Origin: a virus | Direction: 5' to 3' (one strand) | Length of the DNA stretch: 41,786 nucleotides | Virus record (IMG/VR): IMGVR_UViG_3300021960_000171 | Location: 1-41,786 of that record | Shown here: in pieces, positions 1-41,786 of the stretch | Position numbering within the stretch: position 1 is the stretch's first letter | Layout: each line of letters starts with the position of its first letter | Position numbers and translations under genes: made by a program | The notes under the pieces: generated by a model | Told to the model about the DNA's origin: nothing | Databases searched by the model: none | Seen by the model: only the letters and a program-made list of their open reading frames with translations

Positions 1-590
1 AGCATAGTGGAAGGAGTATCTTCTGGAAACCATCTGTCTTCTTTTGGTCTATTTTTTCTACCTTTTGACCATTCATAATAGTTATCTTGTACCACAAACA
101 TATCCCACCAATCTTGCATAAAGTTCTTGACAAGAGGATTTTTCATGTTATATAGACAAACACCACCGCATAGTGTCAGATCAATCTTGTCTCCTGTGCT
201 AGGAATAGGAGCCGCGACCTCTACAAAACTACCTTGTGCTCTCTTGTCTTTGGTCAACTCAACGAATTTCATATCATCGTCACCAATCTGATCCCAGATA
301 GTAATGATATCTTCGTGTTGACATTCTTGGTCAGCATCAATATACATTGTCAAATCAAAAGGTGAGTTAGCCATACCATAAAGCTTAGATCGTATGTGAT
401 CTTCACAATCAAAAACTTGGATGTTGGGATCTTCGGCTCTTTGGTCTAAGAATCTTTTTTCTGTAAACAAAGCAAATTGTGCATCTGGAATATAATCCAT
501 GATTGATTCGATTAGATTGATTGCTGAATAGTAGAACGCAATCCTCTTTGACGCTATGATTACAAAGCCTTTACTTTGTTTTGATTTCAT
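1..590 (-). CDS. Glycosyltransferase-like protein, 3' part missing
   Basis: The frame is open from the ATG at 590 to the window edge, so only about the first 196 residues are visible. The N-terminus has a beta strand followed by a helix (GFVIIASKRIAFYYSA), and a DAD motif sits at residues 85-87 in MYIDADQ, preceded by hydrophobic residues. That is the look of the metal/nucleotide-sugar site of GT-A glycosyltransferases. The start overlaps the end of the upstream gene by 20 bases, so it is the last visible member of the fibre transcription unit. A role in decorating a virion or cell-surface sugar is inference from fold and position. The acceptor is unknown, and a non-transferase nucleotidyl fold is possible. 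Confidence 0.6.
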   Translation of the reverse strand, partial: MKSKQSKGFVIIASKRIAFYYSAINLIESIMDYIPDAQFALFTEKRFLDQRAEDPNIQVFDCEDHIRSKLYGMANSPFDLTMYIDADQECQHEDIITIWDQIGDDDMKFVELTKDKRAQGSFVEVAAPIPSTGDKIDLTLCGGVCLYNMKNPLVKNFMQDWWDMFVVQDNYYEWSKGRKNRPKEDRWFPEDTPSTM

Positions 591-1023
591 TATTATACTC
601 TTCTTGCACTAGCATACCAAGAAAGGCTTGCATTTCATAAATGTTTTTAGCTTTTCTAATCTTAGATTTTAATTTTCTATTAGTAGAGTTCTTAATAGAA
701 TCTATCTCGAAAACCTCAAGCTTTGCATTAAACAGATGTTCAAGTTTTCTAGCTTGGTCAGACTCACTTCTTTTTCGTTTTTCAGTTTCATGTCTTTGTC
801 TGTGCCTATCTTCTCTTTCCTTGGTATTTTTATCAATTTTCTCAATACCATTCTGAGCAATGATAAGTTCATAATCTTCTGTAAGTTTACCATCACGTGT
901 ATATTTACTTACTGTCGCTGTTGATGAACTTGTTTTACCATCCGAGTGGTTTATAATCAACTTAGCTGTAATCCTATCCTTCTGGTAATTTTCCCAGAAC
1001 GGGTGTTTCCATTCTTTATCCAT
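571..1023 (-). CDS. Small charged protein downstream of the fibres
   Basis: This encodes about 150 residues and I do not recognise it. The N-terminal half looks like a small beta domain (AKLIINHSDGKTSSSTATVS). The second half, from about residue 65, is very rich in Lys, Arg and Glu (TKEREDRHRQRHETEKRKR) and probably helical or coiled coil. An in-frame GTG lies one codon upstream, but AGGAG at 1030-1034 is six bases from the ATG and only three from the GTG, so the ATG is preferred. It lies between the last repetitive fibre gene and the glycosyltransferase-like gene, which suggests a fibre-associated or chaperone role. That is context only. Confidence 0.55.
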   Translation of the reverse strand: MDKEWKHPFWENYQKDRITAKLIINHSDGKTSSSTATVSKYTRDGKLTEDYELIIAQNGIEKIDKNTKEREDRHRQRHETEKRKRSESDQARKLEHLFNAKLEVFEIDSIKNSTNRKLKSKIRKAKNIYEMQAFLGMLVQEEYNNEIKTK

Positions 1024-1062
1024 CACAATCTCCTAACCTTAATTATTACTATATATACCTCT

Positions 1063-3603
1063 CTAGGCTGTCCTTACATATAGTGTATAGGTCTCAATAT
1101 TTGTATTTCCAGATTCTATCAATGTGCCTGTATAGTTACCCACATAATCTCCGGTATAATCTCCGGTATAATCTATAGTAGAATCACGAGTTGACTCTAT
1201 AGCGGCACCCTCATAAGTCCCAGTATAATCTCCAGTAAAGTCTCCTATATAATCCCCAGTAAAATCACCAGTATAGTCCTCTTGATCATCACGTGAATAA
1301 GCCCCTTCATAGGTTCCAGTATAGTTACCTGTATAGTTGCCCGTATAATCAACAGTGCTATCTCTGGTGGAGTCACGAGTAAAAGCATCCCCATCAAATG
1401 CGCCACTATAGGCACCAGTATAGGTTGCAGTATAGTTACCAGTGTAGTTTCCAGTATAATCCGCAGTGCTATCTCTAGTAGAGTCACGAGTAAAATCGGC
1501 ACCATCATAGTTACCTACATAGTTACCAGCGTAAGCGGCATCATAGTTTCCTACATAATTTAGAGAATACTGACCGTCATAATTACCTGTAAAATCCCCA
1601 GTATAGTTGCCAGCAAATACAGTAGTACTGTCTCTAGTAAAGTTTGCTTGATAGTTACCAGTATAGTTACCAGTGAACAGCGTTGTTGAGTTACGAGTTG
1701 ATACACGAGTAAAGTTTGCTTGATAGTTACCTGTATAGTTTCCAGTAAACACCGTTGTTGAGTTACGAGTTGATACACGAGTAAAGTTTGCTTGATAGTT
1801 ACCAGTAAAATCGCCAGTAAAGTTATTAGTTGAATTACGAGTTGATGTTCGTGTAGATGTTCTGGTATAAGCGCCATCGTAGTTACCTAAAAAGTTACCA
1901 GCAAAGTTACCAGCAAAGTTGCCTACAAAATCTCCAGTAAAAGAAGGCCCAGGTGTGCCGCTATAGAATATTTGGCTGTTTCGTGTAGATGTTCTGGTTG
2001 ATGTTCGTGTAGATGTTCTGGTTGATGTTCTGGTATATTGGCCACCATAGTTACCTAAAAAGTTACCAGCAAAGTTACCAGCAAAATCTCCAGTAAACAC
2101 CGCTGTTGAATTTCGAGTAAAGTTTGCAACATAGTTACCAGTGTAGTTTCCAGTAAAATCACCAGTATAGTTTTCTGCAGCGGCACGAGTGAAGTTTGCG
2201 GCATAGTTGCCAGTGTAGTTTCCAGTAAAATCACCAGTATAGTCTTCTGCAGCGGCACGAGTGAAGTTTGCGGCATAGTTGCCTACAAAGTTACCAGTAT
2301 AGTTTTCTACTGCAACCGCTGTACTATTACGAGTATATTGACCATCATAGTTGCCAGTGTAGTCTCCCTCATAGTTGCTTACATAATTGCCAATATAGTT
2401 GCCATTATAAGTTCCAATATAGTTACCAGTATAATTTCCTATAAAGTTACCACCATAAACTTCTTGATCATCACGAGTAAAAGCAGCACCATCAAAAGCG
2501 CCGTCATAAGCACCATCATAAGTTCCAACATAGTTACCAGTATAATTTCCAATAAAGTTACCACCATAAACTTCTTGATCATCACGAGTAAAATTGGCAC
2601 CATCAAATACACCATCGTAATTACCAGTATAGTTTCCAGTAAAAACATCAGTTGAGTTGCGTGTAAAGTTGTCAGTTGAGTTTCGAGTAAAGTTTCCTGT
2701 GTAGGGTGTAAAAGCACCTAGGTAATTACCAATAAAGTTTGCATTATACTGCACTTGTGAATTTCGTGTAGATGTGCGACTATATGCTGTTTCTGTAGAT
2801 GCCTTTTTCGTATCTGTGGCAGTACCTTTTGCTACCCAAGTCCCTGTTGCCGTAGGTACACCTTGAGTTCCAGTTCTCACCAAGTACTTGCCAATGCCGC
2901 CTGACATAATTCTATTCTGAGCAAGCTTACCGAGAGTGTAACTAATTTGACCTACGGTTGCTTCCTGTAAGCCAGTGTAACTACCACCTTCGTCTTGTGG
3001 CGTACCTTTTATCCTAACATACTTAACAGTTGTTGGGGCTGTCATAGCGGTTCGTTTCCAAATGCTATAGTTTAGAGCCGTACCATCTGTACGATTATCT
3101 GTAAATACATTTGTAAGTGCAGCGGTATAATCTCCACTCGGTGCACTTGTTGCTAGTTTGTATGTGCCTGGATAATCATTTTCGTGGATGATTTTGTTTA
3201 ATCTATCCATAAGGATATTAGAATCAGAGTCTGCCATTTCTCTAATATCGCCAGAATCATCACTATCAGCAACCCTAACAAATCCAAAGGGTAAGCGAAA
3301 CCCATCTGAGTCTACTAGATCAGCAGCCCCTGATTTTTGATAAAGTATTTGGTTTGTAGTTGTCGTAGTGACATTTTCATGTACACCCACTGCTTGATCA
3401 AACTGAGTATCAGTGAAAGTACCGATAGCATCACCACCAGCACCAGAGATATTTAAGCGACTTACAGAAGTGTTTGCAATGGTAGATAGTTTTAAGCCAG
3501 CACGATAGGCCAAATAGTTTTCTTCAGCCGAATCATTGAAACGGATAAGAGATGCATCACTATCTCCTAACTTGAGAGGAATGTTTGTTGCTGTACGTGC
3601 CAT
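1063..3603 (-). CDS. Repetitive tail-fibre-like protein, tetrapeptide repeats (846 aa)
   Basis: Residues 1-285 form a non-repetitive N-terminal domain (with AEENYLAYRAGLKLS near the start and TAALTNVFTDNRTDG further on). Residues about 283-835 consist almost wholly of short repeats of the form G-N-[YF]-x, broken by [YF]-T-R-x-S-T units and runs of TSTR. The protein ends in a short cap, TYTLYVRTA. The same N-domain and the same cap occur in the 499-residue gene just upstream, so the two are tandem paralogues with different repeat lengths. A host-contact or tail-fibre role is inferred from position after the baseplate genes and from the long low-complexity shaft. No receptor domain is recognisable. 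It starts 9 bases after the paralogue's stop. Confidence 0.7.
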   Translation of the reverse strand: MARTATNIPLKLGDSDASLIRFNDSAEENYLAYRAGLKLSTIANTSVSRLNISGAGGDAIGTFTDTQFDQAVGVHENVTTTTTNQILYQKSGAADLVDSDGFRLPFGFVRVADSDDSGDIREMADSDSNILMDRLNKIIHENDYPGTYKLATSAPSGDYTAALTNVFTDNRTDGTALNYSIWKRTAMTAPTTVKYVRIKGTPQDEGGSYTGLQEATVGQISYTLGKLAQNRIMSGGIGKYLVRTGTQGVPTATGTWVAKGTATDTKKASTETAYSRTSTRNSQVQYNANFIGNYLGAFTPYTGNFTRNSTDNFTRNSTDVFTGNYTGNYDGVFDGANFTRDDQEVYGGNFIGNYTGNYVGTYDGAYDGAFDGAAFTRDDQEVYGGNFIGNYTGNYIGTYNGNYIGNYVSNYEGDYTGNYDGQYTRNSTAVAVENYTGNFVGNYAANFTRAAAEDYTGDFTGNYTGNYAANFTRAAAENYTGDFTGNYTGNYVANFTRNSTAVFTGDFAGNFAGNFLGNYGGQYTRTSTRTSTRTSTRTSTRNSQIFYSGTPGPSFTGDFVGNFAGNFAGNFLGNYDGAYTRTSTRTSTRNSTNNFTGDFTGNYQANFTRVSTRNSTTVFTGNYTGNYQANFTRVSTRNSTTLFTGNYTGNYQANFTRDSTTVFAGNYTGDFTGNYDGQYSLNYVGNYDAAYAGNYVGNYDGADFTRDSTRDSTADYTGNYTGNYTATYTGAYSGAFDGDAFTRDSTRDSTVDYTGNYTGNYTGTYEGAYSRDDQEDYTGDFTGDYIGDFTGDYTGTYEGAAIESTRDSTIDYTGDYTGDYVGNYTGTLIESGNTNIETYTLYVRTA
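1099..2757 (-). repeat. Coding repeat: G-N-[YF]-x tetrapeptides with TRxST/TSTR spacers
   Basis: The underlying unit is 12 bp (GNYT, GNYD, GNFT and similar), with interspersed 15-bp units for [YF]TRxST and 12-bp TSTR units. Copies differ at third codon positions, so the array is old or under protein-level selection rather than freshly slipped. Longer higher-order blocks recur, for example the pair of similar blocks at about 2440-2500 and 2560-2600 that encode DDQEVYGGNFIGNY. Confidence 0.85.
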
Positions 3604-3612
3604 AGATATACC

Positions 3613-5112
3613 TTATGCTGTTCGAACATATAATGTATAAGTATCTATAGTAGAACTACTTGCCTGTATAGTTTCGCCAGCATAGTTTCCAGTAAAGTTG
3701 TTTGTTGAGTCTCTTGTATAGTTACCATCGTAGTTACCCAACGAATTTCGTGTATAAGCTCCCTCATAGTTGCCAATAAAATCACCTGTATAGTTACCAG
3801 TGTAGTTTCCAGTAAAATCACCTGTATAGTTACCAGTGTAGTTTCCAACAAAATCACCAACAAAATCACCAACAAAATTCCCAGTAAAATCACCTATATA
3901 GTTACCATCGTAGTTACCAACAAAATCCCCAACAAAATCCCCAACATAGTTACCAACATAGTTACCAACATAGTTACCTATAAAGTTTGCTGTACTCTGT
4001 GTAGGATTGCCTGTGCCATCGTTAACTCCTGTATAATATATTTGACTGTCTCGGGTTGAAGTACGAGTTGAAGTACGAGTTGAAGTACGTGTAAAATTAA
4101 CTGTAGAATTTCTGGCATAATTTTCTACAGCAGCCAAGGTACTATTACGAGTATATGCAGCAGAAAAAACAGTGGTACTATTACGAGTATATGCAGCAGA
4201 AAAAACAGCGGTACTATTACGAGTATATGCAGCAGCAAAAACAGTGGTAGAGTTTCGTGTATAGTTACCAACATAGTTACCAACATAGTCACCGACATAT
4301 TGTCCATCATAGTTGCCTATAAAGTTACCAGTGGACACTCTAGTATAATTTTGGTTTGCAGTCTCTTGTTTAGTATCTGTAGCAGTACCTTTTGACACCC
4401 ATGTACCAGCAGGTAATGATTGACCAGATGCAAGAAGTTTATATGTACCAATACCAGTTAAACTGATTCTTGTCTTGGCTCTTTGCCCAAAGGTATATTG
4501 GATCTCAGCCTCATCCATAGCTTTTAGATCAAAGTCATTATGTAATTTTTGCGGAGAAACCTTGGTAGGTGCAGTGCCACTGGTTTTTATCCAAATGCTA
4601 TAGTTAATTGATGTGCCGTCTGTTCTTGTATCAGTAAACACATTAGAAAGTGCTGCAGTCCAATCACCACCAGGAGAACTAGCAGCAAGTCTACGACACC
4701 CAGGATGTTCGTTAGCAAAAGTTTTTAAAAGTATTCTATCAACAATATTAGTGAATTCAGGAGAGTTTGCTGCTTTGAGTGCCACAACATCACCTGTTGC
4801 AGACCTATCAAAAATCACAGGTTTATGAAAGTTTGCTCCGCTTTCAGTAGCAGTGCCAGTTGTCTGTTTCAGTGTCACATTGGTAGTTGTAGTTGTAAGA
4901 GATCCATCGTGGCTTCCCACGGCATCATCGAAACTAGTATCACTAAATGTGCCAACTGTAGTACCAGTACCTGATGCTTTCAAACCAGCATTACTGGTAC
5001 CTGATGTATCAAGAGAAAGTCTTAAACCTATTTGATAGGCTATATAATTTTCTTCGGCATGGGTTATTTTTGTTAAGTTACCGTCACCATCGGCTTTTAA
5101 TAAGGCATCCAC
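3613..5112 (-). CDS. Repetitive tail-fibre-like protein, short paralogue (499 aa)
   Basis: The start is GTG at 5112 with AAAGGA eight bases upstream; no better ATG exists. Residues 1-255 are homologous by eye to the N-domain of the 846-residue neighbour: AEENYIAYQIGLRLS, TAALSNVFTDTRTDG and GTWVSKGTATDTK all have counterparts there. Residues 256-482 are the same G-N-[YF]-x repeats with TRNST and TSTR units. The last residues, TYTLYVRTA, are the same cap. The array is less than half the length of the neighbour's, the pattern expected for fibres that change by duplication and recombination. A virion role is inferred from position in the tail cluster. Confidence 0.7.
   Translation of the reverse strand: MDALLKADGDGNLTKITHAEENYIAYQIGLRLSLDTSGTSNAGLKASGTGTTVGTFSDTSFDDAVGSHDGSLTTTTTNVTLKQTTGTATESGANFHKPVIFDRSATGDVVALKAANSPEFTNIVDRILLKTFANEHPGCRRLAASSPGGDWTAALSNVFTDTRTDGTSINYSIWIKTSGTAPTKVSPQKLHNDFDLKAMDEAEIQYTFGQRAKTRISLTGIGTYKLLASGQSLPAGTWVSKGTATDTKQETANQNYTRVSTGNFIGNYDGQYVGDYVGNYVGNYTRNSTTVFAAAYTRNSTAVFSAAYTRNSTTVFSAAYTRNSTLAAVENYARNSTVNFTRTSTRTSTRTSTRDSQIYYTGVNDGTGNPTQSTANFIGNYVGNYVGNYVGDFVGDFVGNYDGNYIGDFTGNFVGDFVGDFVGNYTGNYTGDFTGNYTGNYTGDFIGNYEGAYTRNSLGNYDGNYTRDSTNNFTGNYAGETIQASSSTIDTYTLYVRTA
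3667..4347 (-). repeat. Coding tetrapeptide repeat array, second paralogue
   Basis: This is the same 12-bp period as in the neighbouring gene. One stretch (about 4130-4255) repeats a 14-residue block, AAYTRNSTTVFSAA-like, four times with few changes. Another (about 3780-3980) is almost pure GNYVGNYVG/GDFVGDFVG. It differs from the neighbour's array in block order and length. Confidence 0.85.
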
Positions 5113-5124
5113 AGTATTAATCCT

Positions 5125-7806
5125 TTAGTTAAGAAGCGTCCCATCAGAATCATATATTCCAGGAACCTTTCTGCCCCATATAAAGTTACCAGAACCATTA
5201 GAAGCAAGTGCTCTATATTTAGTTCCATTACTATCTATACCCGCCATTTCTGCCACTGCTATAGAGTTATTTGTTACAGCAATCTCACCTGTACCACTTG
5301 TGTATGTAATCGAGTTACCGCCACTTAGTACTGATCTTGGTTTGGTTGTTTCTTGCGCTTTGAGTTCGTTGATAGCGCCTACCAAATCACTTGCAGATGT
5401 ATTCAAAGATCCGCCAGTGATTGTTCCAGCAAATGTGACGTTTGCTCCAGAGAATGTTGCCGCAGTTGTTGAGCCCGATTTGATAATCAAGTTTCCGCTA
5501 GTGTTTTTAAATGAACCGAAAGTAGCAGCATCATCTTTAAGGACAACATCGCCGCCACCAGCATCGAGTGTAATATCACCAGCCGCATCAATAACAAGTG
5601 CATCAGATGTTGTAATGTGTTGGGATGTTGAATACATGGAAAACTTAATCTGTTCTCCAGATGTAACACCTTGGAAGAATATATCATCACCAGTTGGTTT
5701 TAAATAAATGTCACCTGATGTTGAAGTTTGCAGAGTTAAATTTCCGCCTGCTCTTGTAATCTCATTGGCATCAATAGTAGTGTTATCAACGACAACCGAG
5801 GCAAATGTTACAGCATCAGTGTGTCGAGCAACTTGCTCTTTATCAGTTGTAGTACCAATTTTCCAATAGTTGTTGCCTTCATCCCAGAACAGTTCAGCAG
5901 AGTCTTGAGTACCACGTCTGACACTCAATATTGCATCATAAGTTGGAGATGATGGAGTTGCGCCAGAAGATGTGCCATCCATCAACCTAATCTCATTTGA
6001 AGCATTTCTTGAAACACCAGCTGTGGTAATATTACCGTTGACTGTGATATCATCATCGAATGTTACAAGACCGTGGAATGTTGAGTTTGATATACCACCA
6101 CTTGCTTCAAAGGTTACCGCTCTTGCATCACTTGATGTGCCAGAAGCAATTCTAAGTTCCCCACCTTCTGTTCTCAAAGCACCAAACTGTGTTCCACCAT
6201 CATCAAGTTCTATGACACCACCATCGGCATCAAGATTAATATTACCAGCGGCATCTAGTTTTAAGGCATCAGACACTGCAATTGTTTGCAGAGTTGTACC
6301 CATTGTAAACTTTATTTGTTCATTAGAAGTAGTACCTCTAAAATATACATCATCACCAGTTGGTACAAGAAGAATATCACCACCAGCACTTAAAGTAAGA
6401 TCACCACTTGATAGAGCAATCGAAGTGTCATCAATGTGCATGTTATCAACATCAATACCGCCATCTGCAGTCACAAGTCCACTTACATCGAGTGTACCAG
6501 TTGTTGCAACATTACCAGTAGTATTAGCAACCGTAAATGCACCATCCATGTCGATGCCACCATCAAGAGATGCGAGTCCAGAGACATCAAGTGTACCAGT
6601 GGTTGCTACATTACCAGAAGTGTTAGCAACAGTAAATGCACCATCAGCATCAATACCACCATCAAGTGACGCAAGACCAGAGACATTAAGAGTGCCTGTT
6701 GTTGTAACATTACCAGTAGTATTAGCAACACTAAATGCACCACCATCAGCGGTTATACCACCGTCAAGTGTGGCAAGCCCACTCACATCAAGTGTACCAG
6801 TGGTTACAACGTTGCCTGAGGTATTTGCGACAGTAAATGCTCCATCAGCATCGATACCGCCATCAAGAGATGCCAATCCAGATACGTCGAGTGTACCAGT
6901 GGTTACTACATTACCAGAAGTATTAGCAACACTAAATGCGCCACCATCAGCAGTTATACCACCATTGAGTGTAGTAAGCCCAGTTACACCAAGTGTGCCT
7001 GTTGTTACTACATTACCTGTTGAGTTGGCTACGGTAAATGCTCCATCCACATCAATACCAGCATCGAGCGATGCAAGTCCAGATGCGTTGATCACACCGA
7101 GAGTAGATGTTCCAGTTACGCCGAGAGTTGTTCCTACTGTAACCCCAGCAGTAAATGCAGCAGAATCACCCTTGATACCATCTAGGTTTGAAACGCCATG
7201 AACGTGTAAGTTTTTCCATTGTGCGCCACTTCTACCGATTGAGTAGGTAGCATCTGCATCTGGAATAAGGTTTGAAGCGATGTCTGCATTAAAATCTACT
7301 GTATCGGCAGAGTCATCACCGAAACCGATACTGCTACCAGATCCTGCTTTGAATGTGACTTGACCCTCTACGATCAATGTACCGCCCAATGTGGTGTTGC
7401 CAGCGACATTCAGTTTGCCATCAATAACAACATTATCCATAAACTCTGCACTGTCTTGAACGATCAGTTCTCCAGCGAGGTTTGTGTTGCCATCTACAAC
7501 AATATTGTTTCGAAACTCAGCACTGTCTTTAGCAATGAACTCGTTGAACTCTACATTTGAAGCTTTTAACACCGCTTGATCTAAAAGCTGATCTATAGAG
7601 TCAAGTCTATAATCAACTTCGTTGATAGCTTCGATGGCACTTGAATCTGCACCAGAAAATGTTTTTACAGAGAGTGGTCCAGAACCTTTACCGACGAAAC
7701 CGCCAGTAGTTAAGGTAGAAATATCACCAACCTTATTTGTAAGGTTGTTAAACTCATCCTTGAATGCGTCTACCCTGTTAGTTAACCGTATATAAGCTTT
7801 AGCCAT
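5125..7806 (-). CDS. Large tail fibre protein with beta-solenoid-like repeats (893 aa)
   Basis: Residues 1-90 are helical (VDAFKDEFNNLTNKV...INEVDYRLDSIDQLLDQ), probably the trimeric attachment end. Residues 229-450 hold about seven copies of a 33-34 residue unit with the core GTLDVSGLASLDGGI followed by AFTVANTSGNV. Two copies of a larger module follow at 452-597 and 670-800 (PTGDDVYFRGTTSNEQIKF versus PTGDDIFFQGVTSGEQIKF). Between them is an ILSVRRGTQDSAELFWDE segment of a type I recall from marine myophage fibres. The product is a structural fibre outside the cell. It follows a 68-residue gene by one base and precedes the tetrapeptide-repeat fibre. I see no peptidase or chaperone domain at the C-terminus. 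Confidence 0.8.
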   Translation of the reverse strand: MAKAYIRLTNRVDAFKDEFNNLTNKVGDISTLTTGGFVGKGSGPLSVKTFSGADSSAIEAINEVDYRLDSIDQLLDQAVLKASNVEFNEFIAKDSAEFRNNIVVDGNTNLAGELIVQDSAEFMDNVVIDGKLNVAGNTTLGGTLIVEGQVTFKAGSGSSIGFGDDSADTVDFNADIASNLIPDADATYSIGRSGAQWKNLHVHGVSNLDGIKGDSAAFTAGVTVGTTLGVTGTSTLGVINASGLASLDAGIDVDGAFTVANSTGNVVTTGTLGVTGLTTLNGGITADGGAFSVANTSGNVVTTGTLDVSGLASLDGGIDADGAFTVANTSGNVVTTGTLDVSGLATLDGGITADGGAFSVANTTGNVTTTGTLNVSGLASLDGGIDADGAFTVANTSGNVATTGTLDVSGLASLDGGIDMDGAFTVANTTGNVATTGTLDVSGLVTADGGIDVDNMHIDDTSIALSSGDLTLSAGGDILLVPTGDDVYFRGTTSNEQIKFTMGTTLQTIAVSDALKLDAAGNINLDADGGVIELDDGGTQFGALRTEGGELRIASGTSSDARAVTFEASGGISNSTFHGLVTFDDDITVNGNITTAGVSRNASNEIRLMDGTSSGATPSSPTYDAILSVRRGTQDSAELFWDEGNNYWKIGTTTDKEQVARHTDAVTFASVVVDNTTIDANEITRAGGNLTLQTSTSGDIYLKPTGDDIFFQGVTSGEQIKFSMYSTSQHITTSDALVIDAAGDITLDAGGGDVVLKDDAATFGSFKNTSGNLIIKSGSTTAATFSGANVTFAGTITGGSLNTSASDLVGAINELKAQETTKPRSVLSGGNSITYTSGTGEIAVTNNSIAVAEMAGIDSNGTKYRALASNGSGNFIWGRKVPGIYDSDGTLLN
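5413..6453 (-). repeat. Duplicated ~130-residue fibre module (two copies)
   Basis: Copy one spans about 6016-6453 and copy two about 5413-5799. Both run through NLTL, a DI-L-PTGDD motif, EQIKF, SDAL, DAAG-I-LDA, a -TFG- segment and a second G-L-I-SG strand. The spacer encodes the RRGTQDSAELFWDE segment. This looks like an internal duplication that lengthened the fibre. Confidence 0.7.
6457..7122 (-). repeat. Seven ~100-bp coding repeats in fibre gene
   Basis: The unit of 33-34 codons encodes variants of GTLDVSGLASLDGGI then DADGAFTVANTSGNVVTT. Alternate copies insert one Gly (TADGGAFSVANT), giving a two-copy higher-order pattern. The regular period of hydrophobic and Gly/Asn turns suggests a beta-solenoid shaft. 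Homology between units would allow recombination that changes shaft length. Confidence 0.8.
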
Positions 7807-7807
7807 T

Positions 7808-8014
7808 TCATTGCTTCTCTATTAGTTGTTTCAGCAAGGCTTTCATTTCGCTCATTTCATTTTCTAATGCTTGCAATTTTGCGTCTTTATTTTTTCTATC
7901 ACGTCTAACATTTCTGAGCCTTTCAGCTTCACTTCTATTTATATTGATTAAAGCACCGTTTTTTACATCTCTAACAAGATCATCTCTACCTTTAACTTTA
8001 TTATAAATTTTCAT
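7808..8014 (-). CDS. Small coiled-coil protein (68 aa)
   Basis: It is short and charged: an N-terminal basic segment (MKIYNKVKGRDDLVRDVKNG) and then, from about residue 30, a heptad-like helix (LQALENEMSEMKALLKQLIEKQ) typical of a short coiled coil. The start overlaps the stop of the upstream gene as TAATG, and the next gene begins one base after its stop, so it is translationally coupled on both sides. No family is recognised. A minor virion part or fibre-attachment factor is possible. Confidence 0.65.
   Translation of the reverse strand: MKIYNKVKGRDDLVRDVKNGALININRSEAERLRNVRRDRKNKDAKLQALENEMSEMKALLKQLIEKQ
7936..7943 (-). promoter_or_regulatory. Possible T4-type late promoter inside the 68-aa gene
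   Basis: The minus strand reads TATAAATA, the T4 late consensus, about 130 bases before the ATG of the 893-residue fibre. It lies inside coding sequence, and in AT-rich DNA the octamer is expected by chance several times per window, so this is weaker than the intergenic copies. Confidence 0.35.
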
Positions 8015-9603
8015 TATGTACCAAGAGCAATTATAGACAAGTCACGAATCTTTGGAACACGACTTTGGTCTGTAGAGTTCATAACAAGTTTTACTTGAAA
8101 GGCATTAAATTCTGGTAAGGTTGTACCTGTAGTTGCTCCAATGTTATATTCATAATCTCTATATTGATTATCATCAATAGATTTTCCTGGATCGGCATCA
8201 ACAGTTGCCGCAATAAAGTTTGTTGTTGAAAGATCTGAATCATCGCCAATAGCACCAGTTCTGTAATACAGATCTACAGAAGTGTTGTTTAGAACATTGG
8301 CTCCATATAGAATCCTTAAACCTGTTGAAGGTTCCTCTAATCGGACTGTTTTAGTAATATGCTTTGCAAGAGATGACCCACTTGTTGGATGTGTTTCTGG
8401 AACAAAATTAAGTGGCACATTAAATCCTACAGTTGCAGCAGAATCTTGATTATCAATAATGTTACCGATTACCGTAAGACTAGCTCTTTGAGCATCAATG
8501 AATGGAGTGACAAAATCATTTGATATATCGGTTGACATAGTTGCACTAATAATAGTAGATTGTGTAATGGAATGCAAGTTCTCGTTTGAATCATTCATGA
8601 TAACGTGTGGAACATCCAATTTAGTATCTTGGTCGTTGACCATTGCAAGATTTGATGTTACACCATAAGGTGTTTCAGTACCAGCAAAAGATTTTGATGT
8701 AGCTATATCACCTGTAAGTGAGACAGTGGAAGTATTCCTTGGATTATATATTTCAATACTAGGTTGGATTACATCATATTTAATTTGTTTAGATGCAAAG
8801 ATACCGGAGCCACCAAATTCAACAGATGCTGTTGCATTCCCACCTGCATTAAATTTATATCCAGTTCCATCAACAGCTGTAATAACACGTCTACCATTTA
8901 GGTTAGCCGCTGTAATACCATTTACGGTCCCAGTTACACCAATGATATTGACCCTATCATTGATCTGAAATCCATGGTTGGGATGTTGAACTCGAATAAC
9001 AGCACTCGATGCAGTACCAGTAAATGGATCATCGATAAGAGGATCTTCATCAACATTAGCATCAAAGAACTTAGCTATACCGCTGGTAGAAGCAAACTTT
9101 GCAACATATAAATTATATTTTAAATCTACATCCAAATTCGGTGCAGGTGCATTACCGGTGTTACCACTAAACATGTTTCCAGGTGCAAGGTTTTTTACAA
9201 TTTTTCTTGTGGTAGAACCTAGATTAAAATCAAGAACCTTTCCGCCCCAAACCTTATATGTATTAGCCTCGGAACATGCAAGAGTAAAAGCATGCATTTT
9301 ACCTGGGTGTAAATAAACAGGTTCATCAAATTGGAAGGATGTTGCCACACTTGCGTCGGTTGAAGTAGTAATAGAAGATGCGTTTCTTGTTACTTGAGAT
9401 CCTGGAATAATCTGATAGGTATTAGGCGCACCTTGATCAGCATTTCTTATTGCTAAAGTAATAGGATATGTTGCGCTTTTTTCTTGGAAAAATACCTCAA
9501 CCTTTGTTAAATATGCACCATGAATAGACCCTAGCGCAAAAGTTTGCGCCATAGGGTTAACATGAATATCTTGAGGTACACCTGACTTTGTACTATATGC
9601 CAT
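8014..9603 (-). CDS. Baseplate-associated virion structural protein (529 aa)
   Basis: The N-terminus (VNPMAQTFALGS, then GAYLTKVEVFFQEK and PITLAIRNADQGAP) is a beta-rich module I associate with T4-like marine phage baseplate/fibre-network proteins: a D/NP-AQTF motif followed by a jelly-roll-like strand pattern. The middle has a Gly-Ser-rich beta segment around residues 190-270. The C-terminus ends SRVPKIRDLSIIALGT. It follows the 1504-residue protein by 11 bases and overlaps the next gene as TAATG. A gp10/gp9-like position is suggested by order, but I cannot assign a T4 gene number. Confidence 0.65.
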   Translation of the reverse strand: MAYSTKSGVPQDIHVNPMAQTFALGSIHGAYLTKVEVFFQEKSATYPITLAIRNADQGAPNTYQIIPGSQVTRNASSITTSTDASVATSFQFDEPVYLHPGKMHAFTLACSEANTYKVWGGKVLDFNLGSTTRKIVKNLAPGNMFSGNTGNAPAPNLDVDLKYNLYVAKFASTSGIAKFFDANVDEDPLIDDPFTGTASSAVIRVQHPNHGFQINDRVNIIGVTGTVNGITAANLNGRRVITAVDGTGYKFNAGGNATASVEFGGSGIFASKQIKYDVIQPSIEIYNPRNTSTVSLTGDIATSKSFAGTETPYGVTSNLAMVNDQDTKLDVPHVIMNDSNENLHSITQSTIISATMSTDISNDFVTPFIDAQRASLTVIGNIIDNQDSAATVGFNVPLNFVPETHPTSGSSLAKHITKTVRLEEPSTGLRILYGANVLNNTSVDLYYRTGAIGDDSDLSTTNFIAATVDADPGKSIDDNQYRDYEYNIGATTGTTLPEFNAFQVKLVMNSTDQSRVPKIRDLSIIALGT

Positions 9604-9614
9604 TTATTTCGCCT

Positions 9615-12600
9615 TTATATTTTAACATTTGTTTTTGCTGTCAAGTACTTGCCGATCAATCGACATATTGGGTAACCAACAGTCATTATCATTTTTCCAA
9701 AGATATTAGATTTATATTCAGTTGGGTTTAATTCATGTGCCATTTGTTTAGCCCAGGAACCAGCAACTGGTCTTGCAAGAAGATGAAGAACTAATTTATT
9801 ACCAATACCACTTCCTTGTATATATTTAGCAATTGGTTTACCCCAAACATAATAACCATTGTAAAGATCTGGATCAAGTCTTTGTGTAGCTATACCGTAT
9901 TCTTGGTCAAGCCTATAAACACCTTCACTAAGATATCCAAGATTATATAAGGCAGTACATATAACAGTACCATCGCCGCCGCCACCGCCGCCACCGCCAC
10001 CTGGAGCCGCGCCACCTGGTGACGGTGACGGTGAGGGACAGGCATCTCCCATGTCTACACCACAAGGTTTGTTGTGAACTAAAATACCGTTTGCATAATA
10101 TGTGTTGTTACCAGTTAAACTTAGATTATACAGTTGAAGTTCTGGTTCTCTTTCTTGTGGTACCCACGATTCAATTTTTAATTTACCTTGTTCAGTTACA
10201 AGAGTTGTTCCTATATTAATATCAACCAGAGGACCGCCATTATCATTTACAACATTTGCATATGCTTGTGGATCATGTTGTTCAAATTCTTTTACATTTA
10301 TAGCTCCCCACCCTTCTGTGGTCATCAGAGGATGTTCTTCAGATAAGAATGGTTTCATATCATTAATACCATTAATACCATACAGTAATCTTGAACCGAT
10401 AGGAACAATTTCAATAGCAGTTACTTCGTTATTCCAAGTATGCCCTTGTTCATCTGGCATACTTTTCACCATATCACCACGTCTTACTGCAGAGATATGC
10501 TTCTTTGTTCCATCAGACATAGTTACTAGAGTATCAGAAGTGAAGCAAGACGGTTGTGCATAAGGTGGGTAAACTTTATTTTCTACATATCTTGTATCGG
10601 TGGCGACAGCAAAGTCATATTCTCTTGTTACCAAGAACTCTTCTTGTGATACTCTTAATACACCAGCAGATGTAAATATACCTTTTGTATATGATGTAGC
10701 ATTTTTGGTATTATGCGTTTCAACATCAGTAATAAGTATCTCACGTCGTCCTGTGTTAATTTTAATTGTATCATTATTTGGAATAAGAATATAACCAGAC
10801 AACGCACCATTAGCATCAGTAGTGTGTGTTGTTGCTCCACCTAATGTTGCCGGATAGCCAGTTGCATTTTTCCATTTCTTACCAGCTTTTCTGTAAATAG
10901 AGTCACGTGCAAGAGTAGCTTCGGGAACATATGCGCCAACACCTGTTGCTGTAGATGCATATGCACTTATGTTAACTTTGCCCATAAAAATAAAGTGTTT
11001 TGTATTTGGTCTAAGCCCAGTTGCTCTGATGGAGACAAATCTTGCTCTCATCTTTTTAATTTCACTTGTTGAAATAATTTTTTCGCCAAGAGATTCAACA
11101 ACTGTTTCAGAATTTTTAAATTTCCAAGTTTTCGTTTCAGTTGTACTTCCCGCTGCAGTACTGGTTGTAGTTGAGTTACTACCTAGGACTTGACCTCTTT
11201 TATAGGTATCAGCATCATCTGGGGTAATACCTCTCCAAGAAGTATTCCAATCTTGGTATTTGCGACCATTGACAGAGATTTTATCTCCACCTTGGATAAG
11301 CTTATCTGCTTTATCTACATCATCATACCAACTATCAGACCGTGGAGACATTTGTAATGTACCTGTCATGGTCTGAATACCAACAGGATTTACGATAAAG
11401 GCTCGAGATGCTTTTGTCTGTGACTGTGTAAGAAAATGTGTATATTTCAAATAAATGTTATCACCAACTAAACGAGTGTTTGTGGATGTATCCGAATCAT
11501 ATACAAGAGGCACAGAGTATGATCTAAAATTAGGACGAATCTCGTGTCTAATCATATCACGTGATGATCTGTAGTTCGAGTCAAGTGTATCTGTGCCTAT
11601 GTCATTGAAGAAGTTATCAGCAAAGATGCCAGATTTAAATCTGTTATTACCAGCACTATCGTAAACGTTTACATTATCTTGTTTCAACTCAAGCATTGTA
11701 AGCGCAGTAAGTTCCTCAAGATCATTGATCTTTTTCTCTAAATGCCCAATATCTCTCATAGTATATCGGCGGTTATCTTTATATGTAACCGTCAAGTCAT
11801 CGTCTGTAATCATATATGGATTAAGTTCAATAGAAGCAACTTCCATAGTACCCTCACCAAGTGTAGGATACTTTGGTTCGAACGCTGGGTCACCAAACTT
11901 AACACCAACATAACCATCTCTATGAATAAATGCCTTACCTCTTTTAGGAAGGTAGTAATCAACATCGAGAGTAATAATGTCTGTATTTTTTGGTAAAGGA
12001 AAAACAGCCGCTCCAGAAGAACTAAAGTTATCTGCACCATTTGCTTTACGAGGTCTAAAGTCTAAGACGTCATACAACGGAATGGACTCTCCATTCGCTT
12101 GTCTGTGACCTGGAATATCTTCATATGCTACTTGACCATCATATGAGTTTACTGCAAAGAAGTCTCCTGTAGAACCATGATTAAAAAACTTATATGTTAC
12201 ATTTATGTTACCAGCAGGCGCAGCTTTGCCACCTTTCAATATAAGCTTACCTCTTCCATAGAAGTTGTCAGTTTGACCATTATCTAAAGTGAAGTTTCTA
12301 GTAATATCTAATGATGTAGTAGCATCTATAACTGACGTAATAGAATAGATATCACATCTATCTAAAAGAACACCTCTTGAACCAAGAGAAATGCCACTCT
12401 GAGTTCTATCCTTGAGAGTCTTAGATCTTACAGTAGCTACCTTTTTCTTTTGATAATAGTATATTACAACACTTGCACTTGCTGTAACACCCTCTAAAAC
12501 AGTAGTTGAAGTACCAGCAGTTTTTACTGTAAAGTTTTCAAATACTCCTGTGCTGCTATTGGCAACAATCCAGCTAGTAGCATTGACAAGATCAAAGGAA

Positions 12601-14129
12601 CTGCTAGTTCTAGTAACTGTAACTTCTCCATCACCATCAGCGGTCAACGTGGCTGATGAGTATTGAGCTATAACCGAGATGTCGCTGATTTGTTCTGGTC
12701 TATTTTTAGGCAATGCAAAAAGTAAGTTGTTATTTTGCACATCTTTCAGTTGAGCAATGCCTGTAGGTTCTAATGTCACATCAAAATATTGTGTAGTGCT
12801 ATCGCCAAGTGATCTTACAAGAGATATATTTTTACCAGAGTTCATTTTGACTTCGAACAAATAAACTCTATATCCACTCCCTGCTTTTTCTACTGCCCTT
12901 ACTCTTGCAGTACCAATAGTAGATCCGCCATATGTAATAGCACTTCTAAGCTGAACAATTTCAAAGTTAGTAATATCAAATAGAGTATCTAGTTTACCTG
13001 TAGAACAGTTAAAGTAGTTACCATATTGAGCAACTGAGGATGTATTTTGCACATTTCCTGTTGTTCTTGGTTTTGAATAGAATGGTGAAACAGCTCCACG
13101 AAGATAATACCGATGCCCCTCTACATATGCTTTACCTGGATTAAAAGTAATATCTAGATTTGTATTGTCTGAGTCATTAGTGGCAAAATCAAGAAGAAAG
13201 TTACCGATTGTATAGTTACCAGATTCTTCATGAGTTCTTCGAGCCATCTCCTCACCGATATCTGAATATTTTTTATCAAGTGCTGTTGTGTGTGATAAAA
13301 TTCCATCAGAAATACCAGCTATTGGGATAAATCGTTCGTCGCTATCTATTAAACTATTCAAAGTGAGTTCTAATTTAACTTGATATCGGTCAGCGCCTGG
13401 CGCAGCTAAGTTTAAGTTTGGACCAGAGTTATCAAAAAGATTTTGATCATCAGCTGATGTAATGATTTTTTCTGATACTTTAAAACCAACCATTTCAGTT
13501 GGTGTAGCATCATATTTACCAACAACAATATCTTCAGCAGATTTATATATGGCATGGCCATCAAGATAGAATCTACCTTCACCCTGCGCCACAACACATG
13601 ACTTACCGAGTGCGGGATTTAATAAAGTGTTTGTAGTTTGAATATCAAGAACAGTTCCAGAAGTAGAGCCTGTAAGAGATCTACCTGGTGTAAGGTTTAC
13701 TGATGCTGTTGTATCGGTTGGAATTTCTCCATTTGCATCAAGAATTTGTACAAATAATGTTGCGGGATCTGATCCTGTTGCTGTAACAACTTTTAAAACT
13801 TTTACAATAATACCTGATGTACTCTCAACAAAATTCTCATTTTCAATGCTGGTAGGAGTTGCAGGTAAACCGTTTGTTGAAGTATCAAGTTTTACAAATT
13901 TTACATCTTTTCGTACATCTATATCACCGCCAGATATAGAAGCGCCGGCACGATAAATCCCACCTTGCATCGCATCTTGATCACGATTGATAATGGTCTG
14001 TAATTGGTTTAGTTCTCGGTTCTGTAGACCACGCCCAGAGTTAAAAAGGATCTGATAATAGTTGTCACTATCTCTGTAGTCATCCTTATATTGTGTAAGG
14101 AATAAATTTTTGATTACTTCGGTTGCCAT
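9615..14129 (-). CDS. Giant DUF4815-type baseplate protein with C-terminal Hint domain (1504 aa)
   Basis: Residues 1 to about 800 have the pattern of DUF4815 proteins of marine T4-like phages, from the opening FLTQYKDDYRDSDNYYQILF to a region with YYLPKRGKAF. Residues about 800-1190 are a helical then beta-rich continuation. Residues 1195-1353 are a complete Hint domain without endonuclease. Next come a PSPSPSPGG linker, nine consecutive Gly, and a 115-residue helical tail (CTALYNLGYLSEGVYRLDQE, VWGKPIAKYI, WAKQMAHEL) that looks like a conserved folded module. It sits between gp8 and another virion protein, so it is probably a wedge or outer baseplate part. T4 has no equivalent with a Hint domain. 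Polypeptide cleavage at the Hint is inferred; the DUF4815 assignment is from memory of the family. Confidence 0.75.
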   Translation of the reverse strand: MATEVIKNLFLTQYKDDYRDSDNYYQILFNSGRGLQNRELNQLQTIINRDQDAMQGGIYRAGASISGGDIDVRKDVKFVKLDTSTNGLPATPTSIENENFVESTSGIIVKVLKVVTATGSDPATLFVQILDANGEIPTDTTASVNLTPGRSLTGSTSGTVLDIQTTNTLLNPALGKSCVVAQGEGRFYLDGHAIYKSAEDIVVGKYDATPTEMVGFKVSEKIITSADDQNLFDNSGPNLNLAAPGADRYQVKLELTLNSLIDSDERFIPIAGISDGILSHTTALDKKYSDIGEEMARRTHEESGNYTIGNFLLDFATNDSDNTNLDITFNPGKAYVEGHRYYLRGAVSPFYSKPRTTGNVQNTSSVAQYGNYFNCSTGKLDTLFDITNFEIVQLRSAITYGGSTIGTARVRAVEKAGSGYRVYLFEVKMNSGKNISLVRSLGDSTTQYFDVTLEPTGIAQLKDVQNNNLLFALPKNRPEQISDISVIAQYSSATLTADGDGEVTVTRTSSSFDLVNATSWIVANSSTGVFENFTVKTAGTSTTVLEGVTASASVVIYYYQKKKVATVRSKTLKDRTQSGISLGSRGVLLDRCDIYSITSVIDATTSLDITRNFTLDNGQTDNFYGRGKLILKGGKAAPAGNINVTYKFFNHGSTGDFFAVNSYDGQVAYEDIPGHRQANGESIPLYDVLDFRPRKANGADNFSSSGAAVFPLPKNTDIITLDVDYYLPKRGKAFIHRDGYVGVKFGDPAFEPKYPTLGEGTMEVASIELNPYMITDDDLTVTYKDNRRYTMRDIGHLEKKINDLEELTALTMLELKQDNVNVYDSAGNNRFKSGIFADNFFNDIGTDTLDSNYRSSRDMIRHEIRPNFRSYSVPLVYDSDTSTNTRLVGDNIYLKYTHFLTQSQTKASRAFIVNPVGIQTMTGTLQMSPRSDSWYDDVDKADKLIQGGDKISVNGRKYQDWNTSWRGITPDDADTYKRGQVLGSNSTTTSTAAGSTTETKTWKFKNSETVVESLGEKIISTSEIKKMRARFVSIRATGLRPNTKHFIFMGKVNISAYASTATGVGAYVPEATLARDSIYRKAGKKWKNATGYPATLGGATTHTTDANGALSGYILIPNNDTIKINTGRREILITDVETHNTKNATSYTKGIFTSAGVLRVSQEEFLVTREYDFAVATDTRYVENKVYPPYAQPSCFTSDTLVTMSDGTKKHISAVRRGDMVKSMPDEQGHTWNNEVTAIEIVPIGSRLLYGINGINDMKPFLSEEHPLMTTEGWGAINVKEFEQHDPQAYANVVNDNGGPLVDINIGTTLVTEQGKLKIESWVPQEREPELQLYNLSLTGNNTYYANGILVHNKPCGVDMGDACPSPSPSPGGAAPGGGGGGGGGDGTVICTALYNLGYLSEGVYRLDQEYGIATQRLDPDLYNGYYVWGKPIAKYIQGSGIGNKLVLHLLARPVAGSWAKQMAHELNPTEYKSNIFGKMIMTVGYPICRLIGKYLTAKTNVKI
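9975..10001 (-). repeat. Nine-Gly codon run in linker after the Hint domain
   Basis: On the plus strand it reads GCC/ACC triplets, i.e. nine Gly codons on the coding strand, flanked by GGAAP and DGT. It is markedly GC-rich compared with the surroundings. It forms a flexible linker between the Hint domain and the C-terminal module, and its triplet nature makes it prone to length change. Confidence 0.85.
10071..10547 (-). other. Hint (intein-like) domain, residues 1195-1353
   Basis: Block A begins at Cys1195: CFTSDTLVTMSDGTKKH, then RRGDMV. Block B has its histidine in LSEEHPLMT. The C-terminal block is YYANGILVHN, ending in Asn1353. At 159 residues it is mini-intein size, with no room for a homing endonuclease. 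The residue after Asn is Lys1354, not Cys, Ser or Thr, so the classical transesterification acceptor is absent. This matches the bacterial intein-like (BIL, A-type) arrangement, which mostly cleaves at one or both ends. Active-site residues are seen directly; activity is inferred. Confidence 0.85.
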
Positions 14130-14138
14130 GGTTAGTCC

Positions 14139-15524
14139 TTATATTTCTATGATGACCTTAATGTCTTCAGTTTGGTCTGCAGTTCTCAATACAGAAGCTC
14201 TGCTTTCTACATATAGCAAATCACCACTAAATGGCATTGCTTTTGGATCCAAATGGAAATTAGCAGTGTTCAATAATGTTCCTGTGTTGTTATCAGAATC
14301 TGCAACACCTTCACCTTGAGAGAATGGAATAAACCCAGTTGCTTCTGTTTGGTGATAGTATAACTCATCTGAATCCTTTCTATCTATAATGGCTTTAGCA
14401 GCAGATGATGCGCCTGTCAGTGTGCTACCAATGGTAAAAGATAGACCAGTTCCAGTTGACATTTTCAGTCGGTTTAAAGAGTTGCCCGAGGTAGCAGTAA
14501 ATGCAACGTCTGCAGAGTCAAGTGGGTTTTTAACAATACCGATTTGTCTAAAACTAGTACCGATAGGAAACTCTGACGAGTCTCCAGTAGTTTCTGCGCC
14601 AGATGGTTTTGCATTGAACATAATAGCACGTGACCGTAGATCATTTCTAGGGTCTTTACCAAACCCACCTCTCGGTGATAATCTCACTCTTGCTGTGGCA
14701 GAAGTTGTGGGTCCACCACCTGATAATACTGCTTCTGCGTAATCATAACCAGATCCAAGAACAAGAGTTCCAGCACTCTCATCCATTTCAATCTTAGTCA
14801 CAGCACCACCAGATACTGTGGCGATTGCTCTTGCTCCAGTACCGTTACCTTTAATCGTTACTGAGGGGGCTGATGTATAACCAGCGCCACCTGTTAGAAC
14901 TTGAACTCCAGACAATGAGTTGTTAATGGCTGCATTTTGAATACCTTTTTGCTCTACCAACTGTGACAAAGATGTGACATTACCAGATCCGTCAGAATCA
15001 AGTTTGCCTTGCAGTAGAACAGGGTGAAAGTTAGCGGCAAGAAAAGAAGACAAGTTTGGTGTGGTCATAGTGTATAAGAATTTCCAAGCATATCCATCAG
15101 CATAAGTCTTTGTAACAACATCAACACCTGTTGGTTTTATAGTAGAAGCAACGGCATTACCAAGAGCATTTCTCCCTTGTTTGACGCAGAGATAAACAGC
15201 ATTGGTATCTGTCATTACATAGTAAGGTGTTGTTGTATGACCACCTAGATTGTCATTATATGCAGAGTATGTGGTACCTGAAATCCAGTTGTTTCTTGGC
15301 ACAACAAAGCTAAAATCTGCAACTCTTTTCATGGCTTGTAAGCCAAGTCTAAAGTTTCGAATCTCTCTTTCAGTTTGCTCTGGTGTTGGTGCAAGATCTG
15401 AGTCATTCCATTCGTCTGACTTGCCTATACCAATATAATATTTTGCACCAGCGGAGTCTGTAATATCATCGAAGATATACTGGATTGCTGCTTTTTTCAA
15501 GTCTTGTGTGATAATTGCTGACAT
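14139..15524 (-). CDS. 8: Baseplate wedge subunit gp8
   Basis: The start MSAIITQDLKKAAIQYIFDD followed by KYYIGIGKSDEWND is the usual opening of marine T4-like gp8, and TYADGYAWKFLYTMTTPNL is a second family landmark. T4 gp8 is 334 residues; this one is 461. Much of the difference is an inserted beta domain at about 205-290 with the GGAGYTSAPSVTIKG/GTGARAIATVSGG motif, a repeat type found in many virion proteins. gp8 dimers join gp6, gp7 and gp10 in the wedge. It is read 15 bases after the fibre-like gene and 9 bases before the Hint-containing protein. Confidence 0.8.
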   Translation of the reverse strand: MSAIITQDLKKAAIQYIFDDITDSAGAKYYIGIGKSDEWNDSDLAPTPEQTEREIRNFRLGLQAMKRVADFSFVVPRNNWISGTTYSAYNDNLGGHTTTPYYVMTDTNAVYLCVKQGRNALGNAVASTIKPTGVDVVTKTYADGYAWKFLYTMTTPNLSSFLAANFHPVLLQGKLDSDGSGNVTSLSQLVEQKGIQNAAINNSLSGVQVLTGGAGYTSAPSVTIKGNGTGARAIATVSGGAVTKIEMDESAGTLVLGSGYDYAEAVLSGGGPTTSATARVRLSPRGGFGKDPRNDLRSRAIMFNAKPSGAETTGDSSEFPIGTSFRQIGIVKNPLDSADVAFTATSGNSLNRLKMSTGTGLSFTIGSTLTGASSAAKAIIDRKDSDELYYHQTEATGFIPFSQGEGVADSDNNTGTLLNTANFHLDPKAMPFSGDLLYVESRASVLRTADQTEDIKVIIEI

Positions 15525-15539
15525 GTTTTTCGCCCTAAG

Positions 15540-16580
15540 TTATGCTATGATTACTCGACTGCCTAGTCCACCAGAGGAGTCTAGACCAACCAAGTACCAG
15601 CCAACAGTAGCACTGCCAGCAGTTGTTGTGTTATATACGGCATCGATTGCCGCCTTACCTTGTACTGTAAATGTAGTGCCTTGAGCAAATGTTGCAGGTG
15701 TAATTGTTACCGCACCGCTGTTGATGTTTACAAATCTCATGATCTGCCCACCAACACCATTTGCAAGAGTATTAGTACCTGCTCCAGAATTATTTAAAAG
15801 TGCTACAGGTGCTGTGAGTGATATATCAGCGGCACCACTTGCCGTATAATCTGAGTCTTCAAATCTAAATGCTTTTGTTTTTACAGTACCAGTTCCCTTT
15901 GCCTCTAAAACCATATTGATATTTGTATCAGTGCCAGATGCTACAATACTAATATCATTCCCTGTGGTATTACTGTTGATTGTAGGAAAGTTTACTGCAG
16001 AAGCAACTGTGGGTAGACCTAAAATAGGGTTACCACCAGAATCTTGTATCTGAGAACCGATATGAGGATTTCTCAGAATAGGTGATACATACCTTTTAGT
16101 GCCTGTGATAATAGATGTTGAGGTATTTGTTACAAGAGTATCACTATCTGTAAGTGTAGGAATATTGAGATTAATATTCTTGGTCATACCAGAAGAAGTT
16201 GGTGGTACAAGTTCATAAAAGTTGTTTGCGCCAACCGAGTCATAAATATCTGTATGTACTAATATTGGAGACACTAACTTTTTATTTGTGAGAGTTTGGT
16301 GTGCAGTTGTAAGGATCATTGTACCAGTAGAGTCTGGCATTGTGATGACGTTATCTTGTGTAGGCTGTGTTACAGTTAGCCGAGTTTCATGATCATTAAC
16401 TGAACTTCCTTCAAAGACAAGATTATTCGGCTCAAGAAAAACACTTGAGTTAGTAGAGTCTCCACCCAGAATATTATAGAGTTCAACAAAGTTGGCGTTA
16501 ATTTTAGTTGTGGCACCACGAAGCGTATCGCCCGTGCCGTCATTAGCAACTGTGCCACTCTGTAATACTTGTCTTGCCAT
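15540..16580 (-). CDS. Fibre-like virion protein with NDGTGDTLR motif (346 aa)
   Basis: The N-terminus carries ANDGTGDTLRGATTKINANF, a helix-capping motif common in phage tail proteins at the point where a fibre trimer starts. It is followed by TGTMILTTAHQTLTNKKLVS, the TLTNK-L-SP element of marine phage fibres. The C-terminal 100 residues are beta-rich (GGQIMRFVNINSGAVTITPA and AGSATVGWYLVGLDSS). It has its own late promoter 25 bases upstream of the ATG. It probably forms a short fibre or baseplate spoke next to gp8; the exact place in the virion is unknown. Confidence 0.7.
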   Translation of the reverse strand: MARQVLQSGTVANDGTGDTLRGATTKINANFVELYNILGGDSTNSSVFLEPNNLVFEGSSVNDHETRLTVTQPTQDNVITMPDSTGTMILTTAHQTLTNKKLVSPILVHTDIYDSVGANNFYELVPPTSSGMTKNINLNIPTLTDSDTLVTNTSTSIITGTKRYVSPILRNPHIGSQIQDSGGNPILGLPTVASAVNFPTINSNTTGNDISIVASGTDTNINMVLEAKGTGTVKTKAFRFEDSDYTASGAADISLTAPVALLNNSGAGTNTLANGVGGQIMRFVNINSGAVTITPATFAQGTTFTVQGKAAIDAVYNTTTAGSATVGWYLVGLDSSGGLGSRVIIA

Positions 16581-16604
16581 TTTCTATGTCCTGTTGATTA
16601 TCTT

Positions 16605-16612
16605 TATTTATA
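16605..16612 (-). promoter_or_regulatory. T4-type late promoter for the fibre-like gene and gp8
   Basis: The minus strand reads TATAAATA, in the 49-base gap between the stop at 16630 and the ATG at 16580. With the start point about six bases downstream, the leader is roughly 20 bases. Position in a short gap makes chance occurrence less likely. Confidence 0.7.
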
Positions 16613-16629
16613 CGAAAAACTCAATAGTT

Positions 16630-17613
16630 TTATACAGCCGAGTCTTTAAATTTCTCTTGGTCAAGGGTTTCTAGTGTGTTATCGAGACTGATAGATGATT
16701 TCAGTGACGTTCCATCACTATCCATATCCATTGTTGGTGAAGTCATTCTAACCATATCTACCATAGATGGATACTGTTCTGCGTTGAACTGCAGCGAACC
16801 AAATCCAGTTGAGTCTTGTGTAAGTAATGTATGTGCTTGTATTGTCATTCTATCTAGGCTCAAGCGTCTTGTTACTTCATCGGTAGTAACAATAGCAGAT
16901 GGTTCTGTAAGTGCTGCAGGTGCCATAGAACCAATATCTAGGTATATGATTGGCGCTGGAACATCTGGAATAAAGATAGGCATATTATCAAACGATATGT
17001 CAGCATTGACTGATGTAATCTGAATCTCTGATGCATAGTACATTCCAGCAGGGTGGGCAAAGAGTTCATATAACTCTTCCCAAGTGCTTTGCTGAATACC
17101 AATTTTAAATAACAAACCCCAGTGCTGATACACTTTATCATTCTGGATCTTTCTATCTGTATCAGGTCCAATGATAGAGTTATTTGCGCCATCATTTAGA
17201 TTGAAGATAAGATCCTTGCCATAAATGACTTGTGGATCTTCTTTAAAGAATGAACGGAAAAACCTTTCAAAAGAATACTTGGTACCCTTTGTTCTGTAGT
17301 AGTTGTTTGCAAGTTCCGCACCTGTCCGTTGATCGAGAATACCTTCTAGGTAGTTACCGCCCAAGAGAAGTTCATCTTCAAGTAGTGTAAGATTATCTTT
17401 TGCTGTCTGAGATATATCTCTGCTTGATGGAAGATCCTTAATCTTAAAACCAAAGTTGCCATCCGAATCCAAGTGTTCGTAATAGGCATCAAGAAGTTTT
17501 ATGAGTTTCGGAAACTCTTCTTGAAAATATTCTGGTAGTGCCTTGTCAATTTGGTTATTACCAAACTCAAGTTCTCGTCTACCAATATCTCTTCTTGTCT
17601 TATCTATGCCCAT
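16630..17613 (-). CDS. Wedge-associated virion structural protein after gp6 (327 aa)
   Basis: The start overlaps the gp6 stop by one base. Landmarks are LPEYFQEEFPKLIKLLDAYYEHL near the N-terminus and the strongly aromatic NNYYRTKGTKYSFERFFRSF around residues 107-126. Both occur in a conserved protein that follows gp6 in marine T4-like phages as I recall them. In T4 this place is held by gp7 (1032 residues), which is absent here in recognisable form, so this shorter protein may cover part of its role. That is inference from synteny only. Confidence 0.6.
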   Translation of the reverse strand: MGIDKTRRDIGRRELEFGNNQIDKALPEYFQEEFPKLIKLLDAYYEHLDSDGNFGFKIKDLPSSRDISQTAKDNLTLLEDELLLGGNYLEGILDQRTGAELANNYYRTKGTKYSFERFFRSFFKEDPQVIYGKDLIFNLNDGANNSIIGPDTDRKIQNDKVYQHWGLLFKIGIQQSTWEELYELFAHPAGMYYASEIQITSVNADISFDNMPIFIPDVPAPIIYLDIGSMAPAALTEPSAIVTTDEVTRRLSLDRMTIQAHTLLTQDSTGFGSLQFNAEQYPSMVDMVRMTSPTMDMDSDGTSLKSSISLDNTLETLDQEKFKDSAV

Positions 17614-19472
17614 TAGTTCGTTGCATCCACAATGACAGGTTTAATGGTAGATGCAGTTGCATCGAAGTTTACAATTTCATTAAATGTTGGTGTTATAGCA
17701 CTCTGGTTAGCAGGTGTGGCCGATAATTTTATAAACCCAGCACCGCCTGATAAACCTGTTGGTTTAAATGAAACAATATCTAGTTTACCAGTGAGTGGAT
17801 CAAATGATCCAATATTATTTGTTTTTACTTGACCCGTGCCAACCTCAACCACTCTCAATGTATTGTTAGCGGGAACAACTTTTCCATTAGTTAGTGTTCT
17901 TGCTGTTCTATTTTCTATTCGACATGTTGTTCCACCTTGAACAAAGTTATTACTAGTAACAACAGGGTCAATAGAATCTCTTGGATCAAGAATTGGAGTT
18001 GGATATTGCAAATTAAAACTATTGATAGCATTTACAACAGGTGCTATACGCAACTGTATTTTTACTTCGGCTCTGCTTGAAAGAATAGCTGGAGATAACT
18101 CATCAACTAAACTGAGAACATTTGATCTTCTAAATGATTTACCAAACTTGCCTATATTATCTTCAAAGTATTTTTCTACAACACTTTTTACTGAAACACC
18201 AAGTGCGTTAATAGAGAGCGGAGTTAGCCTTGGGTTGACTTGGAAGTGGACATTGATTTCAAGAAAAATATCTGCTGGGTCAACAAACTCTGCTTTGAAA
18301 GATAGCACAGCAAGTTGATCAACAAGGTTTAAGATTGCTTGTTTTGTATTAACAATCTGTTCATCAGATACATCATCTTCAAACTTAATAGATGTGAAGA
18401 CGGTACCAAATTTAGGTTTTGGGTTATCTTGTCCACCCCATGTAATAATATCATCAATCAAAGATGAGAAGTTACGAAGAATGATTGATCTATAATCATC
18501 TGCAGTAACCATTCTGTTTTGTGTAGCATATTGGAATGGCGCATTTCTACGGATAGATTCTGTGGTTTCTTTAAAATCTCCACCAGCGGCAACCGCTGTA
18601 GTAGTTGCGTCAATATCATAGTTAACACCATCAATAGTTAGTTGGTCAACTGCAGTTAGTCCATTTGCAGTATTTGCAGTTGGCCCAACTGTGCTGATAT
18701 AATCCACAACAATCTTACCACCTGATGGCGGTGATTGCCCAAGAATATCATTTGCACCAAAGGTAAGTTGATAAAATTCATTTGGTGCTTCTTTAAGGAT
18801 ATAGATGGTAGAGTTTTCACTTACTGATGTTGTATTAATAATATTTGTATAGGCAGTAAATGCGGATGCTGTTGTTGTTTCATAGACATTAACACTTACT
18901 GTATCCATGTCCATATTTTTATCTGGTATGGCATAAACATCTGCTTCATCAAATTCGCCCACAAGAAATGTTTTGGTTTTTCTAACACCTTCAAATACGG
19001 GGATAGCTTCAGAATCACCTTCTGTTTTAAAAATGTAAATACCATCAACATCTTCAGCCGTATAGACTTCGGTTGTTTGAAATGTGTAAGTAATCTCGTT
19101 TACAACTGCAGTAAACCGAGTAAATTTTGGTAGGTCTATACTAGAAGGTCTGTTAGCCACACTTGATAAATTAACACTAATTCGTAATAGTGCACGTGCA
19201 GCTGTTCTACTGTCAGGTACATACCCAATGCCTGTTGCCAAAGAGACCAATGATGATCTTAACTGTGCAGTATTTAAAAACGATTCATTAATAGAGAAGT
19301 TAGCAATCAAACCATTCAAGTGTGTGTTATATGCCAACACATCAAGAATATTTGAAAGTCCAGATGCTTCAAAATCATAGTCTTGAAACTCTGTTTTATT
19401 TTTTAGTTTATTTTTTAGACTTGCCTTAATGTTTTCAAAGTCTAATGCCGATGATGTGATTGCTGTTGCCAT
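17613..19472 (-). CDS. 6: Baseplate wedge subunit gp6 (baseplate J family)
   Basis: The opening SALDFENIKASLKNKLK, then QDYDFEASGLSNILDVLAYN and the NESFLNTAQLRSSL stretch, are typical of gp6. At 619 residues it is close to the 660 of T4 gp6. gp6 forms the ring that ties the wedges around the hub, together with gp25 and gp53. The gene overlaps gp25 and the next gene by one base each (TAATG), giving tight translational coupling. Confidence 0.88.
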   Translation of the reverse strand: MATAITSSALDFENIKASLKNKLKNKTEFQDYDFEASGLSNILDVLAYNTHLNGLIANFSINESFLNTAQLRSSLVSLATGIGYVPDSRTAARALLRISVNLSSVANRPSSIDLPKFTRFTAVVNEITYTFQTTEVYTAEDVDGIYIFKTEGDSEAIPVFEGVRKTKTFLVGEFDEADVYAIPDKNMDMDTVSVNVYETTTASAFTAYTNIINTTSVSENSTIYILKEAPNEFYQLTFGANDILGQSPPSGGKIVVDYISTVGPTANTANGLTAVDQLTIDGVNYDIDATTTAVAAGGDFKETTESIRRNAPFQYATQNRMVTADDYRSIILRNFSSLIDDIITWGGQDNPKPKFGTVFTSIKFEDDVSDEQIVNTKQAILNLVDQLAVLSFKAEFVDPADIFLEINVHFQVNPRLTPLSINALGVSVKSVVEKYFEDNIGKFGKSFRRSNVLSLVDELSPAILSSRAEVKIQLRIAPVVNAINSFNLQYPTPILDPRDSIDPVVTSNNFVQGGTTCRIENRTARTLTNGKVVPANNTLRVVEVGTGQVKTNNIGSFDPLTGKLDIVSFKPTGLSGGAGFIKLSATPANQSAITPTFNEIVNFDATASTIKPVIVDATN

Positions 19473-19912
19473 TATCTTAGCCTTGCCAGTGTTGTTGTTA
19501 ATGTAACCATTTCATTAGTATTTATGACCTTAAACGTAACTGATATACCTAACTGATTTCTTTCTGGTGTTGATTTAGCCACAACATCAACCACTTCTGC
19601 CCTTGGCTCATATGATTGAATAGCAAATTTAATTCTGCTTATGGCATCAGATTCTGTAAATTCATCAGCTAGATCAAATAACAAATCTCTAATGTTTCCA
19701 CCAAATCTAGGTCTAAAAGGTTTTTCATTATAGTTAGTAAGTATTAGATTTTTTACGGCTTGTTTAACAGCAGCAGATTCATTTTTCTTATAAATCTCGC
19801 CACTAGGTTTTGCTGCAAGTGTCAAATCAATATCAACATATGGCCTTTTACGTGTGCCAAATATTTTAGAAACACCGAGTGATCCATCTTCTGCTGATAG
19901 TTTAGTTGCCAT
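19472..19912 (-). CDS. 25: Baseplate wedge subunit gp25
   Basis: It is 146 residues, close to T4 gp25 (132) and the GPW/gp25 family. The helix KQAVKNLILTNYNEKPFRPRFG with the E-KPF-P-FG signature is the family core, followed by NIRDLLFD and a C-terminal beta strand pair (LGISVTFKVINTNE). gp25 caps the gp6 ring and starts sheath assembly. It has its own late promoter in the 35-base gap upstream and overlaps gp6 by one base. Confidence 0.9.
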   Translation of the reverse strand: MATKLSAEDGSLGVSKIFGTRKRPYVDIDLTLAAKPSGEIYKKNESAAVKQAVKNLILTNYNEKPFRPRFGGNIRDLLFDLADEFTESDAISRIKFAIQSYEPRAEVVDVVAKSTPERNQLGISVTFKVINTNEMVTLTTTLARLR

Positions 19913-19934
19913 ATCTAAAATCCTTTTCTGTAGT

Positions 19935-19942
19935 TATTTATA
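19935..19942 (-). promoter_or_regulatory. T4-type late promoter for gp25-gp6
   Basis: The minus strand reads TATAAATA between the upstream stop (19948) and the gp25 ATG (19912). This gives a leader of about 17 bases containing AAAAGGA as the ribosome site. It splits the long minus-strand cluster into independently expressed blocks. Confidence 0.72.
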
Positions 19943-19947
19943 AGGTT

Positions 19948-22488
19948 TTATGTACCTTTCATAGCATTAATAAACCATTGATCAGATTTCCATGTAACAA
20001 CAGAACTTCTATTATATTTTCCACCGCCAAGACTTGCACCAAGTGTGTCAAGGTGCATTGTATACGCACCCATATATCCACTAGACATACCACCAGCCAA
20101 AATGCCTTCGCTCCTACACGCTCTTACAAACTTATCAAGGATATTTCTATCGGATCTATTATCTTTATTAAGTCGTCTATTCCCAACTTTACAAATCAAA
20201 TCAGCAGCATCTAGTGTATCATGTCTTGTAGAACCAGTTCTTAAACCTCTAGATCCTGGTTGTCCACCAGAAGTAATCACTACAACATCAACACCTGCCT
20301 TCCTTGCAGCGGCTGCTAATACTTGCTCAAGTTTCTTCGAGACATATAGATCTCGTTTTTTACCTGCAAGTTGATATTCAATTCTACCACCTTGTGCCGT
20401 TTCTCCAGCCTTGGGTGCTTGTCCATCCCTTGGCGTAACTCCAGATTCATCTACTTCAACAAGATCGTTTTTCGAAATAAGAGTATTATTATATGTTGTT
20501 GCTACTTCAAATGATGGCTGCGCAGTTGCTCCACCACCAATAATATTAAAGTCCTCATCAATCTCTGGCATGACTACAGTAATCTGTGCGTGAACACCAT
20601 CCTTATCCGGATCAATTTTATCATAATCAAGTTGAATTTTATCAAAACCAAATAAATTATCAGCAAGTTCTTCCGCAAACTCGAATGTATTCTCGAGGTT
20701 AATATTACCATCATCATCATATAATTCATATACAATAGCACGACCTGTTTGTCTCAAGTTTGGAATAGAATCAGGTGCCATAGGAGGTGCACCGACAAGT
20801 GGTTTATAAACACCCTCTGCTACAATAATCCTAAAGTCCTCAAACAAATCTTCATTTAACTTACAATATTTAATCACCTCAGCTTGAAGAACAAGTTGTC
20901 TCATTAAAGCAGCACGTTCATCAAACGTTGCAAGGTGGCCTAGATTTGTAGCACCTCCTGCACCAGAAAGAAATGTTGATATAGAAATGCCTTCTGCTAC
21001 TAATGTCTTTGCATTAATAGCTTTAACACCTAAACCTCTTGGATCAATTAATTTTGGATTGTATTTTGGATCTGGATTAAATTTTGTATATGTGCGAGTG
21101 CCTTGTATAAAGTTAGGCGAAGAAGTCGATCTTCTGCCTGTAGAACCTGTCCCAGAAGATGTTCTGTTAATTCCTGGGGGTGATGGATTATTGTGTTGAG
21201 AACTAATAGACCCATCTTTCAGCAATGCTTGAATAAACTTGGCATTCGCTGCGTTGTTTGGATCTTTCATTTTGGCTCTCGCTTCTGCAGCAGATTGTTT
21301 TCTGTTTGCAATGCCATCAAACTCACTTGCTCTATCAATACCATTTTTAAGTTGATCACCTGGATCTACAAGAACCTTTTTAACACCTCTGCTAGAGTTC
21401 TTGAGTGCCACACCTATTAGGCTGGCATTTGGTTGGAACGTTGCTGTATTGTCAAGAGCGGTATTTGTCGTAGTATATCCACCTGGAGATGTTGCACCTT
21501 CTGTTGCCGTAGCCGCTCTGTTTGCATCAATCGCTTCTTTTGCAGTACCGTTTAGATCACCGTGGAAGGTAGTTGCTGTCATAGTATCAGCGTGAACAGA
21601 TTTACCTGTAAACATGTTATAGTTGTACATAATCATATTCTCGCCACCGATTGTACCACCAGCACCAACTACTGACATATCTCCAGCCATCAAAGACATG
21701 CGTGGACTTGATCCAACAATCTCTGCTTGAGAGGATGTTTTGTGCACACCCTTTGCTGAAGTAGTCATAGAACCCTCAACAGAGATTACATTATTACCTT
21801 TAATGGATGCAAGAGATGCACCAAGTATCGTGGAAATGTTTTGACCAAGTACAGTCTGTTTATTGAAACCTTTTACCGTAACGGCTTTCTGTTTTGATGT
21901 TTCATTGATGTTACCCTCAACCGTGGTAGTCTGATTGCCACCAACATTGACGGTGTAATCTCCCTTCACATCAAGATCAAGATCGCCTGATACATTCATT
22001 GCCAAATTTTTTGCAATGAGAGCAAAGTCACCTTCACATACAATAGCACCATTAGCGTCTATGGATATTACACCATTATTCTTGGAACGAATTATTACAG
22101 ATCCATCAGCTGTCATCTGAATACCAGCACCTGATGTGTGTTTAATTACAACCCTTTCACCACCTGGTGTATCATCATAAACTGTAGTGTGACCACCTTT
22201 TGTCTGTTTAACTTGTACATCACCATATTGTGGAGATACTTCTGGCTTTTTTGCTTTCGCAATAGTAATCTTAGCATCAGGTGATGATGTTCCCATACCA
22301 GGATGCCCACCTCCAGTTTTAACCTCTGTGGGAGTAGCGCCTGCAGCTTCTTTGTTTATACTTGAAAATCCATGATAAAGAGTGTGTGGAAATTCTCCAC
22401 GTGGATCTGTAGCTTCTGATCCTCTTTTGGTTACCTGATCTGGTACTCTACTAGTGCCTTCGGGCAACACATCCCATGTATCAGCCAT
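19948..22488 (-). CDS. Cell-puncturing needle protein with M15-type peptidase domain (846 aa)
   Basis: Residues about 100-270 carry short alternating strands with V-G spacing (GDLDLDVKGDYTVNVGGNQ and similar), the look of the gp5 C-terminal/VgrG intertwined beta-helix. Residues about 650-846 resemble a zinc D,D-peptidase of the M15 type. STRHDTLDAADL keeps the H-x6-D pair (His756, Asp763) and YTMHLDTLG gives His812, matching the S-x-H-x-x-x-A-x-D and H-x-D motifs. The middle (280-640) is low in recognisable motifs, with an Asn/Ser/Gly-rich linker near 420-450. In T4 the needle is the C-terminal part of gp5; here that part appears to be a separate gene fused to a wall peptidase. It overlaps the upstream gene by one base. 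Confidence 0.65.
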   Translation of the reverse strand: MADTWDVLPEGTSRVPDQVTKRGSEATDPRGEFPHTLYHGFSSINKEAAGATPTEVKTGGGHPGMGTSSPDAKITIAKAKKPEVSPQYGDVQVKQTKGGHTTVYDDTPGGERVVIKHTSGAGIQMTADGSVIIRSKNNGVISIDANGAIVCEGDFALIAKNLAMNVSGDLDLDVKGDYTVNVGGNQTTTVEGNINETSKQKAVTVKGFNKQTVLGQNISTILGASLASIKGNNVISVEGSMTTSAKGVHKTSSQAEIVGSSPRMSLMAGDMSVVGAGGTIGGENMIMYNYNMFTGKSVHADTMTATTFHGDLNGTAKEAIDANRAATATEGATSPGGYTTTNTALDNTATFQPNASLIGVALKNSSRGVKKVLVDPGDQLKNGIDRASEFDGIANRKQSAAEARAKMKDPNNAANAKFIQALLKDGSISSQHNNPSPPGINRTSSGTGSTGRRSTSSPNFIQGTRTYTKFNPDPKYNPKLIDPRGLGVKAINAKTLVAEGISISTFLSGAGGATNLGHLATFDERAALMRQLVLQAEVIKYCKLNEDLFEDFRIIVAEGVYKPLVGAPPMAPDSIPNLRQTGRAIVYELYDDDGNINLENTFEFAEELADNLFGFDKIQLDYDKIDPDKDGVHAQITVVMPEIDEDFNIIGGGATAQPSFEVATTYNNTLISKNDLVEVDESGVTPRDGQAPKAGETAQGGRIEYQLAGKKRDLYVSKKLEQVLAAAARKAGVDVVVITSGGQPGSRGLRTGSTRHDTLDAADLICKVGNRRLNKDNRSDRNILDKFVRACRSEGILAGGMSSGYMGAYTMHLDTLGASLGGGKYNRSSVVTWKSDQWFINAMKGT

Positions 22489-24698
22489 TAATCTTCTCCC
22501 TCAAGTTTTGATTCAATTTTAGCCTTGAGTTCTTCTGTTGTAAAAAATTTACCATTAGATATTACTTCACCCATTCCAATAACATCTTTATCTATATGTG
22601 CTCTAATAGCTTCAACACTCACACCAGGACCTGATCTAGAAACAGTTGTTCTATCAGCACTCAATTCGTTTATGCCATAAACTTGTCCGATAGGCAATAC
22701 ATCAGTAAAGGCTCTTGCTATTATCCTCATTCTTCTAAATTGTTGTTTTGTTACAGATGCTGCTGATAAAGTACCTCTCTGAAATGCTTCTTTAGGTGCA
22801 GGTGTATCATAGCCTGCCACAATGCCTACAAAAACTGCATTATTATTATACCCGCCACCTATAAGTGGCAAATCATCAAGAAACCTAGCAAGTTCCATAT
22901 GGCCATTCTTCTGAATTAATATGTGAAATGGTATACCATTAGTTTTACCATTTGATTTATAATGTTGATGAACATCGTGAGCAGTCATATTCTGGTCAGC
23001 ATAAGTACCTGTCCAATCAAAAACCAATGTAGTAAATGCTCTCTCAGCAGATTTAAAGTGTGCAATCACTTCTTTATGATCGTAAAGTTTCACACTTTCT
23101 TGCTCATCGAAATCATCAGTTGAAGTGGTCAAGAACTGATCTTGTGCAGCCCTTCTTTTTTCTAGCTCTGCTTGCGCTGCCGCAGTTTCTTCAGCCGTTG
23201 CGTCACTAGGTAATGATGCTGAACCATCATCATTAAATGTTGCTCTTGCTAGAGGATCTGTTTGTGGTGTAGTTATTGGGGCAGTTTCTGTGACAACTTG
23301 ACCCGTAGGTGTTTCTGTAGTAACAGTGTTAGGTACAACAGCGCCAGAGCCTTTTAAATCTGATGTCTTAGAAACCTTTGAAACCACAGGAGCTTTTTCA
23401 ACTTTTACACCTGTAGCGGTTGTTGTTGTTTTAATATTACCTGCCGGAGTTGCTTTGGTTGTTTCTGTAGCCTTTATACCTCCTTTAGATCCTGTTGTTG
23501 CCTTACCACCTTTAAATGTTACTGTACCAACAGTTGGTTCTGGCAGTGGGTTATCTTTTTTCAAGAATGAGCCAGCTGTTGGCAATGTATCTGGAAATGT
23601 AGTTTCTACATTATCAACAACACCTTGAAGAGATTCTACCTCTTTACCTAAAGCACCTGTAAAGGAACCTTCTGTTTGGCTAATGATACTTTGTAAATCA
23701 TCTATAGAACCAAATTTTGCACTTATACCAGATGCTTCTAATTGGCCTTTAAGCTTATCAGATATTTCTAAATTTTTAATGGCAAGTGCTCTACATGCTA
23801 TAGCATCACCCGCAGAAAATGCGTCTGTAAGTGCTCCGAGTTTTGATTGATCAAACGATGGTATCGCACTAAATATATTATTGGATATTACAGATGCTGT
23901 TGATTCCAGCACACCCATCAGTAGCCCACCTCCTGCAAGACCACCAAGGGCATTTTCAAACCCTGCAGTTGCTGCCTTTGTTGCAGCACCCAAGGCATCT
24001 AAAGCCGCGCCGCCTTGAAAATCTTGCATCATTGAAAGTGGATCAAAAGAACCCACGCCAAGGATATCAGTTGGTACTAGATCTCCCATAACGTCTGATA
24101 AATCTTCTAAAGGAAGATCTGGAATGGCAGTTTGTAGTGCTGTGGTAATGCCCTCTAGATTAGCTGTTGTCACAATATCAAAGTTCATTTCAGCAACATT
24201 TTCTACAGTAGCTTGTACGTCAGGAAACATAGCTTCAATATCAATAGCAGTATCTCCTGACGTTGCAGCGGTAAACATCTTTTCAGCATTTGCTAGATCT
24301 GTATCTGATATACCTTCTTTCATAGCAGGTAGTTTATCTGCAATGTCTTGAGATACTGCAGCAAGTTGTGGCTCAAGGATCTTTGCTTTATCAGCTAGAT
24401 CGGCTGCGATAGGGCCAACCATCTGCATACCACCTTTTACTTCCCCAGCCAAACCTTTGAGTTTAGATTCGAGTTCGGCTGGAGAGAATGCTCCAGTTGG
24501 TAGTTTTGCTAGTAAATCTGGCGCAGAGAATTGTGCCGTAAGTGATTCTTGTAAACCATCAACATTTTTAAAAATACTTTCAGAAGATGCTTGAAGCTTG
24601 CTTTTCATATCTTCAGCGGCACCTAGTAGATCAGGTGTTTGAAAATCTGCTGCTAAACTAGCAAATTTGTTATTAATAGCTTTAAAATCAATTGACAT
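22488..24698 (-). CDS. Hub-associated protein with degenerate amidase/PGRP-like domain (736 aa)
   Basis: Residues 1-350 are helical, Ala- and Leu-rich, suggesting long coiled segments. Residues 355-540 are a Thr/Pro/Gly-rich linker. Residues about 545-720 follow the strand-helix order of amidase_2/PGRP domains: LVFDWTGTYAD, HDVHQHYKSNG, GIPFHILIQKNGHMELAR, NNNAVFVGIVAGY, then VYGINEL and SGPG. Against the family pattern the three zinc ligands are replaced: Asp561 for the first His, Ile676 for the His of GHNE, and Ser689 for the Asp of DPG. The Tyr of YHF is Phe591. Catalysis is therefore unlikely; peptidoglycan binding or a structural hub role is inferred. It lies between gp5 lysozyme and the needle/M15 gene, coupled by one-base overlaps. 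Confidence 0.6.
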   Translation of the reverse strand: MSIDFKAINNKFASLAADFQTPDLLGAAEDMKSKLQASSESIFKNVDGLQESLTAQFSAPDLLAKLPTGAFSPAELESKLKGLAGEVKGGMQMVGPIAADLADKAKILEPQLAAVSQDIADKLPAMKEGISDTDLANAEKMFTAATSGDTAIDIEAMFPDVQATVENVAEMNFDIVTTANLEGITTALQTAIPDLPLEDLSDVMGDLVPTDILGVGSFDPLSMMQDFQGGAALDALGAATKAATAGFENALGGLAGGGLLMGVLESTASVISNNIFSAIPSFDQSKLGALTDAFSAGDAIACRALAIKNLEISDKLKGQLEASGISAKFGSIDDLQSIISQTEGSFTGALGKEVESLQGVVDNVETTFPDTLPTAGSFLKKDNPLPEPTVGTVTFKGGKATTGSKGGIKATETTKATPAGNIKTTTTATGVKVEKAPVVSKVSKTSDLKGSGAVVPNTVTTETPTGQVVTETAPITTPQTDPLARATFNDDGSASLPSDATAEETAAAQAELEKRRAAQDQFLTTSTDDFDEQESVKLYDHKEVIAHFKSAERAFTTLVFDWTGTYADQNMTAHDVHQHYKSNGKTNGIPFHILIQKNGHMELARFLDDLPLIGGGYNNNAVFVGIVAGYDTPAPKEAFQRGTLSAASVTKQQFRRMRIIARAFTDVLPIGQVYGINELSADRTTVSRSGPGVSVEAIRAHIDKDVIGMGEVISNGKFFTTEELKAKIESKLEGED

Positions 24699-25702
24699 TA
24701 AACTGGCCCTGCTTTGGGTTTTCTGGTAAAGTTATCATGAACACTTTTAGCATAACCTATTCTTTCACTTTCTCCCAATTTGGCTCGTCCACCATTTCGT
24801 GTTTCTTTTGGAAAGGCACTTCGTGCAGAAGTATCTTCTGGATTCTCATAATAGTGATGGACATATACAGTTGCTGGTCCAAGAGTTTTGTAGTTATTTA
24901 ATCTTGTTAGATTATATTCTGCTACGGTTTGCCATTCGTGGACAACAAACTGTACTTGTAGTTCAAGAGCCTCATACGAAAGCCCCTTGTCTTTAGCAAA
25001 TTTAAAAAAGTTATCTTGTCGTGTTGAAGGCCCATACCACTGAGCAATACCCAAGGAGCGATCCCCTTTTCTTTTTAAATCCTTGTCACCTTCAGCTATA
25101 GGTCTAATATCATACTTACCATCAACAGTACCGCCTGATTCTTTAAGAAAGTTTCCTATTAGTGCTGCAATAGCAATAGGAGTAAATATTCCTGTTTTTG
25201 AAAAATATTGATAAGCATATTGTACATTACCACCATACTCTACATCAGGATCTACAACAAAGCTTTCTGGTGGACCCGCTAATGCAGCATCTGCGCTTGG
25301 TGGAGAACCAACGCCTGGTGATGCATCATTACTAAAGGCAACACCATTTGCAATTTGAGTTAGTGATGGCATATGAACAACAGGAATAGATCCCATAACC
25401 AGTGGTAATTGTGATTGTTTACCATCAAGGAATATACCAAAAACTGTTGCAGATGGTTCAAGTGCAGGATTCCAACCGAGTCCAGATGTTCCTGGTTCTG
25501 TGGTAGGTACTAAGACTTGTGCATATGGCAAATCCTCGTTAGTAACATCCGGTCCATGCACACCCGGGATCCTAACCTTTACCCTGCCGAGTCTAGGCTC
25601 ATCGGCCCCTTTTTCCACAACAACACCAACAAACCAACGCATAGGTTGATCACCATAAAACTCAGATAACATTGGACCTGAAAATGTATTACGAGTACTC
25701 AT
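24698..25702 (-). CDS. 5: Baseplate hub gp5: OB-fold plus tail lysozyme domain
   Basis: Residues about 20-110 are the gp5/VgrG-type OB domain (RWFVGVVVEKGADE, LGRVKVRIPGVHG, SQLPLVMGSIPVV). After an Ala/Pro linker, residues 155-325 look like a phage tail lysozyme domain: IAALIGNFLKESGG with Glu188 in the catalytic position, then DRSLGIAQWYGPSTRQDN. This is not the T4L-type lysozyme found in T4 gp5, so the enzyme module has been exchanged. The C-terminal needle of T4 gp5 is missing and seems to be supplied by the gene two places downstream. It overlaps the hub gene upstream by four bases (ATGA). Confidence 0.85.
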   Translation of the reverse strand: MSTRNTFSGPMLSEFYGDQPMRWFVGVVVEKGADEPRLGRVKVRIPGVHGPDVTNEDLPYAQVLVPTTEPGTSGLGWNPALEPSATVFGIFLDGKQSQLPLVMGSIPVVHMPSLTQIANGVAFSNDASPGVGSPPSADAALAGPPESFVVDPDVEYGGNVQYAYQYFSKTGIFTPIAIAALIGNFLKESGGTVDGKYDIRPIAEGDKDLKRKGDRSLGIAQWYGPSTRQDNFFKFAKDKGLSYEALELQVQFVVHEWQTVAEYNLTRLNNYKTLGPATVYVHHYYENPEDTSARSAFPKETRNGGRAKLGESERIGYAKSVHDNFTRKPKAGPV

Positions 25703-27063
25703 TCTTTCGGATTTCCTAATTTCATTAATTGTGCATCAATAACATGTCTTTCATCAGAAAATATGTGCCGACAAGAATGAATTACATATTCGCCAGATCT
25801 TTTTAAATCCTTTGTTTTCTCTGCAATGATACCTTCTGGATCATTGTTTGGAAAGTACACATTAATTTTACTACCAATTGTTCTATTTTCATCACCTGCA
25901 AAAAATATAGCACCGCCTACTCGCATTACACTTGATGATTTACCGACAATGTTTCTTAGTGCTTTTGCTGTAGCATCAAGAGAGTATGAACCACCACCAT
26001 AATAATTTGCCATGTCGCTGTATGTATTATTGGCTACAATACGATCATATGTCTGTCCATCCACTTCGCTTAATTTACCAACCCCTTCAAATTCAGTTGT
26101 ATCATCCATGATACTCGTCATGTTTTTAGTGTCTTCACCTAGTAGATCATTTTCTTGTATAACGTCATTAAAAAACTCATTTACGTCAAACCTAAAGTTT
26201 TCAACAGTACCAGTTGTTGCATCAAAAACATTATATGAACAACCAACAGAACCTCTCTCCATAAGATGCAATGTATCCTCATTATTTGTCACTTTGAATT
26301 CTTGTATGTTATATAAGTTGGTATCAGATATAAGACTTGTTTCTTGAGAATTTTTAAATTGGGAAAAGCTAAATAGTATGTCTTCATTCCACACAGGTTG
26401 TTTAAACATTTTTTCCATGCTTTTCAGTATTAAATTCTCATCAAATAGTGTAGCATAAAGATAAAAGGGAAACCCAAATGAACTTGTTGCCCTTTGAGTA
26501 ACCCACTGTGCTGCTTGAATAGGAGTTAAAAATGGCACAACAACACGCATCGGTTCTTGAATAGGTAAGACATCGTCTATGTCAACTTCTTTATTTAAGT
26601 TATCAATGAGAATCTTTTCAACAATTTCTTCTGGTGTTCCTTTATACCCCTTACTAAATCTTGACACAGTATCAATGAAATATGTTTCATCAATAATATT
26701 CATAATAATAACTTCTGTAGTCTCATTTGTTTTGGTAGCAGATTGAACCCTACGAATAACAAATCTCTTTTTAATAGGGTTAGTGTTATCTTTATTTGAA
26801 AATACTATTTTAAGTCTTTCAGTACCCTTAATGTCAAAATATTGATCATATAGCCGACTATCGTCCCTAAGTGTTACTGTACCTGATAAGAAAGGTCTCT
26901 CAATATTTTCGAATATGTCAACTTGGAAAACGGATTTACCAAGCGATACGTTTGTTTCATCTTCCTCTTCACCATTAGGCATATACATAAGTTCATCTAA
27001 ACCATAGTCAGATGCCGATTGTTGTGCTGGGCTGTTTATAGGTGGATCTCTTGGTTCTGGCAT
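25699..27063 (-). CDS. Baseplate hub protein, gp27-like (454 aa)
   Basis: The N-terminal part has the tail-hub pattern of alternating beta strands seen in gp27/gpD-type proteins (SVFQVDIFENIERPFLSGTV, then KKRFVIRRVQSATK and VIIMNIIDETYFIDTV). SKGYKGTPEEIVEKILIDNL followed by PMRVVVPFLTPIQAAQWV is the hub domain that contacts the tube-side ring. The C-terminus ends with a strand-rich lobe (GEYVIHSCRHIFSDERHVID). Position between gp53 and gp5 agrees with a hub role, since gp27 trimers carry gp5. T4 gp27 is 391 residues. Identity is by pattern and synteny, so the T4 number is not certain. Confidence 0.7.
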   Translation of the reverse strand: MPEPRDPPINSPAQQSASDYGLDELMYMPNGEEEDETNVSLGKSVFQVDIFENIERPFLSGTVTLRDDSRLYDQYFDIKGTERLKIVFSNKDNTNPIKKRFVIRRVQSATKTNETTEVIIMNIIDETYFIDTVSRFSKGYKGTPEEIVEKILIDNLNKEVDIDDVLPIQEPMRVVVPFLTPIQAAQWVTQRATSSFGFPFYLYATLFDENLILKSMEKMFKQPVWNEDILFSFSQFKNSQETSLISDTNLYNIQEFKVTNNEDTLHLMERGSVGCSYNVFDATTGTVENFRFDVNEFFNDVIQENDLLGEDTKNMTSIMDDTTEFEGVGKLSEVDGQTYDRIVANNTYSDMANYYGGGSYSLDATAKALRNIVGKSSSVMRVGGAIFFAGDENRTIGSKINVYFPNNDPEGIIAEKTKDLKRSGEYVIHSCRHIFSDERHVIDAQLMKLGNPKE

Positions 27064-27064
27064 A

Positions 27065-27787
27065 CTATTCTTTCAATAATCTATTATATTCTGCTTGCAC
27101 TTGAGTAACAGCAGATGGTTTCAATACTTTTAGTTCACGTAAAGAATCATTCTTTGCATAAACCCTGTCTGAATATGTTACAGGGGTAAGTCCACCAAGA
27201 GAGGGATTAAATGGATCTATATCAACATATTCCTTTGAGGAGTTTTCATAATGATGGACTGAGTTGTATTGTTCTACTTCACTATTCACTGTGATTGTGT
27301 CAGCAATTCTATCTTCTGGAACAACAAGTTCACCAACACCAAAATTGTCAGGTGACTTCACAATAATTTGTCCTAGATCAATGTATTTTTTAACAACAGT
27401 TCCAATTGATCCAGATGATTGACCAACAACTGTATCACCAACAAGAACTGTAGAGGCTATAGGATCCTGAGTTGTGATAGTTCTATGTGGGTAATCAGAT
27501 TTTAGCTTATCCTGTATTTCCAATTCAGCAAGAGGCCAACCTGATTCTCTTACATCATCGTTCATATAATAAAATGTCCAATAAAAATCAGTTGTACCAT
27601 ACAGTTTAAATGACATGGTATCTGGTCTCTCAAAGTCATTAATAAATTGTGTTTCATAGAACACTGTATTATCTTTTAAAGATTCAATAATTTTTATATA
27701 TGCAGTAATGTTCTGAAATAAAATTCTGTCAGGGTTGTTACCAAACGCATAAGTTATAACTGGAAATGAGTTAAAGAAATTTGCCAT
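27065..27787 (-). CDS. 53: Baseplate wedge subunit gp53
   Basis: It begins ANFFNSFPVITYAFGN, the usual gp53 opening. The DFYWTFYYMNDDVRESGWPL stretch is a second marker. A short repeated beta segment follows (GDTVVGQSSGSIGTVVKK), then HHYENSSKEYVDIDPFNP. gp53 closes the wedge ring around gp6 and gp25. At 240 residues it is near the 196 of T4. Its start overlaps the gp48 stop by one base. Confidence 0.82.
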   Translation of the reverse strand: MANFFNSFPVITYAFGNNPDRILFQNITAYIKIIESLKDNTVFYETQFINDFERPDTMSFKLYGTTDFYWTFYYMNDDVRESGWPLAELEIQDKLKSDYPHRTITTQDPIASTVLVGDTVVGQSSGSIGTVVKKYIDLGQIIVKSPDNFGVGELVVPEDRIADTITVNSEVEQYNSVHHYENSSKEYVDIDPFNPSLGGLTPVTYSDRVYAKNDSLRELKVLKPSAVTQVQAEYNRLLKE

Positions 27788-28842
27788 TAGTAATCTGCCT
27801 GTATGTGTTGTTTCATAAGTGCTTTTGACTCAGTAAATTGTAAGGTAATAGCAGTAGATGTAAAGTTGCCGTCTGAGTGAAAACCCATACCTTGTGTGTT
27901 ATATGTAGAAGAAACTCCAGTTAAATATGCAGGTAGAAATTTAAGACCTGGAATTGTCTTTTGATCATACTTGGTCTCAATAATAAATCTGTTTGGAAAT
28001 TTATAACCGTAGTTAATTCCAGCCATGTCCAGACCTGTGGGATATAATTCTTCTCGGAAGTGTCTAACTATACCCTTTACAATCTCAGCCTCTACTGCAC
28101 TGGTTGGTACCATTGTAAAGGTAAACGCAAAACTTCTTAATGGTACACTTTTAAATAATGCTCTTGTATTAGGATTTAATTGAACACCTGTTACACTTCG
28201 AATAGCACCTGCTGCTGGAGCACCGAAAGACTTTGCCTTAGATGCAACATTAGCAGCAATCAATGAGGCTGCTTCATTATTCAGATTTAAAGCTGTTCCC
28301 GCAAGTGCTCCTATATCACCAAGTGCCTCAAAACTCTTTTTTATACCGCCTATAGCAGCACTACCTACTGTTGCTCCGTCTTGCAAGCCTTTTTCAATAC
28401 CAGCACCAATAAGACCAAGATCAAAGTTTTCAAACTGTACTGCATCTTGTAATTGAAATGCTGTAGGAAGATATAAACTTATATAAGGACATACACTAGA
28501 GTTCTTTGTTGGCAAGTTTGTGTCACTTGCAATACTAGTAGCTTGCGCTGTTTGGTTTCTTGGAGGAACAGTACCGAATGCTTCTCGCTGTTTTCTTGCT
28601 ACAGCAAGTGATGCTGCGCTACTTAGCCTAGGATCTACTTGACCATCACCATAGCCTTTATTCTGCGCTAATTCGTGTAGTACTCTTTTAGCACTTTCCG
28701 CAGATGCCTTTGCTTTTGCAATACCTGCTTCAATTTTTGCTTGAGCTGCTTCCTTTACGGCTTCTTCATCAACAACTTTAAATACAATAGTGCCTTTATA
28801 ATCACCAGGATCGTCATTTGGATATCTGAGAGTGTTCGCCAT
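27787..28842 (-). CDS. 48: Baseplate tail tube cap gp48
   Basis: The N-terminal 110 residues are Ala/Lys-rich and helical. The remainder matches marine gp48 in order: CPYISLYLPTAFQLQDAVQF, a hydrophobic Gly/Ala helix pair at 150-210, NPNTRALFKSVPLRSFAFTF, and GIVRHFREELYP near residue 250. The end, MGFHSDGNFTSTAITLQFTE, is the tube-like strand. gp48 joins the hub to gp54 and the tail tube. It is the first gene of the large minus-strand baseplate operon, behind a late promoter at 28877-28884. Confidence 0.82.
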   Translation of the reverse strand: MANTLRYPNDDPGDYKGTIVFKVVDEEAVKEAAQAKIEAGIAKAKASAESAKRVLHELAQNKGYGDGQVDPRLSSAASLAVARKQREAFGTVPPRNQTAQATSIASDTNLPTKNSSVCPYISLYLPTAFQLQDAVQFENFDLGLIGAGIEKGLQDGATVGSAAIGGIKKSFEALGDIGALAGTALNLNNEAASLIAANVASKAKSFGAPAAGAIRSVTGVQLNPNTRALFKSVPLRSFAFTFTMVPTSAVEAEIVKGIVRHFREELYPTGLDMAGINYGYKFPNRFIIETKYDQKTIPGLKFLPAYLTGVSSTYNTQGMGFHSDGNFTSTAITLQFTESKALMKQHIQADY

Positions 28843-28851
28843 TTCATACCT

Positions 28852-28859
28852 TATAAATA
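28852..28859 (+). promoter_or_regulatory. T4-type late promoter for gp4 operon
   Basis: TATAAATA on the plus strand. The expected start is near 28865, about 29 bases before the gp4 ATG at 28894. It lies inside the leader of the oppositely directed gp48 transcript, so the two promoters overlap functionally. Confidence 0.75.
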
Positions 28860-28876
28860 AGTTGTATCGTTGATGT

Positions 28877-28884
28877 TATTTATA
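28877..28884 (-). promoter_or_regulatory. T4-type late promoter for gp48 baseplate operon
   Basis: The minus strand reads TATAAATA. The expected start is near 28871, about 29 bases before the gp48 ATG at 28842. The transcript crosses the plus-strand late promoter at 28852-28859. Confidence 0.75.
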
Positions 28885-28893
28885 TTGGAAATC

Positions 28894-29382
28894 ATGGCTT
28901 ATTCTGGCAAATATACTGTTAAAAACCCCAAAAAGTACCAAGGTGATCATACCAAAGTTATTTATAGAAGCATGTGGGAAAAATGGTGTTTCAAGTGGTG
29001 TGATGAAAACTCTGAAATCAAGACATGGAGTTCTGAGGAAGTAGTTGTACCATACTTCTATGATGTTGATAAAAAATATCATAGGTACTTTGTTGATTTA
29101 AAGGTTACATATAAATCAGGAAAAACAGTACTTATTGAGATAAAGCCAGACAAAGAAACAAAAGCCCCTACATATCCCGGAAAGAAAACTCGTAGATATA
29201 TCAACGAGGGTTTGACGTATGTAAAAAATCTTAATAAATGGAAAGCAGCACAAAGGTTTGCAAAAGACCGTAATTGGGAATTTGTAATATGGACAGAGAA
29301 TACTTTAGAGTCCATGGGTATTAAACCAAAATCCACAAAACCCTTAAAGCCATATAAGAGAAAGAAAAGTCCTAAAAAGTGA
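28894..29382 (+). CDS. 4: Head completion protein gp4 (T4 gp50/gp4 type)
   Basis: The ATG at 28894 (MAYSGKYTVKNPKKYQGD) has GGAA four bases upstream and matches where the family begins; an upstream in-frame ATG would add eight residues without a good ribosome site. TKVIYRSMWEKWCFKWCDEN, KTWSSEEVVVPYFYDVDKKY and HRYFVDLKVTYKSGKTVLIE give the PD-(D/E)xK-like strand order with Glu-Ile-Lys (IEIKPDKETK). At 162 residues it is near T4 size (150). The family is needed to finish DNA-filled heads before tail joining. In T4 it is also next to gp53, so synteny is kept although direction differs. Confidence 0.88.
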   Translation: MAYSGKYTVKNPKKYQGDHTKVIYRSMWEKWCFKWCDENSEIKTWSSEEVVVPYFYDVDKKYHRYFVDLKVTYKSGKTVLIEIKPDKETKAPTYPGKKTRRYINEGLTYVKNLNKWKAAQRFAKDRNWEFVIWTENTLESMGIKPKSTKPLKPYKRKKSPKK

Positions 29383-29390
29383 TATAAATA
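29383..29390 (+). promoter_or_regulatory. T4-type late promoter before the 196-aa gene
   Basis: TATAAATA starts right after the gp4 stop (29380-29382) and about 27 bases before the ATG at 29417. It lies in a 34-base gap and has the exact consensus. Confidence 0.7.
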
Positions 29391-29416
29391 ACACTATTGG
29401 ATACTAGGACAAATAA

Positions 29417-30007
29417 ATGAGCAACCTTTTTAATAAACTAGAAATGGAAGCATTTCGTAAAGGTATTACGTTGAGGACAAAAGAGTCCCAGACGTGGTTT
29501 AGAAAACGTATGGCTAATATGCGTAAACCTTCTGCTGAATCTCTTATGAAAGACAATCAGGTTAATCTGGAGTCCCGTATAGGACCAGGTACTATGGCAA
29601 TGTTTTACTACGATCCAAAACATAAGAAAACACTACCTTATTATGATAGGTTTCCACTTATTATTTTGGTTGATAAAGTACCAGGCGGTTTCCATGGACT
29701 TAATTTACATTATCTACCTCCAATGTTAAGAGCCAAATTTCTTGATGGTCTTATGGATAATATGAATAATAGATTATATGATGAAACAACTAAATTTAAA
29801 GTAAATTATCAGATGCTTCAAAGAGCATCCAAACTTAGATATTTTAAAGCTTGTTATAAAATGTATTTAAATGATCACGTCAGATCAAGATTTGCTCAAA
29901 TTGAAGCACCTGAATGGGAGATTGCTACATTTCTTCCTATTGCAGATTTTGCCAAAAGTTCAAGAGCCAATGTCTACAGAGATTCAAGGAAAAAAATAAA
30001 TGGGTAG
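29417..30007 (+). CDS. Conserved T4-type protein, function not recognised (196 aa)
   Basis: It is basic, with a central motif TMAMFYYDPKHKKTLPYYDR, then FPLIILVDKVPGGFHGLNLH and YLPPMLRAKFLDGL. I recall this block from marine T4-like phages but cannot attach a function. In T4 the gene beside gp4 is gp2 (DNA end protector). Equivalence is possible by position, but no motif supports it. It overlaps the next gene by eight bases and is led by its own late promoter, so it is expressed with the tail genes. Confidence 0.55.
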   Translation: MSNLFNKLEMEAFRKGITLRTKESQTWFRKRMANMRKPSAESLMKDNQVNLESRIGPGTMAMFYYDPKHKKTLPYYDRFPLIILVDKVPGGFHGLNLHYLPPMLRAKFLDGLMDNMNNRLYDETTKFKVNYQMLQRASKLRYFKACYKMYLNDHVRSRFAQIEAPEWEIATFLPIADFAKSSRANVYRDSRKKING

Positions 30008-30716
30008 AATTGATGATTTCAAAGGCACCGTATCTGGACGTGGAGGTTTTGTAAACCCAACTCTGTATAAAATTGAGTTGCCGCCGCTACCAGGATCAAA
30101 TGTAAACACAAGAGATTTTTCTACTCTATGTTCTGGTATATCGATTCCAGGGAGACAGATACAGACAATAGCCCGTGAGATAGGTACTGAGAAGCAGTTT
30201 GTTGGTGTTGATCACGAGGTTCCGCCTGTCTCACTTACCTTTAGAATGGTAAATGATTTTGCTGTTAAAAAATATTTTGAATATTGGCAGAACCTAATCA
30301 TAAACCAAAAAACGCACGAAGTAGGATATGCAAACACATATCATAAAGATGTAAAAATATCACAACTAGCAAAAGTTGAGAGTGCATTACCTGTTGGTGG
30401 TCTTGGTATTATTTCAGACATATTGCGTACAGCACAAGCAGATAGACAATACCCTAGTGTATATGAATGTACACTTATAAAAGCATTACCCACTTCAGTT
30501 ACTGGATATCAGATGGGTGATGCTCAGACTGATCAGATAGTTGAATTTACTGTTGAATTGCAGTATAAAAACTGGGTAAATAATGATACGAATGAAGGAC
30601 CAGACAATACTTACATACCGACTACAGTTGGAGATATTATAGAAAATAAAATCAACAGTGCAGTCAAGACAAAAGTGGAGGGTGCCGTCCGAGGAGCAAT
30701 CGGCAGACTCTTTTAA
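30000..30716 (+). CDS. Tail-tube-like protein, gp54 place (baseplate tube initiator)
   Basis: The sequence follows the tail-tube fold: NPTLYKIELPPLPG as first strand, then FSTLCSGISIPGRQIQTIAR (the class SI-PG turn of tube proteins), VPPVSLTFRMVNDFAVKKYF, and at the end IVEFTVELQYKNWV. At 238 residues it is larger than gp19 (163) and smaller than gp54 (320). Its place just before gp26 and the tape measure, and the absence of a gp19-like neighbour, favour the tube initiator. A role as tube protein cannot be excluded. Confidence 0.65.
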   Translation: MGRIDDFKGTVSGRGGFVNPTLYKIELPPLPGSNVNTRDFSTLCSGISIPGRQIQTIAREIGTEKQFVGVDHEVPPVSLTFRMVNDFAVKKYFEYWQNLIINQKTHEVGYANTYHKDVKISQLAKVESALPVGGLGIISDILRTAQADRQYPSVYECTLIKALPTSVTGYQMGDAQTDQIVEFTVELQYKNWVNNDTNEGPDNTYIPTTVGDIIENKINSAVKTKVEGAVRGAIGRLF

Positions 30717-30741
30717 TTATTTTACAACATGAGGATATAAT

Positions 30742-31449
30742 ATGTTACCTAAGTTAAATGATGTACCCAAGTATGAGATTAATATTCCATCAACGGGTGA
30801 TACAAAAAAGTTTAGACCATTTCTGGTAAAGGAAGAAAAAGTTCTTCTACTTGCTATGGAATCTGAAAACGCAAATGAAATGCTTGCAGCAATTGTTGAT
30901 ACCATTGGTGCTTGTGTTCAAGATATTGACACAGAAAAGCTCACTGCATTTGATGTAGAGTTTCTGTTCATGAAAGTTAGGGCAAAGAGTGTAGGTGAAA
31001 CAGCTCAAATAAAAATTAATTGTAGTGAGTGTGAAGAACCAAATGACTATGAAGTTAACATTGAACAATTGCAAATGGATGTTCCAACTTTAGATCCTAT
31101 TATTAAATTAGATGAAAATATTAGTATTGAAATGCAATGGCCTTCATGGAAAGATTTACAAAACACTATGGCTAATGCAGGTGAATTAAAGGAAGTTGAC
31201 TATATGTTTGCTCTATTAAGGGCTGCACTAAAATCTGTAAACACAGAAGATGAACGAATTGATTTAAGAGATGTTTCAGACGATGAGATTGATGCATTTG
31301 TTGATTCTATGAATACAGCTCAATTAAATATGATAAAAGAATATGTCGATAAAATGCCGGCACTGACTGAACATGTTAAATTTAAATGTGGAAATTGTGG
31401 TCACGAGAATGATAGAGAGATCAGAGGGCTACAAAGTTTTTTCTCATAG
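30742..31449 (+). CDS. 26: Baseplate hub/assembly protein gp26 (T4 baseplate family), frameshift donor
   Basis: It is 235 residues in the zero frame. An N-terminal domain (PKYEINIPSTGDTKKFRPFL, then KEEKVLLLAMES) is followed by two CxxC pairs: Cys94/Cys97 in NCSECEEPN and Cys216/Cys219 in KCGNCGHEN. The four cysteines probably form one zinc ribbon. This is the gp26-type plan. The gene ends QSFFS directly at a TTTTTTC heptamer, from which a -1 shift continues for 61 codons. It lies directly before the tape measure, the same place as lambda G/GT, so it is likely also the tail assembly chaperone. Confidence 0.8.
   Translation: MLPKLNDVPKYEINIPSTGDTKKFRPFLVKEEKVLLLAMESENANEMLAAIVDTIGACVQDIDTEKLTAFDVEFLFMKVRAKSVGETAQIKINCSECEEPNDYEVNIEQLQMDVPTLDPIIKLDENISIEMQWPSWKDLQNTMANAGELKEVDYMFALLRAALKSVNTEDERIDLRDVSDDEIDAFVDSMNTAQLNMIKEYVDKMPALTEHVKFKCGNCGHENDREIRGLQSFFS
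31437..31443 (+). promoter_or_regulatory. Slippery heptamer TTTTTTC for -1 frameshifting
   Basis: Zero-frame codons are AGT TTT TTC TCA TAG, so the heptamer reads T TTT TTC, a canonical X XXY YYZ site, six codon positions or fewer before the stop. In the -1 frame the codons CTC ATA GGT continue without a stop to 31626-31628. Confidence 0.75.
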
Positions 31450-31628
31450 GTCTATCTCATGAATCCTTGATGAACTATTATGAAACTAATTTTAATTTAA
31501 TGCAACATCATAATTATTCATTATTTGAGATAGAAAATATGATACCTTGGGAAAAAGAAATATATTTGTCATTGCTAGTGAATTTTTTGAAAGTAGAAAA
31601 AGAACGAATAAGAACCAATAAAGGCTAA
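31443..31628 (+). CDS. Frameshift extension of gp26 (gp51-like), 61 codons
   Basis: Read in -1 from the slippery site it gives LIGLSHESLMNYYETNFNLM, then QHHNYSLFEIENMIPWEKEI and YLSLLVNFLKVEKERIRTNK. This aromatic, acidic block ending in a W-E-x-E-I-Y helix is what I know from the second tail-chaperone domain (gpT-like) and from ORFs annotated gp51 in marine phages. It fills the otherwise empty gap before the tape measure. An internal ATG at 31470 exists but has no ribosome site. The predicted fusion is 295 residues, against 235 for the unshifted form. Confidence 0.72.
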   Translation, partial: LIGLSHESLMNYYETNFNLMQHHNYSLFEIENMIPWEKEIYLSLLVNFLKVEKERIRTNKG

Positions 31629-31632
31629 TTTA

Positions 31633-34041
31633 ATGGCAGAAGCAACTCTAAATGATGTAGTTAAAATTCTGGAAAGAAATAATAATCTACTAGATGATAT
31701 GGCAAATCCAGAGAAAGATCGAGTTAGTGGTCTGAAAGGGTTAGTATCATCTGACGAAAAAAGAGACAAAGCTACTAAATCTGCTTTTATTAGTGGGTCT
31801 CCAACTATTAAAAAAACGGAGGGTGGCGGTAAAGCACTAGGCATAGGAGCAGGCATAGGAGCAATGGCTGCTGGTATGCTAAAAAGTGCTGCTGGACTCG
31901 CAGCAATGGGTGTTGCTATACCAGCCTTCTTTGGCGGATTACTTGTAGGCAGTGGCGGTCTCGACTGGATGCAGAGCACTCTGGGTATGAATTACGATGG
32001 GCTAAAAAATGCTGCTTTAGGATTTTCTGACATTATTTTAGCTATGGATCCACAAGCCTTTATTGTTCTTGGTGGAATCATGGGAATATCTGCTCTAGGT
32101 GGCGTAAAGGGAGCTAAAGGTCTTGGTGCTATGGGCTTTGCTATTAGTGCTTTCTTTGGTGGTCTACTTGCAGGTGAGGCAGTATATGCTGGGTTTAGTG
32201 CACTTGGTGGTGATTTAAATTTTGCGAATACTAAAAAAGTAGTTACAGGATTTACTAGTATATTTGAAGGAATGACCGCAGAAGATCTAATACCATTAGG
32301 TGCAATACTAGGTGGCGCTGCAGTTCTTAGTGCGTTTACGGGCGGCGCAAATGCGGCTAAGGGTTTAGGCGCTATGGGCTTTGGCATCACCGCTTTCTTT
32401 GGTGGTTTACTGGCTGGTGAAGCATTATACGCTACCGCCGCCAATATAGTAGATTTAGACTTCGGCGCAACTAAAACAGTTCTTACTGGATTTAGTGATA
32501 GTATAGGTGCACTTGACAAAGATGCTGTTATAGCTTTGGGAGCTTTGATGGCCGGCGGTGCATTAATTGGTCATTCCAGACTTAAAGCAAGATCATTAGC
32601 AAGAGGCCTATTTGCTCTAGGTGGCGGTATTATAGCAATCATGGGCGGCATGGCTATTATTGAAGGTGGTGCCACATTAGCGGAGGCTGCTGGAGTAGAT
32701 TTTGGCGCCGCGGCGGGACTTTTTAAAGGATTCTCTGATAGTGTCGGACAATTATCAGTCGGTGCTGCTACAACACTGCTTGCACTGGTTGGCAGTGGCG
32801 GTGCATTAGGTCTTATATCAAGTGCTAATATGAAAAAGAATTTTATCCTTGGTGCTGGTACTCTTGCTGGTTCTATTGGCGCATTTATGGCAGTGTTTGC
32901 TGGAGTAGGGGCTGGCGCAAGTGCTCTTGGAGTGGATGGTAGTAAAATCAAAACTCTTATAGGTAACTTTGGAGAAGCAATTGATTCATTAAGCCCAACA
33001 TCAATGAAAACCTTAGCAGTTTTGGTTGGCGCTGGTGCTACACTTGGTGCTATTACTGCTGCGTCAGGCGGTGCTGGTGCAATGGTATTTGCGGGTATTC
33101 CTGCCCTTGGTGCATCCATAGGGGCATTCCTTGTAGCAATTGATGCTGTTGCCTTGGGTGGCGGTATACTTGGCGCAGATGGATCAAATACCAAAAAACT
33201 TTTAAAGAACTTTGGTGAGGGAATAGATCATATTGCTGGAGTTGACTTTACTAATGCTATATCTGCTGGCGCTGGTATTAAAAGTTTAGCTGGTGGTATC
33301 GCAGCGTTCTTTGCTGTAGATACTATGGGTGCTGTTGGGGAGGTTTTTGGTGGTGCTAAGGAAGCGATAATCGGTGGATGGAATTGGTTAACCGGGCGAG
33401 ACGATGGCAATGAGTCCCAAGGTGGCCCTATCCAGATGATGATAGATGCAATAAAACCTTTGGAAAACATAGATCAATCACTCTTTGATTCTATGGACAG
33501 ATTTGGTCTTGCTATGGCTAAGTTAGGAGAAAGTTTTGGAAGTATAAGTGGGATCAGTACTAAAGCAGCAAGTGCAAACCTTACAGGCATGCTTATGGAT
33601 ATAGGCGGCATGATGTCATTGGTAGACAACGTTATAAAAGGTGGCAAAGTTTATGATGAAACAGAAAACTGGGCATCGTACCTGTTGGGTCCAAATAGGG
33701 AGTTAGTAGGTGACTTTGGTCCAGGTTTAGACAACGTTGACTTTGCCAAATTTAAACTCATGGCACATGGTATAGATAAAATACGTAGAATAATGAATGG
33801 TGGTGATTCAGGTTCAGCAGTAAGTAATAGTGAAATGTCTAAGACAGAAGGCACACGGCAGTCTCTTATAAAATCAGCGGTAGTAGAAACCATGATTGTG
33901 AAAAATATGCTTTCATCAGCACAAGGTAGTGGTGGTGGAACCAGTGTAAGCAATCAAGATAACTCTATCAAAAACAGTAGTACATACAACATGAATGCTA
34001 CTGTCGGACAAGTCCAAGATCCTTTCTACGGACCGCGATAA
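31633..34041 (+). CDS. Tail tape measure protein, gp29-like (802 aa)
   Basis: It follows the chaperone frame by four bases. After a short charged N-terminus (EATLNDVVKILERNNNLLDD) it is nearly all Gly/Ala-rich hydrophobic helices. From residue 130 a unit of 76-81 residues repeats (starts at about 130, 206, 286, 366, 445, 526), each with a GF-SD or NFGE head, a central hydrophobic helix and an acidic LD-x-G or VD-F tail. The C-terminal 200 residues are polar and Ser-rich, ending GTSVSNQDNSIKNSSTYNMN. Tape measures set tail length. By the common rule of about 0.15 nm per residue this would give roughly 120 nm. Identity rests on position and composition. Confidence 0.78.
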   Translation: MAEATLNDVVKILERNNNLLDDMANPEKDRVSGLKGLVSSDEKRDKATKSAFISGSPTIKKTEGGGKALGIGAGIGAMAAGMLKSAAGLAAMGVAIPAFFGGLLVGSGGLDWMQSTLGMNYDGLKNAALGFSDIILAMDPQAFIVLGGIMGISALGGVKGAKGLGAMGFAISAFFGGLLAGEAVYAGFSALGGDLNFANTKKVVTGFTSIFEGMTAEDLIPLGAILGGAAVLSAFTGGANAAKGLGAMGFGITAFFGGLLAGEALYATAANIVDLDFGATKTVLTGFSDSIGALDKDAVIALGALMAGGALIGHSRLKARSLARGLFALGGGIIAIMGGMAIIEGGATLAEAAGVDFGAAAGLFKGFSDSVGQLSVGAATTLLALVGSGGALGLISSANMKKNFILGAGTLAGSIGAFMAVFAGVGAGASALGVDGSKIKTLIGNFGEAIDSLSPTSMKTLAVLVGAGATLGAITAASGGAGAMVFAGIPALGASIGAFLVAIDAVALGGGILGADGSNTKKLLKNFGEGIDHIAGVDFTNAISAGAGIKSLAGGIAAFFAVDTMGAVGEVFGGAKEAIIGGWNWLTGRDDGNESQGGPIQMMIDAIKPLENIDQSLFDSMDRFGLAMAKLGESFGSISGISTKAASANLTGMLMDIGGMMSLVDNVIKGGKVYDETENWASYLLGPNRELVGDFGPGLDNVDFAKFKLMAHGIDKIRRIMNGGDSGSAVSNSEMSKTEGTRQSLIKSAVVETMIVKNMLSSAQGSGGGTSVSNQDNSIKNSSTYNMNATVGQVQDPFYGPR
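32020..33360 (+). repeat. Six tandem 76-81 codon repeats in the tape measure gene
   Basis: The two best copies both contain GLGAMGF, an A-F-FGGLLAGEA segment and KGLGAMGF, with nearly identical residues near 32110-32190 and 32360-32430. Others are diverged. This is duplication at protein level, consistent with tail length changing by whole units. Confidence 0.7.
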
Positions 34042-34042
34042 T

Positions 34043-34070
34043 AAAAAAGAGGGGCTAACCATGGCCCCTC
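34043..34070 (-). terminator. Intrinsic terminator after gp32
   Basis: The stem GAGGGGC/GCCCCTC (34049-34055 with 34064-34070) has an eight-base loop. On the minus strand it is followed by six T (34043-34048). It ends the gp32 transcript just past the end of the convergent tape measure gene. No T-run follows on the plus strand. Confidence 0.85.
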
Positions 34071-34114
34071 ACGTGTGTATTACGGCACAACCCGATCAAA
34101 TGAAGGTAAGAATA

Positions 34115-35038
34115 TTAACCTTCGGCTGCCAGTTTGGCAAAGTATGACATCGGATCATCCGCAGATGTATCTGTGCCACCATCACTCACATCATCAACGA
34201 TATCCGCTGTGACCTCTGTGATTGATTGAGCAGGCATCTCCCGCATAGGAGCAGCTGCTGTTTCTGTGTTGAGTTTCATCTCATCACTCATCGACATCAT
34301 GCCAGTTGTACCTAGTACACTCTCAAGTTTTGTCTTGAGTTCTGCATAGGATTTGTAGTGTTTAGGATCAGAATATTCTCCTAGGTCATGCATCGAGTTG
34401 TAAATGCCTTCACAGTATTCGTCGGTACCAAGATCTGACATTCCTTCAAATTCAGATTTATCATAGTTACGATAACCTTCTACTTGACGGATTTTTAATT
34501 TGAAGTTTGCACCTTCCCAGAAATCAAATGGATTGATTGGTTTCTCATCTTGGAATTGTGGTTGCATAACATCCATAATCTTGTCAAAGATTTTCTTACC
34601 GAACTGGTACATAAAGACCTTACCTTCGTTAGAAGGGTTACCCGGATCTGATACAACAAGAACATTAGAAACATAATGTAGGCGACGTTTCTGTTTACGT
34701 GCTACCTCTTTATCTGCATCAATGCCAGAGTTCCATAGTTTCGAGTTTAATTCACCCACTGGGTCATCTTGACCAATAGATGTAAGTGAACGCTCGATGT
34801 ACCACTTACCTGTAGAGCCTTTGAAACCGTGATCCCAATAACGAACCCAAGGTAGTTCTTGACCCTCACCTGCTGGTAAGAAACGAAGTACCGCATATCC
34901 GTTACCCACTTTATCTACTGTAGGTTTCCAAATGCGGTCATCTTGATAGGACTTAGTGGCACCACCACCTGCTGATTCGGCTGCATTGATTAGTTTTTCG
35001 ATGCCGCCACGGTTGCGTTTTAAGTTTGAAAAAGACAT
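34115..35038 (-). CDS. 32: Single-stranded DNA-binding protein gp32
   Basis: MSFSNLKRNRGGIEKLI is the marine gp32 start, with the basic KRNR patch in the place of the T4 LAST motif. NGYAVLRFLPAGEGQELPWV, YWDHGFKGSTGKWYIERS and ARKQKRRLHYVSNVLVVSD follow the OB core. The zinc-binding Cys residues of T4 gp32 are absent here: the segment that carries them in T4 reads GQDDPVGELNSKLWN, so this is a metal-free form. The C-terminal 50 residues are acidic (DIVDDVSDGGTDTSADD), as in T4, where they contact other replication proteins. At 307 residues it matches T4 (301). It has its own promoters and a terminator. Confidence 0.92.
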   Translation of the reverse strand: MSFSNLKRNRGGIEKLINAAESAGGGATKSYQDDRIWKPTVDKVGNGYAVLRFLPAGEGQELPWVRYWDHGFKGSTGKWYIERSLTSIGQDDPVGELNSKLWNSGIDADKEVARKQKRRLHYVSNVLVVSDPGNPSNEGKVFMYQFGKKIFDKIMDVMQPQFQDEKPINPFDFWEGANFKLKIRQVEGYRNYDKSEFEGMSDLGTDEYCEGIYNSMHDLGEYSDPKHYKSYAELKTKLESVLGTTGMMSMSDEMKLNTETAAAPMREMPAQSITEVTADIVDDVSDGGTDTSADDPMSYFAKLAAEG

Positions 35039-35057
35039 ATGTTTATTTCCTTATATG

Positions 35058-35075
35058 TGCTGTAGTGTTGCTGTA
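35058..35075 (-). promoter_or_regulatory. Direct repeats in the gp32 leader (possible operator)
   Basis: TGCTGTA occurs at 35058-35064 and 35069-35075 on the plus strand, 11 bases apart, i.e. TACAGCA twice in the gp32 mRNA leader. T4 gp32 represses its own mRNA through an unstructured leader. These repeats could play such a part, but only position supports it. Confidence 0.35.
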
Positions 35076-35083
35076 ATATGTTT

Positions 35084-35112
35084 ATCATATCATAATAAAG
35101 GTGTTTTGTAAA
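35084..35112 (-). promoter_or_regulatory. Sigma70-type promoter for gp32
   Basis: On the minus strand the -35 is TTTACA (35107-35112), the spacer 17 bases and the -10 TATGAT (35084-35089). The leader is about 39 bases. The same TTTACA-N17-TATRAT design recurs before several small genes. Confidence 0.7.
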
Positions 35113-35117
35113 CACAT

Positions 35118-35125
35118 TATTTATA
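35118..35125 (-). promoter_or_regulatory. Candidate late promoter for gp32
   Basis: TATAAATA on the minus strand, overlapping the gp33 stop codon. The expected start near 35112 lies at the -35 of the other gp32 promoter. Dual early and late control of gp32 is known from T4. Confidence 0.5.
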
Positions 35126-35345
35126 TAAAATCCAATTCATTTTCCCGAGGCAAAAGGTTTAATTTTTTAGCTTCTGCCTCTATCTTATTTCGTATTGGAA
35201 CCGAAATAAATTTCTTGACTCCCTCTGGATCAATATCATTCTTTTCACATATAAGAAGTATTGCATCCATGTAGTCCATTTTTTTATCCAAGACAGCCTC
35301 TTCAACCATCTTGGTAAAAATTGATCGTGTTAAAAATTCTTTCAT
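35121..35345 (-). CDS. 33: Late promoter co-activator gp33
   Basis: It has 74 residues. The core FTKMVEEAVLDKKMDYMDAI, LLICEKNDIDPEGVKKFI and NKIEAEAKKLNLLPRE is the marine gp33 signature. In T4, gp33 bridges RNA polymerase (beta flap) to the sliding clamp and is needed with gp55 for transcription from TATAAATA promoters. The short acidic-hydrophobic end (NELDFI) is in the right place for clamp contact. It overlaps the 373-residue gene upstream by four bases (ATGA), so it is translated in step with it, and it precedes gp32. Confidence 0.82.
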   Translation of the reverse strand: MKEFLTRSIFTKMVEEAVLDKKMDYMDAILLICEKNDIDPEGVKKFISVPIRNKIEAEAKKLNLLPRENELDFI

Positions 35346-36463
35346 CTATCGAGTACCCTCAATATAATAGTGTCCTTGTTAAGACGTGCATTTGGGACAC
35401 GGGTTTTTGTTGTGAGTGATTTCCAGTGCTGATCAATTTGCCTGATTGTCTTTGTCTGGAATATCGGCAGACTTACGTCTGGTTTCCGCAATGATGTTGT
35501 ACGAGATTGTTCTAGGTCTACATGCTGTAGAGTAGAACCTTTAACCTCAAAGCCTTTTGGTCCATGTGAGACATATTCAGTGATCTGCTTGTACTTTGTA
35601 TTAAAGGTATACAGACGGAATGCACCGACAATAGACATTGGGTTAATCGAAGTAAGTTTATATTCTTTAGACGCTTTGTAATAGTTTAATTTTGCAATCT
35701 GTTTATCGGCAGACTTCACACGAGGTTTACGGATAGAACGAACTGCCTTTTTAGACAAGATATATTTCTCTGTATCTGAAATCATATTAGAAACAAAGGC
35801 AAGCAACTCTTTTTGTTTCTTAGGTTTCATATGCTGATAACCCTCTACAAGATCAGGAGTTTTCTTATTGATCAACTCCTCAAGTTCTGCTTGAAGTGGA
35901 ATGTAATATTTGAGAACCATGTTAGCACCAACAGTAGTGGCATTCTCAGAGAGAAGTTTTTCATACACATTTGTGTCTTTATGTCTTTCCCATAGGTCAA
36001 GCATACCTTCTAAGTCAGCAATAAGAGTTCTGCCGGCACGCTGTTGCTTTTCCATTGGGTTTAACTGAACCACATTATTTTTAACAACTTCCTCATCAGT
36101 TGTTTTGGCACGCTCCTCTTGACGTAGTGTAACCCACTTTTCAACTTTCTGAGTATAATCACTAAGCAGTTTGTCCATATTATAACCTTTAGGCACATCA
36201 TTACCTCGGTTAATAACCCATTCAATTATTGATGCAATATCATATAAGCCACCATAAACCCAGTCAGGTCCATCCAGCATAAATTTAAGTTTTTTGCCTT
36301 CAAAGTTATTACGAATCCAATTACGAGTAATACCCGCAATATCTTTCTTATCCACTTCAAGGCGTACATAAGAAGCAAACCAACGGTAACCAGAATCAGT
36401 AGGTGCCGCTGCTAAACCCGTACGACGAGCTCTAGGTAGTACTTTTTTCTTACGTGGTGCCAT
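35342..36463 (-). CDS. Conserved marine-phage protein of unknown function (373 aa)
   Basis: The N-terminus is very basic (MAPRKKKVLPRARRTG), the middle helical and charged (AELEELINKKTPDLVEGYQH and QKELLAFVSNMISDTEKYIL), then comes a second basic patch (KKAVRSIRKPRVKSADKQ). The end is beta-rich (YKLTSINPMSIVGAFRLYTF, HVDLEQSRTTSLRKPDVSL) and closes LNKDTIILRVLDR. I have seen this block beside gp33 in marine T4-like phages. Nucleic-acid binding is suggested by the basic regions only. It has its own promoter upstream and is coupled to gp33 by an ATGA overlap. Confidence 0.65.
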   Translation of the reverse strand: MAPRKKKVLPRARRTGLAAAPTDSGYRWFASYVRLEVDKKDIAGITRNWIRNNFEGKKLKFMLDGPDWVYGGLYDIASIIEWVINRGNDVPKGYNMDKLLSDYTQKVEKWVTLRQEERAKTTDEEVVKNNVVQLNPMEKQQRAGRTLIADLEGMLDLWERHKDTNVYEKLLSENATTVGANMVLKYYIPLQAELEELINKKTPDLVEGYQHMKPKKQKELLAFVSNMISDTEKYILSKKAVRSIRKPRVKSADKQIAKLNYYKASKEYKLTSINPMSIVGAFRLYTFNTKYKQITEYVSHGPKGFEVKGSTLQHVDLEQSRTTSLRKPDVSLPIFQTKTIRQIDQHWKSLTTKTRVPNARLNKDTIILRVLDR

Positions 36464-36489
36464 TAATAATTCTCCTCATTTGATAATTA

Positions 36490-36518
36490 ATACTATACCA
36501 AATCGGGTTAGATGTAAA
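36490..36518 (-). promoter_or_regulatory. Sigma70-type promoter for the 373-aa gene and gp33
   Basis: On the minus strand TTTACA (36513-36518), then TAGTAT (36490-36495) with 17-base spacing; TATAGT two bases nearer gives a 15-base spacing. It lies in the 63-base gap upstream of the ATG at 36463. Confidence 0.6.
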
Positions 36519-36526
36519 CACTTTAT

Positions 36527-36799
36527 TTAAACTTTTTTAATTTTACTATACGATGTAACATAATTGTTACACCCTGCTTCGTAACCTTCTTTATAGACCT
36601 CCTCTAGATCCAGAAGATGCCACTCGCCATCTGCCCACTTTTTACGGACATAGTTTTTAGAAGCTAGAATATCAATTGTGATTTCAACTGATTCCTCTAG
36701 CTTCTTTTTAAAATTAGTTGAGGCTCTACCCAGCATAAATGCACAAAGGCCAATAGCAATAGTATAAAGTATATTAAGTAGAGCCCCATCAATTATCAT
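36527..36799 (-). CDS. Small single-pass membrane protein (90 aa)
   Basis: Residues 5-25 (GALLNILYTIAIGLCAFML) form one hydrophobic segment, followed by a short RAST-x-x-FKKK basic stretch, so the C-terminal 65 residues are probably cytoplasmic. The tail is acidic then aromatic (KKWADGEWHLLDLEEVYKEG). No family is recognised. It overlaps the gene upstream by four bases (ATGA). It could be a host-membrane effector; nothing shows which. Confidence 0.6.
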   Translation of the reverse strand: MIIDGALLNILYTIAIGLCAFMLGRASTNFKKKLEESVEITIDILASKNYVRKKWADGEWHLLDLEEVYKEGYEAGCNNYVTSYSKIKKV

Positions 36800-37053
36800 G
36801 CTACATTAAACCCAGTAACAGAGTTCACTCGGAATGAGCGCCAACCTTCTGCATTTACATCCCATACAGGAATCACTTCCTCACTTACGGCACGTACTGC
36901 CTTCTGTGTAATAGGGTCTGATTTAATAGGAGTAGGAATAAGATCCTCACGTAGTGTACAGGTCATATTACGTGTGTCACCATTAACCTTTGTAAAGTCA
37001 ACTTGACATGTGCTTGCCTGAAGCATCTCCATCATTTCATTTCGTGTCATCAT
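36796..37053 (-). CDS. SH3-barrel-like small phage protein (DUF2693 type)
   Basis: The pattern VDFTKVNGDTRNMTCTLRED, then LIPT, and PVWDVNAEGWRSFRVNSV is that of the small WYL/SH3-barrel phage family in which V-FTK-DGT-R-M-CTL and PVWD--GWRSFR are the landmarks. The family is widespread and its function unsettled. GGAGG lies seven bases before the first of two adjacent ATGs. It is part of the run of small coupled genes in this region. Confidence 0.65.
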   Translation of the reverse strand: MMTRNEMMEMLQASTCQVDFTKVNGDTRNMTCTLREDLIPTPIKSDPITQKAVRAVSEEVIPVWDVNAEGWRSFRVNSVTGFNVA

Positions 37054-37056
37054 ATA

Positions 37057-37230
37057 TTATCCTCCGATATATTTTTCAGGTCTGTACCAGTTTTTCTGGT
37101 GGTGAATACGAGCAAGCAAGTCTATGATAAGAGTTGCTTCCTCTGTGTTGTCTTTGATTGCCTTTCTGAGAGACGACTCAATAAGGTCAATATCATCGAC
37201 AGTTAATTTAAACAAATCATTCGGTTTCAC
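37057..37230 (-). CDS. Small protein of 57 aa, GTG start coupled to upstream stop
   Basis: The start is GTG at 37230, sharing GTGA with the upstream TGA. No ATG exists in frame before a stop, and the frame is open for 57 codons to TAA at 37057. The sequence MKPNDLFKLTVDDIDLIESS, then KAIKDNTEEATLIIDLLARI and HHQKNWYRPEKYIGG, is amphipathic and helical. It fills a gap that would otherwise be empty, and its last codons hold the GGAGG ribosome site of the next gene. No family is recognised. Confidence 0.65.
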   Translation of the reverse strand: MKPNDLFKLTVDDIDLIESSLRKAIKDNTEEATLIIDLLARIHHQKNWYRPEKYIGG

Positions 37231-37403
37231 TTCTTCAAGCCATAGTTAGCAAGACGTCGTTGATACTCGGCTTCTATATAAGCATTAAGTTGAATCTCTA
37301 GTTTCTTTACTGTGTCCTTAAGAGAGTTAACTTCGCCTTTCAACCGAGAGATTTTATCACTTGCCCTGTTCAGCCGCATTTCAATCTGGGCAGTATCTGT
37401 CAT
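37227..37403 (-). CDS. Short coiled-coil protein (58 aa)
   Basis: The preferred ATG is at 37403 with GGGGAG eight bases upstream; an in-frame TTG five codons further up is less likely. The chain is one long heptad-like helix (MRLNRASDKISRLKGEVNSL, then KDTVKKLEIQLNAYIEAEYQ), ending RRLANYGLKK. The ATG shares its first base with the upstream stop (TAATG), and the stop overlaps the next start (GTGA). Function is not recognised. Confidence 0.6.
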   Translation of the reverse strand: MTDTAQIEMRLNRASDKISRLKGEVNSLKDTVKKLEIQLNAYIEAEYQRRLANYGLKK

Positions 37404-37693
37404 TAATAATCTCCCCAATCATTATCAAACCGAGTGGTCTGATTATAGCGTTCACCATAGTGCTCTTTGGCATATTTCGAAGCATCCGTATAATGGTTCT
37501 CATTGTAACCATCGTACTTCTCAGTAAGATTTTGTGTAGGCGCTTTGGCAGGCTTTTCTACCTCATCCATCCAACCAACAGTTTGCGCTGCTTTAGCTTT
37601 GATACGAGCTTTAAAAGCGGCTTGACGATCACGTTTTTTAGCAATCTTGCGAATCAGTTCAAGACGGTCGGACATTTGTGTTTCTGTAAGCAT
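37403..37693 (-). CDS. Small charged protein of 96 aa
   Basis: The ATG at 37693 has GAGGAA upstream and lies 19 bases after a good promoter start; the longer frame back to 37750 would begin inside the promoter and is rejected. The N-terminal half is basic and helical (RLELIRKIAKKRDRQAAFKA), the C-terminal half acidic and aromatic (EKYDGYNENHYTDASKYAKE). The protein ends in FDNDWGDY. No family is recognised. Confidence 0.6.
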   Translation of the reverse strand: MLTETQMSDRLELIRKIAKKRDRQAAFKARIKAKAAQTVGWMDEVEKPAKAPTQNLTEKYDGYNENHYTDASKYAKEHYGERYNQTTRFDNDWGDY

Positions 37694-37718
37694 ATTATAT
37701 TCCTCATTTGATATAGGT

Positions 37719-37747
37719 ATCATATCATAGCATGATTGATTTGTAAA
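37719..37747 (-). promoter_or_regulatory. Sigma70-type promoter for the small-gene run
   Basis: On the minus strand TTTACA (37742-37747), 17 bases, TATGAT (37719-37724). The start falls near 37712, about 19 bases before the ATG at 37693. It is of the same design as the gp32 promoter. Confidence 0.72.
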
Positions 37748-37790
37748 CAACTAATTGCACCTTTTTTTAAAAAAGTTATAGCTGTTACAA

Positions 37791-37919
37791 TTATGATACA
37801 CTAAAGTAAGCTTCCCAATATGCATCGATCATGGTTTTCCGATCCGCTTCAATATCGAAGTTTGTGGCATTTGCCCAAGTGTAAATATCTTCGATCACTT
37901 CCCATTCGAAATCAGTCAT
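37791..37919 (-). CDS. Very small acidic protein (42 aa)
   Basis: The ATG at 37919 has AAGGAG six bases upstream and a good promoter in front. The sequence MTDFEWEVIEDIYTWANATN, then FDIEADRKTMIDAYWEAYFS, is strongly acidic and aromatic. It is too short for usual ORF cut-offs, but the ribosome site, promoter and clean stop all agree. Small acidic early proteins of T4-like phages often bind host proteins; no target can be named here. Confidence 0.65.
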   Translation of the reverse strand: MTDFEWEVIEDIYTWANATNFDIEADRKTMIDAYWEAYFSVS

Positions 37920-37942
37920 ATGTTTCTCCTTTTGACTCTGTT

Positions 37943-37971
37943 ACTATACCACATGTAGGCATAGATGTAAA
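37943..37971 (-). promoter_or_regulatory. Sigma70-type promoter for the 42-aa gene
   Basis: On the minus strand TTTACA (37966-37971), 17 bases, TATAGT (37943-37948), about 17 bases of leader before the ATG at 37919. Confidence 0.7.
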
Positions 37972-38039
37972 CACCTTTTTGGTAACTTTTTTAGAAATAT
38001 ATTGAAATATTAATTTACCATCTGTATGCATTTTAGGGG

Positions 38040-38068
38040 TTTACAATTATGGTAATTCGTGGTATAAT
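38040..38068 (+). promoter_or_regulatory. Near-consensus plus-strand promoter antisense to the metabolic operon
   Basis: TTTACA (38040-38045), a 17-base spacer and a perfect TATAAT (38063-38068). It shares the TTTACA-N17 design and the GTGG before the -10 with the 37943-37971 promoter, but points the other way. No clear plus-strand gene lies downstream, only the 32-codon frame at 38098. Confidence 0.65.
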
Positions 38069-38095
38069 AAAGAGTATTGAGTTGAGGATAGGGTA

Positions 38096-38335
38096 TTATG
38101 TTTTGGACTTATCTGGAGTATGCCTTTGGCGCTCCCACTCATAACAATGAAAATCCCTTACTGCTGCCTTTGGTGCAAGATCAAGAGCCAAGGTGAGACC
38201 CTGTGCAATTGTATTCATACAAGCATCTTCGGATCTCCAAACATCTTTCGAGACCGTAGCTTGACATTCATATGTAAGCTCTCCATTAGAGTTCAGTGCA
38301 CATATCATAATAAGCGCTGACCACATTGTATTCAT
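38096..38335 (-). CDS. Small four-cysteine protein, possibly exported (79 aa)
   Basis: AAGGA lies seven bases before the ATG. The first 15 residues (MNTMWSALIMICALN) are hydrophobic enough for a weak signal or membrane segment, though no clear cleavage site is seen. Four cysteines (CALN, CQATVSK, CMNTIA, CYEWER) would suit disulphides. AQGLTLALDLAPKAAVRDFH is a helical core. I do not recognise a family. It is the last gene of the right-hand minus-strand unit, and its stop overlaps the start of the antisense 32-codon frame. Confidence 0.6.
   Translation of the reverse strand: MNTMWSALIMICALNSNGELTYECQATVSKDVWRSEDACMNTIAQGLTLALDLAPKAAVRDFHCYEWERQRHTPDKSKT
38098..38196 (+). CDS. Possible 32-aa peptide behind the antisense promoter
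   Basis: ATG at 38098, stop at 38194-38196; the start reads MFWTYLEYAFGAPTHN. GAGG ten bases upstream and AGGG four bases upstream are both poorly spaced. The frame overlaps the end of the 79-residue minus-strand gene completely. It could be a real micro-peptide, a regulatory leader, or no gene at all. Confidence 0.25.
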   Translation: MFWTYLEYAFGAPTHNNENPLLLPLVQDQEPR

Positions 38336-38339
38336 ATCA

Positions 38340-38600
38340 TCATCCTTTATATATCTTCTGCAACATATCTTCGAATTGTTCCACCTTTGCCAAACGATCT
38401 GGCCATAAGATGTACTCTTTTTCTGGATTCATTTTAAGATTATTAAGGAGAGGTACAATAGCGTTAAACAGTGAATCCAGTTGGTTCTGTTTACTGTCTG
38501 TCTGTTCGCTTAATGCTATTGCTGTTTCATTGGCTTCTTTTACAGTAGAGAGTTCGTCCTCTGTTACTGCAGTAAAACCAAAATCAAATATTTCTGACAT
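38340..38600 (-). CDS. Conserved small phage protein (86 aa)
   Basis: The start MSEIFDFGFTAVTEDEL and the C-terminal LFNAIVPLLNNLKMNPEKEY, ILWPDRLAKVEQF are a combination I know from many T4-like phages, where it has no assigned function. The second half is a short helix plus the NPEK-YILWP-R motif. AGGA lies eight bases before the ATG at 38600. The start overlaps the upstream gene by 17 bases. Confidence 0.65.
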   Translation of the reverse strand: MSEIFDFGFTAVTEDELSTVKEANETAIALSEQTDSKQNQLDSLFNAIVPLLNNLKMNPEKEYILWPDRLAKVEQFEDMLQKIYKG

Positions 38601-39207
38601 CTTTATATCCTACGGTGCAAAACCTTGTATATAAAGGTAATTTTAATTCACCTTCATATAATACACTATTTATATTGTTTTTTACAGCTAAATCTCTATA
38701 GTCCTCTATGGTATTAATATGCTCAGATACCTCGTGATAATTATTAGATGTAATTGCATACAAGGGGCCTTTTTGTGCAGGTATGTCTTTCATATGTTCT
38801 GCCGATGGATTAATAATTAAATCATATTGAGAGCACAAGTTTTCGTCATTAAAAATTTCTGTCACATCTGCAGTAAAGGAATTATAATTTGGAGACATAC
38901 CATTAATGTCAAAATACTTGTCACGCCTCTTATGACAACCTTGTTCCATATCATAGAAATCCCAGTGTTCTACTTTACCAGATACTGTCATTAATTCATA
39001 CAGTAGAATAGAATCCCAAGATCCTAGAACAGCAACTTTTTTAAAATCTTTCTTAAATTTGTTGATTTCATATACCAACCATTCTTTACTCTGAATCTGG
39101 CCTTTTCTGAAACATTCTAAATTTGATTCCTCACCTGCCCAAGCATACGTAGCAACCCTATCCATTAGCTGAATCATAAATCTTTCAGACGGCATCAAGC
39201 ACACCAT
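38584..39207 (-). CDS. Methyltransferase-like protein (207 aa)
   Basis: KKVAVLGSWDSILLYELM (about 56-73) resembles the first strand and loop of a Rossmann-type SAM-dependent methyltransferase, though the usual G-x-G is reduced to one Gly plus Ser-Trp-Asp. HWDFYDMEQG fits the acidic end of strand two and YDLIINPSAEHM the fourth strand. The N-terminal 50 residues are helical. No target-recognition domain is visible. It overlaps both neighbours. An in-frame ATG at 39195 is an alternative start. The substrate is unknown, and a non-methyltransferase Rossmann fold is possible. Confidence 0.5.
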   Translation of the reverse strand: MVCLMPSERFMIQLMDRVATYAWAGEESNLECFRKGQIQSKEWLVYEINKFKKDFKKVAVLGSWDSILLYELMTVSGKVEHWDFYDMEQGCHKRRDKYFDINGMSPNYNSFTADVTEIFNDENLCSQYDLIINPSAEHMKDIPAQKGPLYAITSNNYHEVSEHINTIEDYRDLAVKNNINSVLYEGELKLPLYTRFCTVGYKDVRNI

Positions 39208-39835
39208 TGTTTTTCAAGTCATCATAATGAAAACCGAATATAGCACTGCGCCTGATATTATTACCATTCACAACCCTATGATTCCATCCTGTATTAATGA
39301 ACCATAGATCACCTTTTTGCATTACAAGTTTATGGATTCCCTGTTTATCACGAAACTCTAATACTGAATCAGAATCAGATAAACAAATTTGTGCTCTGCA
39401 AATCACACTCGTATCAGCATCTATATGCCAGTTCAGTTCGTGGTCACCTTTCATTTCACTCATTCTGAAACGATAAACATTCTTAAAAAGAGTATTCAAG
39501 AAGGGTGTTGTATAACGTGTACTATATAAAGGATCCCACTTGGTATAGAGATATTCATTCACATCATCTTCTGCTGATTCTTGTTTCTTCTGCAAAAGAA
39601 TTTGTCTGTACTTATCTTGTACATTGAATACATCTTCGTAATCACAGTTTTGACTAATGCCGTAATTGTCTCCACCGATGTCATTACCACTATGAGTGTC
39701 TAGGATGTAGTTCAGTTCGTCCACAACTCGTATCGGAGCTTCACCTATTTTACACACAGTCAGAAGTTTGTTACGCCGAGGACCAGTACCTCCAACACGA
39801 GTTCTTTTACTTTTCTGTATTAAACATTCGGTCAT
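39185..39835 (-). CDS. 2-oxoglutarate/Fe(II) oxygenase, Asp/Asn hydroxylase-like (216 aa)
   Basis: The metal triad is visible: His137 and Asp139 in NWHIDAD, and His186 in NTGWNHRVVN. An Arg (195 or 196) in NNIRRSAIFGF stands where 2-oxoglutarate is bound. The double-stranded beta-helix strands around them (RAQICLSDSDSVLEF, QKGDLWFINTG) fit the aspartyl/asparaginyl beta-hydroxylase branch. The N-terminal 100 residues are family-specific and unassigned. T4-like marine phages carry many 2OG oxygenases, with mostly unknown substrates. Here it is in an operon with a desaturase, acyltransferase-like and methyltransferase-like genes. Confidence 0.78.
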   Translation of the reverse strand: MTECLIQKSKRTRVGGTGPRRNKLLTVCKIGEAPIRVVDELNYILDTHSGNDIGGDNYGISQNCDYEDVFNVQDKYRQILLQKKQESAEDDVNEYLYTKWDPLYSTRYTTPFLNTLFKNVYRFRMSEMKGDHELNWHIDADTSVICRAQICLSDSDSVLEFRDKQGIHKLVMQKGDLWFINTGWNHRVVNGNNIRRSAIFGFHYDDLKNNGVLDAV

Positions 39836-40385
39836 ATTCTTCTATACTCATATTGTTAAGTTCTGGTTCTATACCTTTATATATCACATTCTGCCAACAG
39901 TCCTTACCGCCACCACATGTCTGTAACATATCACATGATAGGTGCCAATTTTCTTTTGTATGATGTTCTATTTTAGTTTTAAAGCGTTTTAAAGCATCTC
40001 TCCTATTCGTTCCCTGCATAGAAACAAACGCTGTATCATATCCTGTCAGATACTCTAATTGATATGGGAGCAACCGCATAGTTGGGCTCAGAAAGGTATC
40101 AACCTTAGGGTTTGTGAATCTTCTGTAATCCCTATAGATGTATGTACGTGTCAATACTCTATAGCAGCCATCATAGTATTTCTGTATGGTTGAAAATGCC
40201 ATAGGGTTATCGCCATCGAATAGGAAGAACCAATCAATATATTTCTCAAAGCTGTTTGGTAGAATTTCGAACCATTCTCTGTTACGCTTGTCGTACAGAT
40301 TATTCTGTTCGCCTAATCTTTTTAATTCTTTTACAAATCTGTCCTTACCATATTCATCAAGTGTTAGGATTTTTTGATTAACCAT
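39807..40385 (-). CDS. GNAT/acyltransferase-like protein (192 aa)
   Basis: The ATG at 40385 is preferred to a TTG three codons upstream; GGAG and GGTGG lie before it. IDWFFLFDGDNPMAFSTIQK, YDGCYRVLTRTYIYRDYRR and GYDTAFVSMQGTNRRDALKR follow the strand order of GNAT acyltransferases, but the acyl-CoA pyrophosphate loop (R/Q-x-x-G-x-G/A) is not evident, so the call is tentative. A CGGGKDC motif with two Cys lies near residue 162. It overlaps the desaturase by about 20 bases and the oxygenase by 29. Confidence 0.4.
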   Translation of the reverse strand: MVNQKILTLDEYGKDRFVKELKRLGEQNNLYDKRNREWFEILPNSFEKYIDWFFLFDGDNPMAFSTIQKYYDGCYRVLTRTYIYRDYRRFTNPKVDTFLSPTMRLLPYQLEYLTGYDTAFVSMQGTNRRDALKRFKTKIEHHTKENWHLSCDMLQTCGGGKDCWQNVIYKGIEPELNNMSIEEYDRMFNTEK

Positions 40386-41002
40386 ATCCACCAAGCTCCC
40401 GTGTCAATTTCATACCAACGTTTACCTATTCTCCAATTACGTGGATCATCATGATGGTTTGCATGCCAACCTTCTCCGCCCGTGAGTATATTAACCCACC
40501 ACAGATTGCGTACCTTTTCTTTTGTATGGCAATAGGTATTCAGTAGCCCATATCCAACATAACCGTAGACCATAGGCATAAAGAATAACCAAAAGGTCCA
40601 GATATAACCAAACACAATTAAAAAGAATACCAAGGAGACGCACCTTATTCTTTTATGGTTTTTATAGAACCACACAACCTTTTTATTTCTTAAAAGATCC
40701 TTTACCACTCTCCTTGGTATAGCAGGAACTGCAAACATAGATGTAAGCACTTTCCACTTGGCCACAAATTTTGGTGAGTGTGGATCTTTATCTGTATCAG
40801 AGTGATTGTGATGTAGCCTGTGTATCCCAACCCAACCGAGTGCTGGACCGGATCCTGATAAAGGCCCTAGTAACAATACCAAATATTCATACCAAGGGTT
40901 TACCTTAAATGCTCGGTGTGCAAAATATCTATGGTAACCAGCCGATACTATAGCAGATGATAAGAATATCCACCATAGAAAAGATACTAAGAAATATGCC
41001 AC
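40364..41002 (-). CDS. Membrane fatty acid desaturase (212 aa)
   Basis: All three histidine boxes of the delta-9/acyl desaturase family are present: HRYFAH (24-29), HRLHH (61-65) and HANHH (180-184), with an extra His in NTYCHT (155-160). Hydrophobic segments lie at 3-20, 36-52 and 121-155. Cellular enzymes are usually 270-320 residues with further membrane segments before box one; this one starts almost at the box, a short form. The start is GTG, with AAAGG nine bases upstream, inside the end of the SDR gene. It would put double bonds into host acyl chains, changing membrane fluidity during infection. The activity is predicted, not shown. Confidence 0.88.
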   Translation of the reverse strand: MAYFLVSFLWWIFLSSAIVSAGYHRYFAHRAFKVNPWYEYLVLLLGPLSGSGPALGWVGIHRLHHNHSDTDKDPHSPKFVAKWKVLTSMFAVPAIPRRVVKDLLRNKKVVWFYKNHKRIRCVSLVFFLIVFGYIWTFWLFFMPMVYGYVGYGLLNTYCHTKEKVRNLWWVNILTGGEGWHANHHDDPRNWRIGKRWYEIDTGAWWIWLIKKS

Positions 41003-41469
41003 TGTATGATTGCCTTTGCTACGATATCAGCATTGATCTTGTGTGTTTTAGCATGCTTCTTTCCGTTTGCGAGTTGAGTGTTCATGAGAGGTACTTGTAT
41101 GCATTCGCAGCGACACCTTGCATGTCTACTTATCTTCTCTAGGTTACGCTTTACTTGAGCGTACTCATCATTACGCTCGGGATATAGATCGGTTGTGAGT
41201 GAGGATATGTTGATGATCAGTTTATTGGTATTCTTGTATTGTTGTTCTATAGCACTATGCATAAGAATCTGCCCACGACCGTCGTATGCGTTGTTAATGA
41301 ACACATCACAGTCGTGGGCTTTTTCTGCTATTTGATTGTAGTCTTTTGTGATATCGTAGCTTCCAACGTAGTTGTCCATGATATCAAACCCAATGGTGTT
41401 TGGTAGGAGTCGTGCGAACGCCTTACCAAGCCCATTCATATGTCCAGTGATTGCTACTTTTTGTTTCAT
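40987..41469 (-). CDS. Short-chain dehydrogenase/reductase, short form (160 aa)
   Basis: It carries the nucleotide motif TGHMNGLG (8-15), NNAY (59-62), the catalytic Ser in INISS (86-90), and Tyr103 and Lys107 in YAQVKR. So the catalytic set is intact, but the chain is about 90 residues shorter than usual SDRs: the segment between strands two and four is trimmed and the C-terminal substrate loop reduced. The start shares ATGA with the upstream stop; the desaturase start lies inside its last codons. A reductase working on acyl or sugar intermediates is possible. The substrate is unknown. Confidence 0.8.
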   Translation of the reverse strand: MKQKVAITGHMNGLGKAFARLLPNTIGFDIMDNYVGSYDITKDYNQIAEKAHDCDVFINNAYDGRGQILMHSAIEQQYKNTNKLIINISSLTTDLYPERNDEYAQVKRNLEKISRHARCRCECIQVPLMNTQLANGKKHAKTHKINADIVAKAIIQWHIS

Positions 41470-41672
41470 TTGTCCATGAAGTAGCGTTCTAGCATTTCGA
41501 TACGGTCTTCAGCAGCAGCCATCTTATCCAGCTCTTCCTGAATGGCTTCTACAATATCACTGTGCTCACCAATGCCCACGGACTGATTCATATAGACCAT
41601 AATATTAGTTTTCGCACGTTCACGATCACCTTCTGCATGCATACGACATGCCTTAATCAATTGTTCTTTCAT
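41466..41672 (-). CDS. Conserved small phage protein, MKEQLIKACR type (68 aa)
   Basis: The ATG at 41672 has AAGGA upstream and shares ATGA with the stop of the gene before it. An in-frame ATG at 41729 would overlap that gene's coding sequence throughout, so it is rejected. MKEQLIKACRMHAEGDRERA, then MNQSVGIGEHSDIVEAIQEE, form a helical hairpin that I have seen in many T4-like phages without function. It is coupled to the SDR downstream. Confidence 0.7.
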   Translation of the reverse strand: MKEQLIKACRMHAEGDRERAKTNIMVYMNQSVGIGEHSDIVEAIQEELDKMAAAEDRIEMLERYFMDK

Positions 41673-41786
41673 ACTATTTCCTTTTTCTCTGGGATCTGAT
41701 CCCCATTCTTTGTTTGACCACTTTGCCATTTTCTTACTATCTCCTGTACCTTATTGGTCTCGGTGGTAGGAGTTGCATCTACGACC
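41669..41786 (-). CDS. C-terminal end of a gene cut by the right edge
   Basis: A frame is open from the edge to TGA at 41669-41671: VVDATPTTETNKVQEIVRKW, then QSGQTKNGDQIPEKKEIV. Its TGA overlaps the next ATG as ATGA, the usual arrangement here, which supports it as coding. Only about 38 residues are seen, so no product can be named. Confidence 0.6.
   Translation of the reverse strand, partial: VVDATPTTETNKVQEIVRKWQSGQTKNGDQIPEKKEIV

Follow-up and report, generated by a model that had tools for sequence, protein, structure and literature searches.

The window analysed here is the whole 41,786-nucleotide (41.8-kb) stretch of an uncultured virus record (IMG/VR IMGVR_UViG_3300021960_000171) with T4-like tail and baseplate genes. 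At its left end, the minus strand encodes, in gene order, a large DUF4815 tail protein, the C-terminal partner of that protein, a 68-aa virion protein, an 893-aa fibre-like protein, two fibre proteins referred to below as A and B, a basic protein of 150 aa and a glycosyltransferase-like protein that is truncated. Fibre A (3613..5112, minus strand) has a GTG start and 499 aa, fibre B (1063..3603, minus strand) an ATG start and 846 aa, and a gap of 9 bases separates the two ORFs. The N-domain, formed by the first ~255–265 residues, is common to both proteins, and the C-terminal TYTLYVRTA is identical. The first-pass annotation had described tandem paralogues with these two ends and had taken them for fibre proteins; the paralogy is confirmed, and both genes lie among tail and baseplate genes of T4-like type. 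Up to a conserved GTW motif, the N-domain comprises residues 1–238 of A (4399..5112, minus strand), conserved in 30 aligned relatives and predicted by AF2 with a pLDDT mostly >85, and residues 1–256 of B (2836..3603, minus strand), aligned with A and its relatives. The TYTLYVRTA cap lies at 3616..3642 in A (minus strand; stop codon 3613–3615) and at 1066..1092 in B (minus strand; stop 1063–1065), the latter placed from the ORF list and from conservation of the cap in relatives.

Between these ends is a repeat body of about 235–242 residues in A and 571–582 in B, depending on the landmark chosen, close to the earlier figures of about 230 and 550. Its four-residue unit is best written from the anchor as [YFS]-x-[GR]-[ND]. 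In A, 51 units with an anchor every fourth residue make up 84% of the body (mean 12.4 and maximum 22 in 1000 residue shuffles); in B, 116 such units make up 81% (shuffles, mean 29.8 and maximum 42). Aromatic autocorrelation in the two proteins reaches 4.1–4.3 times expectation at lag 4 and is ~0 at lags 3 and 5. The G-N-[YF]-x repeat proposed earlier therefore holds in its period, far beyond shuffles, but the anchor is sometimes Ser (13 of 51 units in A and 24 of 116 in B), mostly in TRxS units in which Arg replaces Gly. Nor is the period strict, as had been stated, since single-residue slips break it, for example at the DGAAFTRD step in B. That a four-residue period fits no collagen, heptad or pentapeptide shaft remains correct. 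A collagen-like shaft, with Gly every third residue, is ruled out by the identity autocorrelation at lag 3 (0.04 of expectation in A, 0.17 in B), and a pentapeptide-repeat solenoid by that at lag 5 (0.35 and 0.34), compared with 3.9 at lag 4. A single-chain solenoid was also considered and rejected: 12-residue super-periods exist, and the mirror symmetry described below would be left unexplained. One such super-period is strong in a 5′-cut relative ORF (L014 1–9930), which has 3309 residues with 270 consecutive four-residue units and the same downstream cassette as the window fibres. DNA arrays with 12-, 36-, 72- and 111-bp periods are present at the fibre locus, so that the 12-bp period and block copies noted earlier are real. 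Reading of the sequences found no His in the repeat bodies of A and B.

The fibre genes are followed by a cassette that is kept in 47 of the 52 loci with room for it (window 3–1026, minus strand; L009 9154–11061). Its first member is the ~150-aa basic protein (571..1026, minus strand), for which alignment placed a homolog within 4 kb downstream in those 47 of 52 loci, and which by its position is possibly an assembly factor. The next ORF of the cassette (3..590, minus strand), cut by the contig end, aligns at 87% identity with an L009 protein and carries the invariant D-A-D, recognized by eye, of a 264-aa glycosyltransferase-like member. The third member, of 227 aa with an invariant YPP-G...WHNNANA...H...R, appears by eye to be iron oxygenase-like. 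These proteins could have a role in fibre modification; the L009 copies gave no family match, and PDB searches did not confirm the 227-aa protein as an oxygenase or the 264-aa protein as a glycosyltransferase. On the other side of the fibre genes, the 893-aa fibre-like neighbour (5125–7806, minus strand) has its own tandem array, with 99- and 201-bp periods, at 6445–7084. The DUF4815 protein (9615–14129, minus strand) contains a Hint-like module (Pfam Hint, E 7e-4, aa 1194–1236) followed by a 159-aa tail, and in the ORF after it (8014–9603, minus strand) the C-terminal part of this family continues (phrog_358 1765–2054 of 2056). The protein is a single one in phage C48C1 and at L087; Hint-like sequence occurs in 15 loci including the window, and the segment behind the module in the window only. 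We read the two ORFs as a split or a self-processing tail protein.

Relatives and co-conservation of the two ends

Pfam, PHROGs and NCBIfam gave no meaningful match for A or B. For an alignment of 30 N-domain members, PHROGs gave none and Pfam matched one member at E 0.055, while Foldseek against PDB and BFVD returned no match with E < 0.001. A phmmer match of A to a Plasmodium surface protein (E 1e-4) is confined to the repeat stretch. Among 50,697 phage records the N-domain was found in C48C1 only, a phage on which we found no paper, and a profile search of genome contigs with the N-domain gave no relative. The family is frequent in IMG/VR, where 193 of 213 pattern-matched stretches encode a relative, as do 133 of 222 obtained with a second profile.

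The first set used below consists of 94 distinct complete proteins, which fall into 72 clusters when grouped by the similarity of their bodies. The second set has 127 complete proteins, with 31 clusters unlike any of the first set; in these held-out clusters no member reaches 60% identity with a first-set protein across 30% of a body. As clusters were formed on the bodies, N-domains remain related across them. Alignments A1 (33 sequences) and A3 (20 sequences) were chosen from the relatives collected at that point. The N-domain and the C-terminal cap occur together in all 94 complete relatives (84 by pattern, 10 variants by eye), and in the second set the cap accompanies the N-domain in 122 of 127 by pattern, with a further 3 clear variants and 2 diverged. 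The part after the N-domain ranges from 149 to 3083 residues across the 94 proteins. Non-repeat domains lie inside the arms, in both or in one only, at L012, L029, L049 and L084.

Mirrored organization of the repeat body

Sequence statistics demonstrate, besides the co-conservation of the ends, a tip at the midpoint of the body, a register between its halves, a complementarity of Ser and aromatic anchors, and paired insertions and deletions. When the sequences are folded on themselves, anchors come to lie opposite anchors, and TRxS units opposite aromatic units. The register is i + j = W of GTW + first Y of TYTLY + 3 (offset 3). It was chosen from the Y/F correlation in short relatives, with Ser unused, and agrees with AF2. 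In A, where i + j = 733, the outgoing arm (residues 239–359; 4036..4398, minus strand) consists of four-residue units and holds a 12-aa array at height 51–88, and the return arm (3643..3993, minus strand) provides 25 anchor–anchor pairs. All 12 Ser anchors in such pairs lie opposite Tyr or Phe, there is no Ser–Ser pair, and 4 anchors lie opposite a non-anchor. The outgoing (1978..2835, minus strand) and return (1093..1935, minus strand) arms of B form 50 anchor–anchor pairs with the same pattern: 20 of 20 Ser anchors opposite Tyr or Phe, no Ser–Ser pair and 29 anchors opposite a non-anchor.

Across relatives, Ser–Ser pairs were counted without a fitted alignment, an offset being used only where a protein offered at least 8 anchor pairs at it. 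In the first set, offsets −1 to 11 gave 40 Ser–Ser pairs versus 101.6 expected, and distant offsets 1395 versus 984 (bootstrap ratio 0.21–0.58 near the register versus 1.07–1.90 at distant offsets). The held-out test, from which 5 of the 127 complete ORFs were left out as lacking the strict anchor motif, had its minimum at offset 3, with 1 pair versus 10.0 expected, followed by 4 versus 11.5 at offset 7; distant offsets gave 1298 versus 486.6. At similar anchor-pair numbers, there were 11 pairs at offset −1, 8 at 11 and 25 at −5, and 13 to 46 at the listed offsets at least 3 units away. Pooled, the four near offsets gave 24 versus 39.0 (bootstrap 0.29–1.15), the signal being confined to offsets 3 and 7. 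With a fitted alignment, Ser–Ser depletion was 0.61 at the register and 0.62 two units off, and is therefore unspecific (the 39 of 72 clusters whose arms each have three or more Ser anchors); Arg–Arg depletion is likewise unspecific (0.68 at offset 3, 0.66 at −5).

Anchor positions were also compared on their own. Offset 3 ranked first in 9 of 72 clusters in a gapless test and was best in 11 of 94 relatives in a scan of Y/F only. In 18 of 72 clusters every margin exceeded the spacing-shuffle control (0 of 200), and antiparallel exceeded parallel in 47 of 72. Gapless tests of this kind gave mixed results; they are weakened by the near-uniform period and by the many one-sided inserts. With gaps allowed and the midpoint split fixed, the antiparallel score exceeded all 100 in-phase rotations in 48 of 72 clusters and the parallel score in 62 of 72. 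At L107, irregular anchor spacings of 6 and 8 could be matched along the two arms by eye, and the arm spacings correlate with r 0.44, versus at most 0.34 in 200 spacing shuffles. The C48C1 protein, with arms that are interrupted by domains, gave no clear mirror or register signal.

Non-repeat breaks in the body often fall at the midpoint between the conserved ends. The predicted tip of A (3994..4035, minus strand; around ...SQIYYTGVNDGTGNPTQ...) is a non-repeat stretch centred 1.5 residues from the midpoint, and in relatives with bodies of 522, 592 and 943 residues the breaks are 3.0, 2.0 and 1.0 residues off. In B, the predicted tip (1936..1977, minus strand; around ...SQIFYSGTPGPSF...) is placed at the register midpoint. 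Non-repeat sequence occupies the predicted tip in 58 of 72 clusters versus 33.6 expected, in 24 of the 29 clusters with regular bodies versus 7.1 (profile peak 0.79 at relative position 0.5), and in 28 of the 31 held-out clusters versus 19.9. In 18 of 36 close pairs the arms are better conserved than the tip (means 0.86 for the arms and 0.75 for the tip); the tip is not clearly the more variable part, and the difference is too weak to serve as proof of receptor contact.

Length changes are mirrored as well. Counting indels of at least 4 aa outside the tip in the 36 close pairs, which are mutually dependent, we found that 26 of 73 had an equal-length partner at mirrored height, versus a mean of 4.3 (maximum 16) with randomised positions and 8.8 (maximum 22) with shuffled lengths. 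In the second set, on tree edges only (all 46, some contigs being shared with the first indel set under other locus numbers), 42 of 128 indels were mirrored at equal length, versus 3.8 (maximum 14) and 15.8 (maximum 28), respectively. The cleanest case is that of L261 and L265, whose DNA agrees to 97.4%: there is a 60-aa difference on the way out, at height 308, and another of 60 aa on the way back, at 314, and the paralogues adjoining them differ by 32 aa at heights 220 and 232. L203 and L264 differ by a gain or loss of 12 aa at each of two places, heights 94 and 95, with ~1150 residues of chain between them. In fibre B itself, the two arms carry tandem arrays whose periods agree and whose heights correspond: one of 37 aa at height 67–145 outgoing (DNA 2402–2638) and 79–156 returning (DNA 1317–1548), the other of 24 aa at 185–241 (DNA 2114–2283) and 185–255 (DNA 1636–1846). 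One-sided indels are also many, such as a 118-aa domain in the return arm only (L082/L084).

Such symmetry might be a by-product of DNA block copying between the two halves, with no protein contact, at a locus rich in tandem repeats where outgoing and return blocks do share some DNA, including part of both 111-bp units in B. Yet direct copies yield parallel, not reversed, order, and copying cannot cause Ser to avoid Ser at one register. Moreover, the two inserts of L261/L265, each built of 12-residue units, are unlike in sequence, and paired inserts are only 0.64–0.88 identical in DNA to the best adjacent copy. We consider this explanation highly improbable. As to the earlier suggestion of a generator of length and order diversity, repeat length does vary greatly, as the range noted above shows, and the proposed comparison of repeat counts among relatives found them to differ widely rather than to be identical. 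As worded, however, the suggestion is not supported, for the repeat does not vary freely: the gains and losses tend to come paired, which speaks for a constraint more than for a loose generator.

A predicted antiparallel hairpin

AF2, run on single chains only, predicted for A strands at 238–268 and 465–497, the second being that of the C-terminal cap, and 268 + 465 = 733 is the exact register. The block pLDDT is 93–96 over the last 19 residues and <50 over 262–470. For a short relative (L026), strands were predicted at 259–289 and 389–421, with 289 + 389 = 678 = W259 + Y416 + 3, and pLDDT <50 over 278–400. In both proteins AF2 confidently models the hairpin base only and not the middle of the body, and pairing of the two chain ends is predicted rather than observed. 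The first-pass annotation had called the C-terminal motif a terminal cap, which implies a distal position; the motif is predicted instead to lie at the base, paired with the final part of the N-domain.

On these grounds, each protein is very probably a fibre subunit folded as one giant antiparallel β-hairpin. The N-domain would form the base, and the first half of the repeat body would run out from it as a very long strand. At the short non-repeat tip in the midpoint the chain would turn, and the second half would return in fixed register to end in the TYTLYVRTA cap, paired with the final N-domain strand. On each arm, every fourth residue (Tyr, Phe or Ser) would lie opposite its counterpart, large with large or large with small, but not small with small. 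Two arms complementary in size would therefore need length changes in both at the same height. In a β-strand, the anchor and the Gly/Arg would share one face and the other two residues the other; the size complementarity of the anchors suggests that the anchor and Gly/Arg face is the packed one. The base of N-domain and cap most likely sits on the tail, with the hairpin as a stiff needle whose tip would meet the host. By analogy with T4 gp37, the assembly is probably a homotrimer with six strands, pairing between subunits and/or within one. A β-strand advances 0.33 nm per residue, from which we infer fibre lengths of ~42 nm (A) and ~97 nm (B) if the strands run along the fibre axis. The structure, once judged hard to guess, is thus partly accounted for by the hairpin evidence.

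Three other readings of the body were weighed. In a one-way trimeric shaft, a β-helix or similar, the C-terminal motif would be a distal cap and the internal symmetry accidental. One-way shafts are usual for phage fibres, T4 gp34 being a parallel trimer (PMC3004832), and the middle of the body indeed has no confident AF2 model; such a shaft nevertheless gives no reason for the midpoint tip, the Ser/aromatic register, the paired indels or the pairing of the ends, and we regard it as very unlikely. The low pLDDT of the middle, together with its low-complexity composition, could suit a disordered linker or tape tethering the N-domain, to which we give almost no credence, as register, complementarity and paired indels require a fixed structure. 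It is somewhat easier to imagine, though still unlikely, that the out-and-back path is right and that the mirrored contacts are made between subunits, or that the arms run next to each other as parts of separate sheets. Sequence statistics are blind to the distinction between pairing within a chain and pairing between subunits, and in T4 gp37 the contact of the mirrored residues G921 and F970 is made across subunits (PMC6957217). Against this, the residue-level register and the size complementarity point to direct contact, and AF2, supplied with a single chain, pairs the ends within it in exact register.

If the hairpin reading is true, a low-complexity repeat that seems structureless would become legible, the partner of each residue following from the two conserved ends. 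The coevolution implied, exemplified by L203/L264, is unusually long-range for a single molecule, and one must ask by what means a phage alters the two halves of a single gene in concert. The predicted distal point would be the midpoint of the sequence and not the C-terminus, so that annotation by the usual rule would mislead. Whether these proteins represent a marine, largely uncultured and widespread fibre class of single-chain hairpins, with up to ~1000 residues per arm, a cross-strand code (aromatic opposite aromatic or Ser, Ser not opposite Ser) and two-sided evolution, we consider evenly balanced. On that reading, any change in the length of a fibre would require matching edits hundreds to more than 1000 residues apart within one gene, and sequence alone would reveal how long the fibre is, its register and where the host-contact tip lies.

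Comparison with known fibres and needles

The one relative found among the phage records, the hypothetical 3347-aa protein WJE88074.1 of C48C1 (OQ984149.1, Kyanoviridae), ends in the cap ETYTLYVRVA and is followed by the same three downstream genes; unlike those of the window fibres, its arms are interrupted by extra non-repeat domains. S-RIM2-type cyanophages match by repeat only, with no N-domain match: the structural protein YP_007675557.1 of the cultured Synechococcus phage S-RIM2 (L050 2–5053) has four-residue [VL]-T-G-[ND] repeats. The C-terminal triple-stranded β-helix of T4 gp5 likewise combines a short-period repeat with a needle shape. According to PMC3004832, gp5C has an octapeptide repeat in a three-start intertwined helix with chains running one way, whereas the window fibres have a period of 4 and mirrored arms.

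The out-and-back topology is already known from T4 gp37; in known phages the design occurs only in such a short terminal piece. The gp37 needle, at the tip of the long tail fibre, is a six-stranded antiparallel β needle with an out-and-back chain (PMC9659904), its collar D10 comprises residues 811–881 and 1010–1026 on both sides of the needle (PMC6957217), and a putative receptor domain occupies 932–965 (PMC9659904). From these residue numbers gp37 has a mirrored register of its own, with 921 + 970 = 881 + 1010 = 1891, and the receptor domain lies at the midpoint of the needle, as the predicted tip does here. The path of the gp37 needle (domains D10–D11), out to the tip and back antiparallel, is matched by the window fibres in their sequence statistics, and a base built from N- and C-terminal segments by the predicted AF2 strands that sum to the register.

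The likeness to gp37 is one of working, not of homology. PDB sequence searches with A, with B and with the N-domain profile matched no gp37 chain. For the gp12/gp10 collar fold, VIA-align gave best Z scores of 7.1 (2qp2) and 5.6 (3tow), both unrelated proteins and below a meaningful level, and Foldseek gave no confident match. We found no published description, in the open-licence literature, of a whole fibre of this kind that combines a repeat code with coupled changes of length and with arms reaching ~1000 residues. The gp37 needle has iron-binding His, whereas the window fibres have no His motifs and carry a four-residue aromatic repeat. Its arms are ~60 residues long, compared with ~125 and ~290 in the window, up to ~1000 in relatives and 1500 in C48C1 if the fold is the same. 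The hairpin proposed here would thus extend the out-and-back needle of gp37 to whole fibres.

Follow-up and report, generated by a model that had tools for sequence, protein, structure and literature searches.

A Hint domain resembling type-A bacterial intein-like domains at a variable joint of phage DUF4815 baseplate proteins

A DUF4815 baseplate-type protein of 1504 residues, encoded in the viral DNA analysed here (the window, which is a complete IMG/VR record, 41,786 bases long, and may be a fragment of a genome), carries a Hint domain at residues 1195-1353, which is probably an active self-processing cassette of the type-A bacterial intein-like (BIL) kind, placed at a tolerant joint of the DUF4815 chain, mobile, mainly cleaving and possibly also ligating.

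The PF16075 score of the 1504-residue ORF (143.7 bits against a gathering threshold of 30), together with its neighbourhood of wedge and hub genes upstream, including one that is gp8-like, identified it as a DUF4815 baseplate protein (Table 1). Body residues 8-1180 were matched by tblastn in C48C1, VriC-type and other phages. PHROG_358 and PHROG_877 each span both this ORF and the adjacent 529-residue ORF, and in ORF65 of phage 812 (9euf) residues 791-950 match the 529-residue ORF and earlier residues match the body; the two ORFs are therefore halves of a chain that is single elsewhere. The first-pass annotation had placed the protein between gp8 and the fibres, which holds for the gp8-like gene upstream but not for the ORF at 8014-9603, as this is no fibre gene but the C-terminal half of the same family. 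A full intein joining the body to this C-terminal part (C-part) was rejected for the window, because the C-part is an ORF in its own right, which starts with an ATG and has an AGG ahead of it.

Table 1. Positions of the DUF4815 gene, its parts and its neighbours in the window
Feature	Positions	Strand	Basis
1504-aa DUF4815 baseplate-type protein (body, Hint, linker, C-terminal module)	9615..14129	-	PF16075 8.4e-42; PHROG_358 3.7e-204
DUF4815 body, residues 1-1180	10590..14129	-	PHROG_358 match 459-1179; tblastn; phage 812 ORF65 9euf
Short linker, residues 1181-1194, ending in Ser1194 just before Cys1	10548..10589	-	sequence
Hint domain, residues 1195-1353	10071..10547	-	intein_Cterm, profiles, AlphaFold2 model, structure matches
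Cys1195, Hint residue 1, predicted thioester former	10545..10547	-	38/38 relatives
His1266, block-B His, in motif SEEHP	10332..10334	-	38/38 in alignment
His1352-Asn1353, C-terminal catalytic pair	10071..10076 (Asn1353 codon 10071-10073)	-	His 38/38, Asn 37/38
Lys1354, +1 residue	10068..10070	-	Lys 30, Arg 7, Val 1 of 38
Pro/Gly-rich linker, residues 1354-1388	9966..10070	-	sequence; pLDDT < 50
C-terminal helical 'ICTALY' module, residues 1389-1504 (116 residues)	9618..9965	-	33 related loci; model pLDDT 90.9
529-aa ORF, C-terminal half of DUF4815 family, separate gene here	8014..9603	-	PHROG_358 positions 1765-2054; 9euf residues 791-950
gp8-like baseplate wedge gene, upstream of DUF4815 gene	14139..15524	-	PF09215 4.9e-06; PHROG_438 2.1e-74

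The segment at 10071-10547 encodes a genuine Hint domain. It scored 19.8 bits against NCBIfam intein_Cterm (cut-off 15.6) and 19.6 bits against Pfam Hint, under the cut-off of 29.7, and PF07591 (Pretoxin Hint) was absent from the Pfam matches listed at E up to 1. A profile of Hint relatives built without the window's own clade matched at E 3e-42, the sole match site in six frames of the window, and an alignment profile matched BIL and intein chains of solved structure at 2e-10 to 1e-5. Structure prediction, proposed in the first-pass annotation as a check, returned a confident Hint fold (AlphaFold2 pLDDT about 86-97 across the domain), with Tetrahymena BIL2 (Foldseek 8.8e-12, TM 0.84 on target length; VIA Z 19.6, 2.1 Å, 145 residues) and the Clostridium BIL 2lwy (Z 17.2) as nearest structures, mini-inteins close after them and Hedgehog lower.

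The active site was compared in an alignment of 38 Hint sequences, some of them near copies that are counted in the totals, which had been recruited with DNA patterns internal to the domain and not at the +1 position; all close relatives of the window are metagenomic. The domain starts with Cys-Phe and ends in LVHN, and Cys1, the block-B His and the penultimate His were invariant (38/38), with the terminal Asn missing from a single sequence, L045 (L numbers designate the related loci). These catalytic residues rank among the most conserved Hint positions, and Cys1, the block-B His and the His-Asn pair persist down to about 30% identity. At the +1 position Lys was found in 30 sequences, Arg in seven and Val in one, and Cys, Ser or Thr in none of the 38, while the -1 residue was Ser in 27 of them. 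Among Bdellovibrionota and other bacterial relatives, Lys held the +1 position in 19 of 29 entries, a set that includes partial sequences and some already counted among the 38. A Cys stands 2-7 residues past the Asn in many relatives (NKPC in the window, 10062-10064). BILs are defined by the missing +1 nucleophile, and cleavage products dominate in them (PMC4031507; PMC7664689). The features by which type-A BILs are recognised, a Hint fold, an N-terminal Cys with block-B His, a C-terminal His-Asn and a +1 residue other than Cys, Ser or Thr, are all present, and the active site, as judged from the alignment, is type-A-BIL-like with an unusual, fixed basic +1 residue. Codons and profiles thus confirmed the earlier reading of a Cys1195 start, a block-B His and a VHN end at Asn1353 followed by Lys1354 in a 1504-residue protein, and fold and alignment bore out its assignment of type-A BIL residues with a non-nucleophile +1 to a virion-type protein.

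Activity, product ratio and virion role are inferences here, and by analogy with the BILs that have been studied the Hint would most probably be cut free at its two ends. Cys1195 would convert the peptide bond after Ser1194 into a thioester with the assistance of His1266, and Asn1353, assisted by His1352, would cyclise and so cut the chain ahead of Lys1354. The chief products would be a body ending in Ser1194, the free Hint and a 151-residue tail; now and then an amine, either the N-terminus newly exposed on Lys1354 or the side chain of a lysine, might be joined to the thioester. That +1 is never Cys, Ser or Thr, the mark of BILs, supports this cleavage-dominated reading. Against it, the conserved active site would suit every kind of Hint chemistry, transfer to an acceptor among them, many relatives end 1-4 residues past the Asn, where a C-terminal cut would free almost nothing, and the near-fixed Lys or Arg at +1 is not accounted for by simple cleavage.

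Ligation may instead be the purpose of the domain, a reading that we consider the less probable but give some weight. An amine would attack the body thioester, yielding either a spliced body-tail, if the amine is the N-terminus of Lys1354, or an isopeptide cross-link, if it belongs to a lysine in another part of the virion. We keep such a role in play because what all relatives have in common is the N-terminal junction, together with a basic +1 in nearly all (37/38, and Lys in most of the Bdellovibrionota set). Type-A BILs are able to splice through amine attack (PMC4031507), lysine isopeptide bonds have been reported for Tetrahymena BIL2, the closest solved relative (PMC8616854), and splicing would leave the C-terminal module attached, as it is in Hint-less proteins. 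However, the Arg of seven of the 38 sequences offers no suitable amine side chain, so that a +1 Lys side chain cannot be the general nucleophile, the dominant known BIL outcome is cleavage, and the acceptor is hypothetical. In a more specific form, which we regard as a long shot, a BIL-type, ATP-free reaction would weld the end of the baseplate protein to a lysine, on a second virion protein or on the host surface, during assembly or attachment, the fixed Lys or Arg at +1 being part of the transfer machinery.

The purpose suggested in the first-pass annotation, that the Hint frees the 151-residue C-terminal module during assembly, was not supported by the relatives and is unlikely. A Hint followed by a terminal module does recur, the module being ICTALY (window, L020, L023 and L030), S74 (L027, 3.1e-08) or the next domain (L024, L028 and L029). 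What comes after the Asn varies across the relatives, from 1-27 residues to another Hint, the next domain or an S74 chaperone; 14-21 residues follow it in L013-L017, four or two in L035, L041 and L042, and a single terminal Lys or Arg in L169, L170, L172, L176 and L187. Since many relatives thus carry the same Hint with almost nothing past the Asn, release of a module is not its general purpose. The ICTALY module, moreover, is normally tethered to Hint-less phage proteins, and at two more distant split loci (L051 and L054) an ICTALY-type module sits directly on a body without a Hint. In the Bdellovibrionota sequences L041, L042, L169, L170, L172, L176 and L187 the protein stops one or two residues past the Hint Asn (HNK, HNKP or HNR), which makes the Hint itself the C-terminus, and in L025 a Hint stands ahead of an S74-like tail in a fibre (a weak match, 16 of 22 bits).

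The ICTALY module is an independent C-terminal add-on. It occurs at the C-termini of phage proteins, nearly always after a Gly/Pro-rich or polar linker, and a Hint precedes it at only three of 33 loci. It was modelled as a helical bundle, with no PDB fold match at E < 1 and no Pfam or NCBIfam family match; matches in the viral library include members of its own family, for example a DUF4815 protein. CFI-box-CTERM (NF041770) gave no match to the window module, and a look-alike in L021 reached 12.0 of 40 bits. The module is widespread in aquatic phages (HMO-2011 gp49, SynMITS9220M01_028 and 33 IMG/VR loci).

The joint between body and C-part is a tolerant linker that takes optional modules, because several arrangements are found there. 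Most related DUF4815 proteins are one ORF without a Hint. A search for the same Hint in related DUF4815 proteins, which the first-pass annotation had recommended, found that L024, L028, L029 and L031 carry in-frame Hints, one or two each, where the body meets the C-part (for example HN followed by RDPLAQSF). In the clade containing the window the chain is in two ORFs, with one to three Hints, with a Hint and S74, or without a Hint but with a loose tail that is polar or rich in Gly, and the directly attached ICTALY-type modules of the distant split loci add a further form. As body and C-part thus occur in one chain, with or without a Hint between them, and also in two genes, again with or without a Hint, they need not be covalently joined. 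The loci L047, L053, L055 and L061 are split although they lack a Hint, so the data do not support a Hint as the cause of the gene split. A tblastn-level search of 50,697 phage records did not recover the full architecture of Hint plus module.

Some related loci differ in where the gene is broken or the Hint is placed. DUF4815 genes are broken earlier, within the body, in L052, L058, L059, L071 and L072, several with a Gly-rich or loose end, which marks a second natural break point. In L037 (6995-7477) a Hint stands at the extreme N-terminus (MC followed by CFAGDT...HNK) of an 821-residue phage protein that is tail-tip-like by eye, and the collagen-like phage protein of L034 (1-2361) holds no fewer than three complete Hints in tandem besides partial ones, and lies just ahead of an ORF that matches the C-part. 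Hints in L160, L164, L166, L168 and L171 lie in genomes with in-frame TGA, taken as Gly (code 25); a candidate division SR1 genome is among this set, and several Hint copies there are closely spaced.

Among related phages the Hint is exchanged, duplicated and lost as a unit at one variable joint. On a quickly built body tree, with some long branches including that of L031, Hint presence required at least six changes and splitting seven. The L017 body is closer to the window (dS 0.69) than to L013 (1.44), whereas its Hint is closer to L013 (0.37) than to the window (1.06), and the informative sites of L017 follow L013/L015 at 84 of 86 positions in the Hint, 239 of 515 in the body and six of 25 after the stop. 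The switch falls between nucleotides 5859 and 5862, the Cys1 codon, and these patterns indicate that the L017 Hint was exchanged as a cassette that begins at the Cys1 codon and ends close to the stop. The window and L011 are near-identical in body and Hint and diverge in the stretch after the Asn (pS 0.15 vs 0.02). Hint dN of 0.02-0.22 against dS of 0.2-1.06, for window pairs with differences, reflects purifying selection.

For a mainly cleaving cassette, such gain, loss, duplication and swapping would be tolerated by the baseplate, because the Hint would excise itself from a joint that is variable and optional. Tandem Hints (L020, L022, L023, L031 and L034) are most easily tolerated if self-excising, though such arrays could also persist as displayed domains. 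That the Hint is a catalytically silent domain displayed at an exposed joint and kept for binding would fit a variable linker position that also accepts other modules and the tandem copies, but its catalytic residues should then decay, yet they are among the most conserved and the Asn is missing in only one of 38, and we consider this very improbable.

So far BIL domains have chiefly been known from proteins of bacteria and from polyubiquitin loci of ciliates. In an open-access literature search no description of Hints in phage baseplate or fibre proteins was found, phage Hints in the papers covered being inteins in terminase, ribonucleotide reductase and similar genes, and to our knowledge models of T4-type contractile-tail assembly include no self-processing step of this kind. 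A Hint family in phage baseplate and fibre proteins, exchanged as cassettes and with a basic +1 residue, offers an accessible BIL system, in which virions are purifiable and peptides readable. It would add a self-processing step to contractile-tail assembly and would offer a compact source of cleaving or ligating domains.

Among known systems, the window Hint resembles the type-A BILs of Clostridium thermocellum (2lwy) and Tetrahymena BUBL1 (BIL2, 6y75/6tmm) in fold (Z 17.2 and 19.6), in Cys1, block-B His and C-terminal His-Asn and in lacking Cys, Ser or Thr at +1; unlike them, it lies in a phage baseplate protein, has Lys or Arg nearly always at +1, and occurs in tandem copies and as a cassette exchanged from phage to phage. 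With class 1 inteins (gp41-1, DnaB) it shares the fold, blocks A and B and the terminal His-Asn, but it has no +1 nucleophile (Lys1354) and no endonuclease and sits in a variable linker instead of a conserved site; the single interrupted host ORF of class 1 inteins is absent from the window and is seen, in form only, in L024, L028, L029 and L031. The Hedgehog Hog Hint is alike in fold (1at0, Z 14.7), in its Cys-Phe start and in the weak Pfam Hint match, which in the window is under gathering (19.6 vs 29.7 bits), and differs from the window Hint in the latter's terminal His-Asn. S74 endosialidase-type chaperones of phage fibres are self-cutting units at the end of virion proteins; they provide a working analogy, with a fold and chemistry unrelated to those of the Hint. 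The DUF4815 proteins of staphylococcal, ViI-like and marine phages (VriC/VrlC; phage 812 ORF65, 9euf) are homologous in body and C-part, but where most of these are a single chain without a Hint, the window has the chain split over two genes and the Hint present.
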